Below, piece by piece: positions 1 through 64,000 of a DNA stretch of 64,000 nucleotides. How positions within the stretch are numbered: the stretch's first letter is position 1; each line of letters opens with the position of its first letter. Both the position numbers and the translations under genes were made by a program. The stretch is from Streptomyces graminilatus (GTDB taxonomy: Bacteria > Actinomycetota > Actinomycetes > Streptomycetales > Streptomycetaceae). Where the stretch lies: assembly GCF_001418565.1 (NCBI RefSeq), contig NZ_LIQQ01000038.1, positions 1-64,000 of the forward strand, in the 5' to 3' direction. The notes below the pieces were generated by a model, which was not told the origin of the DNA, ran no database searches, and saw only the letters and a program-made list of their open reading frames with translations.

Positions 1-7
1 GTTCCCC

Positions 8-43
8 GCGCCCCTAAAGGGGGCTCCGCCCCTTTAGGGGCGC
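8..43. repeat. Perfect 15-bp-stem intergenic hairpin
   Basis: Arms 8-22 (GCGCCCCTAAAGGGG) and 29-43 are exact reverse complements around a six-base loop. There is no T-run. From general knowledge, GC hairpins with this CCCCTAAAGGGG core recur between Streptomyces genes. It may end transcription of the gene left of the window. Confidence 0.7.
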
Positions 44-84
44 TCCACACATCCCTCGTTTCGGAAGTCACGTAAGGACTCGTC

Positions 85-2124
85 ATGGCCAGCCATCCTG
101 AAGCCGCCGCCCTCATCGCTCGGTCCCGGCGGCTTGGTGCTGATGCGCGGAACACGAACTACGCGGGGGGCAATACGTCCGTGAAGGGAATCGGGACCGA
201 TCCCGTCACCGGGGGTGATGTGGAACTGATGTGGGTCAAGGGGTCCGGGGGTGATCTGGGGACCCTGGGCGAGAGTGGGCTGGCCGTGTTGCGGGTGGAC
301 CGGCTGCACGCGCTCAAGGGGGTGTATCCGGGGGTGGAGCGCGAGGACGAGATGGTCGCCGCGTTCGACTACTGCCTGCACGGCAAGGGTGGGGCGGCGC
401 CGTCCATCGACACCGCGATGCACGGGCTCGTCGACGCCGCGCACGTGGATCACCTGCACCCCGACTCCGGTATCGCGCTGGCCTGCGCGGCCGACGGGGA
501 GAAGCTGACCGCCGAGTGTTTCGGGGACAGTGTGGTGTGGGTGCCGTGGCGGCGGCCCGGGTTCCAGCTCGGGCTGGACATCGCCGCCGTGCAGGCCGCC
601 AACCCACGGGCCGTCGGCTGCGTTCTCGGCGGACACGGCATCACCGCCTGGGGCGACACCTCCGAGGAGTGCGAGCGCAACTCGCTGCACATCATTCGTA
701 CCGCGGAGGCGTTCCTCGCCGGGCGCGGGAAAGCCGAGCCGTTCGGTCCGGTTGCCGAGGGGTACGGGCCCCTCGCGCCGGACGAGCGGCGGGAGCGGGC
801 CGCCGCTCTCGCCCCGTACGTCCGGGCCGTCGCCTCGCGGGACAAGCCGCAGGTCGGACACTTCACCGACGTGGACGTCGTGCTCGACTTCCTCTCGCGT
901 GCCGAGCACCCCCGGCTGGCGGCGCTCGGTACCTCCTGCCCCGACCACTTCCTGCGCACCAAGGTCAGGCCGCTCGTCCTCGATCTGCCGGCCTCCGCAC
1001 CCCTCGACGAGGCGATCGCGCGGCTGCGGGAGCTGCACGCCGAGTACCGCGAGGAGTACGCCGCCTACTACCGGCGCCACGCCCTGCCCGACTCCCCCGC
1101 GATGCGCGGCGCCGACCCCGCGATCGTGCTCGTGCCGGGCGTGGGCATGTTCTCCTTCGGCAAGGACAAGCAGACCGCGCGCGTGGCCGGTGAGTTCTAC
1201 GTCAACGCGATCAACGTGATGCGCGGGGCCGAGTCGGTCTCGGCGTACGCGCCGATCGAGGAGTCGGAGAAGTTCCGGATCGAGTACTGGGCGCTGGAGG
1301 AGGCGAAGCTCCGGCGGATGCCCGAGCCGAGGGCGCTGGCGGCGCGGGTCGCTCTCGTCACCGGTGCGGGCAGCGGGATCGGGAAGGCCGTCGCCGGGCG
1401 GCTGGTCGCCGAGGGGGCCTGTGTCGTCGTCGCCGACCGTGACGCGGGGAGCGCGGCGGCTGTCGCGGAGGAGCTCGGCGGGCCTGACAAGGCCGTCGCC
1501 GTCACCGTGGACGTGACCAGCGAGGAGCAGATCGCCGAGGCGTTCAAGGCCGCCGTGCTGGCCTTCGGCGGGGTGGACCTCGTCGTCAACAACGCGGGGA
1601 TCTCCATCTCCAAGCCTCTGTTGGAGACCTCGGCGCGCGACTGGGACGTGCAGCACGACATCATGGCGCGCGGGTCGTTCCTGGTCTCGCGTGAGGCGGC
1701 GCGGGTGATGATCGCGCAGGGGCTGGGCGGTGACATCGTCTACGTCACGTCCAAGAACGCCGTGTTCGCCGGGCCCAACAACATCGCCTACTCGGCGACC
1801 AAGGCCGACCAGGCGCACCAGGTGCGGCTGCTCGCCGCCGAGCTGGGTGAGCACGGTATCCGGGTCAACGGGGTCAACCCCGACGGCGTGGTGCGCGGCT
1901 CCGGGATCTTCGCGGCCGGCTGGGGTGCCCAGCGTGCGGCGACGTACGGCATCGATGAGGAGAAGCTCGGCGAGTTCTACGCCCAGCGGACCATCCTCAA
2001 GCGTGAGGTGCTGCCCGAGCACGTGGCCAACGCCGTGTTCGCGCTGACCGGCGGGGAGCTCACGCACACCACCGGGCTGCATGTCCCGGTCGATGCCGGT
2101 GTCGCCGCCGCCTTCCTCCGATGA
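85..2124 (+). CDS. Bifunctional rhamnulose-1-phosphate aldolase / lactaldehyde dehydrogenase (class II aldolase + SDR fusion)
   Basis: This 679-residue cytosolic protein has two domains. Residues 1 to about 400 are a class II aldolase/adducin fold with zinc-type histidines in HVDHLHPDS near 121-127. Residues about 420-679 are a short-chain dehydrogenase with the nucleotide loop TGAGSGIG, an NNAG motif and the active-site YSATK near 569. In this known fusion family the aldolase splits L-rhamnulose-1-phosphate into DHAP and L-lactaldehyde, and the SDR half oxidises the lactaldehyde to L-lactate. The ATG lies behind GTAAGGAC. The stop overlaps the rhamnulokinase start by four bases (ATGA), so the two are translationally coupled. 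lutABC follows and would consume the lactate. The rest of a rhamnose locus (isomerase, transporter, regulator) would lie to the left, outside the window. Confidence 0.9.
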   Translation: MASHPEAAALIARSRRLGADARNTNYAGGNTSVKGIGTDPVTGGDVELMWVKGSGGDLGTLGESGLAVLRVDRLHALKGVYPGVEREDEMVAAFDYCLHGKGGAAPSIDTAMHGLVDAAHVDHLHPDSGIALACAADGEKLTAECFGDSVVWVPWRRPGFQLGLDIAAVQAANPRAVGCVLGGHGITAWGDTSEECERNSLHIIRTAEAFLAGRGKAEPFGPVAEGYGPLAPDERRERAAALAPYVRAVASRDKPQVGHFTDVDVVLDFLSRAEHPRLAALGTSCPDHFLRTKVRPLVLDLPASAPLDEAIARLRELHAEYREEYAAYYRRHALPDSPAMRGADPAIVLVPGVGMFSFGKDKQTARVAGEFYVNAINVMRGAESVSAYAPIEESEKFRIEYWALEEAKLRRMPEPRALAARVALVTGAGSGIGKAVAGRLVAEGACVVVADRDAGSAAAVAEELGGPDKAVAVTVDVTSEEQIAEAFKAAVLAFGGVDLVVNNAGISISKPLLETSARDWDVQHDIMARGSFLVSREAARVMIAQGLGGDIVYVTSKNAVFAGPNNIAYSATKADQAHQVRLLAAELGEHGIRVNGVNPDGVVRGSGIFAAGWGAQRAATYGIDEEKLGEFYAQRTILKREVLPEHVANAVFALTGGELTHTTGLHVPVDAGVAAAFLR

Positions 2125-3572
2125 GCCGGACGTCCAGGGCGTACGCCGCCGTCGACCTCGGCGCGTCCAGCGGACGTGTCATGGTCGGCCGGGTCGGGCC
2201 CGGCACGCTGGAGCTGACCGAGGCGCACCGGTTCGTGAACCGGCCCGTGCGGGTGCCCGAGGGGCTGCGCTGGGACGTTCTCGGGCTGTACGCCGGTGTG
2301 CTCGACGGGCTGCGGGCCGCCGGGGCGGTCGACTCCGTCGGCATCGACAGCTGGGCCGTCGACTACGGGCTGCTGGACGGCGACGGGGCGCTGCTCGGCA
2401 ATCCCGTGCACTATCGAGACGCCCGCACCGAGGGTGTCGCGGAGAAGGTGTGGGCGTCCGTCCCGGCGGCCGAGCTGTACGCGGCGACCGGGTCGCAGTA
2501 CGCGCCCTTCAACACCCTCCACCAGTTGAAAGCCGCCCAGGGCACCCGCCAACTGGCCGCCGCCCAAAGGCTGTTGCTCATCCCCGACCTGCTGACGTAC
2601 TGGCTGACCGGCGAGGCCGGCACCGAGCTGACCAACGCCTCCACCACCCAGCTCATCGACCCCCGCACCCGCGACTGGGCCCATGACATCGCGCGGAGAC
2701 TGGACATCGACCTCGGGCTGTTCGCGCCGCTGCGGCAGCCCGGTGATCCGGCGGGTGTGCTGCGGGCCGAGGTGCTGGCGGAGACCGGGCTGACCGGGCC
2801 GGTGCCGGTGACCACGGTCGGGTCGCACGACACCGCCTCGGCGGTGGCCGCCGTACCAGCCGTCGGCGAGCGGTTCGCCTACATCTGCACCGGCACCTGG
2901 TCCCTGGCGGGACTGGAGCTGGCGGCGCCCGTCCTCTCCGAGGCGAGCCGGGCCGCCGACTTCACCAATGAGCTGGGACTCGACGGCACGGTCCGCTATC
3001 TGCGCAACATCATGGGGCTGTGGCTGCTCCAGGAGTGCGTACGGGCCTGGGGCGACCCCGATCTCGGCGCGCTGCTGCGGGCGGCGGCCGAGGCGCCGGG
3101 GCTGCGGTCCGTGGTGGATGCCGAGGACGCGGGGTTCCTGGCGCCGGGGCGGATGCCGGAGCGGATCGCCGAGGCCTGCCGGGGCTCCGGGCAGCCGGTG
3201 CCCCGGACTCCGGGCGCGGTGACCCGCTGTGTCCTCGACTCCCTCGCCCTCGCGCATCGGCGGGCGGTGGCGGACGCCCGGCGGCTCACCGGGCACGGTG
3301 TCGATGTCGTGCACATCGTCGGGGGCGGGGCGCGCAACACGCTGCTGTGCCAACTCACCGCCGATGCCTGCGGGTTGCCGGTGGTGGCAGGTCCGGCCGA
3401 GGCCGCCGCGCTCGGCAACGTCCTCGTCCAGGCGAGGGCCCACGGACTCGTCGGCGACCGTGCGGACATGCGCCGGCTGCTGGCCCGTACGCAGCCGCTG
3501 ACCCACTACGAGCCGTCCGGCGACGCGGCGGCCTGGGACGCGGCCGAGGACCGGCTCGCCGCCGCCCGGTGA
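2121..3572 (+). CDS. rhaB: L-rhamnulokinase
   Basis: This 483-residue FGGY-family sugar kinase phosphorylates L-rhamnulose to L-rhamnulose-1-phosphate, the substrate of the gene before it. The N-terminal phosphate loop is AVDLGASSGRVMVG (residues about 10-23). A later ATPase motif is SHDTASAV, and the C-terminal adenosine-binding stretch is VGGGARNTLLC. Length is normal for RhaB. The start is fixed by the four-base overlap with the upstream stop. Rhamnulokinase is the best call within the FGGY family because of the adjacent rhamnulose-phosphate aldolase; L-fuculokinase is the less likely alternative. Confidence 0.9.
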   Translation: MSRTSRAYAAVDLGASSGRVMVGRVGPGTLELTEAHRFVNRPVRVPEGLRWDVLGLYAGVLDGLRAAGAVDSVGIDSWAVDYGLLDGDGALLGNPVHYRDARTEGVAEKVWASVPAAELYAATGSQYAPFNTLHQLKAAQGTRQLAAAQRLLLIPDLLTYWLTGEAGTELTNASTTQLIDPRTRDWAHDIARRLDIDLGLFAPLRQPGDPAGVLRAEVLAETGLTGPVPVTTVGSHDTASAVAAVPAVGERFAYICTGTWSLAGLELAAPVLSEASRAADFTNELGLDGTVRYLRNIMGLWLLQECVRAWGDPDLGALLRAAAEAPGLRSVVDAEDAGFLAPGRMPERIAEACRGSGQPVPRTPGAVTRCVLDSLALAHRRAVADARRLTGHGVDVVHIVGGGARNTLLCQLTADACGLPVVAGPAEAAALGNVLVQARAHGLVGDRADMRRLLARTQPLTHYEPSGDAAAWDAAEDRLAAAR

Positions 3573-3614
3573 GACAGGGATTCCCACTCCGCGCGAGGTC
3601 CGCGTACCCTGCAC

Positions 3615-3625
3615 TCATCCGATGA
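3615..3625. promoter_or_regulatory. Candidate operator upstream of lutABC
   Basis: TCATCCGATGA is a perfect odd-length palindrome (TCATC-C-GATGA) 20 bases before the lutA ATG, overlapping a GATCGATC sequence. Its size suits a GntR/FadR-type repressor, and such regulators control lactate genes in other bacteria. No regulator gene is visible here, so the assignment is inference. Confidence 0.45.
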
Positions 3626-3644
3626 TCGATCGCTAGGAGCCGCG

Positions 3645-4400
3645 ATGCGTGTCGCCCTGTTCCTTACCTGTGTCAACGACACGCTGTATCCGGACACGGG
3701 CCGCGCCGTCGTGAAGCTGCTGACCAGGCTGGGTGTCGAGGTCGACTTCCCGATGGCGCAGACGTGCTGCGGGCAGGCGCACTACAACACCGGGTACCGG
3801 CACGAGGCCGAGCCGCTCGCCCGGCATTTCTCCGATGTATTCGGGGGGTACGACGCCATCGTCACGCCCTCCGGGTCGTGCGGCGCGATGGTGCGGGAGC
3901 TGTACCCGCGGATGGGTGAGCGGGCGCGGGCCGAGGGGCGCGGGGACTCGCTCGCGGCCACCCTGGCGCCGGTCGTGCCGAAGACGTACGAGCTGACGGA
4001 GTTCCTGGTGGACGTGCTGGGGGTGACGGACGTGGGCGCCTGCTACCCGCACACGGTCACCTACCACCCGACGTGCCACGGGCTGCGCGGGCTCGGGCTG
4101 GCCGACCGGCCGCTCAGGCTGCTGCGGGCCGTCAAGGGGCTGGAGCTGCGCGAGCTGCCCGGGGCCGACGAGTGCTGCGGCTTCGGCGGGACGTTCGCGC
4201 TGAAGAACTCCGATGTCTCGGCGGCGATGGGCACCGACAAGGTGCGCAACGCCGAGTCGACGGGCGCGGAGGTGCTGTGCGCCGCCGACAACTCGTGTCT
4301 GATGCACATCGGGGGGACCATGACCCGGCTGAGCACCGGTATGCGGCCGGTGCACATCGCGGAGATCCTGGCGAGCACGGAAGAGGAGCCCCTGGCATGA
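3645..4400 (+). CDS. lutA: L-lactate utilisation protein LutA (Fe-S oxidoreductase)
   Basis: This 251-residue protein carries two cysteine-rich CCG domains. The first pair reads TCCGQAHYNTG near residue 42 and the second DECCGFGGTF near 175. The family binds Fe-S/heterodisulfide-type clusters and acts with LutB and LutC to oxidise L-lactate to pyruvate. The ATG follows TAGGAGCC, a clear ribosome binding site, and a palindrome lies just upstream. It starts the three-gene run lutA-lutB-lutC, with four-base overlaps between all members. Its place after a rhamnose aldolase/dehydrogenase that yields lactate fits the pathway. Confidence 0.92.
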   Translation: MRVALFLTCVNDTLYPDTGRAVVKLLTRLGVEVDFPMAQTCCGQAHYNTGYRHEAEPLARHFSDVFGGYDAIVTPSGSCGAMVRELYPRMGERARAEGRGDSLAATLAPVVPKTYELTEFLVDVLGVTDVGACYPHTVTYHPTCHGLRGLGLADRPLRLLRAVKGLELRELPGADECCGFGGTFALKNSDVSAAMGTDKVRNAESTGAEVLCAADNSCLMHIGGTMTRLSTGMRPVHIAEILASTEEEPLA

Positions 4401-5875
4401 GCGGGACGTTCGTCGGGATGCCGGCCTTCCCCGAGGCGGCCCACGAGGCGGTGGCCAACCAGACCCTGCGCGGCAATCTGCGCCACGCCACCCACACCAT
4501 CCGCGCGAAACGGGCGGCTGCCGTCGCCGAGATGTCCGACTGGGCCGAACTGCGCGAGGCCGGCAAGCAGATCAAGGACCACACGCTGCGCCACCTCGAC
4601 CGCTATCTCGTCCAGCTGGAGGAGTCGGTCACGGCGGCGGGCGGTGTCGTGCACTGGGCCGCCGATGCCGACGAGGCCAACCGGATCGTCATCGACCTGG
4701 TGCGGATGACGGGCGAGTCGGAGGTCGTCAAGGTCAAGTCGATGGCCACCCAGGAGATCGGGCTCAACGAGGCGCTGGAGGCCGAGGGGATCAGCGCCTT
4801 CGAGACCGACCTCGCCGAGCTGATCGTGCAGTTGGGCAAGGACCGCCCCTCGCACATCCTCGTCCCGGCGATCCACCGCAACCGGGGCGAGATCCGGGAC
4901 ATCTTCGCCCGTGAGATGAGCGAGTGGGGCCGTCCGGCTCCCGAGGGGCTCACCGACACGCCCGCCGAACTGGCCGAGGCGGCACGCCTGCACCTCCGGG
5001 AGAAGTTCCTGCGCGCTAAGGTGGGTGTCTCCGGCGCCAACTTCATGGTCGCCGAGACGGGCACCCTGGTGGTGGTCGAGTCGGAGGGCAACGGGCGGAT
5101 GTGCCTGACGCTGCCCGAGACGCTGATCTCGGTCGTCGGCATCGAGAAGATCGTGCCGACCTGGCAGGACCTGGAGGTCTTCCTCCAGACCCTCCCCCGC
5201 TCCTCGACCGCCGAGCGGATGAACCCGTACACGACGACCTGGACGGGTACGACGGACGGCGACGGCCCGCAGGCCTTCCACCTCGTCCTGATCGACAACG
5301 GCCGCACCGACACCCTCGCCGACGAGGTGGGCCGCCAGGCCCTGCGCTGCATCCGCTGCTCGGCCTGTCTGAACGTCTGCCCGGTGTACGAGCGGGCCGG
5401 CGGTCACGCCTACGGCTCCGTCTATCCCGGACCGATCGGCGCGATCCTCAGCCCGCAGCTCAGGGGCACCGAGAGCGAGATCGACGCCTCGCTCCCGTAC
5501 GCGTCCTCGCTGTGCGGGGCCTGCTACGAGGTCTGTCCGGTCGCCATCGACATCCCCGAGGTGCTGGTGCACCTGCGCGAGCGTGTCGTGGAGGGCGGTC
5601 CGGTCACCCAGGAGGGCAACAAGGTCGTCCTGAAGCCCGCCAAGGGCCACGCCGCCGAGCGGGCCGCGATGCGTGCCGCCCGCTGGGCGTTCAGTCACCC
5701 CGGGGCCCTGCGCACCGGCCAGCGCCTCGCCTCCCGTACCCGCCGCTTCCACCCCCGTACCCTGCCCGGCCCCGGCAAGGCCTGGAGCGCCACCCGTGAT
5801 CTGCCTGCCATGCCGGCTGAGCCGTTCCGCGACTGGTGGCAGCGCACGAACGGCGGAAAGGACACCAGCAAGTGA
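4397..5875 (+). CDS. lutB: L-lactate utilisation iron-sulfur protein LutB
   Basis: This 492-residue protein starts at the ATG inside the ATGA that ends lutA. The N-terminal half is a LUD domain. From about residue 317 come two 4Fe-4S ferredoxin motifs, CIRCSACLNVCPVY and CGACYEVCPV (near 373), typical of LutB/YkgF. It passes electrons from lactate oxidation within the LutABC complex. The C-terminus is basic. Length and domain order match the family, with no sign of decay. Confidence 0.93.
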   Translation: MSGTFVGMPAFPEAAHEAVANQTLRGNLRHATHTIRAKRAAAVAEMSDWAELREAGKQIKDHTLRHLDRYLVQLEESVTAAGGVVHWAADADEANRIVIDLVRMTGESEVVKVKSMATQEIGLNEALEAEGISAFETDLAELIVQLGKDRPSHILVPAIHRNRGEIRDIFAREMSEWGRPAPEGLTDTPAELAEAARLHLREKFLRAKVGVSGANFMVAETGTLVVVESEGNGRMCLTLPETLISVVGIEKIVPTWQDLEVFLQTLPRSSTAERMNPYTTTWTGTTDGDGPQAFHLVLIDNGRTDTLADEVGRQALRCIRCSACLNVCPVYERAGGHAYGSVYPGPIGAILSPQLRGTESEIDASLPYASSLCGACYEVCPVAIDIPEVLVHLRERVVEGGPVTQEGNKVVLKPAKGHAAERAAMRAARWAFSHPGALRTGQRLASRTRRFHPRTLPGPGKAWSATRDLPAMPAEPFRDWWQRTNGGKDTSK

Positions 5876-6528
5876 ACAGCCGCGAACTGATCCTGGACCG
5901 CGTGCGGCGCGCGCTCGCCGACGTACCCCGCGAGGACACGCCGTACGAGGGGGCCGTCGACCGCGACTACGCGCGCGAGCACGGAAACCGGAGCGTCGAG
6001 GAGACGGTCGAACTCCTCGCCGAGAACCTGGCGGACTACCGGGCGCTCGTGCACCGCTGCACCGGCGCCGAACTCCCGGCACTGCTCGCCGGGCTCCTGT
6101 CCGCGCACGGCTCGGCGTCGGTGGTCGTACCGCCGGGGCTGCCGTCGGGCTGGCTGGAGGGTACCGACATCGCCCGCGTCGAGGACAGCGCGAAGAGCAC
6201 CCCTTACGACCTGGACGGCGTCTCGAGCGTCGTCACGGCCTGCGCGGTCGCCGTCGCCGAGACCGGCACCATCGTCCTGGACGGGGGCCCGGACCAGGGG
6301 CGCCGCCGGATCACCCTGGTCCCCGATCACCACATCTGTGTCGTCCGGGTACCGGACCAGGTCGTCTCGTCCGTGCCGCAGGCCCTGGAACTCCTGGACC
6401 CGGCAAGGCCGTTGACCTGGATCTCCGGTCCGTCCGCGACCAGCGACATCGAACTCGACCGGGTCGAGGGGGTGCACGGTCCGCGCACCCTGGAGGTGGT
6501 CCTGGTGAGCGGTGACGACCGGGCGTGA
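5872..6528 (+). CDS. lutC: L-lactate utilisation protein LutC (LUD domain)
   Basis: This 218-residue protein begins at a GTG that overlaps the lutB stop (GTGA). It is a single LUD domain. The conserved core includes SVVTACAVAVAETGTIVLDG and a later PDQVVSSVPQALELL. LutC is the third subunit of the lactate oxidation system. The reading frame extends 12 codons upstream of the GTG, but that extension lies inside lutB and lacks its own ribosome binding site, so the overlapping GTG is preferred. Confidence 0.92.
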   Translation: MNSRELILDRVRRALADVPREDTPYEGAVDRDYAREHGNRSVEETVELLAENLADYRALVHRCTGAELPALLAGLLSAHGSASVVVPPGLPSGWLEGTDIARVEDSAKSTPYDLDGVSSVVTACAVAVAETGTIVLDGGPDQGRRRITLVPDHHICVVRVPDQVVSSVPQALELLDPARPLTWISGPSATSDIELDRVEGVHGPRTLEVVLVSGDDRA

Positions 6529-6538
6529 ACGTGCCCAT

Positions 6539-6566
6539 GGGGCCGGGCGCTGCGGCGCTCGGCCCC
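6539..6566. terminator. Hairpin between convergent lutC and cupin gene
   Basis: GGGGCCGGGCGC and GCGCTCGGCCCC form a 12-bp stem (one G-T pair) with a TGCG loop, 11 bases after the lutC stop and about 45 bases past the end of the oppositely transcribed cupin gene. It could end transcription from both sides. There is no T-tract. Confidence 0.6.
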
Positions 6567-6612
6567 GCCGCGCGGTGCCGCTGGGCGGCTTGCTCCTGGT
6601 GCGGTCCGGCGG

Positions 6613-6978
6613 TCAGGTTCCCGGTGCCTTCGCGTAGTCCTGTGCCATGCCTCCCGCGAAGTCGTGGACGATGACCTGTTCGTCGCCGATGACCCACGCG
6701 TCGTGTCCGGGCGGGCACACGAAGACGTCGCCGGGGCCCACTTCGCCCTCGCCGCCGTCATCCATGCGGAGGCCCATCCGGCCCTGGACGACATAGCCGT
6801 TGTGGTGGATCTGGCAGCTCTTCGTGCCCGCGATGGGCCCGACCGACTCGGACCAGCGCCAGCCCGGTTCGAAGGTTCCCACGGCGAAGTCGAGGCCTGT
6901 CATGTGTACGGCTTCGAGGTGTCCGCGTGGGAAGTCACGCCGTTCGTCCGGCTTCTCGACCGTCTTGATCTCCAGCAT
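6613..6978 (-). CDS. Small cupin-domain protein
   Basis: This 121-residue single-domain cupin contains a GxFEPGWRWSESV strand, CQIHHNGYVVQG (cupin motif 1 with the HH pair) and a PPGHDAW motif 2. Such proteins bind a metal or small ligand; the substrate is unknown. The chosen ATG at 6978 has GGGAGG about ten bases upstream. An upstream ATG at 7059 would add a low-complexity segment without homology-like features. It lies convergent to lutC and in the same direction as the metallo-hydrolase further right. Confidence 0.75.
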   Translation of the reverse strand: MLEIKTVEKPDERRDFPRGHLEAVHMTGLDFAVGTFEPGWRWSESVGPIAGTKSCQIHHNGYVVQGRMGLRMDDGGEGEVGPGDVFVCPPGHDAWVIGDEQVIVHDFAGGMAQDYAKAPGT

Positions 6979-7108
6979 GTCCCATGCCTCCCATCCCCCT
7001 CCATGACTGTCGGCCCCCTGCTCCCCTCCATCGTCCGCCCGTCGAGCCGGGGCCGCCATCCGGGCGATGCCCGGGGTCGGCGTTCTCGTCGGCGTTCGTC
7101 GAAGCCCT

Positions 7109-8173
7109 TCAGAGTTCGAAGGTCACCAGGCCGTCCGGCGCGCCGGGCTCCGGCTTCGTCACCGTGTAGCCGAAGCGGTCCTTGAGGGTGGTGACGTCCC
7201 ATAGCGCCCCGCGGTCCCGGTAGTTGAAGACGATCTCCTTGCGGTCTCCGCCGTTCCGGAGGATCCGGGACATGGCGATCTCGTCGGGGTGGTCGTGCCG
7301 GGCGCCGCTCGTGGAGATCAGATAGCGGTCGCAGTCGAGGAGACCGAGCAGCTCGTTGGAGATGTTGTGGGCGCTGCCGTGATGGGCGACCTTCAGGACG
7401 TCGACATGGAGCCGCCCGCCCGCCGCCTCGGCCCGGGGGCGTATCGACTCGACGAGCCGGCCGGCCTCCCCGTCGCCGGTGAGGATGATCCGCCGGTCCT
7501 CGAACTCGAAGAGCAGCCCGATGCTGGTGACGTTCGTCGCCGAGGTGTCCGTCTTGAACGGCGTCGCGGCGAGCGCCTCCACGTCCACGGCGCCTCCGAA
7601 GTGCTCGAACCCGGGGACGACGGGCGGCTCGTCCGGGTCACGGCCCGGGATCAGCCCATGGGCGGCGCACTCCTTCACCCACACCGGCGCCAGCGCCTCC
7701 AGTTGCGCGCGGTCGGGCGAGAGCACCTCCATGGTGGACCCGTCGTCGAACCACCCGAGCTGCCGTCCGACCTCCACGCCGCGCCCGCCGAAGGCGTCGT
7801 TCCAGGGCACCTTCTGCGCCAGCAGCGCGCTGGTGAGCCGCTCGCCGTCCTGTGCGCCGAACCCCTCGGTGTCGAGCAGGTGGTCGAAGCCGTTGAACCA
7901 CACGTCCCCGAGCTCCACCGGGCGTTGCGAATCCTCCAGCAGGGCGAGCACACCGAGGATGTGGTCCTGGTCGACATGCGTGACGACGAGGAGGTCGACC
8001 AGCCCGAAGGCGCGGGCCGAGAGCGGGGGTGAGCTGAGCTGGCGCATCCCGTCGGGGTCGGCGACCGGTGACTCGCCGCCGGCGAGATGCGGGTACTTGC
8101 CGACTCCGACGACCAGCGCGTGGGTGCGCGGCTGGTCGGCCGCCTCTTCGAGATGGATCACTGAACCGGCCAT
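7109..8173 (-). CDS. MBL-fold metallo-hydrolase with caspase-like N-terminal stub
   Basis: This 354-residue protein is unusual. Residues 1-56 read like the start of a bacterial caspase-like protein (THALVVGVGKYPHLAGG, then MRQLSSPPLSARAF). At about residue 57 it switches to a metallo-beta-lactamase-fold core: VDLLVVTHVDQDHILGVL (the HxxxDH-type metal motif), LTGDGEAG, VLKVAHHGSAHN and ISTSGARHDHP. The usual first MBL strands before the metal motif are missing. Caspase-like and ComEC-type MBL genes are often neighbours, so an in-frame deletion joining the two is likely. The ATG has a good GGAGG six bases upstream. The product may be non-functional or a new chimera. Confidence 0.7.
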   Translation of the reverse strand: MAGSVIHLEEAADQPRTHALVVGVGKYPHLAGGESPVADPDGMRQLSSPPLSARAFGLVDLLVVTHVDQDHILGVLALLEDSQRPVELGDVWFNGFDHLLDTEGFGAQDGERLTSALLAQKVPWNDAFGGRGVEVGRQLGWFDDGSTMEVLSPDRAQLEALAPVWVKECAAHGLIPGRDPDEPPVVPGFEHFGGAVDVEALAATPFKTDTSATNVTSIGLLFEFEDRRIILTGDGEAGRLVESIRPRAEAAGGRLHVDVLKVAHHGSAHNISNELLGLLDCDRYLISTSGARHDHPDEIAMSRILRNGGDRKEIVFNYRDRGALWDVTTLKDRFGYTVTKPEPGAPDGLVTFEL

Positions 8174-8268
8174 GGATCCTCCGGAACACCATCGCTCCCG
8201 AGCATGTCCAATGACAGCGTCTCACCTATTGTATTTCGTCATGCGCGATATGTCCTTGCGCGTTCCGC

Positions 8269-8871
8269 TCAGCCGGCTCGTGGCCGGGCGTGCAGGAGAA
8301 GGTGGTCGGCGAGCAGCTCCAGAGCCGCCCGGCTGTCGGCGGTGTTGCGGTCGACGAGCCAGGTCATGTTGAGGCCGTCGATCATCGAGTGGACGTATCG
8401 CGCGAGCACCGGCACGGGTCGGGTCCACTCGATCCCGGCGTTGTCCGCGGCGAGTTCGAGCAGGCCCGCGAAGGCGCGCAGGAAGATCTCGTACTGCTTC
8501 GCGGCGACCCCCTCGAAACCGGGGTTGCGCAGCGCGTACTGGGTCAGCTCGTAACTGATCTGATGCTCGCCGGGGTTGGCCTCGAAGCCCTTCCAGAACG
8601 CGTGCAGGCTGTCGAGGACGCTGTCACGGATGTCCTTGTGCGGGGCGAAGAGTTCGCGGACCTCGGCGACGTACCGCTCGGTGAGGGTCTCGGTGACGAG
8701 TTCGAGCAGTTGGGCCCTGGACTCGAAGCAGTAGTGGAAGGCCCCGAGGGTCATGTCCGCCTCGGTGACGACCGCGCGGGTGGTGGCCTTGGCCACGCCG
8801 TCACGCGCCATGACCCGGATCGCCGCCTCGAGGAGCTCGGCCCTCCGGTCGCTCGCCGCCATGCGGGGCAC
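8269..8871 (-). CDS. TetR-family transcriptional regulator
   Basis: This 200-residue repressor has an N-terminal helix-turn-helix (RRAELLEAAIRVMARDG, then TTRAVVTEADMTLGAFHYCF) and a ligand-binding C-terminal domain. The GTG at 8871 has AGGAG five bases upstream; an ATG nine bases further in (8862) is the alternative. It is transcribed away from the SMP-30 gene. The 180-bp gap between them holds a 16-bp direct repeat and a 10-bp-arm inverted repeat that are likely operators, so it probably represses itself and the SMP-30 operon. Confidence 0.85.
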   Translation of the reverse strand: MPRMAASDRRAELLEAAIRVMARDGVAKATTRAVVTEADMTLGAFHYCFESRAQLLELVTETLTERYVAEVRELFAPHKDIRDSVLDSLHAFWKGFEANPGEHQISYELTQYALRNPGFEGVAAKQYEIFLRAFAGLLELAADNAGIEWTRPVPVLARYVHSMIDGLNMTWLVDRNTADSRAALELLADHLLLHARPRAG

Positions 8872-8886
8872 GCGTTCTCCTCTCCA

Positions 8887-8921
8887 CACCGGTCTCACCT
8901 GTCAGCACCGGTCTCACCTGT
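8887..8921. repeat. 16-bp direct repeat in the TetR promoter
   Basis: CACCGGTCTCACCTGT occurs at 8887-8902 and 8906-8921 with a 19-bp period, immediately upstream of the TetR start. It may be a tandem operator or a local duplication. Confidence 0.6.
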
Positions 8922-8957
8922 GGGTTCGCCGGTCAGGATAACCAATCGGCCGGAACA

Positions 8958-8994
8958 GAAGTAAGTCGCTTGTCCAGGACGCTTGACTTACTTC
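8958..8994. promoter_or_regulatory. Inverted repeat between TetR and SMP-30 genes
   Basis: GAAGTAAGTC (8958-8967) and GACTTACTTC (8985-8994) are exact reverse complements separated by 17 bases. They sit in the divergent promoter region, 60-96 bases before the SMP-30 start. The layout suits an operator for the adjacent TetR protein. Confidence 0.55.
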
Positions 8995-9053
8995 GCGGGT
9001 CTGCGCCACCGTAGCGTGGACAGAACGGGCACGAGCAGCGTCTGGAGGCAGGG

Positions 9054-10034
9054 GTGCGACCGAGGGCCACAGTCGTCCTGGACGGATTCGGCGTCCTGGA
9101 GTCACTGCGCTGGCACGAGGGTTCCCTGTGGTTCTGCGACCTCGCCCACGGGACGGTGCACCGCTGGGACACCCGGGGAGAGCCCGAGACGGTGCTGGAG
9201 GTCCCCGGCCGGGCGGGCGGTCTGGGCTGGCTGCCCGACGGGCGGATGCTGGTCGTCTCGATGGACGGGCGCTGTGTGTACCGGCGCGAGCCGGACGGCT
9301 CCCTCGTCGTGCACGCCGACCTCAAGGACATCGCGGGCGGTCCCGTCAACGACATGTTCGTCGACCGGCTGGGCCGCGCCTACGTGGGCAACTTCGGCTT
9401 CGACTACCACGGCTTCGTCCGCCGACGCCCCAACTCCATGCTCTACGCCCCGCCGGGACCGCCCGCCACACCCCTCGCCTGTCTCTCCCCCGAGGGTGAA
9501 CTGCTGGGCCTGAGCGAGCCGTTGGTGTTCCCGAACGGCCTGTTCCCGGTCGAGGTCGACGGGGAGCCGGCGCTGCTGGTCGCCGAGACCCTGGCGATGC
9601 GCCTCACCGCCCTTCCCGTACTGCCCGACGGGCGCCTCGGCCCGCCCCGGCCGTGGGCCCCGCTGATCCCGTCCGCGCTGTGGAGTTCCCTCAACCACCA
9701 CGGGCCGCTCGGCCGTGTCACCCGGCGGGTCTCCGCCCTGCTCGACCGCCCTGCGATCGCCGAACGCTCCGCGAGCCCCATCGCCCCCGACGGCATCGCA
9801 CCGGGCCGGGACGGCACGGCGTGGGTCGCCAACGCGCTGCGCGGCGAATGTGTCCGGGTGGGGCCGGGCGGTGTGATCCTGGACCGCGTCGCCACCAGCC
9901 GACGCACCCTGAGCTGCCTGGTCGCCGGGCCGGGCGGCAACACCCTGTACGCGGCCACCACACCGACCGACGACCCGGTGGCGGCGGCCCGGCTGAACGG
10001 GTCGCGGCTGGAGGCGTACGTACTGCCGTCCTGA
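9054..10034 (+). CDS. SMP-30/gluconolactonase/LRE-family protein
   Basis: This 326-residue six-bladed beta-propeller of the SMP-30 family has repeats such as ESLRWHEGSLWFCDL, PVNDMFVDRLGRAYVGNFGF and PDGIAPGRDGTAWVANALRG, with the Glu, Asn and Asp metal ligands expected in such lactonases. It probably opens a sugar or aliphatic lactone. The GTG start is preceded by GGAGG. It is divergent from the TetR gene. The downstream SDR/aldolase/SDR genes follow after a 164-base gap and may belong to the same pathway. Confidence 0.82.
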   Translation: MRPRATVVLDGFGVLESLRWHEGSLWFCDLAHGTVHRWDTRGEPETVLEVPGRAGGLGWLPDGRMLVVSMDGRCVYRREPDGSLVVHADLKDIAGGPVNDMFVDRLGRAYVGNFGFDYHGFVRRRPNSMLYAPPGPPATPLACLSPEGELLGLSEPLVFPNGLFPVEVDGEPALLVAETLAMRLTALPVLPDGRLGPPRPWAPLIPSALWSSLNHHGPLGRVTRRVSALLDRPAIAERSASPIAPDGIAPGRDGTAWVANALRGECVRVGPGGVILDRVATSRRTLSCLVAGPGGNTLYAATTPTDDPVAAARLNGSRLEAYVLPS

Positions 10035-10111
10035 GCGTTCCCCTGATCCCCTCGGTTCCCTTCTGTTCCCCTCGGTTCCCTTCTTTCCCCTCTGTTCCCC
10101 TCGTCGGCTCG
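10035..10111 (+). repeat. Pyrimidine-rich low-complexity tract
   Basis: Directly after the SMP-30 stop, short units such as TTCCCCTCGG and TTCCCTTCTG repeat imperfectly in a strongly C/T-biased coding strand. No gene or hairpin is visible in it. Confidence 0.6.
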
Positions 10112-10198
10112 GCCCATCTCCCCGGGAGTTCCCATGCACGGACAGCGAACGGACGGCCCCTCTCCCCCGCCCACGGGCGCCCAGGTCAGGAGCCACCG

Positions 10199-11074
10199 GT
10201 GAGTGTCGTCCTGATCACCGGCGCCGCGAGCGGCATCGGCGCGGCGACCGCGCGCGAGGCGGTGCGCCGGGGGCACCGGGTCGCCCTCGCCGACATCGAC
10301 CTGCCCGGCGCGACGCGGATCGCGGACCGGCTGGGGCCCGCCGCCCAGGCGATCGAGCTGGACATCCGCGACGAGGCCGCGTGGGAGTCGGCCCTCGACG
10401 CGGTGGCGGACCGGTTCGGCCCGGTGGACGTGCTCGTCAACAACGCGGGGATCATCCACACCGGGTACGCACACCAGTTGTCGCCTGCCGAGCACCGGCA
10501 CATGGTGGAGGTGAACCTGCTCGGTCCGATCAACGGCACACTGGCCGCCCTGTCCCGGATGCGGGCCCGGGGCCACGGGCACATCGTCACCGTGTGCAGC
10601 ATGACGTCGTTCCTGCCGCTGCCCGGCTACACGACCTACGGCGCGACCAAGCACGGACTGCGCGCCTTCCACCACAGCGTGGCCATCGAGGAACGCGACG
10701 GGCCCGTGACGTTCAGCATCGTCCATCCGCCCGGCACCCGCACGCCCATGCTGGAGCAGGAGATGGCCGATCCCAGCGCGGTGATCACCTTCGCCGAGAA
10801 GCCCCTCTCCGCCGAGAAGGTCGCCTCGGTGATCGTCGACGCCATCGTGCGCAAGCCGGTCGAGGTCGTCCACCCCGCCGTCGGCGGACGCGTACAGCGG
10901 GCCGCCGGTGTGTTCCCCCGGCTGATGCGCTTCGTGATCCCCAGGGTGGAGGCCATGGCCAGGCGCCACAGCGCGGGCCTCGCACCGGCCCCCGCGGCGA
11001 CATCCGCGGCATCCGACGTATCCGCCGTGTCTGACGTATCCGACGTATCCGAACCAGGAGACCCCAACCGATGA
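10199..11074 (+). CDS. Short-chain dehydrogenase/reductase
   Basis: This 291-residue classical SDR has a nucleotide-binding TGAASGIG at residues 7-14, NNAG near 82 and the catalytic pair in YTTYGATKHG (YxxxK) near 146. The end SVAIEERDGPVTFSIVHPPG resembles the NAD(P)-dependent SDR group with a broad substrate pocket. The GTG start follows CAGGAGCCACC. Its last 25 codons are a low-complexity tail from near-exact repeats of GACGTATCC. The stop overlaps the next start (ATGA), beginning a three-gene operon. Confidence 0.85.
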   Translation: MSVVLITGAASGIGAATAREAVRRGHRVALADIDLPGATRIADRLGPAAQAIELDIRDEAAWESALDAVADRFGPVDVLVNNAGIIHTGYAHQLSPAEHRHMVEVNLLGPINGTLAALSRMRARGHGHIVTVCSMTSFLPLPGYTTYGATKHGLRAFHHSVAIEERDGPVTFSIVHPPGTRTPMLEQEMADPSAVITFAEKPLSAEKVASVIVDAIVRKPVEVVHPAVGGRVQRAAGVFPRLMRFVIPRVEAMARRHSAGLAPAPAATSAASDVSAVSDVSDVSEPGDPNR

Positions 11075-12303
11075 CCGTCAACACCACCGTTCCCAGGGCC
11101 GGTTCGGATCCCATGTCCCAGAGCCACTTCGACGGGCTGCGGGCGGCCACCGCCGGTCTCGAACCCCCCTTCGGCGTGATCGACCTGGACGCCTTCGACG
11201 CCAACGCCCGTGACCTGGAACGCCGTGCGGGCGGCAAGCCGATCCGGCTGGCCAGCAAGTCGCTGCGCTCCCGCGCCCTCATCCGGCGCGCCCTGGACCG
11301 CCCGGGATTCGACGGCATCCTCGGCTTCACCCTGCCCGAAGCCCTGTGGCTGGCCGAGGAGTTCGACGACATCGTCGTCGGCTACCCGACCGCCGACCGC
11401 ACGGCGCTGCGCCGGCTGGCCGCCGACGAGCGGCTCGCGTCCCGGATCACCCTGATGGTGGACTGCGTCGAGCATCTCGACCTGATCGACGCGGCGACCG
11501 GCCCCCGCGAGACCCGTATCCAGGTGTGCCTGGAGCTGGACGCGGCCCTGCGCCTCGCGGGCGGGCGGATCCATCTCGGACCGCGCAGGTCCCCGGTGTA
11601 CACCCCGCAGCAGGCGGCGGCGTTCGCACGCGAGGTCGTGTCCCGTCCGGGCTTCGAGCTGACGGGCATCATGGGGTACGAGGGCCAGGTCGCCGGTCTG
11701 GGTGACAACCAGCCCGGCAACGCCGTCAAGCGGGCCGTCGTACGGGCGATGCAGCGTTCGTCCGTCGAGGAGCTGAGCCACCGCCGGGAAGCGGCGGTCG
11801 CGGCCGTACGGGCCGTCACACCGCTGCGGTTCGTCAACGGCGGCGGCACGGGCAGCCTGGAGACCACGACGGCCGAGGCTTCCGTCACCGAGCTCGCGGC
11901 GGGCTCCGGCCTCTACGGTCCCGGCCTGTTCGACTTCTACCGCGCCTTCCGGCCCGTCCCGGCGGCGTACTTCGTGCTGCCCGTCGTACGCCGTCCCTCG
12001 TCGTCGGTGGCGACGCTGCTGGGCGGCGGCTGGGTGGCGTCCGGGCCGCTCGGCAAGGACCGGCTGCCCACGCTGGCCTGGCCTCTCGGACTGCGCGTCA
12101 CCGCCACCGAGGGCTTCGGGGAGGTGCAGACCCCGCTGGTGGGCAGGGCCGCGAGCGTGCTGAACATCGGGGACCGGGTGTGGCTGCGGCACGCCAAGGC
12201 CGGTGAACTGTGCGAGCGCATCGGCGATCTGCACCTGGTCAGCGGTGGCGCGGTGGTCGACACCGTGCCCACCTACCGCGGTGAGGGCCACCACTTCCTG
12301 TGA
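11071..12303 (+). CDS. PLP-dependent amino acid deaminase/aldolase (D-threonine aldolase-like)
   Basis: This 410-residue protein is a fold-type III PLP enzyme (alanine racemase N-terminal barrel). The Schiff-base lysine is K63 in LASKSLRS. Other features are GIMGYEGQVAG, the glycine loop FVNGGGTGSL that holds the PLP phosphate, and a C-terminal beta domain with SVLNIGDRVWLRHAKAGE. Relatives cleave D-3-hydroxy amino acids or deaminate; the substrate cannot be read from the sequence. It is coupled on both sides by four-base overlaps with SDR genes, so the three probably act on one compound. Confidence 0.83.
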   Translation: MTVNTTVPRAGSDPMSQSHFDGLRAATAGLEPPFGVIDLDAFDANARDLERRAGGKPIRLASKSLRSRALIRRALDRPGFDGILGFTLPEALWLAEEFDDIVVGYPTADRTALRRLAADERLASRITLMVDCVEHLDLIDAATGPRETRIQVCLELDAALRLAGGRIHLGPRRSPVYTPQQAAAFAREVVSRPGFELTGIMGYEGQVAGLGDNQPGNAVKRAVVRAMQRSSVEELSHRREAAVAAVRAVTPLRFVNGGGTGSLETTTAEASVTELAAGSGLYGPGLFDFYRAFRPVPAAYFVLPVVRRPSSSVATLLGGGWVASGPLGKDRLPTLAWPLGLRVTATEGFGEVQTPLVGRAASVLNIGDRVWLRHAKAGELCERIGDLHLVSGGAVVDTVPTYRGEGHHFL

Positions 12304-13082
12304 CCGCCAAGGCCACCACCATCACCGGCCGGACGGTCCTGATCGTCGGTGCCTCCTCGGGCATCGGGGCGGCGGTGGCCCGGCGGCTCGCCCCGGCGGG
12401 CAACCGGCTCGTCCTCACGGCCCGGCGCGCCCCCGAACTGGCCGCCGTGGCCGAGGAGGTACGGGCCGCGGGCAGCGCCTGCCTGGACCTCGCCGCCGAC
12501 GCCCTGGACCCGGAGGCGGCGGCCGGGGTCGTGGCCGCGGCCGTCGCGGAGTTCGGCCGCGTGGACATCGCGCTGCTCAACGCCGGTCAGGGGCCGGACA
12601 TGGCCATGGACCGGGTGAGCGCGGCGGACGTCTCCCGGATCATGGCGCTGAACTACGACGTCGTCGTCAACTATCTGGTCCCGCTGATCCGGCGGTTGGG
12701 CGAGCAGCCGGACGGCGGCCTGATCGCCCACACCAACTCCCTCGCGGGGCTGATGGGCATCCCCCGCCAGGGCCCGTACTCGGCGGCGAAGGCGGCCGTA
12801 CGCACCCTCCTGGACGCCGCGCGCGTCGAACTGGCGCCCAGGAACATACGGTTCACCTCGATCCACCCGGGTTTCGTGGGGACGGACCGGGTCGGCGGGG
12901 ACGGCCTGCCCAAGCCCTTCCAGGTCAGCCAGGAACGCGCGGCCCGGTATGTCGTACGCGCGTTGGAGCGGGAACCGGCGCAGGCCTGCTTCCCCTGGCA
13001 GACGACGGCGCTGGTCCGCACGCTGCGTGCCCTGCCGGCACCGGTCTCGGACCGGGTGCTGCGGCTGCTGGCCGCGCGGTAG
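12300..13082 (+). CDS. Short-chain dehydrogenase/reductase
   Basis: This 260-residue classical SDR has VGASSGIG near residue 16, LLNAGQG as the NNAG equivalent and YSAAK as the active site (near 161), followed by IHPGFVGTDR. It starts at a GTG overlapping the stop of the PLP enzyme. Its C-terminal part resembles ER-type or DltE-like SDRs rather than polyketide ketoreductases. It ends the operon; a carboxylesterase gene converges from the right. Confidence 0.84.
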   Translation: MTAKATTITGRTVLIVGASSGIGAAVARRLAPAGNRLVLTARRAPELAAVAEEVRAAGSACLDLAADALDPEAAAGVVAAAVAEFGRVDIALLNAGQGPDMAMDRVSAADVSRIMALNYDVVVNYLVPLIRRLGEQPDGGLIAHTNSLAGLMGIPRQGPYSAAKAAVRTLLDAARVELAPRNIRFTSIHPGFVGTDRVGGDGLPKPFQVSQERAARYVVRALEREPAQACFPWQTTALVRTLRALPAPVSDRVLRLLAAR

Positions 13083-13103
13083 GGCCGGGCGAGCCGCCCG
13101 TGC

Positions 13104-14624
13104 TCAGTCCGCCGTCAGGGGCAGTACGCCGAAGGTGTGCTCCTGCCACAGGCGCCGGGAGGTCTCCTCCGGGTAGGGGGCGACGGCCGGTTCGGTGTCG
13201 AAGAGCTGGACGAGGCGCTGTTCGGTGTCGTACGCGGGCCAGCCGGGGTCGCCCGTGGTGGCGAAGGCGGTCCAGGCCGAGCGGAAGCGGGCGGACAGCG
13301 CCTCGGTCTCGGGCGGCGGCGTGGACCCGACCAGCATGCCGCCGAGACCGCCGTCGATGCCGTCGTAGTTGCCGAAGGTCAGCGGCACGTCCAGCGCGTG
13401 ACAGGCGCCCAGGGCGCCGCCGTGCAACGGGGCGGGCCAGGTCAGCTCGTACACATGGGCCCGGCCGCCGCCGGCCACTTGGGCACGGGCCAGGTCCAGC
13501 GACGGCATGCGGAACAGCCAGTCGGACTGGACGAGTTCGTACAGGTACTCCGCCGAGGCGTCCGGGAACGCGGCGCGATAGGCCCGCTCGGGTTCGGGCC
13601 CAGGGCCGAACGACCGCAGGGCCGTGGCCGCCGTCTCCTCGTCCACGCGGCCGAACAGCCCGCCGAACATGAGGAAGAGACGGAACTCGTCCCGGGTGTG
13701 CCCGACGATGAGGTCCACGTCCCGCGCGGCACCGCCCGCCAGCGCCTCCCAGGGGGCGGCGGGCAGGACGTCACCGTCGACGACGGGCGAGAACGGGGTG
13801 GGAGTGAGGGCGACCGCGCCCCACCTCGACACGTACTCACGCATCCGGGGAGCGAGCGCGGCCCCCGCCTCGGGCAGCTTGCGCGGATCCACCCCGGCCA
13901 GGTCGGCGACCGTCGGCCGCAGCCCCAGCTCACCGGCCAGCGCCTCGCCGATGTCCCCGGCCAGCGTGTCGGAGAAGAACGTGCCGGGCACGCTCTGCAG
14001 GATCGCCCGCCGGAACAGCCCCCGGGCCCTGGGCATGACCAGCAGCGCGGCGATGGACCCGGCGCCCGCCGACTCCCCGAAGACGGTGACCCGGTCGGGG
14101 TCGCCGCCGAACCCGGCGACGTTCTCACGCACCCACTCCAGGGCCGCGACCTGGTCGAGCAGCCCGCGGTTGGCGGGGGCACCCTCGATCCGGGCGAACC
14201 CTTCCATGCCGACGCGATAGTTGAGGGTGACCACGACGACGTCCCCCTCGCGCGAAAGACGGCCGCCGTCGTAGTTCGGGTCGTCGGCGGAGCCCAGCTT
14301 GTAGGCACCGCCGTAGATCCACACCAGCACCGGGCGGCGCGCCGCCGGATCCGCGCCGGGCGTCCAGACGTTGACGGTCAGCCAGTCGTCCCCGGCGGAC
14401 GGGGCGCCGGCGGGCACCAGTTCCTCCTGCGGAGGAGGCGGCCCGAACGCGAACGCCTCCCGTACGCCGTCCCAGCGTCCGGCCGGCCGGGGCGCCGCGA
14501 ACCGCAGCTCTCCCACCGGCGGCTGAGCGAACGGAATCCCGCGAAACACCGCGGTGCCGCCCTCCAGGCGCCCCCGGACCACACCCGCGGCCGTCCTGAC
14601 CTCGGGAAACTCTCCTGCGTTCAT
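13104..14624 (-). CDS. Type B carboxylesterase/para-nitrobenzyl esterase family
   Basis: This 506-residue alpha/beta hydrolase has the nucleophile S185 in FGESAGAG, the signature NYRVGMEGF before it, the oxyanion strand PVLVWIYGGAY, and a late histidine region GGALGACHALDVPLTFGNYDG. It hydrolyses carboxylic esters and is probably cytosolic, as no signal peptide is seen. The ATG at 14624 has TGAGGAGT upstream; a start 20 codons earlier lacks a ribosome binding site and would overlap the candidate operator. It is divergent from the pirin gene. Confidence 0.86.
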   Translation of the reverse strand: MNAGEFPEVRTAAGVVRGRLEGGTAVFRGIPFAQPPVGELRFAAPRPAGRWDGVREAFAFGPPPPQEELVPAGAPSAGDDWLTVNVWTPGADPAARRPVLVWIYGGAYKLGSADDPNYDGGRLSREGDVVVVTLNYRVGMEGFARIEGAPANRGLLDQVAALEWVRENVAGFGGDPDRVTVFGESAGAGSIAALLVMPRARGLFRRAILQSVPGTFFSDTLAGDIGEALAGELGLRPTVADLAGVDPRKLPEAGAALAPRMREYVSRWGAVALTPTPFSPVVDGDVLPAAPWEALAGGAARDVDLIVGHTRDEFRLFLMFGGLFGRVDEETAATALRSFGPGPEPERAYRAAFPDASAEYLYELVQSDWLFRMPSLDLARAQVAGGGRAHVYELTWPAPLHGGALGACHALDVPLTFGNYDGIDGGLGGMLVGSTPPPETEALSARFRSAWTAFATTGDPGWPAYDTEQRLVQLFDTEPAVAPYPEETSRRLWQEHTFGVLPLTAD

Positions 14625-14674
14625 CGCCGACTCCTCAGGACACGTGCCGATGGCGGTCCAGCCCACGGTACCGA

Positions 14675-14692
14675 AGTGAACCAACCTTCACT
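14675..14692. promoter_or_regulatory. Palindromic candidate operator before the carboxylesterase
   Basis: AGTGAA-CCAACC-TTCACT has 6-bp perfect arms around a 6-bp spacer, the usual size of a TetR- or MarR-type site. It sits 51-68 bases upstream of the carboxylesterase ATG and about 90 bases before the divergent pirin gene. Confidence 0.5.
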
Positions 14693-14766
14693 GGACGAAC
14701 AGCCAGGACGGGTCTCCGCGACGGATGCCGAGACATCGCTCCGTGCGCGTGGGCTCACTCCCGGAC

Positions 14767-14780
14767 TAGGTTGTGCCCCA
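14767..14780 (+). promoter_or_regulatory. Likely leaderless promoter of the pirin gene
   Basis: A TAGGTT -10 box (14767-14772) ends seven bases before the ATG at 14780, with no ribosome binding site between. That spacing puts the transcription start at or next to the start codon. Confidence 0.5.
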
Positions 14781-15745
14781 TGAGCAACCTTGACCGTGCG
14801 CCCGTCCCCAGCGTCTGTGGCGGCCGTGGATTCGTCGTCGCCGAACCCGTGCGCGAGCTGCTGAGTCCCCGGCGCGTGAAGCTCGGGGAGAGCACCGAGG
14901 TACGCCGCCTGCTGCCGAACCTCGGCCGGCGCATGATCGGCGCGTGGGCCTTCGTCGACCACTACGGGCCCGACGACATCGCCGACGAACCCGGCATGCA
15001 GGTGCCGCCGCACCCCCACATGGGCCTCCAGACGGTGAGCTGGCTGCACGAGGGCGAGGTGCTGCACCGCGACTCGACCGGCAGCCTCCAGACGATCCGC
15101 CCGCGTGAACTGGGCCTCATGACCTCCGGCCGGGCGATCAGCCATTCGGAGGAGAGTCCCCGGTCCCACGCGCGGTTCCTGCACGGCGCGCAGCTCTGGG
15201 TCGCGCTCCCGGACAGCCACCGCCACACCGACCCGCACTTCGAACACCACGCCGACCTGCCCAGGGTCACGGCGCCCGGTGTGACGGCGACCGTGATCCT
15301 GGGCGCCCTCGACGGCGCGGCCTCGCCCGGCACGACGTACACCCCGATCGTCGGCGCCGACCTGACCCTCGCCGCCGACGCGGACGTACGCCTGCCGCTC
15401 GTGCCCGACTTCGAGTACGGGGTACTGGCGATGTCCGGGGAAGTGCACGTCGACGGGGTGCCGGTACTGCCGGGCTCGATGCTCTACCTCGGCTGCGGCC
15501 GCACCGAACTCCCCCTGCGCGCCGCGTCCGACGCGAGCGTGATGCTCCTGGGCGGCGAGCCGTTCGAGGAGGAGCTGATCATGTGGTGGAACTTCGTGGG
15601 GCGTACGCAGGAGGAGATCGCGCAGGCGCGGGAGGACTGGATGGGCGGCTCGCGATTTGGGGAAGTGAAGGGTTACGAGGGAGCGCCTCTAGCTGCCCCC
15701 GAGCTGCCGCCAACACCCTTGAAGCCGCGCGGCCGAGTGCGATGA
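14780..15745 (+). CDS. Pirin-family bicupin protein
   Basis: This 321-residue pirin has the N-terminal cupin metal motif PHPHMGLQTVSWLHEGEVLHRDS (shortened core: HPHMGLQTV) and the later GRAISHSEESP with the conserved His/Glu ligands. Pirins bind iron or another metal and act as quercetinase-like dioxygenases or cofactors. The second cupin domain spans about residues 190-300. The ATG appears leaderless. Its last codons touch the start of IS debris, but the frame is intact and of usual length. Confidence 0.87.
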   Translation: MSNLDRAPVPSVCGGRGFVVAEPVRELLSPRRVKLGESTEVRRLLPNLGRRMIGAWAFVDHYGPDDIADEPGMQVPPHPHMGLQTVSWLHEGEVLHRDSTGSLQTIRPRELGLMTSGRAISHSEESPRSHARFLHGAQLWVALPDSHRHTDPHFEHHADLPRVTAPGVTATVILGALDGAASPGTTYTPIVGADLTLAADADVRLPLVPDFEYGVLAMSGEVHVDGVPVLPGSMLYLGCGRTELPLRAASDASVMLLGGEPFEEELIMWWNFVGRTQEEIAQAREDWMGGSRFGEVKGYEGAPLAAPELPPTPLKPRGRVR

Positions 15746-15872
15746 ACTGGCGTCTTTCAACACGCCAGCCATGTCACCGGGCGCGGCGAAACACACCCCG
15801 CCCGGTTCACTCAGACCACGTGAGCAAACCACGTTCACACCCCTCGTTCCGGACCGCCCAGGCCTGCCTCAC

Positions 15873-16133
15873 CCATCAGATCCTCGTTCTGGCCGACCGC
15901 GCGTACCAGGGCGCCGGCACCACCGTCCGCACCCCCTACTACGGCCACCGTGAACTCCCGGAGCACTATCAGCGCTACAACCGCGACCATGCCCGTCTCC
16001 GCGCTCCGGGCGAACGCGCCTTCGCCCGCCTCAAGTCCTGGAGAGTGCTGCGAGGAGCACGCCGCTCAACAACCGCATCAGACGCCTGGTCGCCGCCGTG
16101 CACACCCTCTTGACCTGCCAATACTCAGGATGA
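15873..16133 (+). pseudogene. IS5-family transposase C-terminal remnant
   Basis: The translation contains QILVLADRAYQGAGTTVRTP, then RLRAPGERAFARLKSWRVLR, the DDE-domain end of IS5-like elements. Near 16060 the frame breaks; the matching tail (NNRIRRLVAAVHTLLTC) continues in another frame to a TGA at 16131. The front of the gene is absent; 15746-15872 holds nothing else recognisable. No terminal repeats or target duplication were found. Confidence 0.7.
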
Positions 16134-16144
16134 AAGAGGTTCAC

Positions 16145-16453
16145 TCACCCGATGCCGAGCATCGGAATGGCGAGACTGATAGCAGTGAGCAGCGGCACTC
16201 CTACTTCTCCTGCTGTGGCTGCGACTCGGCGAAGTCTGTCCAGAGTGCTCGGGCCCGGTCGGCGCTGCCTGATTTCTTCCAGCGATTCGTCGATCTCTTG
16301 GCGCTCTGCAGGCGACACGTGATCCCGCAGAGTCAGTGCGGTGCGGATGAGATGCCGGATTTCCGAACCGGACTGGATATTATTCACGACTTTGCCGGTG
16401 GCATTGTCTCCCGTAATCTTAATATTGTCGCCGATGTGTACTTTGTCGCTCAT
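16145..16453 (-). CDS. Small protein with N-terminal GDN motif and C-terminal membrane helix (unknown function)
   Basis: This 102-residue protein is not recognised. It begins SDKVHIGDNIKITGDNATG, a run of short beta-prone Gly-Asp-Asn units, continues with a charged helical middle (VSPAERQEIDESLEEIRQRR) and ends in a hydrophobic stretch VGVPLLTAISLAIPMLGIG that could insert in the membrane. Its start overlaps the stop of the upstream membrane protein by four bases, so the two are coupled. The pair is visibly less GC-rich than its surroundings and lies among IS remnants, which suggests transfer. The same H-GDNI-I motif closes the partner protein. Confidence 0.65.
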   Translation of the reverse strand: MSDKVHIGDNIKITGDNATGKVVNNIQSGSEIRHLIRTALTLRDHVSPAERQEIDESLEEIRQRRPGPSTLDRLRRVAATAGEVGVPLLTAISLAIPMLGIG

Positions 16454-16929
16454 TTCATCACCCTGATCGCCGTGCCGTTCGGGCCGTTGATGCTGATGTT
16501 GTCACCGAGGTGAAACTTCTCGATGGTGATTTGGAAGTCCGCCAGGGGGTTATTGATCGCTGATGTGATTTCCAGAGAGATCTTGCGCAGCTGTGCGAGA
16601 TTCCTGGATGCAATCGCGACGCCAGATAGTCCGGCGCTTACTATGACAAGGATTCTCACGGTAGACCTGACGTACAGGCGCCGGGCGACCTGACAGATCC
16701 CGATGGGCAACAGAATCGCTGCGACGGCCGTGCAGATTGTTGTTGGGAGATCCACGGTGTACGCGTGTTCCCTCACAAATTCTGGCGGGCCCCCCATCAC
16801 GGCAGACGATCGCGTATTTCTTGTCATGGTGAAGAATATCAAGCCGGCTACAGCAGACAGGCCAGCTGCTAGCACTTGAGGAAACTTGAATTCAGGCTCA
16901 ACTATCTGAGTGCTTGAAATGTTATGCAT
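16450..16929 (-). CDS. Predicted three-helix membrane protein with C-terminal GDN motif (unknown function)
   Basis: From the ATG at 16929 the product has 159 residues with three hydrophobic segments: QVLAAGLSAVAGLIFF (about 16-32), TICTAVAAILLPIGICQ (about 60-78) and ILVIVSAGLSGVAIA (about 90-105). A soluble tail ends FHLGDNISINGPNGTAIRV, closely matching the start of the downstream protein. The start is uncertain: no strong ribosome binding site precedes 16929, and an upstream ATG at 17013 would add 28 residues. Base composition is much lower in GC than in neighbouring genes. I recognise no family; a paired membrane or conflict system is possible. Confidence 0.6.
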   Translation of the reverse strand: MHNISSTQIVEPEFKFPQVLAAGLSAVAGLIFFTMTRNTRSSAVMGGPPEFVREHAYTVDLPTTICTAVAAILLPIGICQVARRLYVRSTVRILVIVSAGLSGVAIASRNLAQLRKISLEITSAINNPLADFQITIEKFHLGDNISINGPNGTAIRVMK

Positions 16930-17290
16930 CGGGAAAGAGCTGTCGCCGACCGACAGGATTCTCTGGCTAATTTTGATGTTGACGCTGCGGCTCAACTTCC
17001 CCCACGCCCCCATGCACCCTGAAATTTTTAACAACGAGACGTGGCTGAATGTTTGCAGAAATCGAAGGCGTCGACAATCCCCGCGTTGAGATTTCCTGGG
17101 GCGCATGAGCGCACGATTGGACGTCTGTGCGCGCCCCCGAGTGGCTTCCCTGACGGCAGGGATTCGGCGTAGTTGCGTGACGCCTGGTTCGTGGCGGACC
17201 GTCAGCCCAGCGGCTGTGTTCTCGGAACGTGACAGGCACGACTTCCAAGATCATGAAGTTCTCTACGCCCCGTGATCCAAGTGGAAGACC
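16930..17290. other. Intergenic stretch, lower GC
   Basis: This stretch holds the upstream region of the small membrane-protein pair and probably the degraded left end of the following ISAs1-like element. I see no convincing gene, hairpin or terminal repeat. Confidence 0.5.
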
Positions 17291-17513
17291 GTGCCGGCCG
17301 ACGCAATATCTCTGATCCCGCCCGCCTTTGACCAACTGCGCGAGAATCCGCAGGTCGACCTGAGGAGGCCCCGGGTCTGCTGGAACGGCTGGCCGAGGTG
17401 CCAAACCCGCGTGACCCACGCGGGGTGCGCCACCGCCTGGCCGTCGTGCTCGCTCTCACCGCGTGAGCGGTGCCGGCCGGTGCAACCTCGCTGCTGGCGG
17501 TCGGCGAATGGAT
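17291..17513 (+). pseudogene. ISAs1-family transposase N-terminal remnant
   Basis: The first frame reads VPADAISLIPPAFDQLRE, then after a shift near 17360 another frame gives PGLLERLAEVPNPRDPRGVR and RLAVVLALTA, a stop, and AGATSLLAVGEWI. This is the DDE_Tnp_1-associated N-terminal domain of ISAs1 transposases. It carries a frameshift and an in-frame TGA and stops abruptly at a P450 fragment. Confidence 0.72.
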
Positions 17514-17915
17514 CGTTGGACGAGCTGCTTCGTTTCGACTCGCCCGTCAGCACGGCCACCTTCCGGTACACCACGGAAGCCGTCACGCTCGGCGGCACCG
17601 ATATCCCGGCCGGTGTCCCTGTGGTGGTCGCTCTTGGAGCGGCCAACCGCGATCCGGAGCGGTTCCCGTCACCGGACCAGCTCAACCTGCATGGGGATGC
17701 TGCCGGCCATCTCGGCTTCGGCCACGGTATCCACCGCTGTGTCGGCGCCCCCCCTGGCCAAGGCCGAAGCCGACATCGCCCTGCGCGCGGTCCTGGCCCG
17801 CTTCCCTCAGTTCCGGCTTGCCGTCCCACCTGATCAACTGCAGTGGCGGCGCACCCGCCTGGTGCGCGGACTGACCGCGCTTCCACTCCTTGTCCAGCGT
17901 CCCGGCGCACTCTAA
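17513..17915 (+). pseudogene. Cytochrome P450 C-terminal remnant
   Basis: The sequence reads LDELLRFDSPVSTATFRYTT, VPVVVALGAANRDPERFPSP and the heme-thiolate loop FGHGIHRCVG with its cysteine, then shifts frame near 17750 and continues LAKAEADIALRAVLARFPQF to a TAA stop. Only the part after the ExxR helix remains, roughly the last 130 residues of a 400-residue bacterial P450. With no N-terminus and a frameshift in the heme region it cannot work. It joins ISAs1 debris directly on its left. Confidence 0.75.
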
Positions 17916-17916
17916 G

Positions 17917-18107
17917 CAGCAGGACGCCGCCGCGACCTGGAAGAAGACGTTCGGACACCACCCGCCGATGGGGTTCGTCGACCACGGCCGTGGCGGGTCC
18001 GGAGAGGCGGTCGTGGACCTGCTGCGGCCCGGCAACGCGGGCTCCAACACCGTCGCGGACCACATCGAGGCCACCAAGCCGGCCCTGGCCCGGTTGCCGT
18101 GTGGCCG
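17917..18107 (+). pseudogene. IS1380-family transposase internal remnant
   Basis: The frame reads AAATWKKTFGHHPPMGFVDH, then GEAVVDLLRPGNAGSNTVAD and HIEATKPALARLP, the characteristic DDE-domain segment of IS1380 transposases. It has neither start nor end, and abuts the P450 remnant on its left and the TetR gene region on its right. Confidence 0.7.
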
Positions 18108-18194
18108 AGCACCAGCAGGTCGGATACACGGTGAGGCGACAGTGGTGCGTCACGCCGTCAGACGTGCTTTCTCGCCGAGCGCGGTCAGCCCTCG

Positions 18195-18803
18195 TCAGCC
18201 CTCGTCGGCCCGGTCGCCGTTCGCCTGCCCGCGGAGTAGGTCGATGACCGCCAGGACCGTTCTCGTGCCGGTCTCCGAGGTCCAGGTCTGCGGATCCTCC
18301 AGGACGGACAGCCAGTAGCCGCGAAGGAGGAGGTGCAGTACGTCCGCGGACAGCTCGGCGTCCGGCAGGCCGGCCTCGACGGCGGAGTCGTGTATCTCCT
18401 TGCGGTGTTTGCGCGACATCGCACGGAGATCCCGTTCGACGGCTGTTTCCTCGCCGTCGGCCGAGGCCTCGCCGACGACCTCCATCAACAGGCGCCGGAG
18501 GACCACGTCGTCCCGCTCGGTCGTGCACATCCACTGGGCGAACGACCTGAGCCTCTCCGGTCCGGCGAGCCCGTCGAGCGCCTCGGTCTGATCGCGTTCC
18601 CACTCCTCCTCGGCGCAGCGGATGGCGTTGAGCATCAGGGCCGAGCGGCTGGAGATGTAGTTGGTGACCATGGTCGTCGAGCCGCCGAGCCGGGCGGCGA
18701 CCGCTCGGATGGTGACAGAGCGGACGCCTGATTCCCTGGCCACCTGCAGTGTCGCCGCCGCGATCTCGTTTCGGCGCCGCACCTCGTCGACCTCTATCGG
18801 CAT
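18195..18803 (-). CDS. TetR-family regulator of module I
   Basis: This 202-residue repressor has an N-terminal helix-turn-helix (RRNEIAAATLQVARESGVRS, with AVAARLGGSTTMVTNYISSR). The C-terminal half should bind an inducer. The ATG is preceded by AAGGACTGAGG. It is divergent from the CocE-type hydrolase gene; between them a nearly perfect 26-bp palindrome lies at 18860-18885. The local arrangement predicts repression of itself and of the hydrolase, and perhaps the transporter, with relief by the imported compound. Confidence 0.86.
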   Translation of the reverse strand: MPIEVDEVRRRNEIAAATLQVARESGVRSVTIRAVAARLGGSTTMVTNYISSRSALMLNAIRCAEEEWERDQTEALDGLAGPERLRSFAQWMCTTERDDVVLRRLLMEVVGEASADGEETAVERDLRAMSRKHRKEIHDSAVEAGLPDAELSADVLHLLLRGYWLSVLEDPQTWTSETGTRTVLAVIDLLRGQANGDRADEG

Positions 18804-18859
18804 GCCTCAGTCCTTACGTCAAGGGTTGACCCCATTGTCACGAGCTGCAATGTTGTCAC

Positions 18860-18885
18860 ACAACAGCGTTGTACAACACTGTTGT
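18860..18885. promoter_or_regulatory. 26-bp palindromic operator of module I
   Basis: Arms ACAACAGCGTTGT and ACAACACTGTTGT match as an inverted repeat at 12 of 13 positions, centred on GTAC. Extra TGTTGT half-sites occur just left (from 18851). It lies between the divergent TetR and hydrolase genes, 57 bases before the TetR ATG and 33 before the hydrolase ATG. Confidence 0.75.
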
Positions 18886-18917
18886 CCATCTGTTTCCGCG
18901 CTCTTCGAAAGGCCGGC

Positions 18918-20651
18918 ATGCCTCCCTTCACCTATCAGCGGATCATCGCCGGCCCCGTTCCCGCGCAGGCCCGGCAGTACATGGTCCGCATGCGCGACGG
19001 GGTACGGCTGGCAACCGACGTCTATCTGCCGGAGCCGCCGCCGGAGGTCCCCGGCGGCGACCCGGCGGCGCCGACGTATCCGACCGTGCTGGTCCGGCTG
19101 CCGTACGACAAGAACAGCCGCTACGTGTTCTTCGACCGGATCGCCGCCCGCTTCACCGCCCGGGGTTACGCGATGGTGGTGCAGGACGTGCGTGGCAAGT
19201 TCCGCTCCGGCGGCCGGACTCTGCCGTTCCTGTCGGAGGCCGACGACGGCTACGACTCCATCGAGTGGACCACCCACCAGCCCTGGTCCAACGGGCGTGT
19301 GGGCATGTTCGGGGACTCGTACTACGGCTTCACACAGTGGGCCGCCGTGTCGTCGCAGCACCCGGCCCTGCGTGCCATCGTGCCGCGTCTGACGTGCGCG
19401 AACTTCAACGACCTTCTGCAACACGACCCGCGGGGTGCGGCCCAGACCGGCCGGCCGGTCTGGGTGGAGGGAGCGGAGTACTACGCCCACCACTGGGTGG
19501 AGAACGACACGTACGAGTTCGAGGTCGACCGCTCCGTACGCCCGATGATCGAACAGTACGAGCAGGCGTTCCGTGCCCTCGGTACCCGCTCCGAGTGGTT
19601 CGACGTGATCGCCCCGAACTACGCGAACCTCCTTCCCGCCGCCCTCGGACGGCACCCGTACGACGCCAGGCCCGTGCCCGTGCTGCACTGCGTGGGGTGG
19701 TTCGACAACGTCCGTGTCCCCCACATGCGGGACTACGAGGCACTGGCCTCACGACCCGGCTGGGACGCGGTGCAGTACCTCTGGGCGGCTTCGATCGACC
19801 ACGAGAACTACACCCTTGACGGCGCACCGGTCACCGCCCCGGAGAACGACCACGCCCTCGACGACACAGCTCTCGACCGCATGCTGAACGACTACACCGG
19901 TCCCGCTCTCGATTTCTTCGACGTGTTCCTCAAGGAGACCCGTCCCGTGTCCTCGCTGCGGAAAGTCAGCTGGGAGCTCGGGCACGCCGGCCGTCGTACG
20001 TCGGACGTGTGGCCCCCTGCCGACAGCACCGTGCGGACCCTGTGGCTCGGCGACCCCGCCCGGTCGGCGGATCCCCTGCCGGGTGCGCCGCTGACCCACG
20101 TGTCCCCGCCCGAGGAGGGATCCGTGGAGTGGGCGTACGACCCGGACGCCCTGGTAGCCTCCGCCGTAAACAACAGCTTCGCGTATCTGCAGGCCTACCC
20201 GGACCTCGCGGAGACCGCCGCCCGCAGCGATGTCCTCGCCTTCACCGGACCGGTGCTGTCCGAGCCACTGGACCTCGCGGGCCCGGTCGGTCTGGACCTG
20301 TACGTCACCAGCAGCGCCCCGGTCTTCGACGTGTTCGCGCAGCTCCTCGACCTGAGCCCGGACGGGCAGGCCCGTCTGGTCGTCCGGGGCGAGGTCGAGG
20401 TCGTCCGGGAAACGGCCCCGGAGCAGATCCACGTCGAACTCGGCCACACCGGTTACCGGCTGCGCGCCGGACACCGGCTCGCACTGATCATCACCAGCAG
20501 TGACTACCCGCTCTTCCTGCCCGCCTCGGGCACGGAGGAGAACCGCTGGACCACCGCCACCCCCAAATCCAGCACCCAGACCCTCGGCACCGGAGGCGCC
20601 CGGCCGTCCCGCCTGACGGTCACGGTGCTCCCGTCAGCGACCAGCGGCTGA
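18918..20651 (+). CDS. CocE/NonD-family hydrolase of module I
   Basis: This 577-residue serine hydrolase of the CocE/NonD (X-Pro dipeptidyl-peptidase S15) family has the nucleophile S134 in MFGDSYYG, an early MRDGVRLATDVYLP strand and VLVRLPYDKN, then a C-terminal jelly-roll domain (about 350-577) with LYVTSSAPVFDVFAQL and ending GHRLALIITSSDYP. Members cleave acyl esters or amides such as cocaine or peptides; no signal peptide is seen. The ATG at 18918 has AAAGG upstream. An 11-bp direct repeat (GGCTGACCACC) spans its stop codon. It is close kin of the module II hydrolase at 50437 and precedes an ABC importer. Confidence 0.85.
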   Translation: MPPFTYQRIIAGPVPAQARQYMVRMRDGVRLATDVYLPEPPPEVPGGDPAAPTYPTVLVRLPYDKNSRYVFFDRIAARFTARGYAMVVQDVRGKFRSGGRTLPFLSEADDGYDSIEWTTHQPWSNGRVGMFGDSYYGFTQWAAVSSQHPALRAIVPRLTCANFNDLLQHDPRGAAQTGRPVWVEGAEYYAHHWVENDTYEFEVDRSVRPMIEQYEQAFRALGTRSEWFDVIAPNYANLLPAALGRHPYDARPVPVLHCVGWFDNVRVPHMRDYEALASRPGWDAVQYLWAASIDHENYTLDGAPVTAPENDHALDDTALDRMLNDYTGPALDFFDVFLKETRPVSSLRKVSWELGHAGRRTSDVWPPADSTVRTLWLGDPARSADPLPGAPLTHVSPPEEGSVEWAYDPDALVASAVNNSFAYLQAYPDLAETAARSDVLAFTGPVLSEPLDLAGPVGLDLYVTSSAPVFDVFAQLLDLSPDGQARLVVRGEVEVVRETAPEQIHVELGHTGYRLRAGHRLALIITSSDYPLFLPASGTEENRWTTATPKSSTQTLGTGGARPSRLTVTVLPSATSG

Positions 20652-20767
20652 CCACCGGCTGACCACCGGCCGGCCGTCCCGCCGACCACACGAAGTTCCT
20701 CTGCCGCCCGCACGGCAGTGAAAGGCCCCCCATAACGCCCCTGTAACTTCCACCCAGGAACAGTCAC

Positions 20768-22426
20768 ATGCGAGCTTCCAGAATCACCGCGCCCGGTGCC
20801 GCCCTGTGTATCGGTCTGCTCACCGTCTCCGCCTGCTCCTCCGGCGCCACCGGGTCGGCCGGCGGTGCGTCCGGCGCCTTCAAGCTCACCACCAGGACGC
20901 CTGCCGCCACCGGGTCCCTCGACGAGGTGACCTGGAACCTGCCCCTGGGTGAACCGACCACGCTCGACCCCGCCAAGGTAGGCGACTACTCCCCGAACAC
21001 GGTGGAGGCCAACCTGTGCGATCCCCTGCTGCGTCTGCGGCCGGACTACTCCATCGCACCGGGCCTCGCCTCGTCCTGGAAGAAGCCGGACGACCAGACG
21101 CTCGTGCTGGAGCTGCGTGAAGACGTGAAGTTCTGGAACGGCGACCCGATGACAGCCAAGGACGTCGTCGCCAGCCTGACCCGGCAGAGCGCTCCGGCCA
21201 CCCAGGCCGTCAACGCCTCCGTACTGGCAAGCGTGAAGTCCGTGACCGCGACCGGCGACCACCAGGTGACCATACGCTTCAAGCAGCCCGACGAACTGTT
21301 CCTGAAGTCCCTGGTCAATGGATTCGGAGGGGTCAGCGAAGCCTCGTACATGAAGAAGGCCGGTGCCTCCTACGGCACGGCCAAGGGCGGACTCATGTGC
21401 AGCGGGCCGTTCAAGCTCGAAAACTGGAAGTCGGGTGACTCCATCACCGCGGTCCGCAACGACCAGTACTGGGACGCCTCGCTCAGGCCGAAGGTCAAAA
21501 AGCTGACGTTCAAGTTCGTCACCGACTCCAACACGCTGACCAGCGCCCTGCTGTCGGGCCAGATCGACGGCAGTTACGAGATCCCCTCCAGCGTCGCCAG
21601 GGCCCTGCGCTCCTCCGGCGCCGGAAAGCTCTACTACGGTCCATCGGCGCAGACGAACTTCATCGCCCCCACCACTCCCTCCTCCCCGCTCGCCGACAGC
21701 CGCGTCGCCAAGGCACTCTCCCTGGTCCTGGACCAGGACGCGCTGATCAAGAACGTCTACGACGGCGCGGCCGGGAAACTGAAGACCGTGATCCCGCCGC
21801 TGGTGTGGAAGAACGGCGAGGCCGCCGCCGTCTACGCCCAGGGTTACGGGCGGCTCCCCGCCACCCCTGGGACGGACGAGGCCAAGGCCAAGCAGCTCAT
21901 CGCGCAGGCCGCGCCGAAGAAGCGCTCCGTCATCGTGGCCATGCCGGCGGGTGACCAGCAGTCCCTGCAGATCCTGACCTTCCTCCAGGCCGCGGCCAAG
22001 ACCATCGGGCTGGACGTGGTCATCAAGCAGCTCCAGCCGACCCAGATGTCGGACGTGTTCTACGACGCCGGCCTCCGCAAGGGCCTGGACGGCGTCATAG
22101 GTCTCGGGTACGTCGAGGTACCGGACCCGCTGTCGTACGTCCCGCTGTTCACCGCGCCGGACGGGCTCTTCAACTGGACCGGCTACAAGAACGCCGAGGT
22201 CACGTCCCTGCTGACCCGGGCACAGGCGGCGACGGACCCCGAAAAGTCGGCCGCCCTGTTCAATCAGGCTCAGGAGCTGTACACGAAGGACCTGGCCATC
22301 GTGCCCATCGCGGCGCCCTACGAGCGCATGTTCATGAACAAGCGGCTCAGCGGCGCGCCCTCGTCCTTCGCCTACATCAACATGCCGTGGGCGGCCTACC
22401 TCGGCGGCACCGGAGGAGCCTCGTGA
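20768..22426 (+). CDS. ABC importer substrate-binding lipoprotein (family 5), module I
   Basis: This 552-residue extracellular protein has a lipoprotein signal (basic start, hydrophobic core ALCIGLLTVSAC with the lipobox cysteine at about residue 22). It then matches solute-binding family 5 (oligopeptide/dipeptide/nickel type), with EPTTLDPAKVGDYSPN near the start and PGLASSWKKPDDQTL. The ATG follows CCAGGAACAG. It begins a five-gene transport operon joined by four-base overlaps. Family 5 proteins also bind opines, sugars and other solutes, so a peptide substrate is not assured. Confidence 0.88.
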   Translation: MRASRITAPGAALCIGLLTVSACSSGATGSAGGASGAFKLTTRTPAATGSLDEVTWNLPLGEPTTLDPAKVGDYSPNTVEANLCDPLLRLRPDYSIAPGLASSWKKPDDQTLVLELREDVKFWNGDPMTAKDVVASLTRQSAPATQAVNASVLASVKSVTATGDHQVTIRFKQPDELFLKSLVNGFGGVSEASYMKKAGASYGTAKGGLMCSGPFKLENWKSGDSITAVRNDQYWDASLRPKVKKLTFKFVTDSNTLTSALLSGQIDGSYEIPSSVARALRSSGAGKLYYGPSAQTNFIAPTTPSSPLADSRVAKALSLVLDQDALIKNVYDGAAGKLKTVIPPLVWKNGEAAAVYAQGYGRLPATPGTDEAKAKQLIAQAAPKKRSVIVAMPAGDQQSLQILTFLQAAAKTIGLDVVIKQLQPTQMSDVFYDAGLRKGLDGVIGLGYVEVPDPLSYVPLFTAPDGLFNWTGYKNAEVTSLLTRAQAATDPEKSAALFNQAQELYTKDLAIVPIAAPYERMFMNKRLSGAPSSFAYINMPWAAYLGGTGGAS

Positions 22427-23373
22427 TCTGGCGCTTCATCGCCCGCCGCACGGCGATGCTGGTGGTGACCGTACTGGTGGCCAGCATCGTCATCTACGGT
22501 GCGCTGTTCATCGCGCCCGGCGATCCGGCCACCCTGCTGGTCGGGGGCGGCAAGCCGCCCAGCCCCCGGGTGATCGAGGAGATCCACCGTCAGTACCACC
22601 TCGACGATCCGTTCGTGCAGAGCTACTGGCGCTGGCTGACCGGCATGCTGCACGGCGATGCCGGCCAGTCCCTGTCCTACCGGGACAGCGTCACCCACCT
22701 GATCACCGACCGGATGGGCAACACCCTCTTCCTCGTCGCCTACGCCGCGCTGCTCATCATCCTGCCAGGTGTCGCCCTGGGCACCCTGGCCGCATTGCGC
22801 GGCGGCCTCGGCGAGAACCTCATCACCGTCGTGACTACCACGCTGATGGCAGTGCCCACGTTCGTGATCTCGGTGCTCCTCATCTGGTGGCTGTCCGTAC
22901 GGTGGGGGTGGTTCCCGGCGTACGGCTCCGGCGTCGGGTTCGCCGGACGGATCGAGCATCTGACCCTCCCCGCCCTGGCCCTCGCCGCGTCCTGGCTCGC
23001 CTACGTGGCCCAGGTGACCCAGGCGGCGGTCCGTGCCGAACTGGCCTCGGAACACGTCGAGACGGCTCGCTCCCGGGGCATCCCGGAACGGTTCGTGCTT
23101 CGCAAGCACGTCCTGCGCAACGCCGCCGGCCCGATCTTCTCGGTGTCCGGTGTGGCCGTCGCGGGCCTGATCGCGGGGGCCTCGATCGTCGAGCAGGCCT
23201 TCGGCGTCAACGGCATCGGTGCCCTGCTGATCCAGAGCGCCGCCAAACAGGATCTCGCCGTGGTCCAGACCCTGGCTCTGATCACGGTCGTCGTCTTCGT
23301 CGCCGTCAACACCCTCGTGGACGTGGTCACCGCGGCCCTCGACCACCGGGTCTCGCTGGAGGCCGGCGCATGA
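22423..23373 (+). CDS. ABC importer permease, DppB type, module I
   Basis: This 316-residue inner-membrane protein has six predicted helices, beginning with AMLVVTVLVASIVIYGALFI. The family's GDxG segment appears as MLHGDAGQSLSY, and the ATPase-coupling EAA loop as ETARSRGIPERFVLRKHVLRN (start ETARSRG). It begins at a GTG overlapping the lipoprotein stop and forms the channel with the following permease. Confidence 0.9.
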   Translation: MIWRFIARRTAMLVVTVLVASIVIYGALFIAPGDPATLLVGGGKPPSPRVIEEIHRQYHLDDPFVQSYWRWLTGMLHGDAGQSLSYRDSVTHLITDRMGNTLFLVAYAALLIILPGVALGTLAALRGGLGENLITVVTTTLMAVPTFVISVLLIWWLSVRWGWFPAYGSGVGFAGRIEHLTLPALALAASWLAYVAQVTQAAVRAELASEHVETARSRGIPERFVLRKHVLRNAAGPIFSVSGVAVAGLIAGASIVEQAFGVNGIGALLIQSAAKQDLAVVQTLALITVVVFVAVNTLVDVVTAALDHRVSLEAGA

Positions 23374-24245
23374 GCAGCTACCAGATCGCATCCCTGGGCC
23401 GTGGGCTGATACGTAGCAGCAGGCTCCGTTCCTTCGTACGAGGCCATGGCGTACTGGCCGCCGCCGGCGCGGTCGTCGCGGTCGTGGTCCTGGCCTCGGT
23501 GTGCGCCCCGCTGATCGCGCCCTACGACCCGAACGCCGTCGACGTGATGGCCGTCTCCCAGGGCAGGTCGGCCGCGCACTGGCTGGGTACCGACGACACA
23601 GGCCGGGACATACTCTCGCGGCTGCTGTACGGAGCGCGCCTCAGCCTGCTGGCCCCGGCCGCCGTCGTCCTGATCGCCGGAGTGCTCAGTTCGGCCCTCG
23701 CGGTGAGTGCCGCCTGGCTCGGCGGCTGGTGGGACCGGACGGTCTCCGCTCTGCTGGACGTCGTCTTCGGGTTCCCCGGACTGGTCCTCGCGGTGGTCGC
23801 CGCCGCCGTCTTCGGCGCGGGTCTCACGGTGGCCGTGGTCGCCCTGTCGGTCGCCTATCTCCCGTACATCGGCCGTGTCGTACGCAATGCCGCCCTGCGC
23901 GAGTGCCAGCTGCCGTACGTCTCGGCTCTGCGGATGCTCGGCATGTCCGGGTGGCGGATCTGTCTGCGCCACGTCGTCCCCAATCTGCTGCCGATCGCCC
24001 TCGTCCAGGTGACCATGTCCTTCGGCTACGCCCTGCTCGACGTCGCCGCGTTCTCCTTCATCGGTCTCGGCACCCAGCCCCCGACCGCCGAGTGGGGACT
24101 GATGGTCGCCAACGGCACCTCCGGCATCCTGGCCGGCCGGCCCGAGCAGTCCCTCTACGCCGGCGTGGCGATCGTCGTCTTCGTCATCGCCTGCAACCTC
24201 ATCGGCAACGGCCTGTCCACGCGACTCCAGGGAGAGACCCGATGA
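23370..24245 (+). CDS. ABC importer permease, DppC type, module I
   Basis: This 291-residue permease has an N-terminal cytoplasmic arm, a first helix GAVVAVVVLASVCAPLIAPY, the HWLGTDDTGRDILSRLLYG motif (core LGTDDTGRD) typical of DppC/OppC, and a C-terminal EAA-type loop. The ATG overlaps the dppB-like stop. It pairs with the preceding permease. Confidence 0.9.
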   Translation: MSSYQIASLGRGLIRSSRLRSFVRGHGVLAAAGAVVAVVVLASVCAPLIAPYDPNAVDVMAVSQGRSAAHWLGTDDTGRDILSRLLYGARLSLLAPAAVVLIAGVLSSALAVSAAWLGGWWDRTVSALLDVVFGFPGLVLAVVAAAVFGAGLTVAVVALSVAYLPYIGRVVRNAALRECQLPYVSALRMLGMSGWRICLRHVVPNLLPIALVQVTMSFGYALLDVAAFSFIGLGTQPPTAEWGLMVANGTSGILAGRPEQSLYAGVAIVVFVIACNLIGNGLSTRLQGETR

Positions 24246-25261
24246 ACCGGCCTCAGCCCCTCCTGGCCATCGACGAACTCCACGTCACCCTGCCCTTCAA
24301 GGGGCAACCCCGTACCGTCATCCAGCGCGTCGACCTCACTGTCCCCGCCGGCTCGGCCGTAGGGCTGGTCGGCGAGTCGGGGTCCGGCAAGTCGATGACC
24401 GCCCGGGCGGTGCTGCGGCTCCTGCCGGGCGGCGCCCGCACGGGCGGGAAGATCCTCTTCGACGGGGCGGACGTCACCACGATGAGCCCGGCCGCCCTCC
24501 GCAAGCTGCGCATCCATGACGTGGCCATGATCTTCCAGGACCCGAGGGCGCACATCAACCCGGTGCGTACCATCGGCGACTTCCTGACCGAGGCACTGGT
24601 CACGACACGGGGCGTACGCCCCCGGGCCGCCGAGGCGACCGTGACCGCGCTGCTGCGTGAGGTCGGCATCGCCGACGCCGCCCGTCGACTGCGCCAGCGT
24701 CCCTCCGAACTCTCGGGCGGCCTTCTGCAACGCGTCATGATCGCCGCCGCTCTCGCCGCCGAACCGCGTCTGCTGCTCGCCGACGAACCCACCACCGCCC
24801 TGGACGTCACGACACAGGCCGAGGTGATGGCGATCATCGACGAGGCACGCGCCGAGCGGGGACTGGCCATGCTGTTCATCACCCACGATTTGGCCCTGGC
24901 CGCCGCCGTGTGCGACCGCATCGCCGTGATGTACGCCGGCAGTGTGGTGGAGGAACTGCCCGCCGACCGGCTGCACGACGGCGCCCGTCACCCCTACACG
25001 CGTGCCCTGCTCGCCTCCCGCCCAGCCCCGGGCTCCGGCGGGTCCCTGCGGGCCATCCCGGGGCGCCCGCTGCCGGCGTACGAAACCGGCCCCGGATGTG
25101 CCTTCGGGACCCGCTGCTCACAGGCGCAGGAGGTCTGCGGCGCCGAACGGCCCCTGCCGCGCTCGGGCGGCGGAGGCACGACAGCCTGCCACTTCCCCGT
25201 CGACCCCCTCGTTCCGCAGGCCACGACCGGCGCGGGAGACAGGAGCACCACCCATGGCTGA
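24242..25261 (+). CDS. ABC importer ATPase, DppD type, module I
   Basis: This 339-residue ATPase has Walker A GESGSGKS, the signature LSGGLLQR, Walker B LLLADEPTTALDV and switch histidine ITHD. The C-terminal oligopeptide-transporter domain has the iron-sulfur-type cysteines FGTRCSQAQEVC and a final CHFP. The ATG overlaps the upstream stop, and its own end overlaps the next ATPase by eight bases. Confidence 0.9.
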   Translation: MNRPQPLLAIDELHVTLPFKGQPRTVIQRVDLTVPAGSAVGLVGESGSGKSMTARAVLRLLPGGARTGGKILFDGADVTTMSPAALRKLRIHDVAMIFQDPRAHINPVRTIGDFLTEALVTTRGVRPRAAEATVTALLREVGIADAARRLRQRPSELSGGLLQRVMIAAALAAEPRLLLADEPTTALDVTTQAEVMAIIDEARAERGLAMLFITHDLALAAAVCDRIAVMYAGSVVEELPADRLHDGARHPYTRALLASRPAPGSGGSLRAIPGRPLPAYETGPGCAFGTRCSQAQEVCGAERPLPRSGGGGTTACHFPVDPLVPQATTGAGDRSTTHG

Positions 25262-26120
25262 CTCGCTGCCGCCGCCGGCTCTCGAAGTCACCGGCCTGCG
25301 CAAGACGTTCGGCGACTTCACCGCCGTGGACGATGTCGCGCTGACGATCGCCCCCGGAGGGTCGCTCGCCGTGGTCGGGGAGTCGGGTTCCGGCAAGACG
25401 ACGACCGCGCGCATGATCGCCGGCCTGGAGAAACCCACCGCCGGAACGATCAGACTGAACGGCCGCGGTCGCCCCGGCGTGAACGCCCGCACCTCCGAGC
25501 GCAGGGAATTCGCCCGCGAGGTGCAGATGGTCTTCCAGGACCCCTACGCCTCCCTCGACCGGCACCAGAAGATCGGCGACTGCATCGCCGAGGTCCTCAC
25601 CCTCCACACCGACCTGCGCGGCCCCGCTCGCGCCGCGCGGACGGCCGAACTCCTCGAACAGGTCGGCCTGGACGAACGCCACGCCGCGTCACTCCCCCGC
25701 GCGCTCTCCGGCGGACAACGCCAGCGCGTCGCCATCGCCCGCGCACTGGCCGTCCAGCCCCGGCTCCTCGTCCTCGACGAGGCCGTCGCCGCCCTGGACG
25801 TCTCCGTCCAGGCCCAGATCCTCACCCTCCTCCAGCACATCCGCGAACAGACCAGCGTGGCCTACCTGTTCATCACCCACGACCTGGGCATCGTGCGGCA
25901 CATCTGCGACGAGATCGCCGTCATGCGCCACGGACGCGTCGTCGAGAGCGGCGCCGCCGACACCGTACTCACCGACCCGCAGCACCCCTACACCCGCAAA
26001 CTGCTCGACTCCGTACCCGTCCCGGGCTGGAAACCGAGCCGCGTCCTCGCCACCGCCGACACGGTCCCGTCCGTTCCGGGAACGGAAGCCTCGAAGGGGG
26101 ATGCGGGCAACCGGCCGTGA
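25254..26120 (+). CDS. ABC importer ATPase, DppF type, module I
   Basis: This 288-residue ATPase has Walker A GESGSGKT, signature ALSGGQRQR, Walker B LLVLDEAVAALDV and ITHD. It is shorter than many DppF proteins because the C-terminal cysteine motif is absent, leaving HPYTRKLLDSVPVPGW and a short tail. It powers transport together with the preceding ATPase. The ATG is fixed by an eight-base overlap and a GGAGCACC ribosome binding site. Confidence 0.88.
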   Translation: MADSLPPPALEVTGLRKTFGDFTAVDDVALTIAPGGSLAVVGESGSGKTTTARMIAGLEKPTAGTIRLNGRGRPGVNARTSERREFAREVQMVFQDPYASLDRHQKIGDCIAEVLTLHTDLRGPARAARTAELLEQVGLDERHAASLPRALSGGQRQRVAIARALAVQPRLLVLDEAVAALDVSVQAQILTLLQHIREQTSVAYLFITHDLGIVRHICDEIAVMRHGRVVESGAADTVLTDPQHPYTRKLLDSVPVPGWKPSRVLATADTVPSVPGTEASKGDAGNRP

Positions 26121-26195
26121 AGCAGGAGTGAGGTGACCGGTCCCGGCAGGCGTCGATTGCCTGTCGGCCGCGTTCGCGCGCCCGTGGCCTGCGCC

Positions 26196-26208
26196 TACAG
26201 TGGGTGCG
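26196..26208 (+). promoter_or_regulatory. Leaderless promoter of the XRE-cupin gene
   Basis: TACAGT (26196-26201) ends seven bases before the GTG at 26208, with no ribosome binding site, as in Streptomyces leaderless messages. It implies expression independent of the transporter operon 88 bases upstream. Confidence 0.55.
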
Positions 26209-26819
26209 TGTCCTCAGGAAACGCCGTCGTGTCGCGCAATGTGCGCCTACTCAGAGAGCAGCGGGGTCTGTCCCTGGCCGAACTGGCCCGGCAGGCGGGG
26301 CTGGCCAAGCAGACGCTGTCCAATCTGGAGCAGGGGACGGGTAATCCCACGGTCGACACCTTGTTCTCCATCGCCGCCGCGCTCGGTGTGCCGGTCACCA
26401 GGCTGGTGGCGGAGCGGGAACAGATGATGACCGTGCAGCGGGGCGACGAGGGCGTCTGGCAGGAGCACGGGGGCTACAAGTCCCGTTCCCTGGACCACAT
26501 CTACGGTTCCGGTGTCATCGAGAACTACCTGCTCCGGGTCGTCCGTGGGCCGGAGGGCACGACAACACCGTCCGAACCGCATCCGGTGGGCACGCTGGAA
26601 CACCTGTACGTGATCAACGGCCGGGTGCGGGTGGGCCCGGTGGAGTCCCCGGTGGAGCTGGCGGCCGGGGATTTCGTGCGCTACCCGGGCGACCGTCCCC
26701 ATCTCTACGAGTCGCTGGTGGACGAGAGCCTGCTGCACGTGGTGGTGAGCGTGCCGCGGGTCCAGCCGGGTACGGGTGGCTCGAACCCCACCCGCACGCA
26801 GGGCAACGGCCGCCGCTGA
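26208..26819 (+). CDS. XRE-family regulator with cupin sensor domain
   Basis: This 203-residue protein has an N-terminal helix-turn-helix (NVRLLREQRGLSLAELARQA, with KQTLSNLEQGTGNPTVDTLF, residues about 8-60) and a C-terminal cupin (PHPVGTLEHLYVINGRVRVG, then GDFVRYPGDRPHLYE). Such regulators sense a small ligand through the cupin and often control amine or peptide catabolism. It follows the module I transporter on the same strand but has its own leaderless promoter. The GTG at 26208 is preferred over an upstream in-frame start because of that promoter. Confidence 0.85.
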   Translation: MSSGNAVVSRNVRLLREQRGLSLAELARQAGLAKQTLSNLEQGTGNPTVDTLFSIAAALGVPVTRLVAEREQMMTVQRGDEGVWQEHGGYKSRSLDHIYGSGVIENYLLRVVRGPEGTTTPSEPHPVGTLEHLYVINGRVRVGPVESPVELAAGDFVRYPGDRPHLYESLVDESLLHVVVSVPRVQPGTGGSNPTRTQGNGRR

Positions 26820-26833
26820 GCGGTGTTTCGGGC

Positions 26834-27637
26834 TCAGGAGCGGGTCGCGGCGACCGCGGCTCGACGGGCCCGGGCCGCGGCGACCGTACGGGAGGCCTCG
26901 TGGGCCACTCGGCGCAGGGCCGGGGCGAAGCGGGCGGGGTCGAAACGGGGCTCCGCGCCCGCGACGGAGAGTGCGGCCACGGGGCGGCCGGCGGGCCCCA
27001 TGATCGGCACGGCCACACAGGTGAGGCCGAGAGTCGCCTCCTGGCGGTCGTAGGCGATGCCGTCCTGGCGGATGTCCCGCAGGGCCGCCCGGAAGCGGTC
27101 GGGTCCGGAAAGCGTGTACTCGGTGCGTGGTGTCAGCCCTTCCGCCACGGCCGCCTCCGCCGCGTCGTGGTCGAAGGCCAGCAGTACCTTGCCCACCCCG
27201 GTGCAGTACGCGGGCAGCCGGGCGCCGATCTGGGACGGGGAGCGTGCCGCGCGATGGCCGTGGAGCTTGTTGACGTACACGATGTCGGTGCCGTGCAGCA
27301 CCGCGAGGTGCACGGTCTCGTGCGTCAGCTCGTACAGGTCCACGAGGTGCGGCATGAGTGAGTCCCGCAGCAGCACGGGGGCCGAGCCGTACGCGCGCGT
27401 GCCGATGTCCAGCATCTGGGTGCCCAGTCGGTAGTCGCTGCCGACGCGTTCGACCAGGTCATTGCGCTGGAGGATGCCGAGCAGGCGGAAGGCGGTCGAC
27501 TTGGTCAGCCGGGTTCGACGCGCCAACTCGCTGACGCCGGCCTCGCCGTCGAGTTCCGCGAGCGACTTCAGCAGGACCAGGGCCTTGTCGACCGCGGTCT
27601 GCTGTTCGAGAGATGTAGACACTGTGGGCACTGCCAT
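26834..27637 (-). CDS. IclR-family transcriptional regulator of the aromatic cluster
   Basis: This 267-residue IclR regulator has a winged helix (VDKALVLLKSLAELDGEAGV, RLTKSTAFRLLGILQRNDLV) and an effector-binding GAF-like domain with CVAVPIMGPAGRPVAALSVA. In this family MhpR, HcaR-like and PcaR proteins govern aromatic degradation. The ATG at 27637 has CCGGAG upstream; a TTG 17 codons earlier overlaps a palindrome and is less likely. It is separated from the mhp genes by a strong terminator, so it is transcribed alone, on the same strand and downstream of them. Confidence 0.86.
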   Translation of the reverse strand: MAVPTVSTSLEQQTAVDKALVLLKSLAELDGEAGVSELARRTRLTKSTAFRLLGILQRNDLVERVGSDYRLGTQMLDIGTRAYGSAPVLLRDSLMPHLVDLYELTHETVHLAVLHGTDIVYVNKLHGHRAARSPSQIGARLPAYCTGVGKVLLAFDHDAAEAAVAEGLTPRTEYTLSGPDRFRAALRDIRQDGIAYDRQEATLGLTCVAVPIMGPAGRPVAALSVAGAEPRFDPARFAPALRRVAHEASRTVAAARARRAAVAATRS

Positions 27638-27673
27638 GACGGGCTCCGGTGGTGGCTCGGGCGGCCATTTTGA

Positions 27674-27687
27674 TGGACGCCTGTCCA
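27674..27687. promoter_or_regulatory. Candidate autoregulatory operator of the IclR gene
   Basis: TGGAC-GCCT-GTCCA is a 14-bp palindrome 37-50 bases upstream of the IclR ATG, at promoter position. An IclR-type dimer could bind it. Confidence 0.45.
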
Positions 27688-27763
27688 ATGTAAATGACTG
27701 TCGCGAGCGTGTAAACGCATCGGGACCACACCAGGGCCTGCGACGCCGCTCACACCGCCGACA

Positions 27764-27803
27764 CGAAAAAGGGCGGGGAGACGACCGGCTCGTCTCCCCG
27801 CCC
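27764..27803 (-). terminator. Rho-independent terminator of the mhp minus-strand operon
   Basis: Arms 27771-27784 and 27790-27803 form a perfect 14-bp GC-rich stem (GGGCGGGGAGACGA) with a five-base loop. On the minus strand it is followed by TTTTTCG, a textbook intrinsic terminator 30 bases past the mhpE stop. Confidence 0.88.
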
Positions 27804-27833
27804 CGCTGTCAGGAACTGACCCCGCGACTGCTC

Positions 27834-28868
27834 CTACCCGTTCACCAGGTCCAGCGCAATGTCCACGATCATGTCCTCCTGGCCGCCGACCAGCCCTCGC
27901 TTGCCGACCTCCAGCAGGATGCCCCGCACATCGACGCCGTACTGCCGGGACGCCGCCTCGGCGTGCCGCAGGAAGCTGGAGTAGACGCCTGCGTAGCCGA
28001 GCGTGAGGGTCTCGCGGTCGACCTGGACCGGGCGGTCCTGAAGGGGCCGTACGAGATCGTCCGCCGCGTCCTGGAGGGCGAACAGGTCGCAGCCGTGCTT
28101 CCAGCCCTGGAGGTCGGCCACCGCGACGAACGGTTCGATCGGGCAGTTGCCCGCGCCTGCCCCGTGCCCCGCCAGTGAAGCGTCGACCCTGGTCACACCC
28201 TCCTCCACGGCGACGACGGAGTTCGCCACGGCGAGGGAGAGGTTCTGGTGGGCGTGGATGCCGATCTGGGTCTCGGGATCGAGTACGTCCCGGTAGGCGC
28301 GGACGCGTTCACGGACGCCGTCCATGGTGAGCCGGCCGCCGGAGTCGGTGACGTACACGCAGTGGGCGCCGTACGACTCCATCAACTTGGCCTGTTCGGC
28401 GAGTTTTTCGGCCGGGGCCATGTGGCTGAGCATCAGGAAGCCCGAGACGTCCATGCCCAGTTCGCGCGCGGTGCCGATGTGCTGTGCGGCGACATCGGCC
28501 TCGGTGCAGTGCGTGGCGATGCGGATGGACCGGACGCCGAGGGAGTAGGCGTGCTTCAGTTCGGCGATGGTGCCGATGCCGGGCAGCAACAGTGTGGTGA
28601 GTGTGGCTCGTTGGAGGACCGAGGCCGCCGCTTCGATCCATTCCCAGTCGGTGTGGCTGCCGGGGCCGTAGTTCAGCGAGCCGCCCGCCAGGCCGTCGCC
28701 GTGTGCCACCTCGATGGCGTCCACGCCGGCCGCGTCCAGTGCAGCGACGATCCGGGTCACGTCGGCGGGCTCGATACGGTGCCGGACGGCGTGCATACCG
28801 TCCCGCAGGGTGACGTCCTGGATGTACAGGTTCTTCGGGCCATTCACGTTCTTCAGGTCCTTGGTCAT
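27834..28868 (-). CDS. mhpE: 4-hydroxy-2-oxovalerate aldolase
   Basis: This 344-residue TIM-barrel aldolase of the HMGL-like/DmpG family has the catalytic/metal segment [13 protein letters not shown] near residues 18-30, the metal histidines in [10 protein letters not shown] and the late [11 protein letters not shown] loop. It splits 4-hydroxy-2-oxovalerate into pyruvate and acetaldehyde and channels the aldehyde to its partner dehydrogenase. The ATG overlaps the stop of the mhpF gene by four bases, in keeping with complex formation. It is the last gene of the minus-strand operon. Confidence 0.94.
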
Positions 28869-29818
28869 GCCCGTGCCCCCTCGCGTGCGTGCTGGGCGAT
28901 GCGTTCGGCGGTGCGCAGGGCGGCCGAGGTCATGATGTCGAGGTTTCCGGCGTAGGCCGGGAGGTAGTGGGCGGCGCCCTCGACCTCCAGGAACACCGAG
29001 ACCTTGGTGGTGACTCGCGGCGCGTCGACGGGCAGCAGGGTGTGCACCGGCTCGTCCGGTGATACGGCGGTGAACTGGACGTCCTGCTTGAGCCGGTAGC
29101 CGGGGACGTACTTGGCGACCTCCGCCACCATGTCCGTGACCGACGCGCGGATCGCGTCCTGGTCGGCGTCGCCGGTCAGGCAGAACACCGTGTCCCGCAT
29201 GATGAGCGGGGGTTCGGCCGGGTTGAGCACGATGATCGCCTTGCCGCGCGCGGCGCCGCCCACCTGCTCGATGGCCGACGAGGTGGTCTCCGTGAACTCG
29301 TCGATGTTCGCCCGGGTGCCGGGGCCCGCCGACCTGGAGGCGATCGAGGCCACGATCTCCGCGTACGGAACGGGAGTCACGCGCCCCACGGCGTGCACGA
29401 TCGGGATCGTCGCCTGGCCGCCGCAGGTCACCATGTTGACGTTGTCCGCGTCCAGGTGGGCGTCCAGGTTCACCGACGGTACGACGAACGGGCCGATAGC
29501 CGCCGGGGTCAGGTCGATGAGGATCTTGCCGTAGGGCTTCAGCCGCTCGGCGTTGGCGGCGTGCGCCTTGGCCGAGGTGGCGTCGAAGACGATGTCGATG
29601 TCCTGGAAGCCGTCCAGGGCGATCAGGCCCTCCACTCCCTCGTGCGTCACCGGGACACCGAGGCGGCGGGCGCGGGCCAGGCCGTCGGAGTCCGGGTCGA
29701 TGCCGACCATCGCGGCCATCTCCAGTGTCTCCGAGAGCCGGATGACCTTGATCATCAGATCGGAGCCGATGTTGCCGGAGCCGATCACGGCCACCTTGGT
29801 CTTCTTGGCGTCGGTCAT
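28865..29818 (-). CDS. mhpF: Acetaldehyde dehydrogenase (acetylating)
   Basis: This 317-residue enzyme has the NAD-binding [13 protein letters not shown] near residue 10 and the catalytic cysteine in [10 protein letters not shown] (near residue 130). It oxidises acetaldehyde and CoA to acetyl-CoA, taking the aldehyde from the aldolase through a protein tunnel. It begins at an ATG overlapping the mhpD stop and ends overlapping the aldolase start. Length is standard for DmpF/MhpF. Confidence 0.94.
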
Positions 29819-30693
29819 GACGGGTCCTTCTCGCTGAACGTGGCGGTCACCGTGCCGAGGCCGGAGATCTCCGCGCGGACGGTGACGCCTGCGGTGACGG
29901 CGACCATGGGGCCGAGCGCCCCGGACAGGACGACCTGGCCGGCCCGCAGGGGGTCTCCGTAGGCGCGGGCCGTACGGGCCAGCCACAACAGGGCGTTGAG
30001 GGGGTCTCCGAGGCAGGCGGCGCCGTCGCCCTCGGAGACGAGGGTGTCGTCGACGTACATCCGCATGGCCGCCTCGCGCGGCTCGAACGCGGTGAGCGGC
30101 AGACGCGCCTCGCCCAGGACGTACAGGCCGCTGGAGGCGTTGTCGGCGACCGTGTCGGTGATGCGGATGTCCCAGTGGGCGACGCGGCTGTCGACGATCT
30201 CCAGTGCGGGTGTCGCGTAGGCGACGGCCGCGCGGACGTCGGCGGGCTGGATGTCGTCGCCGTCCAGGTCCGCCGCCAGGACGAAGGCGATCTCCGCCTC
30301 GGCCTTCGGCTGGAGCAGCCGTGAGGTGGGCACCTCGGCATCTCCCGAGACGTCCATGTCGGCGAACAGGACCCCGAAGTCGGGCTGGTCCACGCCGAGT
30401 TGCCGCTGGACGGCCGGGGAGGTGAGGCCGATCTTGCGGCCGCTCACGACGGCGCCTTCGGCCAGCCGGAGCCGGTTGAGGCGCTGCTGCACCTGGTAGG
30501 CGCTGTCGATGTCGAGCGTGCCCAGTACGTCGCGGACGGGGGCACACGGTTCCCCCTTGGCCCCCGCCACCAGCAGCCGGTTCGTCGCGGCCTCGATCGC
30601 TTCCTCGCGTCCCGTCATGGGTTCACCTGTCTCCGTATCGCGGCCGTCGGCGGCCTTCGGTTCGTCTCTCTGCGCGCTGCGGCTGTCCGTCAT
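29815..30693 (-). CDS. mhpD: 2-keto-4-pentenoate (2-hydroxypenta-2,4-dienoate) hydratase
   Basis: This hydratase of the fumarylacetoacetase-like fold has [20 protein letters not shown], then the metal motif [15 protein letters not shown] and [10 protein letters not shown]. It converts 2-hydroxypenta-2,4-dienoate to 4-hydroxy-2-oxovalerate. Two starts are possible. The ATG at 30693 overlaps the mhpB stop (292 aa), with AGGGGG upstream. An ATG at 30618 gives 267 residues, the usual family length, with AGGTG upstream. The extra 25 residues are hydrophilic and unlike the family. Confidence 0.9.
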
Positions 30694-31637
30694 CGGTCCG
30701 CCCCCTGTCGCGCCGTCGCCACCGCGAACCCGGCGATCCACTCCGGGATCGGCGTGTAGAAGCGGGACGTCATCCGGTAGTCGCCGGTCGCGGCGAGGGA
30801 CGCGAACGCGGCGATCCAGCTGCGTACCTCGTGGGCCGAGCCGCCGCCCTCCGCGCCCATCCACTCCACGGACCAGGAGTCGACGTCCGTGAGACGGCCG
30901 CTCTCCAGGGTGTCGAGCACGTGGTTGTCCCAGTCCGGATTGATCGGGATCATCGCGGTCGAGCCCGCCGCGTAGTCCCGGCCGGCCTGTACGACCCGCT
31001 CCTCGCCCCGGGCCCGCTGCTCGGGCGTGGGCGGGTGTCCCTCGATGAGCGCGTCGGCCACGCGGGGCGGCGCGCCGTCGAGGACCGGCACCGGCGGGTC
31101 GTGGGAGAGCCCGCCGGAGCCGAGGAAGAGCACGCGCCGGTCGAGCGAGGCCGCTGCCTCGCCGATCGCGGTACCCAGCGCGCGGATGCGGCTGACCGGG
31201 CCGAGCGGAGTGGCGACGCCGTTGACGAAGACCGGTACGACCGGCACCTTGTCGATGCCGCCGAACAGGACCTCCAGCGGCTGTACGAAGCCGTGGTCGA
31301 CGGTCATCCGCGCCGACACGGTCAGGTCCACGCCCCGCTCCAGCACACAGCGGGCGAGCGCGCGGGCGGCGTCGGTGTCGACCGACAGAGGCCCGGCGGC
31401 GGAACCGAAGTCGCCGACCGCGTTCGCGCCGGTGGCCAGGCAGAAGGGCGGCATCTCCTTGTAGAAGAAGCCGTTGTAGTGGTCGGGGGCGTACAGGACG
31501 ACCAACTCGGGGTCGAAGTCCCGTACGAAGGAGCGCGCTCCCTCGACCGCCTCCTCGACGGCGGCGAGGACCTCGGGCGCGGGATCGTTCTTCCCGATCA
31601 GCGGGGAGTGGGACAGACCCACGGCGGCTGCGGTCAC
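30690..31637 (-). CDS. mhpB: 3-(2,3-dihydroxyphenyl)propionate 1,2-dioxygenase
   Basis: This 315-residue class III extradiol dioxygenase has histidines at LSHSPLIG (H10), APDHYNG, MTVDHGFVQPLE (H115) and GLSHDPP. These match the iron ligands and acid-base residues of MhpB. It opens the ring of 2,3-dihydroxyphenylpropionate (or dihydroxycinnamate) next to the hydroxyl. It starts at a GTG overlapping the upstream dehydrogenase stop and is coupled to mhpD. Confidence 0.94.
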   Translation of the reverse strand: MTAAAVGLSHSPLIGKNDPAPEVLAAVEEAVEGARSFVRDFDPELVVLYAPDHYNGFFYKEMPPFCLATGANAVGDFGSAAGPLSVDTDAARALARCVLERGVDLTVSARMTVDHGFVQPLEVLFGGIDKVPVVPVFVNGVATPLGPVSRIRALGTAIGEAAASLDRRVLFLGSGGLSHDPPVPVLDGAPPRVADALIEGHPPTPEQRARGEERVVQAGRDYAAGSTAMIPINPDWDNHVLDTLESGRLTDVDSWSVEWMGAEGGGSAHEVRSWIAAFASLAATGDYRMTSRFYTPIPEWIAGFAVATARQGADR

Positions 31638-32617
31638 GACGGTTCTCCCTGGGGGTGGATGACGAGCTTGCCGGTCAGCCGCCCGTCGATCATGAGCTGG
31701 AAGCCCTGGTGGATCTCGGCCAGGGGCAGGGTGCGGTCGATGACCGGGCGCAGGCCGGTGGCGTCCATCAGCTTCAGCAGGGAGACCAGCTCACCGCGGG
31801 TGCAGCCGGTCGAGCCGAGGATGCGCTGCTGGAGGTAGAAGACGCGGCCCAGGTCGGCGGGCGGGTTGGTGCCGCTGGTGGCGCCGGCGATGACGATCGT
31901 GCCGCCGGGCCGCAGCGACTTCAGCGAGTGCGACCAGGTGGCCTCGCCGACCGTCTCGACCACGACGTCCACCCGCTCGGGCAGCCGCTCACCGGTCGCC
32001 ACGGCCTTGCGTACGCCCCAGGACTCGGCCTCCCGCCGCTTGTCCTCGCTGCGGCTGGTGGCGTACACCACGGCGCCGGCGGCCACGGCCAGGTTGATCG
32101 CCGCCGAGGCGACCCCGCCGCCCGCGCCCTGCACCAGGACCCGGTCGCCGGCCCGAAGGCCTGCCTGGGTGAACAGCATCCGGTACGCGGTACCCCAGGC
32201 GACCGGCAGACAGGCGGCCTCGTCGAAGGTGAGCCAGTCCGGCTTCGGGATCAGGTTGCGGGTGGGGACGGACAGATACTCGGCGAAGGCCCCGTTGTGC
32301 CGCTCGGACAGCAGCGCGCGGTTCGGGTCGAGGGTCTCGTCGCCGAGGCCGGCGTCCGGGTCGGCGAGCACGGGGTGGACAAGGACCGGGGTGCCGTTCT
32401 CGTCGTATCCCGCCGCGTCGCAGCCGAGGACGATCGGCAGCCGCTCGGGAGGATGGCCCACCCCGCGCAGGGTCCACAGGTCGTGCATGTTGAGCGACGA
32501 CGCGACCACACGGACCGTGGACCATCCGGGGCGCGGCTCGGGCTTGGGGATGTCCTCCAGGACGAGCCCCGACAGCGGGGCGGTCGCGCTCTGGGAGGTG
32601 GCGATTGCGGCAAGCAT
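31634..32617 (-). CDS. MDR-family zinc-type alcohol dehydrogenase / quinone oxidoreductase-like
   Basis: This 327-residue medium-chain dehydrogenase has a GroES-like N-terminus (VRVVASSLNMHDLWTLRGVG) and a Rossmann nucleotide loop VQGAGGGVASAAINLAVAAG. The structural-zinc cysteine cluster is not visible, which points to the zinc-free or quinone-oxidoreductase branch. Its role in the aromatic pathway is unclear; it may reduce a side-chain double bond or oxidise an alcohol precursor. It is first in the minus-strand operon and divergent from the dioxygenase alpha gene. Open frame upstream of the ATG crosses the divergent promoter region and is not coding. Confidence 0.82.
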   Translation of the reverse strand: MLAAIATSQSATAPLSGLVLEDIPKPEPRPGWSTVRVVASSLNMHDLWTLRGVGHPPERLPIVLGCDAAGYDENGTPVLVHPVLADPDAGLGDETLDPNRALLSERHNGAFAEYLSVPTRNLIPKPDWLTFDEAACLPVAWGTAYRMLFTQAGLRAGDRVLVQGAGGGVASAAINLAVAAGAVVYATSRSEDKRREAESWGVRKAVATGERLPERVDVVVETVGEATWSHSLKSLRPGGTIVIAGATSGTNPPADLGRVFYLQQRILGSTGCTRGELVSLLKLMDATGLRPVIDRTLPLAEIHQGFQLMIDGRLTGKLVIHPQGEPS

Positions 32618-32656
32618 GCGCCCACGCTCTCCCGGGTGGACGAAGTCCGACAGCGC

Positions 32657-32689
32657 GTGTGCCACTCTGCGGCACAGGACGTGGCACAC
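32657..32689. promoter_or_regulatory. Inverted-repeat operator in the divergent aromatic promoter
   Basis: GTGTGCCAC (32657-32665) and GTGGCACAC (32681-32689) are perfect 9-bp inverted repeats. A second overlapping palindrome, TGTGCC-N7-GGCACA, lies at 32658-32676. It sits in the 99-bp gap between the two divergent operons, so one regulator (probably the IclR protein at 26834) could control both. Confidence 0.65.
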
Positions 32690-32716
32690 CTTCCGCCGCT
32701 GCTGTTGCCTGTGCGC

Positions 32717-34069
32717 ATGACCTCGACGAACGAACCCCAGGGCGCCGCCACGGCGGCACCGCGCGGCGCGCTCAGGCGCCCGGCGGACCTGGCACGGAAC
32801 CTCGACGTCTCCGGGCTCGTGGACACCGAGGGCGGGCTGCTGGATCGCGTCATCTTCACCGACCAGGAGCTGTACCGGCAGGAGCTGCGCCGTGTCTTCG
32901 CGCCGAGCTGGCTGTTCCTCGCGCACACCGACCAGTTCCACAAGCCCGGCGACTTCTTCACCACGTACATGGGCGAGGACCCCGTCATCGTCACCCTCGA
33001 CCGTGACAGGCGAATCCGCGCCTACCTCAACTCCTGCCGCCACCGGGGCGCCCGCCTCTGCCGTGCCGACTTCGGGCAGACCCGCAACTTCACGTGCACC
33101 TACCACGGTTGGTCCTTCAACCTGGACGGCTCGCTGGTCAGCGTCCCCAACAAGGACGGCTACCCGGACGACTTCGAGGAGGGCAAGTGGGGCCTCGTCG
33201 AGGTCCCGCACGTGGAGACCTACCGCGGCCTCGTCTTCGGCACCTGGAATCCGCAGCCGGTCCCGCTGCGCGAGTCGCTCGGTGACATGGCCTGGTACAT
33301 GGACGCCATGCTCGACCACGACGACGAGGGCACTGTCGTCGTCGGTGGGGTCCACAAGTGGGTCCTGGAGGGCAACTGGAAGCTGGCGGCGGAGCAGTTC
33401 GCCACCGACTGGTACCACGTCAACATGAGCCACGCCTCCGCGCTCATGCTCCTCGCGCCGGCCGGCAAGAAGCCCCGGGACGAGGTCGTGCACCGCACCG
33501 GCCGCCAGTACTCCGACGCCAACGGCAACGGCGCCGGCTTCCCGGTCCACCCCAGGAACCGCTTCGACGCCCGGACCGTGCACGAGTGGACGGACTACGA
33601 CGCCCTGCGCGAACGCCTCGGCGAGGCCCGCGTGGAAGGCCCGCTCACCAACGGGCACGCCACTGTCTTCCCGAACTTCTCCTACCTCCCCGTCAACGGC
33701 TCCGTCCGCGTCTGGCACCCCAAGGGCCCGGACAAGATGGAGGTCTGGGCCTGGACCGTCGTCGACAAGTCGATGCCAGAGGAGGTCCGCGAGGCCCAAC
33801 GCCTTTACAACCTGCGGACGTTCGGGCCCAGCGGGATCTTCGAGCAGGACGACGGCGAGAACTGGAGCGAGGTGCAGGCCATCTCGCAGGGCTTCATCAC
33901 CAACGGAGTCCCCCTCAACTACCAGATGGGGCTGGGCTCGGAGCGCGAGGACGGCCGCCACCCCGGCAGGACCAGCGAGTTGTACAGCGACGCGGCCGGA
34001 CGCGCCTTCTACGGGCGCTGGCGCGAGCTGATGAACACCCCCGCATGGCACGAGGAGAGCAAGGCATGA
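32717..34069 (+). CDS. Aromatic-ring-hydroxylating dioxygenase, large (alpha) subunit
   Basis: This 450-residue oxygenase subunit has a Rieske 2Fe-2S centre (NSCRHRGARLC and CTYHGWSF, near residues 105-130) and the catalytic-iron motif ATDWYHVNMSH near 228-238. It inserts O2 into the ring to make a cis-dihydrodiol, in a complex with the beta subunit at 35707. With mhpBCDEF alongside, phenylpropionate or cinnamate is the best guess for the substrate; biphenyl or benzoate types are alternatives. The ATG lacks a ribosome binding site, so the message may be leaderless or start at a GTG six bases upstream. Confidence 0.9.
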   Translation: MTSTNEPQGAATAAPRGALRRPADLARNLDVSGLVDTEGGLLDRVIFTDQELYRQELRRVFAPSWLFLAHTDQFHKPGDFFTTYMGEDPVIVTLDRDRRIRAYLNSCRHRGARLCRADFGQTRNFTCTYHGWSFNLDGSLVSVPNKDGYPDDFEEGKWGLVEVPHVETYRGLVFGTWNPQPVPLRESLGDMAWYMDAMLDHDDEGTVVVGGVHKWVLEGNWKLAAEQFATDWYHVNMSHASALMLLAPAGKKPRDEVVHRTGRQYSDANGNGAGFPVHPRNRFDARTVHEWTDYDALRERLGEARVEGPLTNGHATVFPNFSYLPVNGSVRVWHPKGPDKMEVWAWTVVDKSMPEEVREAQRLYNLRTFGPSGIFEQDDGENWSEVQAISQGFITNGVPLNYQMGLGSEREDGRHPGRTSELYSDAAGRAFYGRWRELMNTPAWHEESKA

Positions 34070-34404
34070 GCAGCACCGGCATTCGCGTCGCCGCCCTGGA
34101 CGACATCCCCGAGGGCGAGGGCATCGCCATCGACAAGGCGATCACCGGCACCGCCGACAACATCGCCCTGCTGCGCGACACCGACGACAGCGTCTACGCG
34201 CTCGACGACACCTGCACCCACGAGACGGCCTCGCTCGCCGACGGCTGGGTGGAGGACGGGTTCGTCGAGTGCCCGCTGCACTCCAGCAAGTTCTGCCTGA
34301 AGAGCGGCGAGGTCCAGGGCCTGCCCGCGACGAGGAACGCCTGCCCGCACCGCGTCGAGGTGCGCGACGGCGAGGTCTGGCTCTTCCCGGGAGAAGCGCC
34401 GTGA
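34066..34404 (+). CDS. Rieske ferredoxin component of the dioxygenase
   Basis: This 112-residue Rieske protein has CTHETASLADG near residue 50 and CPLHSSKFCL near 68, the two Cys-x-His 2Fe-2S ligand pairs. It carries electrons from the ferredoxin reductase to the oxygenase. Coupled by four-base overlaps to the alpha subunit before it and the reductase after it. Confidence 0.93.
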   Translation: MSSTGIRVAALDDIPEGEGIAIDKAITGTADNIALLRDTDDSVYALDDTCTHETASLADGWVEDGFVECPLHSSKFCLKSGEVQGLPATRNACPHRVEVRDGEVWLFPGEAP

Positions 34405-35606
34405 GCGTCGGGCGCGTGGTGATCGTGGGCGGCGGCATCGCCGGGGTCGGCACGGCGGCGGCTCTGCGGACCGGCGGTTTCGACGGCGAGGTCACCCTCG
34501 TCGACGCCGGTGAGTTCCCCTACGACCGGCCACCGCTGTCGAAGGACTTCCTGACCGGCACCAGGGACCTCAAGGAGATCGCCCTCCAGCCCCCGCAGTG
34601 GTACGACGACCAGCGCGTCCGCCTGGTCAACCGGACCGCCGTGACCGCGCTGCGGCCCCGGGACGGAGCCGTCGAACTCGCCGACGGCCGCCTGCTGCCC
34701 GCCGACCGTGTCGTCCTCGCGACCGGCGGCGCCGCGGCCCGCCCGCCGATCCCCGGCGCCGACAGCGACCGCGTGCACGTCCTGCGCACTGCCGACGACG
34801 CCGACCGGCTGCGCCTCGCGCTCAGCCCAGGCGCCCACATCCTCGTCGTCGGCGCCGGCCTGATCGGCGCCGAGGTCGCGTCCACCGCCGTACGCCTCGG
34901 CTGCCAGGTCGACCTGGTCGACCCCGTGGCCGTCCCCTTGGCCCCGGTCCTCGGCCCGGACCTGGCGGCCTGGCTGCACGGACTGCACGCCAAGAACCAC
35001 GTCACCACCCTGCACGCCTCCGTGGAGTCCTTCACAGAGCGCAGTAATGGCATCGAGGCGCGGCTCACCTCGTCGACCGGCCCGCGGTTGTACGACGCCG
35101 TCGTCCTCGGCGTCGGGATGGTGCCCTGCGTCGACCTCGCCCGGACGGCCGGTCTCGATGTGGACCGGGGAATCCTGGTCGACGCCGGGCAAATGACGTC
35201 CAACCCGGCCGTACTGGCCGTCGGCGATCCGGCCCGCGTCCGCGACGAGCACCGCGCCGAGCACTGGGAGGCCGCCCAGCAGGACGGCGCCCGCGCCGCC
35301 GCCACCCTCCTCGGTGCCGCACCGCCGGAGCCTTCGGCGTCCTGGTTCTGGACCGACCGGCACGCACGGCACATCGAGGCGGTCGGACACATGGACACGG
35401 CTTCCGACACAGTCCTGCGGGGTTCCTTCGACGGACCGTCCTGCGCGGTCTTCGGCCTGCGCGACGGGTTGGTGGTCGCGGCTGCGTCCGTCGACGACCC
35501 GGCCGCCGTACGCGCGGCACGCCGCCTGATCGACCGCCGTATCCCGGCCGACGCGGCCCGGCTGGCCGACCCGTCCGTCAAACCGCGCGACCTGCTGCGC
35601 GGCTGA
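34401..35606 (+). CDS. FAD-dependent ferredoxin reductase component
   Basis: This 401-residue flavoprotein has an FAD-binding IVGGGIAGVGTAAAL at residues 8-22, the family motif YDRPPLSKDFL, a NADH-binding VVGAGLIGAEVAS near 150 and a second FAD motif AVLAVGDPARV near 270. It passes electrons from NADH to the Rieske ferredoxin. It begins at a GTG overlapping the ferredoxin stop. After it there is a 100-base gap before the beta subunit. Confidence 0.92.
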   Translation: MSVGRVVIVGGGIAGVGTAAALRTGGFDGEVTLVDAGEFPYDRPPLSKDFLTGTRDLKEIALQPPQWYDDQRVRLVNRTAVTALRPRDGAVELADGRLLPADRVVLATGGAAARPPIPGADSDRVHVLRTADDADRLRLALSPGAHILVVGAGLIGAEVASTAVRLGCQVDLVDPVAVPLAPVLGPDLAAWLHGLHAKNHVTTLHASVESFTERSNGIEARLTSSTGPRLYDAVVLGVGMVPCVDLARTAGLDVDRGILVDAGQMTSNPAVLAVGDPARVRDEHRAEHWEAAQQDGARAAATLLGAAPPEPSASWFWTDRHARHIEAVGHMDTASDTVLRGSFDGPSCAVFGLRDGLVVAAASVDDPAAVRAARRLIDRRIPADAARLADPSVKPRDLLRG

Positions 35607-35706
35607 CGCACCCGCCGCGCACCACCGGGCCCGGACCGCACAGCCCATACCCGCCCACACCCGCCCAGACCTGCCCGCCGAACCGGAGAAGGGACGAGAG
35701 GACACC

Positions 35707-36282
35707 GTGAGCACACCCACCGACCGGCTCCGGTCACGCGCGGGAGAACGCGCCGACCGGGACACGCACTTCGAGGTCGAGCAGTTCTACTACGAGGAGG
35801 CCGCCCTCCTCGACGAGGGCCGCTACGCCGACTGGCTCGACCTGCTCGCCGACGACCTCGACTACTGGATGCCCACCCGCACCAACCGGCTGCGCCGCCA
35901 ACAGGCCCTGTCGGTGGCCGCGCGCGGCGAGGCCGCCTTCTACGACGAGACCAAGGAGAGCCTCGCCTGGCGCATCCGCCGCTTCGACTCCGGAATGGCC
36001 TGGGCCGAGGACCCGCCCTCCAGGACCCGGCACCTGATCACCAACGTCATGGTCAGGCATGTGGACCCGGCCGACCACGAGGGGTTCACGGAGAACGACC
36101 TGTGCGTCGGCTCGGCGTTCCTGGTCTACCGCAACCGCCTCGAACGCGAGGAGAACGTCTTCGCCGGCGGGCGCACCGACATCCTGCGCAAGGCCGCCGA
36201 CGGACGGCTCCAGATCGCCCGCCGGACCATCCTCCTCGACCAGAACATCCTCCAGGCCAAGAACATCTCGACCTTCTTCTGA
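35707..36282 (+). CDS. Aromatic-ring-hydroxylating dioxygenase, small (beta) subunit
   Basis: This 191-residue protein of the nuclear-transport-factor-2-like fold has FEVEQFYYEEAALLDEGRYA, the core DWLDLLADDLDYWMPT and the C-terminal RTILLDQNILQAKNISTFF. It forms the structural part of the oxygenase heterohexamer. GTG start behind GGGACGAGAGGA. Unlike the usual alpha-beta order, two electron-transfer genes separate it from the alpha subunit. Confidence 0.92.
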   Translation: MSTPTDRLRSRAGERADRDTHFEVEQFYYEEAALLDEGRYADWLDLLADDLDYWMPTRTNRLRRQQALSVAARGEAAFYDETKESLAWRIRRFDSGMAWAEDPPSRTRHLITNVMVRHVDPADHEGFTENDLCVGSAFLVYRNRLEREENVFAGGRTDILRKAADGRLQIARRTILLDQNILQAKNISTFF

Positions 36283-36329
36283 CGCCTCAGACCACCCAGC
36301 CCCCTCTGACTGCTTCGACAGGACTCACC

Positions 36330-37202
36330 GTGACCGACCTCGAACTCAAGCACCATCAAGTGGCCACCTCCCTCGGCGAGATCGCCGTGGCCGAAGTCGG
36401 CGAGGGACCGGTGCTGGTCATGCTGCACGGCGGCGGCCCCGGCGCCTCCGGTGTCAGCAACTACCACCAGAACCTGCCCGCCCTGGCACGCCACTTCCGT
36501 GTGATCCTGCCCGACCAGCCCGGTTTCGGGGGCAGTTACCGGCCCGGGGAACAGGATCTGGCGGAACGGTCGATCACCGAGATCGGTGTCGACGCGCTGT
36601 TCCAGGCACTCGACTCCCTCGGCATCGGCACCTTCCACCTGCTCGGCAACAGCCTCGGCGGTGCCGCCGCGATCGCCATGGCCCAGCAGCGTCCCGAGCG
36701 GGTTACCCGGCTGGTGCTCATGGCGCCGGGCGGCGGCTGGCTGCCCTTCGGGCCCACCCCCACGGAGGGGCAGAAGGAGATGTTCCGCTACTACAACGCC
36801 GGCGGCCCCAGCGAGAAGAAGATGGCCGCGTTCATCCGCACCATGGTCTACGACCACAAGCAGTTCGGCGAGGACGTCGTCCGCGCCCGCTACGAGGCCT
36901 CCCTCGACACGAGCCACATCGCCTTCTACCACTACTACAACGCGGCCTTCGCGAAGCGCGGCGGCATGGACCCGCTCTGGCGCGATCTCCACAAGATCAA
37001 GGCGCCGACGCTGCTGCTGTGGGGCCGGGACGACCGCACCATCACGCTCGACGGCGCCCAACTGATGCTCAAGCAGATCCGGGACGTGCAACTCCACGTG
37101 TTCGGCAAGTGCGGGCACTGGGTCCAACTGGAGCGGCAGCACGAGTTCGAGCGCCTGGTCACGGGCTTCCTTGCCGAGGAGACGACGGAGGCGGCGTCAT
37201 GA
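36330..37202 (+). CDS. mhpC: 2-hydroxy-6-ketonona-2,4-dienedioate hydrolase (MhpC/BphD-like)
   Basis: This 290-residue alpha/beta hydrolase has an oxyanion segment HGGGPGASGVSNY, the nucleophile S108 in LLGNSLGG, the acid in LWGRDDRTI and the histidine in KCGHWVQLE. Members cleave the meta-ring-fission product to a dienoate and a carboxylic acid, the step after MhpB. The GTG follows ACAGGACT. The end overlaps the dihydrodiol dehydrogenase start. Confidence 0.92.
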   Translation: MTDLELKHHQVATSLGEIAVAEVGEGPVLVMLHGGGPGASGVSNYHQNLPALARHFRVILPDQPGFGGSYRPGEQDLAERSITEIGVDALFQALDSLGIGTFHLLGNSLGGAAAIAMAQQRPERVTRLVLMAPGGGWLPFGPTPTEGQKEMFRYYNAGGPSEKKMAAFIRTMVYDHKQFGEDVVRARYEASLDTSHIAFYHYYNAAFAKRGGMDPLWRDLHKIKAPTLLLWGRDDRTITLDGAQLMLKQIRDVQLHVFGKCGHWVQLERQHEFERLVTGFLAEETTEAAS

Positions 37203-38053
37203 GCGGAAGCGTCATAAGTGGTGGCGGCTGGCTGGAGGGCTACACGGCCCTGATCACCGGGGGCGGTTCGGGCATCGGCCGCGCGGTGGCCGAGCGTTTC
37301 CTCGCCGAGGGTGCCTCGGTGACGATCGTCGGCCGGGACAAGGACCGGCTGGACGAGGTCGTCGACGCGGCCCCCGACCCGTCCCGTATCCACGCCGTGG
37401 CGGCCGACGTACGCGACTCGGCCGCTCTGCACTCCGCTGTCGCCGGGACCGTCGACCGTTTCGGCAAGCTGGACACGCTCGTCGCCAACGCCGGCATGTG
37501 GGACTACCAGCGCCAGCTCACCCGGCTGAGCGGCCAGGAGCTGGACTCCGCCTTCGACGAGATCTTCTCGGTCAACGTCAAGGGATACGTCCTCGCCGCC
37601 GAAGCGGCCTGGCGGGAGCTGGTGAAGACCCGCGGCAGCATCATCATGACCCTGTCCAACGCCTCCTTCTACGTCAACGGCGGCGGCCCCCTCTACACCG
37701 CCAGCAAGCACGCCTGCCTGGGCCTGATGCGCGAACTCGCCTACGAGCTGGCCCCCAAGGTCCGCGTCAACGGCGTCGCCTGCGGCGGCATGAACACCGA
37801 CCTTCGGGGCCCCGAGTCGCTCGCCCTGTCCGGCCGCTCGATCGCGTCGTCGTTCGCGAAGAAGACCCCGGACGCCCCGCCGCCGCCCATCCCGCTGCAC
37901 GACTCCAGCACGGACCCGCGCGACTTCACCGGCTCGTACGTGCTGCTCGCCGCCCGTGAGCAGAGCGGACCGATCACCGGGCAGGCGATCAGCGTCGACG
38001 GCGGAATCGGCGTACGCGGCTTCGCGACCGCCGCAGGCGGCGACCACCTCTGA
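37199..38053 (+). CDS. hcaB: cis-Dihydrodiol dehydrogenase (HcaB-like SDR)
   Basis: This 284-residue SDR has TGGGSGIG near residue 20, VANAGMW as the NNAG equivalent and YTASKHA at the active site. It resembles 3-phenylpropionate- and biphenyl-dihydrodiol dehydrogenases, which oxidise the cis-diol made by the dioxygenase to the catechol used by MhpB. The ATG overlaps the mhpC stop. A long proline-containing loop (PDAPPPPIPLHDSS) precedes the C-terminal NAD-binding end. Confidence 0.88.
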   Translation: MSGSVISGGGWLEGYTALITGGGSGIGRAVAERFLAEGASVTIVGRDKDRLDEVVDAAPDPSRIHAVAADVRDSAALHSAVAGTVDRFGKLDTLVANAGMWDYQRQLTRLSGQELDSAFDEIFSVNVKGYVLAAEAAWRELVKTRGSIIMTLSNASFYVNGGGPLYTASKHACLGLMRELAYELAPKVRVNGVACGGMNTDLRGPESLALSGRSIASSFAKKTPDAPPPPIPLHDSSTDPRDFTGSYVLLAAREQSGPITGQAISVDGGIGVRGFATAAGGDHL

Positions 38054-38091
38054 CCTCTGACCATCCGGCGCAGCTCAACGAGGAGCCGCTC

Positions 38092-39687
38092 GTGACCACG
38101 TTCTCCACCACGACCCCGCATCCGGCCAACTCGTGCGCGCGGGTCGACCTGAACCCCGCCGCGGCGGTCGAACGCCACGCCCGCCACGACGCGGACAGGG
38201 TCGTCGTCCGCTACGCCGGAGGCGACCTGACCTACGCCCAGCTCGACGACAAGGCGGCCCGGCTGGCCGCCGTCCTCGCCGAGGGAGGTGTCGCGGACGG
38301 GGACCGCGTCGCCTACGTCGGCCTCAACAGCAGCTCGTTCCTCGTGACGATGCTGGCTGGTTTCCGGCTCGGCGCCGTGTTCGTGCCGGTCAATTTCCGG
38401 CTGGCCGAAGCGGAGCTGGAGGCTGTGCTCACTCACAGCGGTGCCACGGCCGTGATCTGCGAGCCGGGCCACCGCGAACGCGTCGACAGCGTACGAGGAC
38501 GCACCGGCCTCGCCCGTTTCCTCCTCGTGGACGACGACACGGCGGTCCCGGCCGCCGAAGTGACCGGGTGGGAGCCGTGGGCTCGGCTGCTGACGGCCAC
38601 CCTGCCCACCGCCCGTGTGGTGGCCAAGCACGCCGATGACCCCGCGATCCTGATGTTCACCTCGGGCACCACGGGCGCGCCCAAGGGCGTCGTCCTGACC
38701 CACGGCAATATCTTCTGGAACGCGGCGAACGTGGAGCTGCGCCTGGACACCCGGCGCGGTGACGTCACCTACGCCGCCGCTCCCCTTATCCACGTCGGTG
38801 CCCTGAACAGCTTCGTCCTGCGCACCCTGGTGCGCGGTGGCACGGTGGTGATCCGCCGCGGCTTCGACCCGCAGGCCTGTCTGGACGACCTTGTGGCGTA
38901 CGGCGTGAACTCCATGTTCGGCGTGCCCCAGATGTTCGCCGCCCTCGCCCGGGTACCGGGTGTCTTCGACGCGGACCTGAGCCGACTGCGGTCGGTCGTC
39001 GTGGCGGGAGCACCGGTCCCGCCCTCGCTGATCGAGCAGTACGCCGAGCACGGGGTTCTGCTCCAGCAGGCCTGGGGACTGACCGAGACCGCCCCCTTCG
39101 CGACCCACCTGCCGATCGAGCGCACCCTGGACAAGGTCGGCTCGGCAGGCGTCCCGATGCCCTTCACCGAGGTCCGTGTCGTCGATGCCGCGACCAACCG
39201 TCCCGTCCCGGACGGCGAGCCCGGCGAGATCGTGGTGCGCGGCCCGAACGTCACCGCCGGGTACTGGAACAACCCGCAGGCCAACAGGGCGGCCTTCGAC
39301 GAGAAGGGCTGGTTCCACTCGGGCGACATGGGCCACCTCGACGAGGACGGCTGCCTCTACATCGTCGACCGCCTCAAGGACATGATCATCAGCGGTGGGG
39401 AGAACGTCTACCCCGCCGAGGTCGAACGGGTTCTGTCCGCCATGCCGGGCGTGGTCGACGTCGCGGTCGTCGGAGTGCCCGACGAACAGTGGGGGGAGAC
39501 CGTGGTGGCCGTGATGAGCGTGGACGACCCGGCGATCACGCTGGAGGCCGTGCGCGCATGGGCGGCCGGACGTCTGGCCCGCTACAAGTTGCCGCGTCGG
39601 CTGACCGTCGCGCCGGCGGTCCCCAGGAACGCCTCGGGCAAGCTCGACAAGGCCGTCGTCCGCCGGATCGCCGGAGAGGACAGCTGA
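38092..39687 (+). CDS. Acyl-CoA synthetase (AMP-forming), aromatic cluster
   Basis: This 531-residue ANL-superfamily ligase has the P-loop MFTSGTTGAPKG near residue 185, the acyl/AMP motif QQAWGLTETAPF and the hinge DRLKDMIISGGENVYPAEVE, ending in PRNASGKLDK with the catalytic lysine. It activates a carboxylic acid to its CoA thioester. A ligase is not required for the dioxygenase route, so it may feed a cinnamate or side-chain acid, or handle succinate-like products. The GTG has CGAGGAGC upstream. The GNAT-like gene follows after one base. Confidence 0.88.
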   Translation: MTTFSTTTPHPANSCARVDLNPAAAVERHARHDADRVVVRYAGGDLTYAQLDDKAARLAAVLAEGGVADGDRVAYVGLNSSSFLVTMLAGFRLGAVFVPVNFRLAEAELEAVLTHSGATAVICEPGHRERVDSVRGRTGLARFLLVDDDTAVPAAEVTGWEPWARLLTATLPTARVVAKHADDPAILMFTSGTTGAPKGVVLTHGNIFWNAANVELRLDTRRGDVTYAAAPLIHVGALNSFVLRTLVRGGTVVIRRGFDPQACLDDLVAYGVNSMFGVPQMFAALARVPGVFDADLSRLRSVVVAGAPVPPSLIEQYAEHGVLLQQAWGLTETAPFATHLPIERTLDKVGSAGVPMPFTEVRVVDAATNRPVPDGEPGEIVVRGPNVTAGYWNNPQANRAAFDEKGWFHSGDMGHLDEDGCLYIVDRLKDMIISGGENVYPAEVERVLSAMPGVVDVAVVGVPDEQWGETVVAVMSVDDPAITLEAVRAWAAGRLARYKLPRRLTVAPAVPRNASGKLDKAVVRRIAGEDS

Positions 39688-39688
39688 C

Positions 39689-40156
39689 ATGCTCGCGGTA
39701 CCCGCGCTTCCCGACCTGACCGTCGAGGGTCCCTGGCAGGTCACCGTGGAGACCTGGAGTCGCCGCGAGGGCAGGCTGCGCGTGCGCGGGGCCGAGGCAG
39801 ACGCCGACACCGTGGTCCGGATCGAGCGCTGCGCGGCCGGCCGGCTCCGGGACGCCTATCCCGTCGGCGCCCACGACGTGGAACTCGTACTGGAACCGGA
39901 GCAGCAGCGGGCGCGTAGGGCTCCCGCGCTGCTCCGGGCACTCGCGCTGGCCGTGCACGCTGCCGACGTGCGCTGCCGCAAGGTGGTGTACGCCGTCGAG
40001 GAGGACGACCGCGCGGGCATGGACCGGGCGGAGGCGGCCGGATTCCGATACGTGGTCGACACGGACCTTCAGGAGCGGCGGCTGAGCCTGCTGGTCCACG
40101 AACCGGCGTGGGTCACCCACACCGACATGGACCTGGACCGGGTGCCGGGCAGCTGA
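39689..40156 (+). CDS. GNAT-like protein
   Basis: This 155-residue protein is only partly recognisable. The C-terminal half reads like the end of a GCN5-related acetyltransferase (MDRAEAAGFRYVVDTDL, then LSLLVHEPAWV), but the usual acetyl-CoA loop R/QxxGxG/A is not apparent; its place holds EQQRARRAPALL. It begins one base after the acyl-CoA ligase stop, so the two are co-expressed. GNAT enzymes often regulate AMP-forming ligases by acetylating the active-site lysine, which is a possible role here, but the missing motif makes this uncertain. Confidence 0.6.
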   Translation: MLAVPALPDLTVEGPWQVTVETWSRREGRLRVRGAEADADTVVRIERCAAGRLRDAYPVGAHDVELVLEPEQQRARRAPALLRALALAVHAADVRCRKVVYAVEEDDRAGMDRAEAAGFRYVVDTDLQERRLSLLVHEPAWVTHTDMDLDRVPGS

Positions 40157-40157
40157 A

Positions 40158-40217
40158 CGGTCCCGGTCCCAGAGGGCCTGGCCGGTCCCGGTCCCAGACG
40201 GCCTGACCGGTCCCGGA
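40158..40217. repeat. 25-bp tandem repeat, 2.4 copies
   Basis: Units start at 40158, 40183 and 40208 with core CGGTCCCGGTCCCAGA; the first two differ at a couple of positions. It follows the GNAT-like gene and holds no gene. Confidence 0.65.
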
Positions 40218-40318
40218 CGGGCAGCGGTTCGGTCCGGGCAGGGTTCAGCGGCCACGATCCGCACGCGAACCCGTGCCTTCGGGTGATCCCTTCCCCATGC
40301 CCTGGACATTGCGTCGAC

Positions 40319-40348
40319 CTATATATAAAACTTGCTACATAGTGGCCG
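40319..40348 (+). promoter_or_regulatory. Module II regulatory box, copy 1 (before the flavoprotein)
   Basis: An AT-rich tract (TATATATAAAAC) precedes TACATAGTGGCCG (40336-40348). The 13-bp box shares the form TAYAYAGTGRCYG with sites at 41986 and 50347. It lies 140 bases upstream of the flavoprotein ATG. Such AT-rich DNA is striking in this genome and probably includes the promoter. Confidence 0.65.
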
Positions 40349-40488
40349 TAGTACAAACCCTGAGGTCGGCCCCAGGATCACCGGAACGGCCCGAGAGGGC
40401 GAGGCGGCTTCGCCCGCCGCCCTTCGTGTCGACTCTCCCTTCAGCGTCCGGCCGCCCCGCCGGTCCAGAACATCCCCCGGAGGACTCG

Positions 40489-41895
40489 ATGTCCGACCCA
40501 GTGGCCCCGAAGCTCGAACCGACAGTGGAAGCCTGGCCCGAGGGCTCATTCGACGCTTCGGTCCTCAAGCCCCTGTGGCTCGACAGCGACCGGCGCCCGG
40601 AGCCCCGCAGCCCGCTGGCGGGCGACGAGGACGTCGACCTGCTCGTGGTGGGCGGCGGCTTCACCGGGCTGTGGACGGCGCTCCGGGCAGTCGAGCGGGA
40701 ACCCGGACAGCGTGTGCTGCTCATCGAGGGCGACCGTCTCGCCGAACACGCCACCGGCCGCAACGGCGGCTTCTGCGAGGCGAGCATCACCCACGGCGAG
40801 GAGAACGGGCGGGCCCGCTGGCCCGACGAGTACGAGAACCTGCACCGATTCGGGATGCGGAACCTGGACGAGATCGAGGAGACCGTCGCCCGTTACGGCA
40901 TCGAATGCGGGTTCACGCGCGCCGGGAGCCTGCACGTCGCCACGCGCCCGCACGAGGTCGACGCCCTCGACCCGGGCGAGCCGGGGTTCCTCGACTCGGA
41001 CGCCGTACGCGCACTCGTCGACTCACCCACCTACCTCGCCGGCCGGCACGTCCCCGATGAGTCCGCGCTGGTCGACCCCGCACGTCTGGCCTGGGGCCTC
41101 GCCGAGGCGGCGGAGGGCCTGGGGGCGCGGATCGCCGAGCACACCCGTCTGCTTTCGCTGAGCGGCGCCACCGGTCACGTCACCGCCGTCACCAGCGGCG
41201 GCACGGTCCGCGCCCGCAAGGTGGTGCTCGCGACCAACGCCTTCCCCAGCCCGCTGCGGTCGCTGCGCCTGTTCACCGTGCCCGTCTTCGACTACGTACT
41301 CGCCACCGAGCCGCTGACCGACGAGCAGCTCGCCGCGATCCGCTGGAACCCGGACTTCGGCGTGGCCGACTCCGGCAATCAGTTCCACTACTACCGGATC
41401 ACCCCGGACCGCCGAATCCTGTGGGGCGGGTACGACGCGATCTACCACTACGGCAGGTCGGCCAGGCCGGAGCACTACGACCGCCGGGAGACCTTCGAGG
41501 CCCTGGCGCGGAACTTCGCCGCCACCTTCCCGCAGTTGCGCGGGATCCGCTTCACCCACCGCTGGTCCGGCCTGATCGACACCTCCACGCGGTTCTGCGC
41601 CTTCTACGGAACCGCGCACCGGGGGCGCACCGCCTACGCCACCGGCTTCACCGGGCTCGGTGTCGGCGCCTCCCGGTTCGCGGCGGACGTCACGCTCGAC
41701 CTGCTGTCGGGCCGGGAGACCGAGCGCACCGGCCTGGAGATGGTGCGCAAACGGCCGCTCCCCTTCCCGCCCGAGCCGCTGGCCTGGACCGGCATCCAGA
41801 TCACCCGCTGGTCCCTGGCCCGCGCGGACCGTTCCGGGCGCCGGAACCTCTGGCTGCGGGTCCTGGACCGGCTGGGCCTCGGCTTCGACTCCTGA
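40489..41895 (+). CDS. FAD-dependent amine oxidoreductase (DAO/PuuB-like)
   Basis: This 468-residue flavoprotein has the FAD-binding VVGGGFTGLWTALRA near residue 45 and the attached ATGRNGGFCEAS motif typical of DAO-family gamma-glutamylputrescine oxidase-like enzymes, then RWSGLIDTSTRFCAFYG and TGFTGLGVG near the end. These enzymes oxidise a C-N bond and release an aldehyde or ketone with ammonia and H2O2. The ATG follows CCGGAGG. It has its own promoter with a module II box. The DUF861 cupin at 53824 is a usual companion of this family. Confidence 0.82.
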   Translation: MSDPVAPKLEPTVEAWPEGSFDASVLKPLWLDSDRRPEPRSPLAGDEDVDLLVVGGGFTGLWTALRAVEREPGQRVLLIEGDRLAEHATGRNGGFCEASITHGEENGRARWPDEYENLHRFGMRNLDEIEETVARYGIECGFTRAGSLHVATRPHEVDALDPGEPGFLDSDAVRALVDSPTYLAGRHVPDESALVDPARLAWGLAEAAEGLGARIAEHTRLLSLSGATGHVTAVTSGGTVRARKVVLATNAFPSPLRSLRLFTVPVFDYVLATEPLTDEQLAAIRWNPDFGVADSGNQFHYYRITPDRRILWGGYDAIYHYGRSARPEHYDRRETFEALARNFAATFPQLRGIRFTHRWSGLIDTSTRFCAFYGTAHRGRTAYATGFTGLGVGASRFAADVTLDLLSGRETERTGLEMVRKRPLPFPPEPLAWTGIQITRWSLARADRSGRRNLWLRVLDRLGLGFDS

Positions 41896-41970
41896 GTGGG
41901 GCACCCGTCCCGTTTGCTCTCCGCACCCGCGTCGAACGACCCTGTAAATCCTGCGTGAACTCTGGCTTTA

Positions 41971-41998
41971 TTGAATAATACGCGCTATACAGTGACTG
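41971..41998 (+). promoter_or_regulatory. Module II regulatory box, copy 2 (before the ABC operon)
   Basis: TATACAGTGACTG (41986-41998) lies in an AT-rich tract beginning TTGAATAATA and is extended by TTATGTA into an imperfect palindrome. It is 72 bases upstream of the lipoprotein ATG and matches the box before the flavoprotein and the second hydrolase. Confidence 0.65.
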
Positions 41999-42069
41999 TT
42001 ATGTACGGTGCGCCTCTCGGTCCGAGGCCCATCTCGGAGCCTCGCTCCGCGCACATCAAGGAGACCCTC

Positions 42070-43728
42070 ATGTCCCTGGCTGTGACGCCCTGTCGCCCTA
42101 GGCGCAAGGCATCTCTCATCGCCGTCGCGATCGCACTGACCGTGACGGCAAGCGCCTGTTCCGGGAATTCCGGTGACTCGTCGCAGAAGTCCCCCGGGGA
42201 AAAGCGTGAGCTCGTCTCCACCGCGGAAGCCGCCAAGGGGAAGGTCGACCAGGTGACCTGGAACCTCACCAGTGGCGAGCCGGACACCCTGGACCCGCCG
42301 AACGCGGCCACCTACGGCGGCGGCCAGGTCGTGATGAACCTGTGCGACACGCTGGTCCGCTACGACGCCGACTACAACATGTCGCCGGGGCTCGCCGACT
42401 ACAAGCAGGTCTCGCCGACCAAGCTGGTCTATACCCTGCGGGGCAACGCGCATTTCTGGGACGGCAAGCCGGTGACCGCCGAGGACGTGGTCTACAGTCT
42501 GGAAAGGGCGAAGGCGAACAGTATCGTCAGCAGCTTCTTCGCGTCCGTGAAGTCGATCAAGGCAACCGGCGCCAAAGAGGTCACAGTCGAATTCTCCACG
42601 CCCGACGAGAAGTTCAACACGGAGATGACGGATATCGCCGGCGTCGTCGTGGAGAAGGCGTTCACGGAAAAGGCGGGCAAAGATTTCGGCACGGCCAGCG
42701 GTGGACTGATGTGCAGCGGGCCGTTCAAGCTCGACAAATGGAAGTCCGGTGACTCGATCACCATGTCGCGCAACGACAGCTACTGGGACCCCAAGCGGCT
42801 TCCGCTGGCCAAGAACGTCAAGTTCACCTTCGTCACCGACACCACGGCGCTGACGAAGGCGCTCGACACGGGCGAGATCGACGGCGCGTACGAGCTTCCG
42901 CCGACCGCGATCCAGGCGCTGGAGAAGTCGGCCGCCGGCCGCCTCTACTTCGGTCCGTCCACGCAGAGCGTCGCGCTCAGTGTCGCCAACAAGGGTGTGC
43001 TGACCGAGGATCCGAAACTCGCCGCCGCCCTGCAGCGCGTGATCGACCGGGAGGCTCTGGCCGAGGCCGTCTACCGAGGAGGCGGTGACGCCCTCTACAC
43101 CACCGTCACCCCGCGCACCTGGCCGACGGACCAGACCGCCGCGTACCAGAAGGCGTACCAGGAGTTCGAGAAGTCGCGGTCGTACGATCTCGCGGCGGCG
43201 AAGAAGCTGGTCGACGCGTCCGGCTACAAGGGCCAGGACCTGGTGCTCGCCTACGGCGCCGGTGACCCCACCGCGAGCCGGATCGTGCAGCTGGTCCAGC
43301 AGCAGGCCAAGCAGGCCGGCATCAACATCAAGCTCCAGAGCATGGGAGCCCTGGCCTTCCAGCAGGCCGGCTACGACGCGGGCAAGCGCAAGGGCATCGA
43401 CCTGATGTTCGGCTCCAGCTTCAACTCCGTCAGCGACCCGCTGGAGCCCGCGCTCTTCTCCTACCTGCCGGGATCGCCGTACAACTACACCGGCTACAGC
43501 GACGCGACGACCGGGAAGCTGCTGGGCGAGGCCGTGGCGACCTTCGACGGTGCCAAGCGGGCCCAGCTCATCATCGAGGCCCAGCGCCGCTGGGAGGCCG
43601 CGAACCTCACCGTCCCGCTGGTGGCCACCCACACCGTGACGTTCCTCAACAAGCGACTCGCCGGAGCGGTCACCTCGTTCGCGTACTGGTCGACACCGAA
43701 CATGGCCTTCATCGGCTCGGCCTCCTGA
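42070..43728 (+). CDS. ABC importer substrate-binding lipoprotein (family 5), module II
   Basis: This 552-residue lipoprotein has a signal peptide ending VTASAC with the lipidated cysteine near residue 27. It is a family 5 solute-binding protein (SGEPDTLDPPNAATYGG, PGLADYKQVSP). It is alignable by eye along its length with the module I lipoprotein: both share VTWNL, LMCSGPFKL and W-KSGDSIT, and both have 552 residues. The ATG has AAGGAGA seven bases upstream. The downstream permease genes follow after a 99-base gap that holds a strong hairpin. Confidence 0.9.
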   Translation: MSLAVTPCRPRRKASLIAVAIALTVTASACSGNSGDSSQKSPGEKRELVSTAEAAKGKVDQVTWNLTSGEPDTLDPPNAATYGGGQVVMNLCDTLVRYDADYNMSPGLADYKQVSPTKLVYTLRGNAHFWDGKPVTAEDVVYSLERAKANSIVSSFFASVKSIKATGAKEVTVEFSTPDEKFNTEMTDIAGVVVEKAFTEKAGKDFGTASGGLMCSGPFKLDKWKSGDSITMSRNDSYWDPKRLPLAKNVKFTFVTDTTALTKALDTGEIDGAYELPPTAIQALEKSAAGRLYFGPSTQSVALSVANKGVLTEDPKLAAALQRVIDREALAEAVYRGGGDALYTTVTPRTWPTDQTAAYQKAYQEFEKSRSYDLAAAKKLVDASGYKGQDLVLAYGAGDPTASRIVQLVQQQAKQAGINIKLQSMGALAFQQAGYDAGKRKGIDLMFGSSFNSVSDPLEPALFSYLPGSPYNYTGYSDATTGKLLGEAVATFDGAKRAQLIIEAQRRWEAANLTVPLVATHTVTFLNKRLAGAVTSFAYWSTPNMAFIGSAS

Positions 43729-43740
43729 TCTTCCTCCGCA

Positions 43741-43776
43741 GGGTGCCGTGCCCACCGCTCGTGGGACACGGCACCC
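43741..43776 (+). terminator. Intercistronic hairpin after the substrate-binding gene
   Basis: GGGTGCCGTG-CCCAC pairs with GTGGG-A-CACGGCACCC (one bulged A) around a five-base loop. No T-run follows. Such a structure after a binding-protein gene usually lowers read-through or protects the 5' message, giving more lipoprotein than permease. Confidence 0.65.
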
Positions 43777-43827
43777 CCGTCCCCTCGACGCGACCGTCTG
43801 CCCGACCGGGAACGCAAAGGCAAGAAC

Positions 43828-44832
43828 ATGACATCCACCTCAGCGACCAGCGGCACCGCCCGCTGGACCCGCCCCTGGCCCCGCCTGCCCGTACTGCGCG
43901 TGATCGCGCGCAGTGTGCTGGGCGCGGCGGCGACCGTGCTGGCCGCCTCGTTCCTCATCTACGCCGCGCTGTCGCTCACCCCGGGCGACCCCGTCGACCA
44001 GATCGTCGGACAGCGGGCGACCCCGGAGCAGCGCGCGGCGGCCCGGGCACAGCTCGGGCTCGACGAACCGCTGCCCGTGCGGTACGTCCACTGGGTGACC
44101 GACGCGGTTCAGGGCGACCTCGGCCGGTCGATCACCTACCGCCAGGACGTGACCGGGCTCGTCGAGCCACGGATCGCGACCACGCTCACACTGGTCGCCC
44201 TGGCCGCTGTCATCATCGTGGTGTTCGGCATCGCCCTGGGCGCGTTCGGCGGCATGAGCGACCGGTGGCGGCCCGTCGTCAGCGCGTTCGTCGGGGTGGG
44301 GTTGTCCGTGCCCGCCTTCGTGTCGGCGACCGTCCTCATCGGCGTCTTCGCCGTGAAGCTCGGCTGGTTCCCGACGTTCGGCGCCGGTGACGGGTTCGTC
44401 GACCGGCTGCACCACCTGCTGCTGCCGGCCATCGCCCTGTCCCTCGGCTGGACGGCCTACGTCGCCCAGATGACGACGGCGGCCGTACGCGAACAGGCCG
44501 GGAAGGACCATGTGACGACGGCCGTCGGCCGGGGTCTCGGGCGCGGACTCGTCTTCCGGCGGCACATCCTGCGCAACGCCGCGCTGCCGGTCATGACCGC
44601 CTCCGGGCTCACGGTGGCCGGACTGGTCGCGGGCTCGGTCATCGTCGAGACCGCGTTCTCCGTCGACGGGATCGGCTCGCTGCTGATGAAGAGCGTGACC
44701 AACAAGGACTATCCGGTCGTCATGGCGATCTCGATGCTGATCGTCGTCATCTTCGTCGTGGTCACCACGCTGCTCGACCTCGCCCAGACGGTCCTCGACC
44801 CGCGGACCCGGACCACAGGAGGCCGGAAGTGA
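43828..44832 (+). CDS. ABC importer permease, DppB type, module II
   Basis: This 334-residue permease has a first helix TVLAASFLIYAALSLTPGDP, the loop VQGDLGRSITYR and an EAA-type segment GRGLGRGLVFRRHILRNAAL (core RGLGRGLVFRRHILRN). Six membrane helices are expected. The ATG follows AAAGGCAAG. It is coupled by GTGA overlap to the next permease. Confidence 0.9.
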   Translation: MTSTSATSGTARWTRPWPRLPVLRVIARSVLGAAATVLAASFLIYAALSLTPGDPVDQIVGQRATPEQRAAARAQLGLDEPLPVRYVHWVTDAVQGDLGRSITYRQDVTGLVEPRIATTLTLVALAAVIIVVFGIALGAFGGMSDRWRPVVSAFVGVGLSVPAFVSATVLIGVFAVKLGWFPTFGAGDGFVDRLHHLLLPAIALSLGWTAYVAQMTTAAVREQAGKDHVTTAVGRGLGRGLVFRRHILRNAALPVMTASGLTVAGLVAGSVIVETAFSVDGIGSLLMKSVTNKDYPVVMAISMLIVVIFVVVTTLLDLAQTVLDPRTRTTGGRK

Positions 44833-45689
44833 CCACCCTCGCTCTCCCGGCCGGACGCGCCGCCCGTATCGGGCGGTCCGTCCGGCGGGCGGACCCGGTA
44901 CTCCTCGCGGCGGCGACGGTCTGCTCGCTGCTGGTGCTGCTGGCCGTGCTCGGCCCGCTGCTCGCGCCGTACCCGCCGAGCCAGACCGACCTCCTCGCGG
45001 CGAGCCAGGGCCCGAGCGCCGAACACCTGCTCGGTACCGACTCCCTGGGCAGGGACATCCTGTCCCGGCTCATGAACGGTGCCCGCCTCAGCTTCATGGG
45101 CCCCGGCCTGATCGTCGTACTGAGTCTCACTCTGGGCACCGGCCTCGGGATCGTCGCGGCCTGGCGCGGCGGGATCGTCGACTCGGCGCTGTCCAAGGTC
45201 TTCAACGTCGTGTTCGCGCTGCCCGGCATCCTGGTGGCGATCGTGGCGGGCGCCGTCTTCGGCGGCGGCTTCTGGGCTCCCGTGCTCGCGCTGTCCCTGG
45301 TCTACACGCCGTACGTGGCCCGTGTGGTGCGCAGTGCGGCGGTGACCGAGCGGCGCATGGCCTATGTCGAGGCCTGCGAACTCGCCGACATGCCGGCATG
45401 GCGCATCTGCACCCACCACATCCTGCGCAATCTCCTCCCGATCGTGCTGGCCCAGGCGACCATCAGCTTCGGCTCCGCGCTCATGGACTTCGGAGCCGCC
45501 TCCTTCCTGGGCGTCGGCATCCAGCCGCCGCAGGCCGAGTGGGGCCTCATGGTCAGCGAGGGGCAGGCGGACCTGCTGGACGGGGCCATGGCACAGACCC
45601 TGTCGGCCGGCCTGATGATCCTGATCTCGGTGGTGGCGTTCAACACCCTTGGCGAACGCCTCGGTTCACGCGCGGGAGGGCGGCGATGA
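44829..45689 (+). CDS. ABC importer permease, DppC type, module II
   Basis: This 286-residue permease has a first helix LAVLGPLLAPYPPS, HLLGTDSLGRDILSRLMNGA (the DppC signature) and an EAA-like loop EACELADMPAWRICTHHILR. It starts at a GTG overlapping the previous stop and overlaps the next ATPase by four bases. Confidence 0.9.
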   Translation: MTTLALPAGRAARIGRSVRRADPVLLAAATVCSLLVLLAVLGPLLAPYPPSQTDLLAASQGPSAEHLLGTDSLGRDILSRLMNGARLSFMGPGLIVVLSLTLGTGLGIVAAWRGGIVDSALSKVFNVVFALPGILVAIVAGAVFGGGFWAPVLALSLVYTPYVARVVRSAAVTERRMAYVEACELADMPAWRICTHHILRNLLPIVLAQATISFGSALMDFGAASFLGVGIQPPQAEWGLMVSEGQADLLDGAMAQTLSAGLMILISVVAFNTLGERLGSRAGGRR

Positions 45690-46729
45690 CGGCGACGAAG
45701 ACGACGGAGGCGGAGATGCGACAGATGGCGGCGGCTCCCGCACTGCTCGACATCGAGCACCTCCGTATCGACCTGCCCGGACGCGGTCGCGGCGACAGCA
45801 TGCGGCGTGTCATCCACGACGTCAGCCTGAGCGTGGCGCCGGGCGCCTCGGTCGGCCTGGTCGGCGAGTCGGGGTCCGGGAAGTCGATGACCACGAAGGC
45901 GGTCATGGGCCTGCTGCCGAAGGGCGCCAAGGTCTCCGGTGCGGTCAGGTTCCGTGGGGAGGACGTCTCGACGTACGACCGCAAACGGTGGACCGCCTAT
46001 CGCAGCCACGACGCCTCGATGATCCACCAGGACCCCCGGTCCTACACCAACCCCCTGGTCAGAATGGGCGACTTCCTCATCGAGTCGGTGGTCGCCACCC
46101 GGCAGATGACCCGGGACGAGGCCCGCGACAAGGCGTGCGCGCTGCTGCGCGAGGTGGGCATCGCCGACGCGGCCCGACGTATGGAGCAGTATCCGCACGA
46201 ACTCTCCGGCGGCCTGCTCCAGCGGATGATGATCGTCATGGCGCTGATGCCCTCACCGTCGCTCGTGCTGGCGGACGAGCCGACCACCGCGCTCGACCCG
46301 ACGGTGCAGTCCGAGGTGGTGGCCATCCTCTCCGAGCAGATCCGTGAACGCTCGGTCGGTCTCCTCTTCATCACGCACGACCTCGACCTCGCGGCGGCCA
46401 TCAACGACTCCCTGGCGGTGATGTACGCCGGTGTGATCGTCGAGAAGGGCCCCTCCTCGGCGCTGGTGGCCCACCCCCGGCACCCGTACACCGCCGGGCT
46501 GCTGCGCTCGCGTCCCCGGCTGGACGAGGTCGAGGAGCTACGGGCGATCCCGGGGCGCCCGCTGTCGGCCTTCGAGGCCGGCAAGGGCTGTGTGTTCGCG
46601 TCGCGGTGCGAGTTCGCGACGGACCGCTGCCGTGAGGAGCGGCCGGAGCTGATCGAGGCCGGCGGGCGGAGCGTCGCCTGCCACCGGGCCGACGAACTGT
46701 CCGATGTCCTGGTGGGAGGGTCCGCATGA
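45686..46729 (+). CDS. ABC importer ATPase, DppD type, module II
   Basis: This 347-residue ATPase has Walker A GESGSGKS, signature LSGGLLQR, Walker B LVLADEPTTALDP, ITHD and a C-terminal cysteine cluster (GCVFASRCEFATDRC). The N-terminal 20 residues before the ATPase core are charged and low in conservation. The ATG overlaps the permease stop. Confidence 0.9.
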   Translation: MTATKTTEAEMRQMAAAPALLDIEHLRIDLPGRGRGDSMRRVIHDVSLSVAPGASVGLVGESGSGKSMTTKAVMGLLPKGAKVSGAVRFRGEDVSTYDRKRWTAYRSHDASMIHQDPRSYTNPLVRMGDFLIESVVATRQMTRDEARDKACALLREVGIADAARRMEQYPHELSGGLLQRMMIVMALMPSPSLVLADEPTTALDPTVQSEVVAILSEQIRERSVGLLFITHDLDLAAAINDSLAVMYAGVIVEKGPSSALVAHPRHPYTAGLLRSRPRLDEVEELRAIPGRPLSAFEAGKGCVFASRCEFATDRCREERPELIEAGGRSVACHRADELSDVLVGGSA

Positions 46730-47637
46730 CCGGCGACACCCGGATGACCGATGACATCCGCACGGCAGGCGACCCCCGCCTGGCCGAAGAGATCCGTATG
46801 ACAGGCGACCCCGTGGTGACAGCCAACATCCTTGAGGTCCGCGGGCTGCGGAAGACTTTCGTCACCCGTGGCGCGGCAGGCCATGGGGAGCATGTCGCGG
46901 TCGACGACGTGTCCTTCGACGTCCCGCGCGGCTCGTGTCTGGCGATCGTCGGGGAGTCGGGCTCGGGCAAGACCACGACCGCCCGGATCGTCGCCGGCCT
47001 GGAGACCGCCGACACCGGCACGGTGACGATCGACGGTGAGACCGCCGCAGGGCGCGGGAGCCGGCGGGGACGGGCGGCACGGCCGGTCCAGATGGTCTTC
47101 CAGGACCCGTTCGGCTCCCTCGACCCCCGCCAGCGTGTGGGCGCCGCGATCGACGAACTGCTGCGGCTGCACCACCGGCTCGGCAGGGCCGAACGCCGTG
47201 CCCGGGTGCTCGAACTCCTCGCGCAGGTGGGGCTGGACGAGCGATGTGCGGGCGAGTTCCCGGGGAACCTCTCCGGCGGGCAGCGTCAGCGCGTCGCGAT
47301 CGCCAGGGCCCTGTCGATGGAGCCGAAGCTGCTGATCCTGGACGAGGCGGTGTCGGCCCTCGACGTCAGTGTCCAGGCGCAGGTGCTCAACCTGCTGATC
47401 GACATCCGCCGGCAGACCGGGATCAGCTATCTCTTCATCTCCCACGACCTCGCGGTCGTCCGTCAGATCAGCGACCGCTGCGCGGTGATGTGCGACGGAC
47501 GTCTGGTGGAGGAGGGCACGACGGCCGAGGTGCTCGGCAGCCCTCGTGAGGAGTACACCCGGACCCTGATCGACGCGGTCCCACGGCCCGGCTGGACACC
47601 CCGGCGCCGTACGGGACCGGCCGAGTCCGGGGAGTGA
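46726..47637 (+). CDS. ABC importer ATPase, DppF type, module II
   Basis: This 303-residue ATPase has Walker A GESGSGKT, signature NLSGGQRQR, Walker B LLILDEAVSALDV and ISHD. Its first 25 residues are an odd internal repeat in which MTGD/MTDD and IR-x-GDP units recur (MTGDTRMTDDIRTAGDP, then IRMTGDP). The true start could be the later ATG at 46798. The preferred ATG overlaps the upstream stop. Confidence 0.88.
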   Translation: MTGDTRMTDDIRTAGDPRLAEEIRMTGDPVVTANILEVRGLRKTFVTRGAAGHGEHVAVDDVSFDVPRGSCLAIVGESGSGKTTTARIVAGLETADTGTVTIDGETAAGRGSRRGRAARPVQMVFQDPFGSLDPRQRVGAAIDELLRLHHRLGRAERRARVLELLAQVGLDERCAGEFPGNLSGGQRQRVAIARALSMEPKLLILDEAVSALDVSVQAQVLNLLIDIRRQTGISYLFISHDLAVVRQISDRCAVMCDGRLVEEGTTAEVLGSPREEYTRTLIDAVPRPGWTPRRRTGPAESGE

Positions 47638-47670
47638 GCCATGTACCGCCTCGCGGGGCAGGTCCCCCGA

Positions 47671-48279
47671 CTACCGCGCGACAGCGTCCGGTTCACCGGC
47701 CGGACGCCGCACTCCAAGGCCTGCCAGCCCGCGTTCGAGCACCCACTCGACACGGTCCTGCGGCCAAAGGTCCGGGTGCTCGACCACCGACAGGGTGACG
47801 CCGTTGGTCAGGGCCCGCAGATAGCCGACGGACGCTTCGAGTTCGTCGTCGGGCACCAGGTCCTGGAGCCGTTCGCGCAGGAGGGAGCGCATGCGCTCCT
47901 CCATCGCGTCGAAGAAGTGGCCGATCGAGTCGTGTTCGCCGCGATGGGGCACGAGCGCGATCCGGCCGGCCTCGGCCGTCACATCGTCCGCCTCGGCCGG
48001 AGTCATCCAGCGGAGCAGGTTGAGCAGCCGGTCGTAGCCGACCTTTCCCTGGTCGACCTCTTCCATCTGGGCGTCGTACGAACTGATCAGTTCGTCGGTG
48101 ACCGCGACGAACAGCTCGTCCCGGTTGGCGAAGAAATGGGTCACGAGGGTGATGGAGCCGCCGAGTTCCTTGGCGAGGCTCTTCAGGGTCAGCGCCTGTG
48201 TTCCGCCCCTGGCGAGAATGCGGATGGCCGCGTTGGCGATCTCCAGACGGCGTGCGAGGTGGTCGATGGGGCGAGGCAA
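47671..48279 (-). CDS. TetR-family regulator of module II
   Basis: This 202-residue TetR protein has a helix-turn-helix (RLEIANAAIRILARGGTQAL, SLAKELGGSITLVTHFFANR). I chose the TTG at 48279, with GGGAG six bases upstream, because longer starts would place the divergent palindrome at 48331 inside the gene. It converges with the module II transporter genes and diverges from the hotdog-protein gene. Together with the palindrome this suggests autoregulation and control of the 48362 operon, and perhaps of the other module II boxes. Confidence 0.82.
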   Translation of the reverse strand: MPRPIDHLARRLEIANAAIRILARGGTQALTLKSLAKELGGSITLVTHFFANRDELFVAVTDELISSYDAQMEEVDQGKVGYDRLLNLLRWMTPAEADDVTAEAGRIALVPHRGEHDSIGHFFDAMEERMRSLLRERLQDLVPDDELEASVGYLRALTNGVTLSVVEHPDLWPQDRVEWVLERGLAGLGVRRPAGEPDAVAR

Positions 48280-48330
48280 CGAGGCTCCCGGTATCCGTGG
48301 GCTGTCCGCTTCCTGACGGAACTCTTTTAG

Positions 48331-48346
48331 TGTAACGGTTTTTACA
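48331..48346. promoter_or_regulatory. Palindromic operator between TetR and the hotdog/amidase operon
   Basis: TGTAA-CGGTTT-TTACA has perfect 5-bp arms and a 6-bp spacer, preceded by AG (AGTG-like start). The architecture, TRTAR-N6-YTACA, is like the box at 50347 (TATAG-N6-CTACA). It lies 16 bases before the 48362 start. Confidence 0.65.
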
Positions 48347-48361
48347 TCAAGGGGATCGCAC

Positions 48362-48832
48362 ATGGACACACCGGAGTCGGAGACGCGGGAACTCGCCGCG
48401 TCGTGGGCCGAAGTGCCCTCGCTCGCCGGGAGGGAGTTCGTCGGCGGCTGGTTCTCGGCGTCACCCGAGCGGAACGACGCGTTCGACGAGGTGACGTACG
48501 TGAACGACAACAAGCACGTGCTGGACGCGGGGCACTTCCCGGAGGGGCTGATGGAGGGCTTCTACGCCCTTGCCCTCCTCGATCACCTCGTCAACGAGGT
48601 GGTGTACGTCGACGACCCGAAGTGGAGCGGCTGGAACTACGGCCTCGACCGGGTCCGCTTCGTCACCCCGCTGACCGTGGCGGACCGCTTCCGGGTGCGC
48701 GGGACCCTGCGGGAGGTGACGCCGCGGCAGGACGGATATCTCGTCCTCCTCGACTGTGCCTACGAGGTCGAGGGCCGTGACAAGCCGGCGATGGTCGCCG
48801 AATGGCGCGTCCTGTGGACGCTGGAGAACTGA
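48362..48832 (+). CDS. Hotdog-fold protein, MaoC-like
   Basis: This 156-residue protein resembles a MaoC-type/hotdog dehydratase (EGLMEGFYALALLDHLVNEV, then WNYGLDRVRFVTPLTVADRF and a VLLDCAYEVEG strand). MaoC proteins hydrate enoyl-CoA, but the Asp/His catalytic pair is not obvious here. It follows the operator of the TetR gene and starts at the first ATG. Amidase follows seven bases after the stop. It may act on a CoA thioester produced by the ligase at 52192. Confidence 0.68.
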   Translation: MDTPESETRELAASWAEVPSLAGREFVGGWFSASPERNDAFDEVTYVNDNKHVLDAGHFPEGLMEGFYALALLDHLVNEVVYVDDPKWSGWNYGLDRVRFVTPLTVADRFRVRGTLREVTPRQDGYLVLLDCAYEVEGRDKPAMVAEWRVLWTLEN

Positions 48833-48839
48833 GGTCGAG

Positions 48840-50282
48840 ATGAGCGACGAAGACATCCTCTGGATGCCCGGCCACGAGATGGCCGCGGCCATCCGGGCCA
48901 AGGAACTGTCCCCGACAGAGGCGGTCACCGCGGTCCTCGGCCAGTTGGAGAAGGTCGAGCCGCACATCAACGCCTTCGTCACGGTCACCGGCGAACAGGC
49001 GCTGGAGCAGGCGAGGGCAGCGGAGGAGCGGATCGCCCGGGGTGACGAACTCGGGCCACTGCACGGCGTCCCGATCACCGTCAAGGACCTCACCGCCACG
49101 GCGGGGGTACGCACGACGTTCGGCTCGAAGGCCTTCAAGGACTACGTCCCCGAGGAGGACGACATCTCCTGGGCCCGGCTCAAGGCGGCCGGCGCGATCC
49201 TGATCGGCAAGACCACCACCCCGCTCTTCGGCATGCTCGGCATCACCGATTCCGACCTGACCGGGAAGACCTCGACACCCTGGGCCGCGCCGACCCACAC
49301 CTCCGGCGGCTCCAGCGGAGGCGCGGCGGCCTCGGTGGCCTGCGGGGTCGCACCCTTCGCCTGGGGCTCGGACGGCGGCGGCTCCATCCGGGTCCCGGCC
49401 GCCTGCTGCGGCGTGGTGGGCTTCAAGGCCACCCCCAACCTGATCCCCGGCGGCGGGGAGTCACCCTTCGAGACCTCCGCGGTGGTCGGCCCGCTCACCC
49501 GGAACGTCCGGGACGCCGCGCTGCTGCTCGACGTCACCGCGGGACCGCACCCGAGCCTGCCGCTCTCCTCCCCGCTGCCGGCGGAGGGCTTCGAGTCGGC
49601 CACGGTGAACGCCTCCCTGACCGGCCTGCGGATCGCGTACTCGCCGGACTTCGGCAGCGCGGAGATCGACCACGAAGTGCGGTCCGTCGTCGAGGCCGCG
49701 CTCCGCACGTTCGAATCAGCGGGCGGCGCCCGGGTCGATCAGGTGGAGATGAGCGTCCCCGACCCGATCGACTACTTCCACCGGATCTACGCCCCCGCCG
49801 TCCACCTGGCGATGGAGATCCCCACGCCCGCCGGCCGGCTCGGCGACCTGCCGCTGCACCCCGCCGTGTTCCACCAGGCCGAACTGGGGCGCTCCATGGC
49901 GGCGACCGACTACCACCTGGTCCAGCACACGACCCGGGAGGAGATCCTGCGGTCCTTCCTCGGAATCCTCGCGGACCACGATCTGATCGTCACCCCGACC
50001 ATGCCGGTCGCCGCGTTCCCGCACCCGGGCGAGGAGGCGGGCAACACGCACGTCAACGGCAAGCCCGTACGCGAACCCATGCTCGACTTCCACCGGATGA
50101 CGGAGTCGCCGACCCACGCCATGCTGCCCGCGATCAGCGTGAACTGCGGCTTTACGAATGCGGGGCTGCCGGTGGGCCTGCAGATCATCGGCCCGCTGCG
50201 CGCGGACGCCGCCGTACTGGCCGCGGCAGCCGCCTTCGAGAGCCTCACCGACTGGTCGTCACGCCGGCCGCCGATCGCCTGA
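48840..50282 (+). CDS. Amidase (amidase-signature family)
   Basis: This 480-residue amidase-signature enzyme has the Ser-cisSer-Lys triad at K82 (ITVKDLT), S158 in SGGSSGG and S182 in GSDGGGSIRVPA. It hydrolyses a carboxamide, releasing an acid and an amine. No signal peptide is seen. The ATG follows GAGGTCGAG. It lies directly after the hotdog gene in the same operon, close to the CocE-type hydrolase and the CoA ligase. Confidence 0.9.
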   Translation: MSDEDILWMPGHEMAAAIRAKELSPTEAVTAVLGQLEKVEPHINAFVTVTGEQALEQARAAEERIARGDELGPLHGVPITVKDLTATAGVRTTFGSKAFKDYVPEEDDISWARLKAAGAILIGKTTTPLFGMLGITDSDLTGKTSTPWAAPTHTSGGSSGGAAASVACGVAPFAWGSDGGGSIRVPAACCGVVGFKATPNLIPGGGESPFETSAVVGPLTRNVRDAALLLDVTAGPHPSLPLSSPLPAEGFESATVNASLTGLRIAYSPDFGSAEIDHEVRSVVEAALRTFESAGGARVDQVEMSVPDPIDYFHRIYAPAVHLAMEIPTPAGRLGDLPLHPAVFHQAELGRSMAATDYHLVQHTTREEILRSFLGILADHDLIVTPTMPVAAFPHPGEEAGNTHVNGKPVREPMLDFHRMTESPTHAMLPAISVNCGFTNAGLPVGLQIIGPLRADAAVLAAAAAFESLTDWSSRRPPIA

Positions 50283-50344
50283 CGGCGCGAGTCCAGGCGG
50301 CTGCTTGTGCGGCTGGGCTGTTGATTGCCCCGCCGCACGGCGTC

Positions 50345-50367
50345 AATATATAGTGACCGCTACATAG
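50345..50367 (+). promoter_or_regulatory. Module II regulatory box, copy 3 (before the second hydrolase)
   Basis: TATATAGTGACCG (50347-50359) extends to CTACATAG, making TATATAG-N6-CTACATA an almost perfect palindrome. It shares TAYAYAGTGRCYG with the boxes at 40336 and 41986. It lies 78 bases before the hydrolase ATG. Confidence 0.72.
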
Positions 50368-50436
50368 CGCAGGTTACGCATGACGTGCTTCCAAGCTCTC
50401 CGCTCTCCCAGCCACAGCACGAAAGGCAGGCCCCCC

Positions 50437-52107
50437 ATGGAGATCACGCACTTCGAGCCGGGTCCCGTCCCGGCGCAAGCCCGTCCGGTCGCGGTGCCCA
50501 TGCGTGACGGGGTCCAACTGGCGGCCGATGTCTACCTCCCCTCGGACACGGGCCCCGCCCCGGCCGTTCTGGTCCGGCTGCCGTACGACAAGAACGGCGA
50601 ATACTGCTTCATGCGGGAGATCGCGGCCTACATCGTCGGGCGCGGCTACGCCACGGTCGTCCAGGACGTGCGCGGCAAGTTCCGGTCCGAGGGCGACACC
50701 GTGTTCGGCGTCCACGAGGTGAACGACGGTTACGACACCGTCGACTGGGTGTCGAAGCAGGAGTGGTGCGACGGGTCCGTCGTCATGTGGGGCGACTCCT
50801 ATTTCGGGCTGACCCAGCTCGCCGCCGTGGCCTCCGGGCACCCTGCGCTGCGGGCGATCTCCCCGCGCCTGACCGGCACCCAGCTCGCCTCCACCGTTCC
50901 GGCTGCCGACGGCCACCTGGCGGTGGACCCGAACTGGCGCAGGGAGTACTTCGCCACCCACTACATCACCAGGGACACCTACCTCTGGGATGCCGACTGG
51001 TCGCAGCGCCCGCTCGTCGACCAGTTCGAGCAGTTCTTCGCCGAGATCGGCGAGCGCTCGCCCAGCTACGACCGGGACATGACCGAGCCCTCCGCGCTCC
51101 GGGGTCTGGACATCGAGGACCTGGCAGGCGCCCGTCCGGTGCCGACGCTCTTCACCGTCGGCTGGTACGACAACTGCGCGATGTGGTCCTGGCAGGACAT
51201 CACGAGGCTGAGCCAGGACCCCGAGTGGGCGCGGCACCTCCACCTGAGGCTTGAGGCGATCGACCACGAGAACTTCAGCCTCGCCGACGCCCCGATCACG
51301 GCGGAGACCAACCACGCGGAATCCCCGGAGCCCCGGAGCCGCCTGATCGCCAAGATCCTCGACCCCGCGCTGGCCTTCTTCGACCACTGGCTCGGTCGCG
51401 CCGAGGCCGAACAGCCGACGCGCGTCACGTACGAGGTCTGCCAGGAGGGCTGGCGTACGGCCGAGCAGTGGCCGCCGGCGGGCGGTCGTGAGCTGGTCCT
51501 GCACGCGGCAGCGGGCGACGACGAGCGCCACGGGCGTCTCTCCGCGGAGATCCCCTACGACACCGGCGAGTTCCTGCGCTGGACCTCGGACGGTTCGGAC
51601 CTGGTGCCGTCCATCGCGAAGGACCCCTTCGCCATGGTGTACGGCAAGCGTGACCTTGCCGTGGACACCGAGCGCGGTGACGTGGCGTCGGTGGAGAGCG
51701 CGCCCCTCGACGACGACCTCGTCCTTGCCGGGCCGGTCTCTCTGCACGGCGTCCTGCGGGCCGACCAGCCCAGCACGGACCTGCACGTACGACTTCTCGA
51801 CATCGACCAGGAAGGCAGGGGGACGCTGATCGCGCGCGGGAACGTCCGCCTCTTCGGCACCGAGAGCTACACACCCTTCCAGGTCGGTCTCCTGCACGCG
51901 GCCTACCGTGTGGCACCCGGACACCGTCTGCGGCTGCACCTCGCCGACAGCGACCACCCCGACTTCTTCTTCAACCCCGGGGACGGATCGGACTCCTGGA
52001 CCGCGCTCAAGGCGGCCTCCTGCACCAGCACGCTCGCCCTCGGCGGCTCCGAGGGCCTGCGCCTCTCCCTGACGGTGCTGCCGAACCAGGCCGACTGGGC
52101 CGGCTGA
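50437..52107 (+). CDS. CocE/NonD-family hydrolase of module II
   Basis: This 556-residue S15-type hydrolase has the nucleophile S121 in MWGDSYFG, the shared strand MRDGVQLAADVYLP and VLVRLPYDKNG, and a jelly-roll domain at the C-terminus (HGVLRADQPSTDLHVRLLDI). It is a paralogue of the 18918 protein: both open with GPVPAQAR and share VVQDVRGKFRS and the YDNC/FDNV-type region. It has its own promoter with box copy 3. The ATG at 50437 has AAAGGCAGG upstream. Confidence 0.86.
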   Translation: MEITHFEPGPVPAQARPVAVPMRDGVQLAADVYLPSDTGPAPAVLVRLPYDKNGEYCFMREIAAYIVGRGYATVVQDVRGKFRSEGDTVFGVHEVNDGYDTVDWVSKQEWCDGSVVMWGDSYFGLTQLAAVASGHPALRAISPRLTGTQLASTVPAADGHLAVDPNWRREYFATHYITRDTYLWDADWSQRPLVDQFEQFFAEIGERSPSYDRDMTEPSALRGLDIEDLAGARPVPTLFTVGWYDNCAMWSWQDITRLSQDPEWARHLHLRLEAIDHENFSLADAPITAETNHAESPEPRSRLIAKILDPALAFFDHWLGRAEAEQPTRVTYEVCQEGWRTAEQWPPAGGRELVLHAAAGDDERHGRLSAEIPYDTGEFLRWTSDGSDLVPSIAKDPFAMVYGKRDLAVDTERGDVASVESAPLDDDLVLAGPVSLHGVLRADQPSTDLHVRLLDIDQEGRGTLIARGNVRLFGTESYTPFQVGLLHAAYRVAPGHRLRLHLADSDHPDFFFNPGDGSDSWTALKAASCTSTLALGGSEGLRLSLTVLPNQADWAG

Positions 52108-52191
52108 GCCACGGCGACGGTCCGCCACCGCGCGGGTTCCCCTCCTGGGTTTCCACGTTCCCACGTACCACGACGACGTAAGCGAGTTCTG

Positions 52192-53796
52192 ATGACCGAC
52201 CAACTGCGTATCGAGCTGGCCCCCCACCATCGTGGCTTCCTCGGTCTGACCATCCCGGAGGCGCTGGACCTCGCGGCCGACCGGTGGGGCAACGACCTCG
52301 CGATCAGGATCGTCGAGGGCGAGCCGAGCGAGCACACCTGGTCCGAGCTGCGCGAACTCGTGGCCCGGGTCCGCTCCGGGCTGGAGGCGGCGGGTGTGGC
52401 GCCGGGCGACAAAGTCGGCATCATGCTGGGCAACCAGCTCGAGTTCCCGCTGAGCTGGCTGGGCGTCATCGAGGCGGGCGCCGTGGCCGTGCCGCTCAAC
52501 GTCAAGTACACGGCGCGCGAGGTCGACTTCGTCCTGAGCGACGCCGGTGCGCGGTGGCTGATCGCCGGTACCGGGACGGTCGAACGGCTCCAGGAGGACG
52601 GCGCCGTGGGTCCCGTCCCCGCGCACCGCATCGTGGTCGTGGGCGACGACACCCAGGGCGTCGGCCCGGTCTTCTCCGACCTGGTGACGTCGGAGATCAC
52701 TCCGCGCATGCACACGGCCGGGCCACTGGACGTGGTCAACATCCAGTTCACCTCCGGCACCACCGGACTCCCGAAGGGCTGCCTGCTCACCCACGAGTAC
52801 TGGGTCGAGTTCGGGGTCTACTCCAGTGCCCTGTTCGACGACCCGCAGCGCCTGCTGGCCGACCATCCCTTCTACTACATGCAGAACCAGGCGTACTTCA
52901 TGATCGCCATGGCCGGCGGCGGCGCCCTGTGCGTCACCGGCGGTCTCAGCCGCCGCAAGTTCATGGGCTGGCTCATCGACCACTCGATCGACTTCGCCTG
53001 GATCGACGACTTCCTCCTCGATGAACCCGAGAGGTCCACGGACCGTCAACTCGCCATCAAGAAGGCGCCGATGTCGGAGCTCTCCGGGACGGCGCACGCA
53101 GAGCTCGAAGCCCGCTTCGGCCTCCAGGCCCGCGACTGGTACGCGAGCACGGAGGCCGGCAACGGCACCTTCGTCCCCTGGGAGCGCACCGACCTGGTGG
53201 GCAGGCCGACCATCGGCCTGCTGTGGCCCACCCGGGAGGCGAAGATCATCGACGCGGAGGGCCACGAGGTGGAGCCCGGCACCGCCGGTGAACTGTGCCT
53301 GCGCGGCAGCGGCATGATGCTCGGCTACCACAACCGGCCCGAGGCCAACGCCGAACTGTTCCTGCCGGGCGGCTGGTACCGCACGGGCGACCTGGTCCGC
53401 AGGGACTCCGAAGGCCTGTTCTACTTCGAAGGCCGGATCAAGGACATGGTCAAGCGCAGCGGGGAGAACATCTCCTGCGCCGAGGTCGAGATGCGCCTCC
53501 TTGAGATGCCCGAGGTCGCCGAAGCCGGTGTGATCCCTGTCCCCGACCCCGACCGGGGAGAGGAGGCCAAGGCCATACTCGTCCTCAAGGAGGGAATGTC
53601 TGTGTCGGCCGGGGAGATCGAGGCCTGGTGCCGCCAGGGGCTCGCCGCCTTCAAGGTGCCGCGCTACATCGAGTTCCGCGCCGAACTGCCGCACACCTCC
53701 AGCGGGAAGGTGGCGAAGTCCGTACTGCGAGGCGAGGCCGAGCCGTTCGCGGGGGACCTGATCGATCTGCGGGCTCCTGTGCGGGACCGGGGCTGA
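52192..53796 (+). CDS. Acyl-CoA ligase (CaiC-like, AMP-forming)
   Basis: This 534-residue ANL ligase has QFTSGTTGLPKGCLLTHEYW near residue 186, a WYASTEAGNG acyl motif, and the hinge GRIKDMVKRSGENISCAEVE with SGKVAKSVLRG at the end. The STEAGN stretch and length suggest a crotonobetaine/carnitine-CoA-ligase-type enzyme rather than a long-chain one. It should activate a small acid to a CoA ester. It follows the hydrolase after 84 bases and precedes a cupin by 27. Confidence 0.86.
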   Translation: MTDQLRIELAPHHRGFLGLTIPEALDLAADRWGNDLAIRIVEGEPSEHTWSELRELVARVRSGLEAAGVAPGDKVGIMLGNQLEFPLSWLGVIEAGAVAVPLNVKYTAREVDFVLSDAGARWLIAGTGTVERLQEDGAVGPVPAHRIVVVGDDTQGVGPVFSDLVTSEITPRMHTAGPLDVVNIQFTSGTTGLPKGCLLTHEYWVEFGVYSSALFDDPQRLLADHPFYYMQNQAYFMIAMAGGGALCVTGGLSRRKFMGWLIDHSIDFAWIDDFLLDEPERSTDRQLAIKKAPMSELSGTAHAELEARFGLQARDWYASTEAGNGTFVPWERTDLVGRPTIGLLWPTREAKIIDAEGHEVEPGTAGELCLRGSGMMLGYHNRPEANAELFLPGGWYRTGDLVRRDSEGLFYFEGRIKDMVKRSGENISCAEVEMRLLEMPEVAEAGVIPVPDPDRGEEAKAILVLKEGMSVSAGEIEAWCRQGLAAFKVPRYIEFRAELPHTSSGKVAKSVLRGEAEPFAGDLIDLRAPVRDRG

Positions 53797-53823
53797 ATTC
53801 ATGAACCCGAGGAAGGCGTCGTA

Positions 53824-54156
53824 ATGGACCGTTGCGTCGACGCGCACGAAATCGAACTCACCCCCCTACCACTGGAGGCGGACGACATCCTCGCCGGACG
53901 TCCGGTGGCAGCCGCGCGGACACTGGGCGAGCTAGGCGGCACGGAATTCGGCCTGTGGGCCCTGACCGCCGGAACGGTTCGGGACGTCGAGGCCGACGAG
54001 ATCTTCGTCGTACTCGAAGGAGACGCGACCGTCCGTTTCGAGACGGGCGAGAGCATCGAACTCACCCCCGGTGCCGTCGTACGCCTGCACGCGGGGGAAC
54101 GCACCGAGTGGGAGGTCCGCTCGCCACTCCGGAAGCTCTACGTGGCCGTCGGCTGA
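53824..54156 (+). CDS. Cupin of the DUF861 (cupin_3) type
   Basis: This 110-residue protein is a single small cupin (EFGLWALTAGTVRDVEADEI, then VVLEGDATVRFETGESIELT and HAGERTEWEV). Members are often found next to FAD amine oxidases and polyamine genes, with no known catalytic activity. It ends module II. The ATG follows GAGGAAGG. The IS-disturbed zone starts about 75 bases further right. Confidence 0.8.
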   Translation: MDRCVDAHEIELTPLPLEADDILAGRPVAAARTLGELGGTEFGLWALTAGTVRDVEADEIFVVLEGDATVRFETGESIELTPGAVVRLHAGERTEWEVRSPLRKLYVAVG

Positions 54157-54230
54157 GACGCACGCGCTTGAAGCCGGTGTGGTCGATGCTCGCGCGGCTG
54201 GGCCGGGGCGGCGGTCTTTGGCGAGGGGCT

Positions 54231-54772
54231 TCAGGAACGGGATCGCAGCATCGCGCACGCCCTTTCGAGGTCCTCCGGCGTGTCCACCGCGATGCCCTCG
54301 TCCCCGACGGCAAGCATCCGTACGCCGTGCCCGTGTTCTACGAGCCGGAGCATCTCGACGCCTTCGACACGCTCAACGGGTCCCTGTTCGAGGCGCCGGA
54401 ACAGATCGAGTCCGCTGCGTGTGAAACCGTAAAGGCCAAGCTGCCGCAGGTAGTTCGGGCGGTGACCCCGCGGATACGGGATCGGCTGGCGGGAGAACAT
54501 GAGGGCGTTCCCCTTCTCGCCCACCACGACCTTGACGACGTTGTGGTCGATGACTGATGCCGCGTCGTGCAGCTTCGCGTACGCGTTGACCGCCAGGGTC
54601 TCGGCGCTGAGGTGGACCAGGGCCTCCGAAGCCGCATCGATCGCGGCGGGGGCGATGAACGGTTCGTCGCCCTGGACGTTGATGTACGCGTCGGCCTGGA
54701 CGCGCTGGGCGCACTCGGCGACGCGATCCGTCCCGGTGGGTGGTCGCCGGTCATCACACGTGGGCGCGGCGC
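54231..54772 (-). pseudogene. Truncated, frameshifted kdsB-like CMP-KDO synthetase
   Basis: On the minus strand the translation reads AYINVQGDEPFIAPAAIDAA, ETLAVNAYAKLHDA, KGNALMFSRQPIPYPRGHRP and YLRQLGLYGFTRSGLDLFRR, clear hallmarks of 3-deoxy-manno-octulosonate cytidylyltransferase. The first third is missing; the front motif VMTGDHPP is in another frame, implying a one-base loss at about 54735. The left (3') end looks intact. The gene joins an IS5-like fragment at about 54775. KDO transferases are rare in Gram-positives; this is a dead remnant. Confidence 0.78.
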
Positions 54773-54825
54773 CATTCACCGCGCGCAAGCAGGGCTGGCG
54801 TGGCGCACTCCTGCGGCGCCCGGCC

Positions 54826-55190
54826 GCTTTGCAGGTGGTGACCGGTCCAGCAGGACGACTGCTGTGGATCTCACCCACACTGCCCGGCCGCGCCCACGAC
54901 CTGACCGCGGCCCGCACCCACCGGATCATCCGCATCTGCGAACGCCAAGGCATTCCGATCCTCGCCGACCGCGCCTGCATCGGAGCCGGCCCATGGGTGA
55001 CAACACCACTCAGACGCCCACCAGGCCGCGACCTCACACCAACCCAGCAAACCGTCAACCGCGCACTGTCGGCGGCACGCGCCCCGGTCGAGCGCGGCGT
55101 CGCACGGCTGAAGTCCTGGCGGATCTTCCGCAAAGCCCGCTGCAGCCCGAGTCGATTGTCGTCAATCGCAGCCGCCGTCCTCACACGACG
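54826..55190 (+). pseudogene. IS5-family transposase C-terminal remnant
   Basis: The frame reads LQVVTGPAGRLLWISPTLPG, RAHDLTAARTHRI, PILADRACIGAGPW and APVERGVARLKSWRIFRKAR, the DDE end of an IS5 transposase. It resembles the remnant at 15873 (shared LADRA, RAP-ER, ARLKSWR) but is not identical. It has no N-terminus and its left end cuts the kdsB-like gene. Confidence 0.75.
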
Positions 55191-55342
55191 GCATCGCCGG
55201 CTACGGCACCGGCATCGACCTCGACGTGATCCACGCGTGCTGGTCGGCGCGAAGCCTGCCGGCGGTTCGCCGGCTGCTCGAGCACGGCTTCGACCCCTTC
55301 ACGCCGGGCTGCGAGGTCGACGTGCCGAGATCCCGGATGTGA
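55191..55342 (+). pseudogene. C-terminal fragment of an unknown protein
   Basis: An open frame to TGA reads GYGTGIDLDVIHACWSARSL, then VRRLLEHGFDPFTPGCEVDV. It has gene-like codon use but no start, and lies between two transposase fragments. I do not recognise it. Confidence 0.4.
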
Positions 55343-55419
55343 CGTTGCGCGGGCCCGACTGCTACGAATGCGTTTCCACGCGTCGAGCAGGCCCCCTGGG
55401 GCGATCGCCCGCCCTTGAT

Positions 55420-55690
55420 CTCGACAGAGCGAGGTGCGCATTCGTCGTCGGCAGATGACGACGCAGCCGAGGGTGAGCGCGAATCTCCCAGCGGATGCGC
55501 AGGCGGCGGAACCAGTGCAGCAGCTCGATCGCTCCTTCCCCGACCCAGCGGTACACGCCCAGGCCGGAGCCGTGCCCGGTGCCGCGCCGGGCGAGGTGCG
55601 GGGTGATCTGGAACCGGCGGACCTTGTCCCGGTAGACCTCGTGGTCATAGCCGCGGTCGGCGTACAGAACCAACCAGAAGTGGAACCTCA
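55420..55690 (-). pseudogene. IS5-family transposase remnant (second type)
   Basis: The minus strand reads LVLYADRGYDHEVYRDKVRR, ITPHLARRGTGHGSGLG and IELLHWFRRLRIRWEIR, then the tail (ALTLGCVVICRRRMRT) in another frame. This is the C-terminal end of an IS5-group transposase with one frameshift. The part before it is missing. Confidence 0.72.
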
Positions 55691-55812
55691 GCCGAGTCCA
55701 CCCGTGTCCGGGCCGGGCACGCCCCGGCCCGGACACGGCGAAGAATCCGACGGGAACGCGCCCCCTTGTCAGGGCCATGGCCCTCCTCTACAGTCCCCGG
55801 ATACGGAGACCA

Positions 55813-55826
55813 TGGGAGCGCTCCCA
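55813..55826. promoter_or_regulatory. CebR-type operator before the cellulose operon
   Basis: TGGGAGCGCTCCCA is the exact 14-bp palindrome known as the binding site of CebR, the LacI-family cellobiose/cellotriose-responsive repressor of Streptomyces cellulases. It lies 94 bases before the first cellulose gene. Only this one copy was seen in the window. Confidence 0.92.
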
Positions 55827-55919
55827 TGAGTGAGGTGTTCCAGCGCTCACTCCCCTCCCTCCGAGAGGACTCCCATACGAACGTCACGGCGCCCCGTCAC
55901 GAAGAAGGCGGATCCCCCC

Positions 55920-57230
55920 ATGCAGCTTCTTTCGACCCCTCGCCCGCTCACCCGAAGGCGCACCGTCAGGTTGCTGGCAGCACTCTGCTGCGCCGCGTTA
56001 CCCCTTCTGGGCGCCGCGCCCCGGCCTCCCGCGGCGAGTGCCGCCGCGACCGAGGTACTGGGCAACGCTACGCACTTCGACGGGCTCGGCAGCCCGTACG
56101 GCGGCTGCGGTCTGCCGCAGCGCGAACTGGACAGCCAGGACTTCGTGGCGCTCAACGTGTTCAACACACCCGGCGACTACTCGGGCTCTTACCCGCGCCC
56201 GGTGCCGGACTCCAAGGCATCGATCAAGGGTGTCTTCGACAACGGCCGCAACTGCGGCCGCTGGGTCAAGGTCACCATCGGGGACTACTGCACCGGCACC
56301 AACGACGGCGCCGCGGGCCGGCCCTTCTGCCGCAACGGCTCCTGGGTGGCCGACAAGTACGAGGGGGCCACCCTGACCATGCTCGTCGCGGACAGCTGTG
56401 CCGATTCCAACGCCTGGTGCCGGGACGACCCCAACCACCTCGACCTGGCAACCGATTCCCTCAACCGCTTCCGGACGGGCAGCACCCCAGTGGGGACGAT
56501 GTACCCCGACCACTGGAACAACCGTCATGTCTCCTGGAGCTTCGTCCCGGCCCCGGACTACAGCGGCGACATCCGCATCGGCTTCCTCCGGGGAGCCCAG
56601 CGGTACTGGCCCGCCATCGCCGTCTCCCACCTGCCCAACGGTATCCACGGCGTCCAGTACCTGGCGAACGGCACCTGGACCGACGCCGGAATGAACAGCG
56701 ACATGGGGCAGTCCTACGTCATCGGCGCGACGGCCTCCGGCCAAAGCAGCTTCACCATACGGATCCGCGACGCCGCCGACGCCTGGGTGGGCGGCGAACG
56801 TACGTACTCGTTCTCCCTGCCGTCAGGCTGCGCAGGAGGCTGCCCGCAGGACTACACAGCCGTCCCCTACACCACCGGCGGCTCCGGAGGGACACCGTCT
56901 CCCACCCCCGAGCCGAGCCCCTCCGGCGACGCCGCCTGCACAGCGGAATGGAAGCTGACCAGCTCATGGCAAGGCGGGTACCAGGCCGACGTCACCGTCA
57001 CCAACACCGGGTCCGGGCCGGTCACCGGCTGGTCGGTGCGTCACACCCTCCCGGGCGGTGTGACCGTGGCGAACCGCTGGAACGCGGTGGTGGATCCGTC
57101 CCGCCCCGCCACCACCGTTCACAACGCCTCCTACAACGGCTCCCTGGCGCCGGGCACGTCGACGACCTGGGGGATGACGCTCAACGGCGACGACCGAGAC
57201 CTCGGCACACTCTCCTGCACCGCGTCCTGA
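55920..57230 (+). CDS. Secreted expansin-like protein with CBM2
   Basis: This 436-residue secreted protein has a signal peptide (twin arginines in LTRRRTVRLLAAL, core CCAALPLLGA, cleaved after SAA near 42). It then shows an expansin-type double-psi barrel (GNATHFDGLGSPYGGCGLP, CGRWVKVTIGDYC, VADSCADSNAWC with HLDL) and an expansin C-terminal beta-sandwich up to about 320. A Thr/Pro linker precedes a CBM2 (about 340-436, with CTAEWKLTSSWQGGYQADVT). It should loosen or bind cellulose without hydrolysis. ATG at 55920 chosen behind GAAGAAGG. First gene after the CebR box. Confidence 0.83.
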   Translation: MQLLSTPRPLTRRRTVRLLAALCCAALPLLGAAPRPPAASAAATEVLGNATHFDGLGSPYGGCGLPQRELDSQDFVALNVFNTPGDYSGSYPRPVPDSKASIKGVFDNGRNCGRWVKVTIGDYCTGTNDGAAGRPFCRNGSWVADKYEGATLTMLVADSCADSNAWCRDDPNHLDLATDSLNRFRTGSTPVGTMYPDHWNNRHVSWSFVPAPDYSGDIRIGFLRGAQRYWPAIAVSHLPNGIHGVQYLANGTWTDAGMNSDMGQSYVIGATASGQSSFTIRIRDAADAWVGGERTYSFSLPSGCAGGCPQDYTAVPYTTGGSGGTPSPTPEPSPSGDAACTAEWKLTSSWQGGYQADVTVTNTGSGPVTGWSVRHTLPGGVTVANRWNAVVDPSRPATTVHNASYNGSLAPGTSTTWGMTLNGDDRDLGTLSCTAS

Positions 57231-57246
57231 CTCCCGGAGATTGACC

Positions 57247-58419
57247 ATGGCCATGACTTCATTACGCGTGCGCCGCCACCGCCTGCCGCTCTGGGCATTG
57301 GTACTGACCGTGGTGGCGGTGGCCCTTCCCGCCATCGCGACGTCGCGCGCACAGGGCGCGGCGACGGGTTGCACGGTCACTTACACCACCAACGAGTGGT
57401 CCGGCGGCTTCACCGCCCAGATCCGCGTCACGAATCTCGGCGCCGCCTTGAACGGCTGGCGGCTGGAGTGGACCCACGGCGGCGACCAGCAGGTCACGTC
57501 CGCCTGGAACGCGCAGGTCACCCAGTCGGGCAGCGCGGTGACCGCCGTGAACGTCGCGCACAATGCCGCGCTCGCCGCCGGCGGGTCCGTGGACTTCGGG
57601 CTCCAGGGCACCTGGCGCACCGCCGACCCGGCTCCCACCGCCTTTGCCCTCAACGGCACGCCGTGCGGCGGAACCGCGAGTCCCACCCCCACGGCGACCG
57701 CCTCACCGACGGCGACAGCCACGGCGCCGGCCGAATGCGTCGGGGCGACGATCTGCTCCGACTTCGAGGACCAGACCGGCACCGTGCCCTCGGGCCCCTG
57801 GCAGACCACGGCACCCGACTGCCAGGGCACGGGGCAGGTCAGCGTCGACACGTCCGTCGCCTACAGCGGCACCAGGTCGCTGCGCGTCGACGGCGGCGCC
57901 GGCTACTGCAACCATGCCTTCGCGGCCTCCACCCGCGATCTGTCCTCCGTCGGGCCCGTGGTGTACGTACGCATGCGGGTCCGGCACACCACCGCCCTGC
58001 CCACCAACCACGTCACCTTCGTCTCCATGCCGGACGCCTCACAGGGCGGCAGGGCGCTGCGCGTCGGCGGGCAGAACGGCGCGCTGCAGTGGAACCGCGA
58101 GAGCGACGACGCGACGCTGCCGGAACAGAGCCCGGCGGGGGTCGCGCTCAGTACGCCGCTGCCGACCGGCCGGTGGCTGTGCCTGCGATTCCAGATCGAC
58201 ACCACCGCCCAGTCCATGCGCACATGGGTCGACGACCGGGAGGTCGCCGGACTGCACGTGGACGGAGTACCGACCCAGAACGTCGACGGGCAGTGGCTCG
58301 CCCGCAGGACCCCTCCCCGCCCCACCGGCCTGCGCCTGGGGTGGGAGAGCTACGGCACCGGGGACGACACTCTCTGGTTCGACGACGTGGCCCTGGGCTC
58401 CTCACCGATCGGCTGCTGA
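57247..58419 (+). CDS. Secreted CBM2 protein with Cip1-like domain
   Basis: This 390-residue protein has a signal peptide (ALVLTVVAVALPAIATSRAQ), an N-terminal CBM2 (about 40-140: CTVTYTTNEWSGGFTAQIRV), a Thr/Pro/Ala linker (TPTATASPTATATA) and a C-terminal domain (about 165-390) with QVSVDTSVAYSGTRSLRVDG and GYCNHAF. The latter resembles fungal Cip1, a cellulose-induced lyase-like beta-sandwich. I infer plant cell wall binding or glucuronan-type lyase action. It follows the expansin-like gene after 16 bases, so it is in the same operon. A TTG two codons upstream is the alternative start. Confidence 0.75.
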   Translation: MAMTSLRVRRHRLPLWALVLTVVAVALPAIATSRAQGAATGCTVTYTTNEWSGGFTAQIRVTNLGAALNGWRLEWTHGGDQQVTSAWNAQVTQSGSAVTAVNVAHNAALAAGGSVDFGLQGTWRTADPAPTAFALNGTPCGGTASPTPTATASPTATATAPAECVGATICSDFEDQTGTVPSGPWQTTAPDCQGTGQVSVDTSVAYSGTRSLRVDGGAGYCNHAFAASTRDLSSVGPVVYVRMRVRHTTALPTNHVTFVSMPDASQGGRALRVGGQNGALQWNRESDDATLPEQSPAGVALSTPLPTGRWLCLRFQIDTTAQSMRTWVDDREVAGLHVDGVPTQNVDGQWLARRTPPRPTGLRLGWESYGTGDDTLWFDDVALGSSPIGC

Positions 58420-58523
58420 CGCCCGCGTGGGATCCCTCGGGAAGACAGGATTCGAACGCGCGACAGTCGTTGTTCCTTGATCCGTACGGCGCGCACTACC
58501 CGCTGCGGCAACTAGGAGATCAG

Positions 58524-60020
58524 GTGAAACGTCGTCACGTCCTCATGGCCACCGGCGCCGCCGGTGCACTGATCCTGGGTGGCCTTGCGATCGCCACCCT
58601 GCCCGCATCGGCAGCCGCCACCGGCTGCTCGATCGCGTACAAGGTGCAGAGCGAATGGCCGGGAGGGTTCACCGCGGACCTGGCCATCACAAATCTCGGC
58701 TCCCCCGTGCGAGGGTGGACCGCGACGTTCGACTTCCCGAACTCCGACCAGAAGGTCACAGGCGGCTGGAGTGCCACGTGGACACAGTCCGGAACCCGCG
58801 TGTCCGCCACCAGCCTTGACTGGAACGGTGCGCTGGATACGGGCAGGTCCGCTTCCATCGGGTTCACCGCCGCGTGGAAGGGCGTCAATCCGGAACCCGC
58901 ATCCGTCGCGCTCAACGGCGTGACCTGTACTGGCTCGGTGACATCCCCGCCCCCCAGCCCCACCGCCACTCCGACCGGCGGTCCCAGTGATCCGGCCCCG
59001 GAGCTGAAGGCTTCCGGTAACAAGATCGTCACCGCGAGTGGCAAGCAGTACCGGCTGCTGGGTGTGGACCGCTCCAGCGGTGAATACGCTTGTGTGCAGG
59101 GCAAGGGGCTTTGGGACGGCGCCCCGGTCGACCAGGCTTCCGTCGACGCGATGAAGACCTGGAACATCCACGCGGTACGCCTGCCGTTGAACGAGGAATG
59201 CTGGCTCGGCATCAACGGCTCGCCCAATGGAACCACTTACCAGCAGGGCGTCAGAGACTACGTCAACCTGCTGGTGGCCAATGGCATCAACCCGATCCTC
59301 GACCTGCACTGGACGCGGGGCGCCTATACCAATGGGCCGGACTGGCACTGCAAGGACGCCACCGCGACCTGCCAGAAACCGATGCCGGACGCGCAGTACG
59401 CCACCCAGTTCTGGACCGGTGTCGCCAACGCCTTCAAGGGCAATGATGCCGTCGTCTTCGATCTGTTCAACGAACCGTACCCGGAGGTCGCCGGCGACTG
59501 GGACAAGACCGTCGGCTGGCGGTGCTGGCGAGACGGCGGTACCTGCACCGGCCTTCCCTACGAGACGGCCGGCATGCAGGACCTGGTCGACGCGGTCCGG
59601 GCCACCGGCGCGACCAACGTCCTCATGCTGGGTGGGCTGGAGTGGGCCAACGACATGCGCGAGTGGCTGACGCACATGCCGACCGACCCGTTGAACAACA
59701 TCGCCGCGTCATGGCATTCGTACAGCTTCAACGCCTGTGCGACCGAATCCTGTTGGGACAGTCAGGTCGCGCCGCTCGCACAACAGGTACCGGTCGTCAT
59801 CGGTGAGTTCGGCCAGGACAACTGCGGCTTCGACTACATGCAGCGGTTGGCGGACTGGGCTGACGCGCACAGCATGGGTTATCTCGCGTGGACGTGGAAC
59901 CCGTGGGGCTGCAGCACCGGTGGCGTTCTCATCAAGGACTGGGCGGGCACCCCGGAACCTGGCATCGGCGAGGGTCTGAAGGCCCACCTGATCAGCCAGG
60001 ACCCCTACACGACCCCGTAA
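58524..60020 (+). CDS. Secreted GH5 endoglucanase with N-terminal CBM2
   Basis: This 498-residue cellulase has a signal peptide (MATGAAGALILGGLAIATLP), a CBM2 (about 35-135: CSIAYKVQSEWPGGFTADLA), a Pro/Thr linker and a GH5 catalytic barrel (about 155-498). The acid/base is E317 in FDLFNEPYP and the nucleophile E428 in VVIGEFGQ. It cleaves beta-1,4-glucan chains. The GTG has AGGAGATCAG upstream. The 104-base gap from the Cip1-like gene contains no visible CebR box, so it probably shares the upstream promoter. Confidence 0.9.
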   Translation: MKRRHVLMATGAAGALILGGLAIATLPASAAATGCSIAYKVQSEWPGGFTADLAITNLGSPVRGWTATFDFPNSDQKVTGGWSATWTQSGTRVSATSLDWNGALDTGRSASIGFTAAWKGVNPEPASVALNGVTCTGSVTSPPPSPTATPTGGPSDPAPELKASGNKIVTASGKQYRLLGVDRSSGEYACVQGKGLWDGAPVDQASVDAMKTWNIHAVRLPLNEECWLGINGSPNGTTYQQGVRDYVNLLVANGINPILDLHWTRGAYTNGPDWHCKDATATCQKPMPDAQYATQFWTGVANAFKGNDAVVFDLFNEPYPEVAGDWDKTVGWRCWRDGGTCTGLPYETAGMQDLVDAVRATGATNVLMLGGLEWANDMREWLTHMPTDPLNNIAASWHSYSFNACATESCWDSQVAPLAQQVPVVIGEFGQDNCGFDYMQRLADWADAHSMGYLAWTWNPWGCSTGGVLIKDWAGTPEPGIGEGLKAHLISQDPYTTP

Positions 60021-60055
60021 CCGCGCGCCCAGCGGTGAGCTGCCCGAGTTCCGTA

Positions 60056-60814
60056 GAGTCCGGTGATCTTGTTTCAGGGCCCTTCCACACGACTCGGCGG
60101 CCGGCCGTGGTCATGCTCCATGGCGGTCCGGGTCTGCCGGATTATCTGGGCGATGTCGCCCCCCATGGTCGCGGACCTCGCGCCTGTGTACCGGTACGAC
60201 CAGCGTGGCACGGGTCAATCCCCGTGGCGGGGGCGCCATTCCTTCGCCCGGCACGTCGACGATCTCGTCGAGTTGCTCGACGCATGGGACGTGCCCAGAG
60301 CTGTGCTGGTCGGGCACTCCTACGGTACTGACCTGGCGAGCCGGTTCTGCCTGACGCATCCTGACCGGGTTGCCGCGATGCTGCTGATGTGCGGGCCGTT
60401 CGTCGGTGATTGGCGTACCGGGGACCGAGCGGAGCGAGGCCGCCGCATGTCCGCAGCGCAGTTGGAGGGGCTCCGCGCATTGGAGGAGTCGCCGCATCGC
60501 ACGGAGGAGCAGGAAGTCGAGCTGCTCACACTGGCCTGGTTCACCGACCACGCCGATCCCGAACGCGGGTGGCACTGGGCCGCGCAGGGTGCCCGGCGGC
60601 GGCGCCCCGTCAACTGGGCTATGAACAGCGAGCTTGGCAAGGCAGGGCGCGCGGACCCGCTCGATGCGCATCTGGACGAGTTGCGCGCATGCCTGCCCGC
60701 GCGGGCGGAGCTTCTCGGTGGGGCCGACGATCCCCGCACGAGCCCTGGTTGGAGCAGCCCGACACCGTGCGTGCGCACCTTCGGCGATTCGTGCAAGGCG
60801 CGGTGGGCTCATAG
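60056..60814 (+). pseudogene. Alpha/beta hydrolase (proline-iminopeptidase-like), frameshifted
   Basis: Three frames are needed: AVVMLHGGPGLPDYLGDVAP (oxyanion motif) in one, PVYRYDQRGTGQSPWRG and AVLVGHSYGTDLASRF (nucleophile GHSYG) in the second, and WLEQPDTVRAHLRRF in the third. Frame breaks lie near 60160 (an extra C in a C-run) and near 60715. No ribosome binding site and no intact frame were found, so it is inactive. Confidence 0.75.
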
Positions 60815-61110
60815 GGCTTCGACCGGATCGCCGGTCGGCCTCGTCCCACGCTGCCGGCACCGCCGCAGGACCGGTGTCGAAATGGTCCTCGAACCAGGCC
60901 GCTCACCTGAGTGTTCGCCGGACGCTGAGGCGGCCTTCGTCCGATCATGTGCTCCGATGTCGATCCGGCCGCGGTTGAGGGCTCCGTACAAAGCGCCGTG
61001 ACCACGTCGGTGCTCTGGCACCGGCGTCAGCTCCACCGGCGAGTTGCCTGGCCCGTCGACGCACAGCAGCGCGTCGGTGAACTCGACCAACTCATCCCAC
61101 CGGGCGCCGG
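60811..61110 (-). pseudogene. Transposase N-terminal remnant
   Basis: The minus strand carries VEFTDALLCVDGPGNSPVEL and PEHRRGHGALYGALNRGRID, which match the start of a common Streptomyces putative transposase group (IS701-like). It breaks off after about 70 residues, in DNA with no further match. It abuts the hydrolase pseudogene. Confidence 0.62.
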
Positions 61111-61150
61111 TCGAAGGCGGACGGCTCGGCGGACAACCCGATCACCGCGC

Positions 61151-61190
61151 CGAAGAACCCCCGGAACCATGAGGTTCCGGGGGTTCTTCG
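61151..61190 (-). terminator. Strong terminator hairpin after the beta-helix gene
   Basis: CGAAGAACCCCCGGAACC (61151-61168) pairs perfectly with 61173-61190 around a four-base ATGA loop, an 18-bp stem. It lies 20 bases past the stop of the minus-strand gene. No T-run is seen on that side, but its strength makes termination likely. Confidence 0.8.
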
Positions 61191-61209
61191 GCTTTCACTC
61201 GGCTCCGGT

Positions 61210-64000
61210 CTACTCGTTCATCACGGCGGCCACCTCCGCGGCGGTCAACGCACGGTTGTAGATGCGGAACTCATCGATCTTTCCGTCGAGGTACGGGTCG
61301 GTGGAGTACTGCGATCGTCCGAGATAGTTCTTGGTGTCGGCGCCGAGATCCGAGGGCTTGATGGTGATTCTGCCACTGGCCGCCTTCGCGCCATCGACAT
61401 AGATCGTTCCGGTGGTGCCGTCCAGCGTCACGGCCACGTGGTGCCATCCGCCTGCCGGCAATGCGGCCGTTCCATCGACATCTTGCTCTGATCCGTTCCT
61501 GACTCCCGCCCGGATGAAACCGTTGGTCCCGTTCTTCGCCATCAGGAACATGTTCTGAGTCGTTCCGGAGCCGAAATCGAAGATTCGTGCCCACGTAGTG
61601 ACCGAGTCCAGATTCACCCAGGCTGTGACAGTGATTGCCTTGGCACTGGAGATCAGCCCGGTCGGCAGTGAGGCGTACTGGCTCGACCCGCTCAGGTCGA
61701 CGGCATTGCCCTTCGTGCCGGCCACGAACGTGGCGCCACCCGTCAACGTGCCGGTCCAGCCGTTGCCGGACACATCGCTCGCTGTCGTTCCGCTCGACTC
61801 GTTGAACGGGACCTCGACGGACGGCAGCGCGGTGAGCCCGCTCATGACGTGCCCGATTTCCACAGGGCTCAGGGCGCGGTTGTAGATACGGAAGTCGTCG
61901 ATCTTCCCGTCGAGATAGGGATCGACGCTGTACTGGGACCGGCCGATCCAGTTCTGAGTTGTCACGCCCAGGGTGGAAGGCTTGAACGTCATCCCGGTGT
62001 TGGTGCCGACCTGTACACCGTCGACGTAGAGGATGCCGGTCGATCCGTTGAGGGTGACCGCGACGTGATGCCAGCTGCCGGTCGGCAACGCCGCCTGCCC
62101 GTCGATCACCTGCTCAGCGGAGTTGTTGTTCTTGATCGTGAACCGGATCTTGCCATTCGTTCCGTTTCGGGGGGTGATGAACATTTGGGTCGGCTTGCCC
62201 GAACCGAAGTCGAAGATCCGCGACCAGTTGCTCACGGTGTCCAGGTTGACCCACGTGGCGACGGTGACGGTGTCGTCCGTGGCCACGACACCGCTCGGCA
62301 GGGAGACGTACTGATTGGTGCCGTTGAGGTCCACGGCGTTACCGCTCTTGCCTGCCACGCGACTCGCGCCATTGGCCAGCGTGCCGCTCCACTCGTTGCC
62401 CGAATTGTCGTAGGCCGTGGTTCCGGTGGCCTCGTCGAACGGGAGCAGGGCCATGGTGGCGGTGTCCCCGGTGTCACCGAGGACCTTGACATCGTACAAA
62501 GCAGCTCTGGCGCCGCTCGGCATGCCCGTGACGGTGATCCTTACGAACTGCGCGTTCCCCGTGAAGTAGTCGGCCTGCAGTTGCGCTCCCCCGCTGTTGA
62601 CGGGGTTGGTCTTGTCGACCATCGTGGTCCAGTTGGTGTCGTCACCGGACGTTTCGATCTTGTACTTGTAGGGCGCGCCTCCCGTGCCCCACATCACTTC
62701 GGTGCCGCCCGTGATGTTCATGCTGTGACCCAGGTCCACCTTCCACCAGTGGCCCGTCGCCGTGTCGTTGGCACTCCAACCGGTGGAAATGCTGGTGTCG
62801 TTCGCATTGCCCGCGGGACTGCCCGCCTGCTCGCTGTCGGAAGTGGCGACCTTACCGAGAGCCAGGTTCACCGGGTCGCCGAAGATCTTGAAGTCGTAGA
62901 GGCTCGCCCACGCACCGCTCGGGAGGCCCGTGACCGTGATCCGCACGTACCTCGCCTGGGCGGCGAACACATCGTTCTGGACCTGCGACGTATCCGTGTT
63001 GGCGGTCTTGTCGACCTTCAGCGCCCAGTTGGTGTTGTCGTTCGACGTCTCGATCTTGTACTGGTACGCCGCACCGCCGGCCGGCCACGCGACCTGCGTA
63101 CCGTAGGTGATGTTCTTGACGTTCCCCAGGTCGACCTTGAAGGAATGTCCTGTGTTCCCGTCGTTCGCGCTCCAGAGCGTGGTGGGATTGCCATCGTTTC
63201 CGTTGGACGCCGGGAACCCGCTCTTCGTGCTGTCCGCGCTTGCGGACTTGCCCAGCGCGAGATTGATGGGTTCGCCCAGGACCTTGAAGTCGCTGATGCT
63301 CGCGGAAGCACCGCTGGGCATTCCGACAACCGTGATGCGAACGTATCTCGCCATGTCGTAGAACAGGTCGTTCTGCGTCTGCGCGGGATCGGTGTTGTCG
63401 GTCCTGTCCGACTTCAGAGTCCAGTTGGCACCATCGAGGGAGGTCTCGATCTTGTACTGATAGGCGCCGCTTCCGGGCCACCTCACCTGGGTTCCCTCGG
63501 TGATGGACTTGTTCGAGCCGAGATCCACGGTCCACCAGTGTCCGGGATTCCCGTCATTGGCGGTCCAGTTCGTCGCCGTGCTGGCGTCATTTCCTCCGGA
63601 GGCGGGATTCCCGGTCTGCGCGCTGTCGGTGCTCGCCGGCTTGTTCAGCGCGAGGTTCGTCGACGTGTAGTGAGGTATGGACACGGGCGCGGGTACCGAG
63701 CCGCCCGTGGCGATGAAATTGACGTCGTTGGTGTAGTTACCGACGGTGAAGTTACCGGCGCTCGCGCTGGTGATGACGGTCCCGTTCACCGTCAGGTTCT
63801 CGAACGTCACGTCCTGAGTCAGGCGACTGGCACTGTTGCCGTAGATCTGATTCACGTTCGCGTTCGAACCGGTGTAGCTCACGTTCTTGAAGTAGACGTT
63901 GTTCACGCCGCGCCCCGGACCCAGCCCGTAGCCCGGATTGTTGAACGTCAGAACATCGGCGATCCTGCCCGGAGCGTGGTCATCGATCCGTATGTTGTCG
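61210..64000 (-). CDS. Large secreted beta-helix protein with three discoidin and two LamG domains (5' end outside window)
   Basis: The frame stays open to the window edge, giving the last 929 residues. The first part (about 64000-63700) reads as right-handed beta-helix coils (IRIDDHAPGRIADVL, VNNVYFKNVSYTGSNANVNQ, VTFENLTVNG), as in glycoside-hydrolase or pectate-lyase-like enzymes. Three discoidin (F5/8C, CBM32-like) repeats follow at about 63660-63275, 63272-62875 and 62872-62480, each starting NLAL-K and ending with DFKVLG/DFKIFG/DVKVLG. Two LamG-type jelly rolls (about 62460-61850 and 61845-61210) share WVNLD, RIFDFGSG and WHHVAVTL. It is probably a polysaccharide-active secreted enzyme. 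A GTG at 63906 is an internal codon, not the start. Confidence 0.78.
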   Translation of the reverse strand, partial: DNIRIDDHAPGRIADVLTFNNPGYGLGPGRGVNNVYFKNVSYTGSNANVNQIYGNSASRLTQDVTFENLTVNGTVITSASAGNFTVGNYTNDVNFIATGGSVPAPVSIPHYTSTNLALNKPASTDSAQTGNPASGGNDASTATNWTANDGNPGHWWTVDLGSNKSITEGTQVRWPGSGAYQYKIETSLDGANWTLKSDRTDNTDPAQTQNDLFYDMARYVRITVVGMPSGASASISDFKVLGEPINLALGKSASADSTKSGFPASNGNDGNPTTLWSANDGNTGHSFKVDLGNVKNITYGTQVAWPAGGAAYQYKIETSNDNTNWALKVDKTANTDTSQVQNDVFAAQARYVRITVTGLPSGAWASLYDFKIFGDPVNLALGKVATSDSEQAGSPAGNANDTSISTGWSANDTATGHWWKVDLGHSMNITGGTEVMWGTGGAPYKYKIETSGDDTNWTTMVDKTNPVNSGGAQLQADYFTGNAQFVRITVTGMPSGARAALYDVKVLGDTGDTATMALLPFDEATGTTAYDNSGNEWSGTLANGASRVAGKSGNAVDLNGTNQYVSLPSGVVATDDTVTVATWVNLDTVSNWSRIFDFGSGKPTQMFITPRNGTNGKIRFTIKNNNSAEQVIDGQAALPTGSWHHVAVTLNGSTGILYVDGVQVGTNTGMTFKPSTLGVTTQNWIGRSQYSVDPYLDGKIDDFRIYNRALSPVEIGHVMSGLTALPSVEVPFNESSGTTASDVSGNGWTGTLTGGATFVAGTKGNAVDLSGSSQYASLPTGLISSAKAITVTAWVNLDSVTTWARIFDFGSGTTQNMFLMAKNGTNGFIRAGVRNGSEQDVDGTAALPAGGWHHVAVTLDGTTGTIYVDGAKAASGRITIKPSDLGADTKNYLGRSQYSTDPYLDGKIDEFRIYNRALTAAEVAAVMNE

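Follow-up and report, generated by a model that had tools for sequence, protein, structure and literature searches.

The window, a stretch of 64,000 nucleotides from Streptomyces graminilatus, carries on its minus strand two small open frames that share the four bases ATGA (16450–16453), in which the stop codon of the one and the start codon of the other lie. The upstream gene (16450–17013) encodes a membrane protein of the DUF6232 family with a short C-terminal motif, EKFHLGDNISINGPNGT (residues 165–181; 16471–16521). The downstream gene (16145–16453) encodes a partner of 102 amino acids, in which a similar motif, DKVHIGDNIKITGDNAT (residues 3–19; 16397–16447), precedes a three-helix domain (residues 30–99; 16157–16366) of a DUF5955-like family. 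The GC content of the region (16145–17013) is 55.6%, against 69.8% for the window. Among 55 nonredundant pairs of this kind (see below), the window's included, upstream genes have a median GC content of 65.9% and downstream genes one of 71.9%; no upstream gene is lower in GC than the window's. The four-base overlap and the low GC content had both been pointed out in an earlier reading of the letters alone (the sequence-only reading), and both hold.

That reading had the upstream gene begin at 16929. Read from there, the frame matched DUF6232 with an E-value of 0.0019 and only over positions 17–117 of the profile; the longer frame matched positions 1–117 of 117 (E 5.7e-9; 36.9 bits vs the curated cut-off of 27.4). 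Since the full profile needs a frame that begins further upstream, 16929 is probably not the start, which is more likely the TTG at 16995 (181 aa) or the ATG at 17013 (187 aa). A start at the TTG would bring the protein into register, by eye, with the N-terminus of its nearest relative (MSGTVTIQV in L006). The protein itself was assigned to Pfam PF19744 (DUF6232) over the whole profile and above the cut-off (E 3.7e-9). In its AlphaFold2 model (pLDDT 78.5), four strands (9–38) are followed by a hairpin of two helices (45–70 and 89–116), two strands (120–136), a helix (139–154), and low-confidence strands within the motif. The hairpin (residues 45–116 in the 187-aa numbering; 16666–16881) is of the membrane type according to both model and hydropathy. 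Three helices had been proposed for this protein from the letters, but only these two long ones are of the membrane type, and at residue 117, where hydropathy peaks a third time, the model has a strand. Hydropathy predicts two segments in 51 of the 55 upstream proteins, three in two (the window's among them), and one in another two.

Chains with PH or PTB domains headed both structure lists obtained for the upstream protein (VIA and Foldseek). The best VIA match had a Z of 8.5 (77 residues, rmsd 2.5), a value described as common in the note of the tool, and the best Foldseek E-value was 0.13, none being significant. That a membrane hairpin interrupts a PH-like domain may nevertheless be a fair reading of the model. 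No match named BELL was found for this protein in the Pfam and NCBIfam lists, which may lack a BELL model, nor did the Pfam lists hold an NTPase match for either protein of the pair. The window's upstream protein is divergent (47% identity with L006, 15–28% with the other 31 of the 32 relatives aligned), and its tail, like that of L006, lacks the N-x-G usually found near the end.

The partner was modelled as a disordered motif followed by helices at residues 30–43, 48–62, and 68–99, the last of which is long and hydrophobic (best 19-residue hydropathy 1.93; values of at least 1.6 were found in 40 of 55 partners). Foldseek returned no significant structural match to this model. Sixteen of 33 aligned partners matched Pfam PF19380 (DUF5955) at E-values up to 1 (best 1.1e-6), and the window's partner was not among them. 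Strong DUF5955 matches were present in at least 10 of 346 genomes drawn from the phylum, all of the window's genus; a DUF5955 gene that lacks the motif lies elsewhere in the window's own genome (L132, contig C639). The PADLOC profile PDC-M14B matched seven of the 33 partners weakly (best E 0.0022) and was rejected as an identity for the helical partners; followed across genomes, it gave 2 of 199. At one other locus (L128:1091–2457), which may be related to the PDC-M14B candidates (E 5.7e-5), two adjoining proteins each carry a GGxxQxGxGNVQxN-like stretch ahead of a helical-looking region. At another (L154), the helical region behind the partner's motif (2561–2938) matched EAD1 weakly, below the cut-off (E 0.0018), a hint in the sequence that DUF5955 and EAD1 may be related.

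Within the window pair, the two motifs are identical at 10 of 17 positions, and BLASTP aligned the two proteins with each other at an E-value of 2e-5. The observed motif score of 58 was reached in none of 20,000 shuffles of the protein ends and in two of 20,000 shuffles of the whole proteins. The sequence-only reading had been right in ascribing a GDN motif to both proteins. The identical residues are encoded by the same codon in 2 of 10 cases (7.0 expected). When a motif profile that included the window's sequences was run against the organism's own genome (9.6 Mb), only the two window motifs were recovered at E ≤ 1, the next match having an E-value of 1.3. A profile built without them recovered the partner's motif as its sole match at E ≤ 10 (E 0.0014) and missed the tail of the DUF6232 protein. 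Neither profile pointed to an NLR elsewhere in this genome that has the motif. A weak match in the organism's own genome (L093) was judged on reading to be a wrong-frame artefact. Compared with the rest of the protein, motif stretches are rich in asparagine (12% vs 2%) and glycine (24% vs 8%) and poor in proline (1% vs 6%), and also in glutamate.

Within the window's genus, relatives of a protein of the window pair (P0002; E ≤ 1e-3) were present in at least 33 of 295 genomes, the organism's own among them. In a draw across the phylum, DUF6232 exceeded the cut-off in at least 3 of 396 genomes (again including the window's). Contigs of named genomes were scanned with a pattern derived from motif-bearing DUF6232 members, which yielded 46 loci (L046–L091), mostly from Streptomyces but also from Kitasatospora, Streptacidiphilus, Actinophytocola, Sinosporangium, and one actinomycete MAG. 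By profile, 42 of these have a separate partner, one has a fused partner (L049), and three have none; read by eye, one of the three has an apparently frame-broken partner (L083), and the other two (L089 and L090) have other motif-bearing products. A further set (L006–L034) had been found through the partner and is uninformative as to how often DUF6232 has one, and nine loci (L002–L005, L035, L036, and L039–L041) were excluded by hand from the partner scan. From a total of 81 DUF6232 matches, 69 pairs could be compared, the remainder being fused (two), partial (six, at four loci), ended before the motif (L088), or partnerless by profile (three). Reduction at 90% identity left 56 pairs, and 55 after one with a misplaced partner start (L091) had been dropped. 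The genes overlap by four bases in 39 of the 55, as in the window, and by one base in eight; two pairs on plasmids are annotated with the four-base overlap.

In these 55 pairs, the tail of the sensor protein scored 78.4 on average against the head of its own partner and 43.7 against mismatched partners. The own partner ranked first in 19 pairs, with a median rank of 4, close relatives competing for the place. With one representative for each of 13 clusters (formed at 50% identity of the remaining protein), the means were 69.0 and 39.5, the own partner took first place in eight of them, and no shuffle out of 20,000 did as well. The score was 45 or more in 51 of the 55 motif pairs (lowest 31). 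None of 179 other adjacent same-strand gene pairs from the 46 loci (tails of 45 and heads of 60 residues) exceeded 38. The motif pairs of two loci, YIGQVGDNFKVFGSGNVGKVG with FRIGQVGDNFQVYGTHNIGKIG (L050) and NYNFGGNQINQSGKAKSGDI with NYNFGGNQVNQSGRAKSGNI (L058), serve as examples. With the shuffles, the BLASTP result, and these control pairs, chance similarity of the motifs can be dismissed. The same codon was used at 490 of 716 identical motif residues (68% vs 60% expected). Recent gene conversion between the motif copies was rejected as the sole cause, agreement of the codons being only somewhat above expectation; as codons differ at identical residues, it is mainly the protein sequence that is kept, and selection acts on the protein. 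When one motif subtype was profiled over the 295 genomes of the genus, 16 matched, 15 of them with exactly two matches ∼100 bases apart and the remaining one with a single weak match. The relatives therefore occur together, and their motif is conserved and co-varies, as the partnership proposed from the letters implied.

The domain also exists without the motif. In an actinobacterium of another family (G491), one of the three genomes from the phylum draw, three DUF6232 members exceed the Pfam cut-off (L037, L042, and L044) and all lack the motif tail. DUF6232 proteins thus need not carry the motif, and there the domain functions without it; these members possibly represent an ancestral or an independent use of the domain. 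Two of the three sit in neighbouring frames. There are also natural fusions. At L034 and L049, which are alike over the portion displayed, sensor and partner form one continuous chain with just one copy of the motif at the junction, and at a further locus (L019) a truncated DUF6232 start is joined directly to motif and partner. A crude gene call with clustering revealed no clear third component, neighbours recurring in at most 14 of the 46 loci. Eighteen plasmid records held relatives, 17 of them from S. clavuligerus; viral contigs, scanned for one short pattern, and phages yielded none. Cargo of phages or plasmids was therefore discarded as a general rule.

What follows the motif is exchangeable. 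In S. fulvoviolaceus (L090), a single frame of 980 aa (5407–8349) contains DUF6232 (E 1.5e-18), two copies of the motif, and a C-terminal CHAT domain (PF12770; E 1.8e-17); the next frame there (8362–9540) resembles a lipase-like alpha/beta hydrolase by weak Pfam matches. In Sinosporangium (L089), the downstream product has no helical domain; it bears the motif twice, along with two hydrophobic segments.

The sensor can differ as well. The window's own genome harbors a second motif-coupled pair (L141/L142; contig C194, about 20576–22267), the motifs of which are NQGLIQQGGTSIIGNQ and NNGLVINGGTHYVGNQ. Its sensor is unrelated to DUF6232 and consists of a region of 387 aa behind N-terminal hydrophobic segments, whereas its partner is of the DUF5955 type. 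For this region, no significant Pfam match was obtained with the relative that was submitted (L140). Relatives of this sensor (E ≤ 1e-10) occur in at least 81 of 199 genomes, and the 30 best-scoring loci were read, the next genes being picked by coding bias and not by motif. In all 30, the motif of the sensor's tail recurred at the N-terminus of the next gene (scores 43–112), and in 29 of the 30 sensor frames, read back to the preceding stop without fixing the starts, hydrophobic segments lie ahead of the aligned region. When the loci were grouped into seven clusters, the own partner came first in all seven (3 of 20,000 shuffles did as well, about the least possible with seven); with 26 clusters, it came first in nine (0 of 20,000 shuffles). 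Three partners of this second family, each of 245–246 aa with the motif at the N-terminus (L168:2574–3308, L170:737–1474, and L171:734–1468), carry a TIR domain of the CAP12/Pycsar type (PF10137; E 2.9e-26, 3.7e-25, and 1.1e-25, respectively), and that of L168 also matches the PADLOC candidate PDC-S35 (E 1.3e-14).

As judged from these sequences, what stays constant is the motif, which the membrane sensor carries at its C-terminus and the partner at its N-terminus; those partners that can be recognized are effector domains. Because relatives have CHAT, a product with two hydrophobic segments, or, together with the other membrane sensor, TIR behind the motif, the partner side is read as the output; for the window pair, the assignment of input and output would follow by analogy with these relatives. 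From the same CHAT and TIR relatives, the architecture appears to belong with effectors of the immune or cell-death type.

Remnants of insertion sequences lie close to the pair on both sides. A remnant that is transposase-like by eye (15849–16143), and which occurs unannotated at three places in one Streptomyces plasmid record, ends no more than two bases from the stop codon of the partner gene. The length of the partner nevertheless fits that of its nearest relative (101 aa). On the other side lie an ISAs1-type transposase remnant (17155–17515) and a match to IS1380 (17892–18099), both identified by sequence matches, and between them a stretch (17516–17915) that looks by eye like the C-terminal fragment of a cytochrome P450. 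Plasmid records matching the region number 14, all from Streptomyces. The statement that everything around the pair is decayed insertion sequence material needs correcting: such material was seen only within about 2 kb, and long open frames lie beyond it, no more than about 1.5 kb from the pair on each side (one of 324 aa that ends at 15745, the other of 202 aa at 18195–18803). A foreign origin of the window pair is plausible, given the nearby remnants and the lowest upstream-gene GC content of the 55 pairs. The window copy may have arrived recently or may be degenerating, but neither frame is interrupted and the two motifs still match.

The latter possibility can be taken further: the pair would be a mobile passenger that is decaying and has no function in this strain, and the similar motifs would be the relic of a once working pair. 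The insertion sequence remnants on both sides would fit, as would the divergence of the upstream protein, its tail without the usual N-x-G, and the failure of the leave-out profile to find that tail. Against this stand two frames that are open and near full length, an intact overlap, and a motif kept although just two of its ten identical residues are encoded alike, and we consider a mere relic distinctly improbable. A toxin–antitoxin pair, in which one of the two products (the DUF6232 membrane protein or the helical one) is a toxin that its counterpart neutralizes through the motif, seems more doubtful still. The genes are small and overlapping, some are on plasmids, insertion sequences surround them here, and one of the 33 partners matches PF07704 weakly (E 0.0079), an Rv0623-like, antitoxin-related family. 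Apart from this one match, no antitoxin family is among the Pfam matches listed, and neutralization leaves unexplained why the same motif is present on both proteins and why TIR or CHAT can replace the partner; these replacements make such a pair less likely.

Chief among the rivals is an ordinary interface formed by strand pairing. The motif would then be a structured contact within a heterodimer, such as a short beta hairpin or a beta-solenoid contact, and the two proteins would form a constitutive complex or an envelope-stress module. Matched and co-varying motifs are expected from any interface of two similar strands, and the membrane segments that hydropathy predicts in both sensor families would suit a module of the envelope. 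An ordinary contact, however, does not need the same sequence on both partners, and pairing of like with like points to homotypic stacking. The tandem motifs of L089 and L090, the enrichment of asparagine and glycine, the depletion of proline, and the replacement by CHAT and TIR are better in line with signalling motifs, which renders this interface unlikely in our judgment, if not to the degree of the two preceding explanations.

The matched end motifs, the adjacent genes, the lineage-specific motif families, and the effectors of the immune type together led us to read the pattern as an amyloid signalling pair. We thus favor, with modest confidence, a reading that involves no NLR, in which one gene encodes a membrane sensor, the other an effector, and a homotypic, probably amyloid-like motif couples the two. 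What the sequences show is that the genes are adjacent, that the motifs match and co-vary, that effectors are replaced, and that the sensors have membrane segments; amyloid formation and templating, the trigger, toxicity, the outcome, and a role in defence are what we infer. The suggestion that the partners are joined by a motif akin to those of amyloid signalling is borne out in part: the homologues are paired, the motif is conserved and co-varies, and relatives carry CHAT and TIR. Several observations count against our reading: there is no NLR; the published BASS3 and archaeal peptides do not outscore their shuffles (see below); the motif is modelled as disordered or as low-confidence strands; some DUF6232 members are motif-free; the window's partner matches neither DUF5955 nor any structure significantly; the leave-out profile recovers the partner side alone; viral contigs and phages yielded no relative; and PADLOC matches of the helical partners are weak. 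In this signalling pair, the DUF6232 protein would be the membrane-anchored input, with a cytosolic, perhaps PH-like domain into which the membrane hairpin is inserted. A stimulus, perhaps membrane damage or the entry of a phage, would cause it to cluster, so that its C-terminal GDN motifs could assemble. Once assembled, the motif would template its N-terminal counterpart on the partner, in a homotypic, probably amyloid-like manner, upon which the partner's domain of three helices, the last of them hydrophobic, would become active at the membrane; the likely result would be growth arrest or cell death. Divergence of the motif together with that of the partner in each lineage would keep parallel pairs insulated from one another.

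Consisting of two short proteins and one matched motif, these pairs are direct and small candidates for signalling amyloids free of NLRs, and natural variants carry effectors of a recognizable domain type. The co-varying motif sets (13 and 7 clusters) also provide cognate and noncognate pairs with which the specificity of templating could be addressed within about 20 residues. A 2021 review of amyloid signalling (PMC7889193) raises the question whether bacteria have signalling amyloids in NLR-independent pathways. It is conceivable, although we hold this more tentatively than the reading of the pair itself and stop short of calling it probable, that such a branch exists, in which at least two unrelated membrane sensor families template effectors, outputs (DUF5955-like, TIR, CHAT, or the product with two hydrophobic segments) are plugged in, and diversified motifs prevent cross-firing. 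The literature searched on bacterial amyloid signalling contained no NLR-free membrane pairs, which may figure in the motif lists of Dyrka et al. (2020), and the literature searched contained no mention of DUF6232, DUF5955, or PDC-M14.

Among named families, the upstream gene belongs to DUF6232 and 16 of the 33 aligned partners match DUF5955, both names without a function and both existing in motif-free forms. EAD (effector-associated domain) conflict systems of multicellular bacteria, as described in PMC7159879 and PMC8195603, resemble the pairs in that homotypic adaptors tie a core to interchangeable effectors (TIR, caspase-like), and the L154 partner with its weak, below-cut-off EAD1 match adds to the likeness. 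They differ in that the coupling element here is a motif of ∼20 residues, whereas EADs are helical domains, and in that no NTPase was recognized in the pair. With the fungal HET-S, HELLP, and sigma systems and the mammalian RHIM, the pairs share two partners with matched prion-like motifs, control of cell death (in our reading), and tandem copies of the motif, the latter in L089 and L090. Here, however, there is no NLR or kinase, and most members are not similar to the sigma peptide; the published Nectria sigma peptide did exceed its best-scoring shuffle against individual members (53 vs 49 and 55 vs 47). The fungal GDQN pattern (PMC12261475) fits none of the members, and the published archaeal and BASS3 peptides (one of the latter was compared) scored no higher with these motifs than the maximum of their shuffles.

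The closest counterparts are the BASS pairs (Dyrka et al., 2020), which, according to PMC7889193, PMC8086366, and PMC9815663, have so far been described as joining a BELL protein to an NLR. As there, the C-terminal motif of one product matches the N-terminal motif of its neighbour, the genes are adjacent or overlapping, and cognate motifs co-vary. Likewise, motif families are many, the hosts are mainly filamentous bacteria (actinobacteria and cyanobacteria), and CHAT and TIR domains recur, both of which are also reported with BASS motifs (PMC7889193). In contrast to what these sources describe, no NLR (NB-ARC or NACHT) partner was found here: the protein with the N-terminal motif consists of 102 aa of helices (or of TIR in the second family), and the one with the C-terminal motif has membrane segments, so that the polarity appears reversed, with the motif of the effector at its N-terminus. 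Because an NLR is missing, the input resembles a membrane protein, and the effector bears its motif at the N-terminus, we regard the pairs as a variant of the known signalling pairs.
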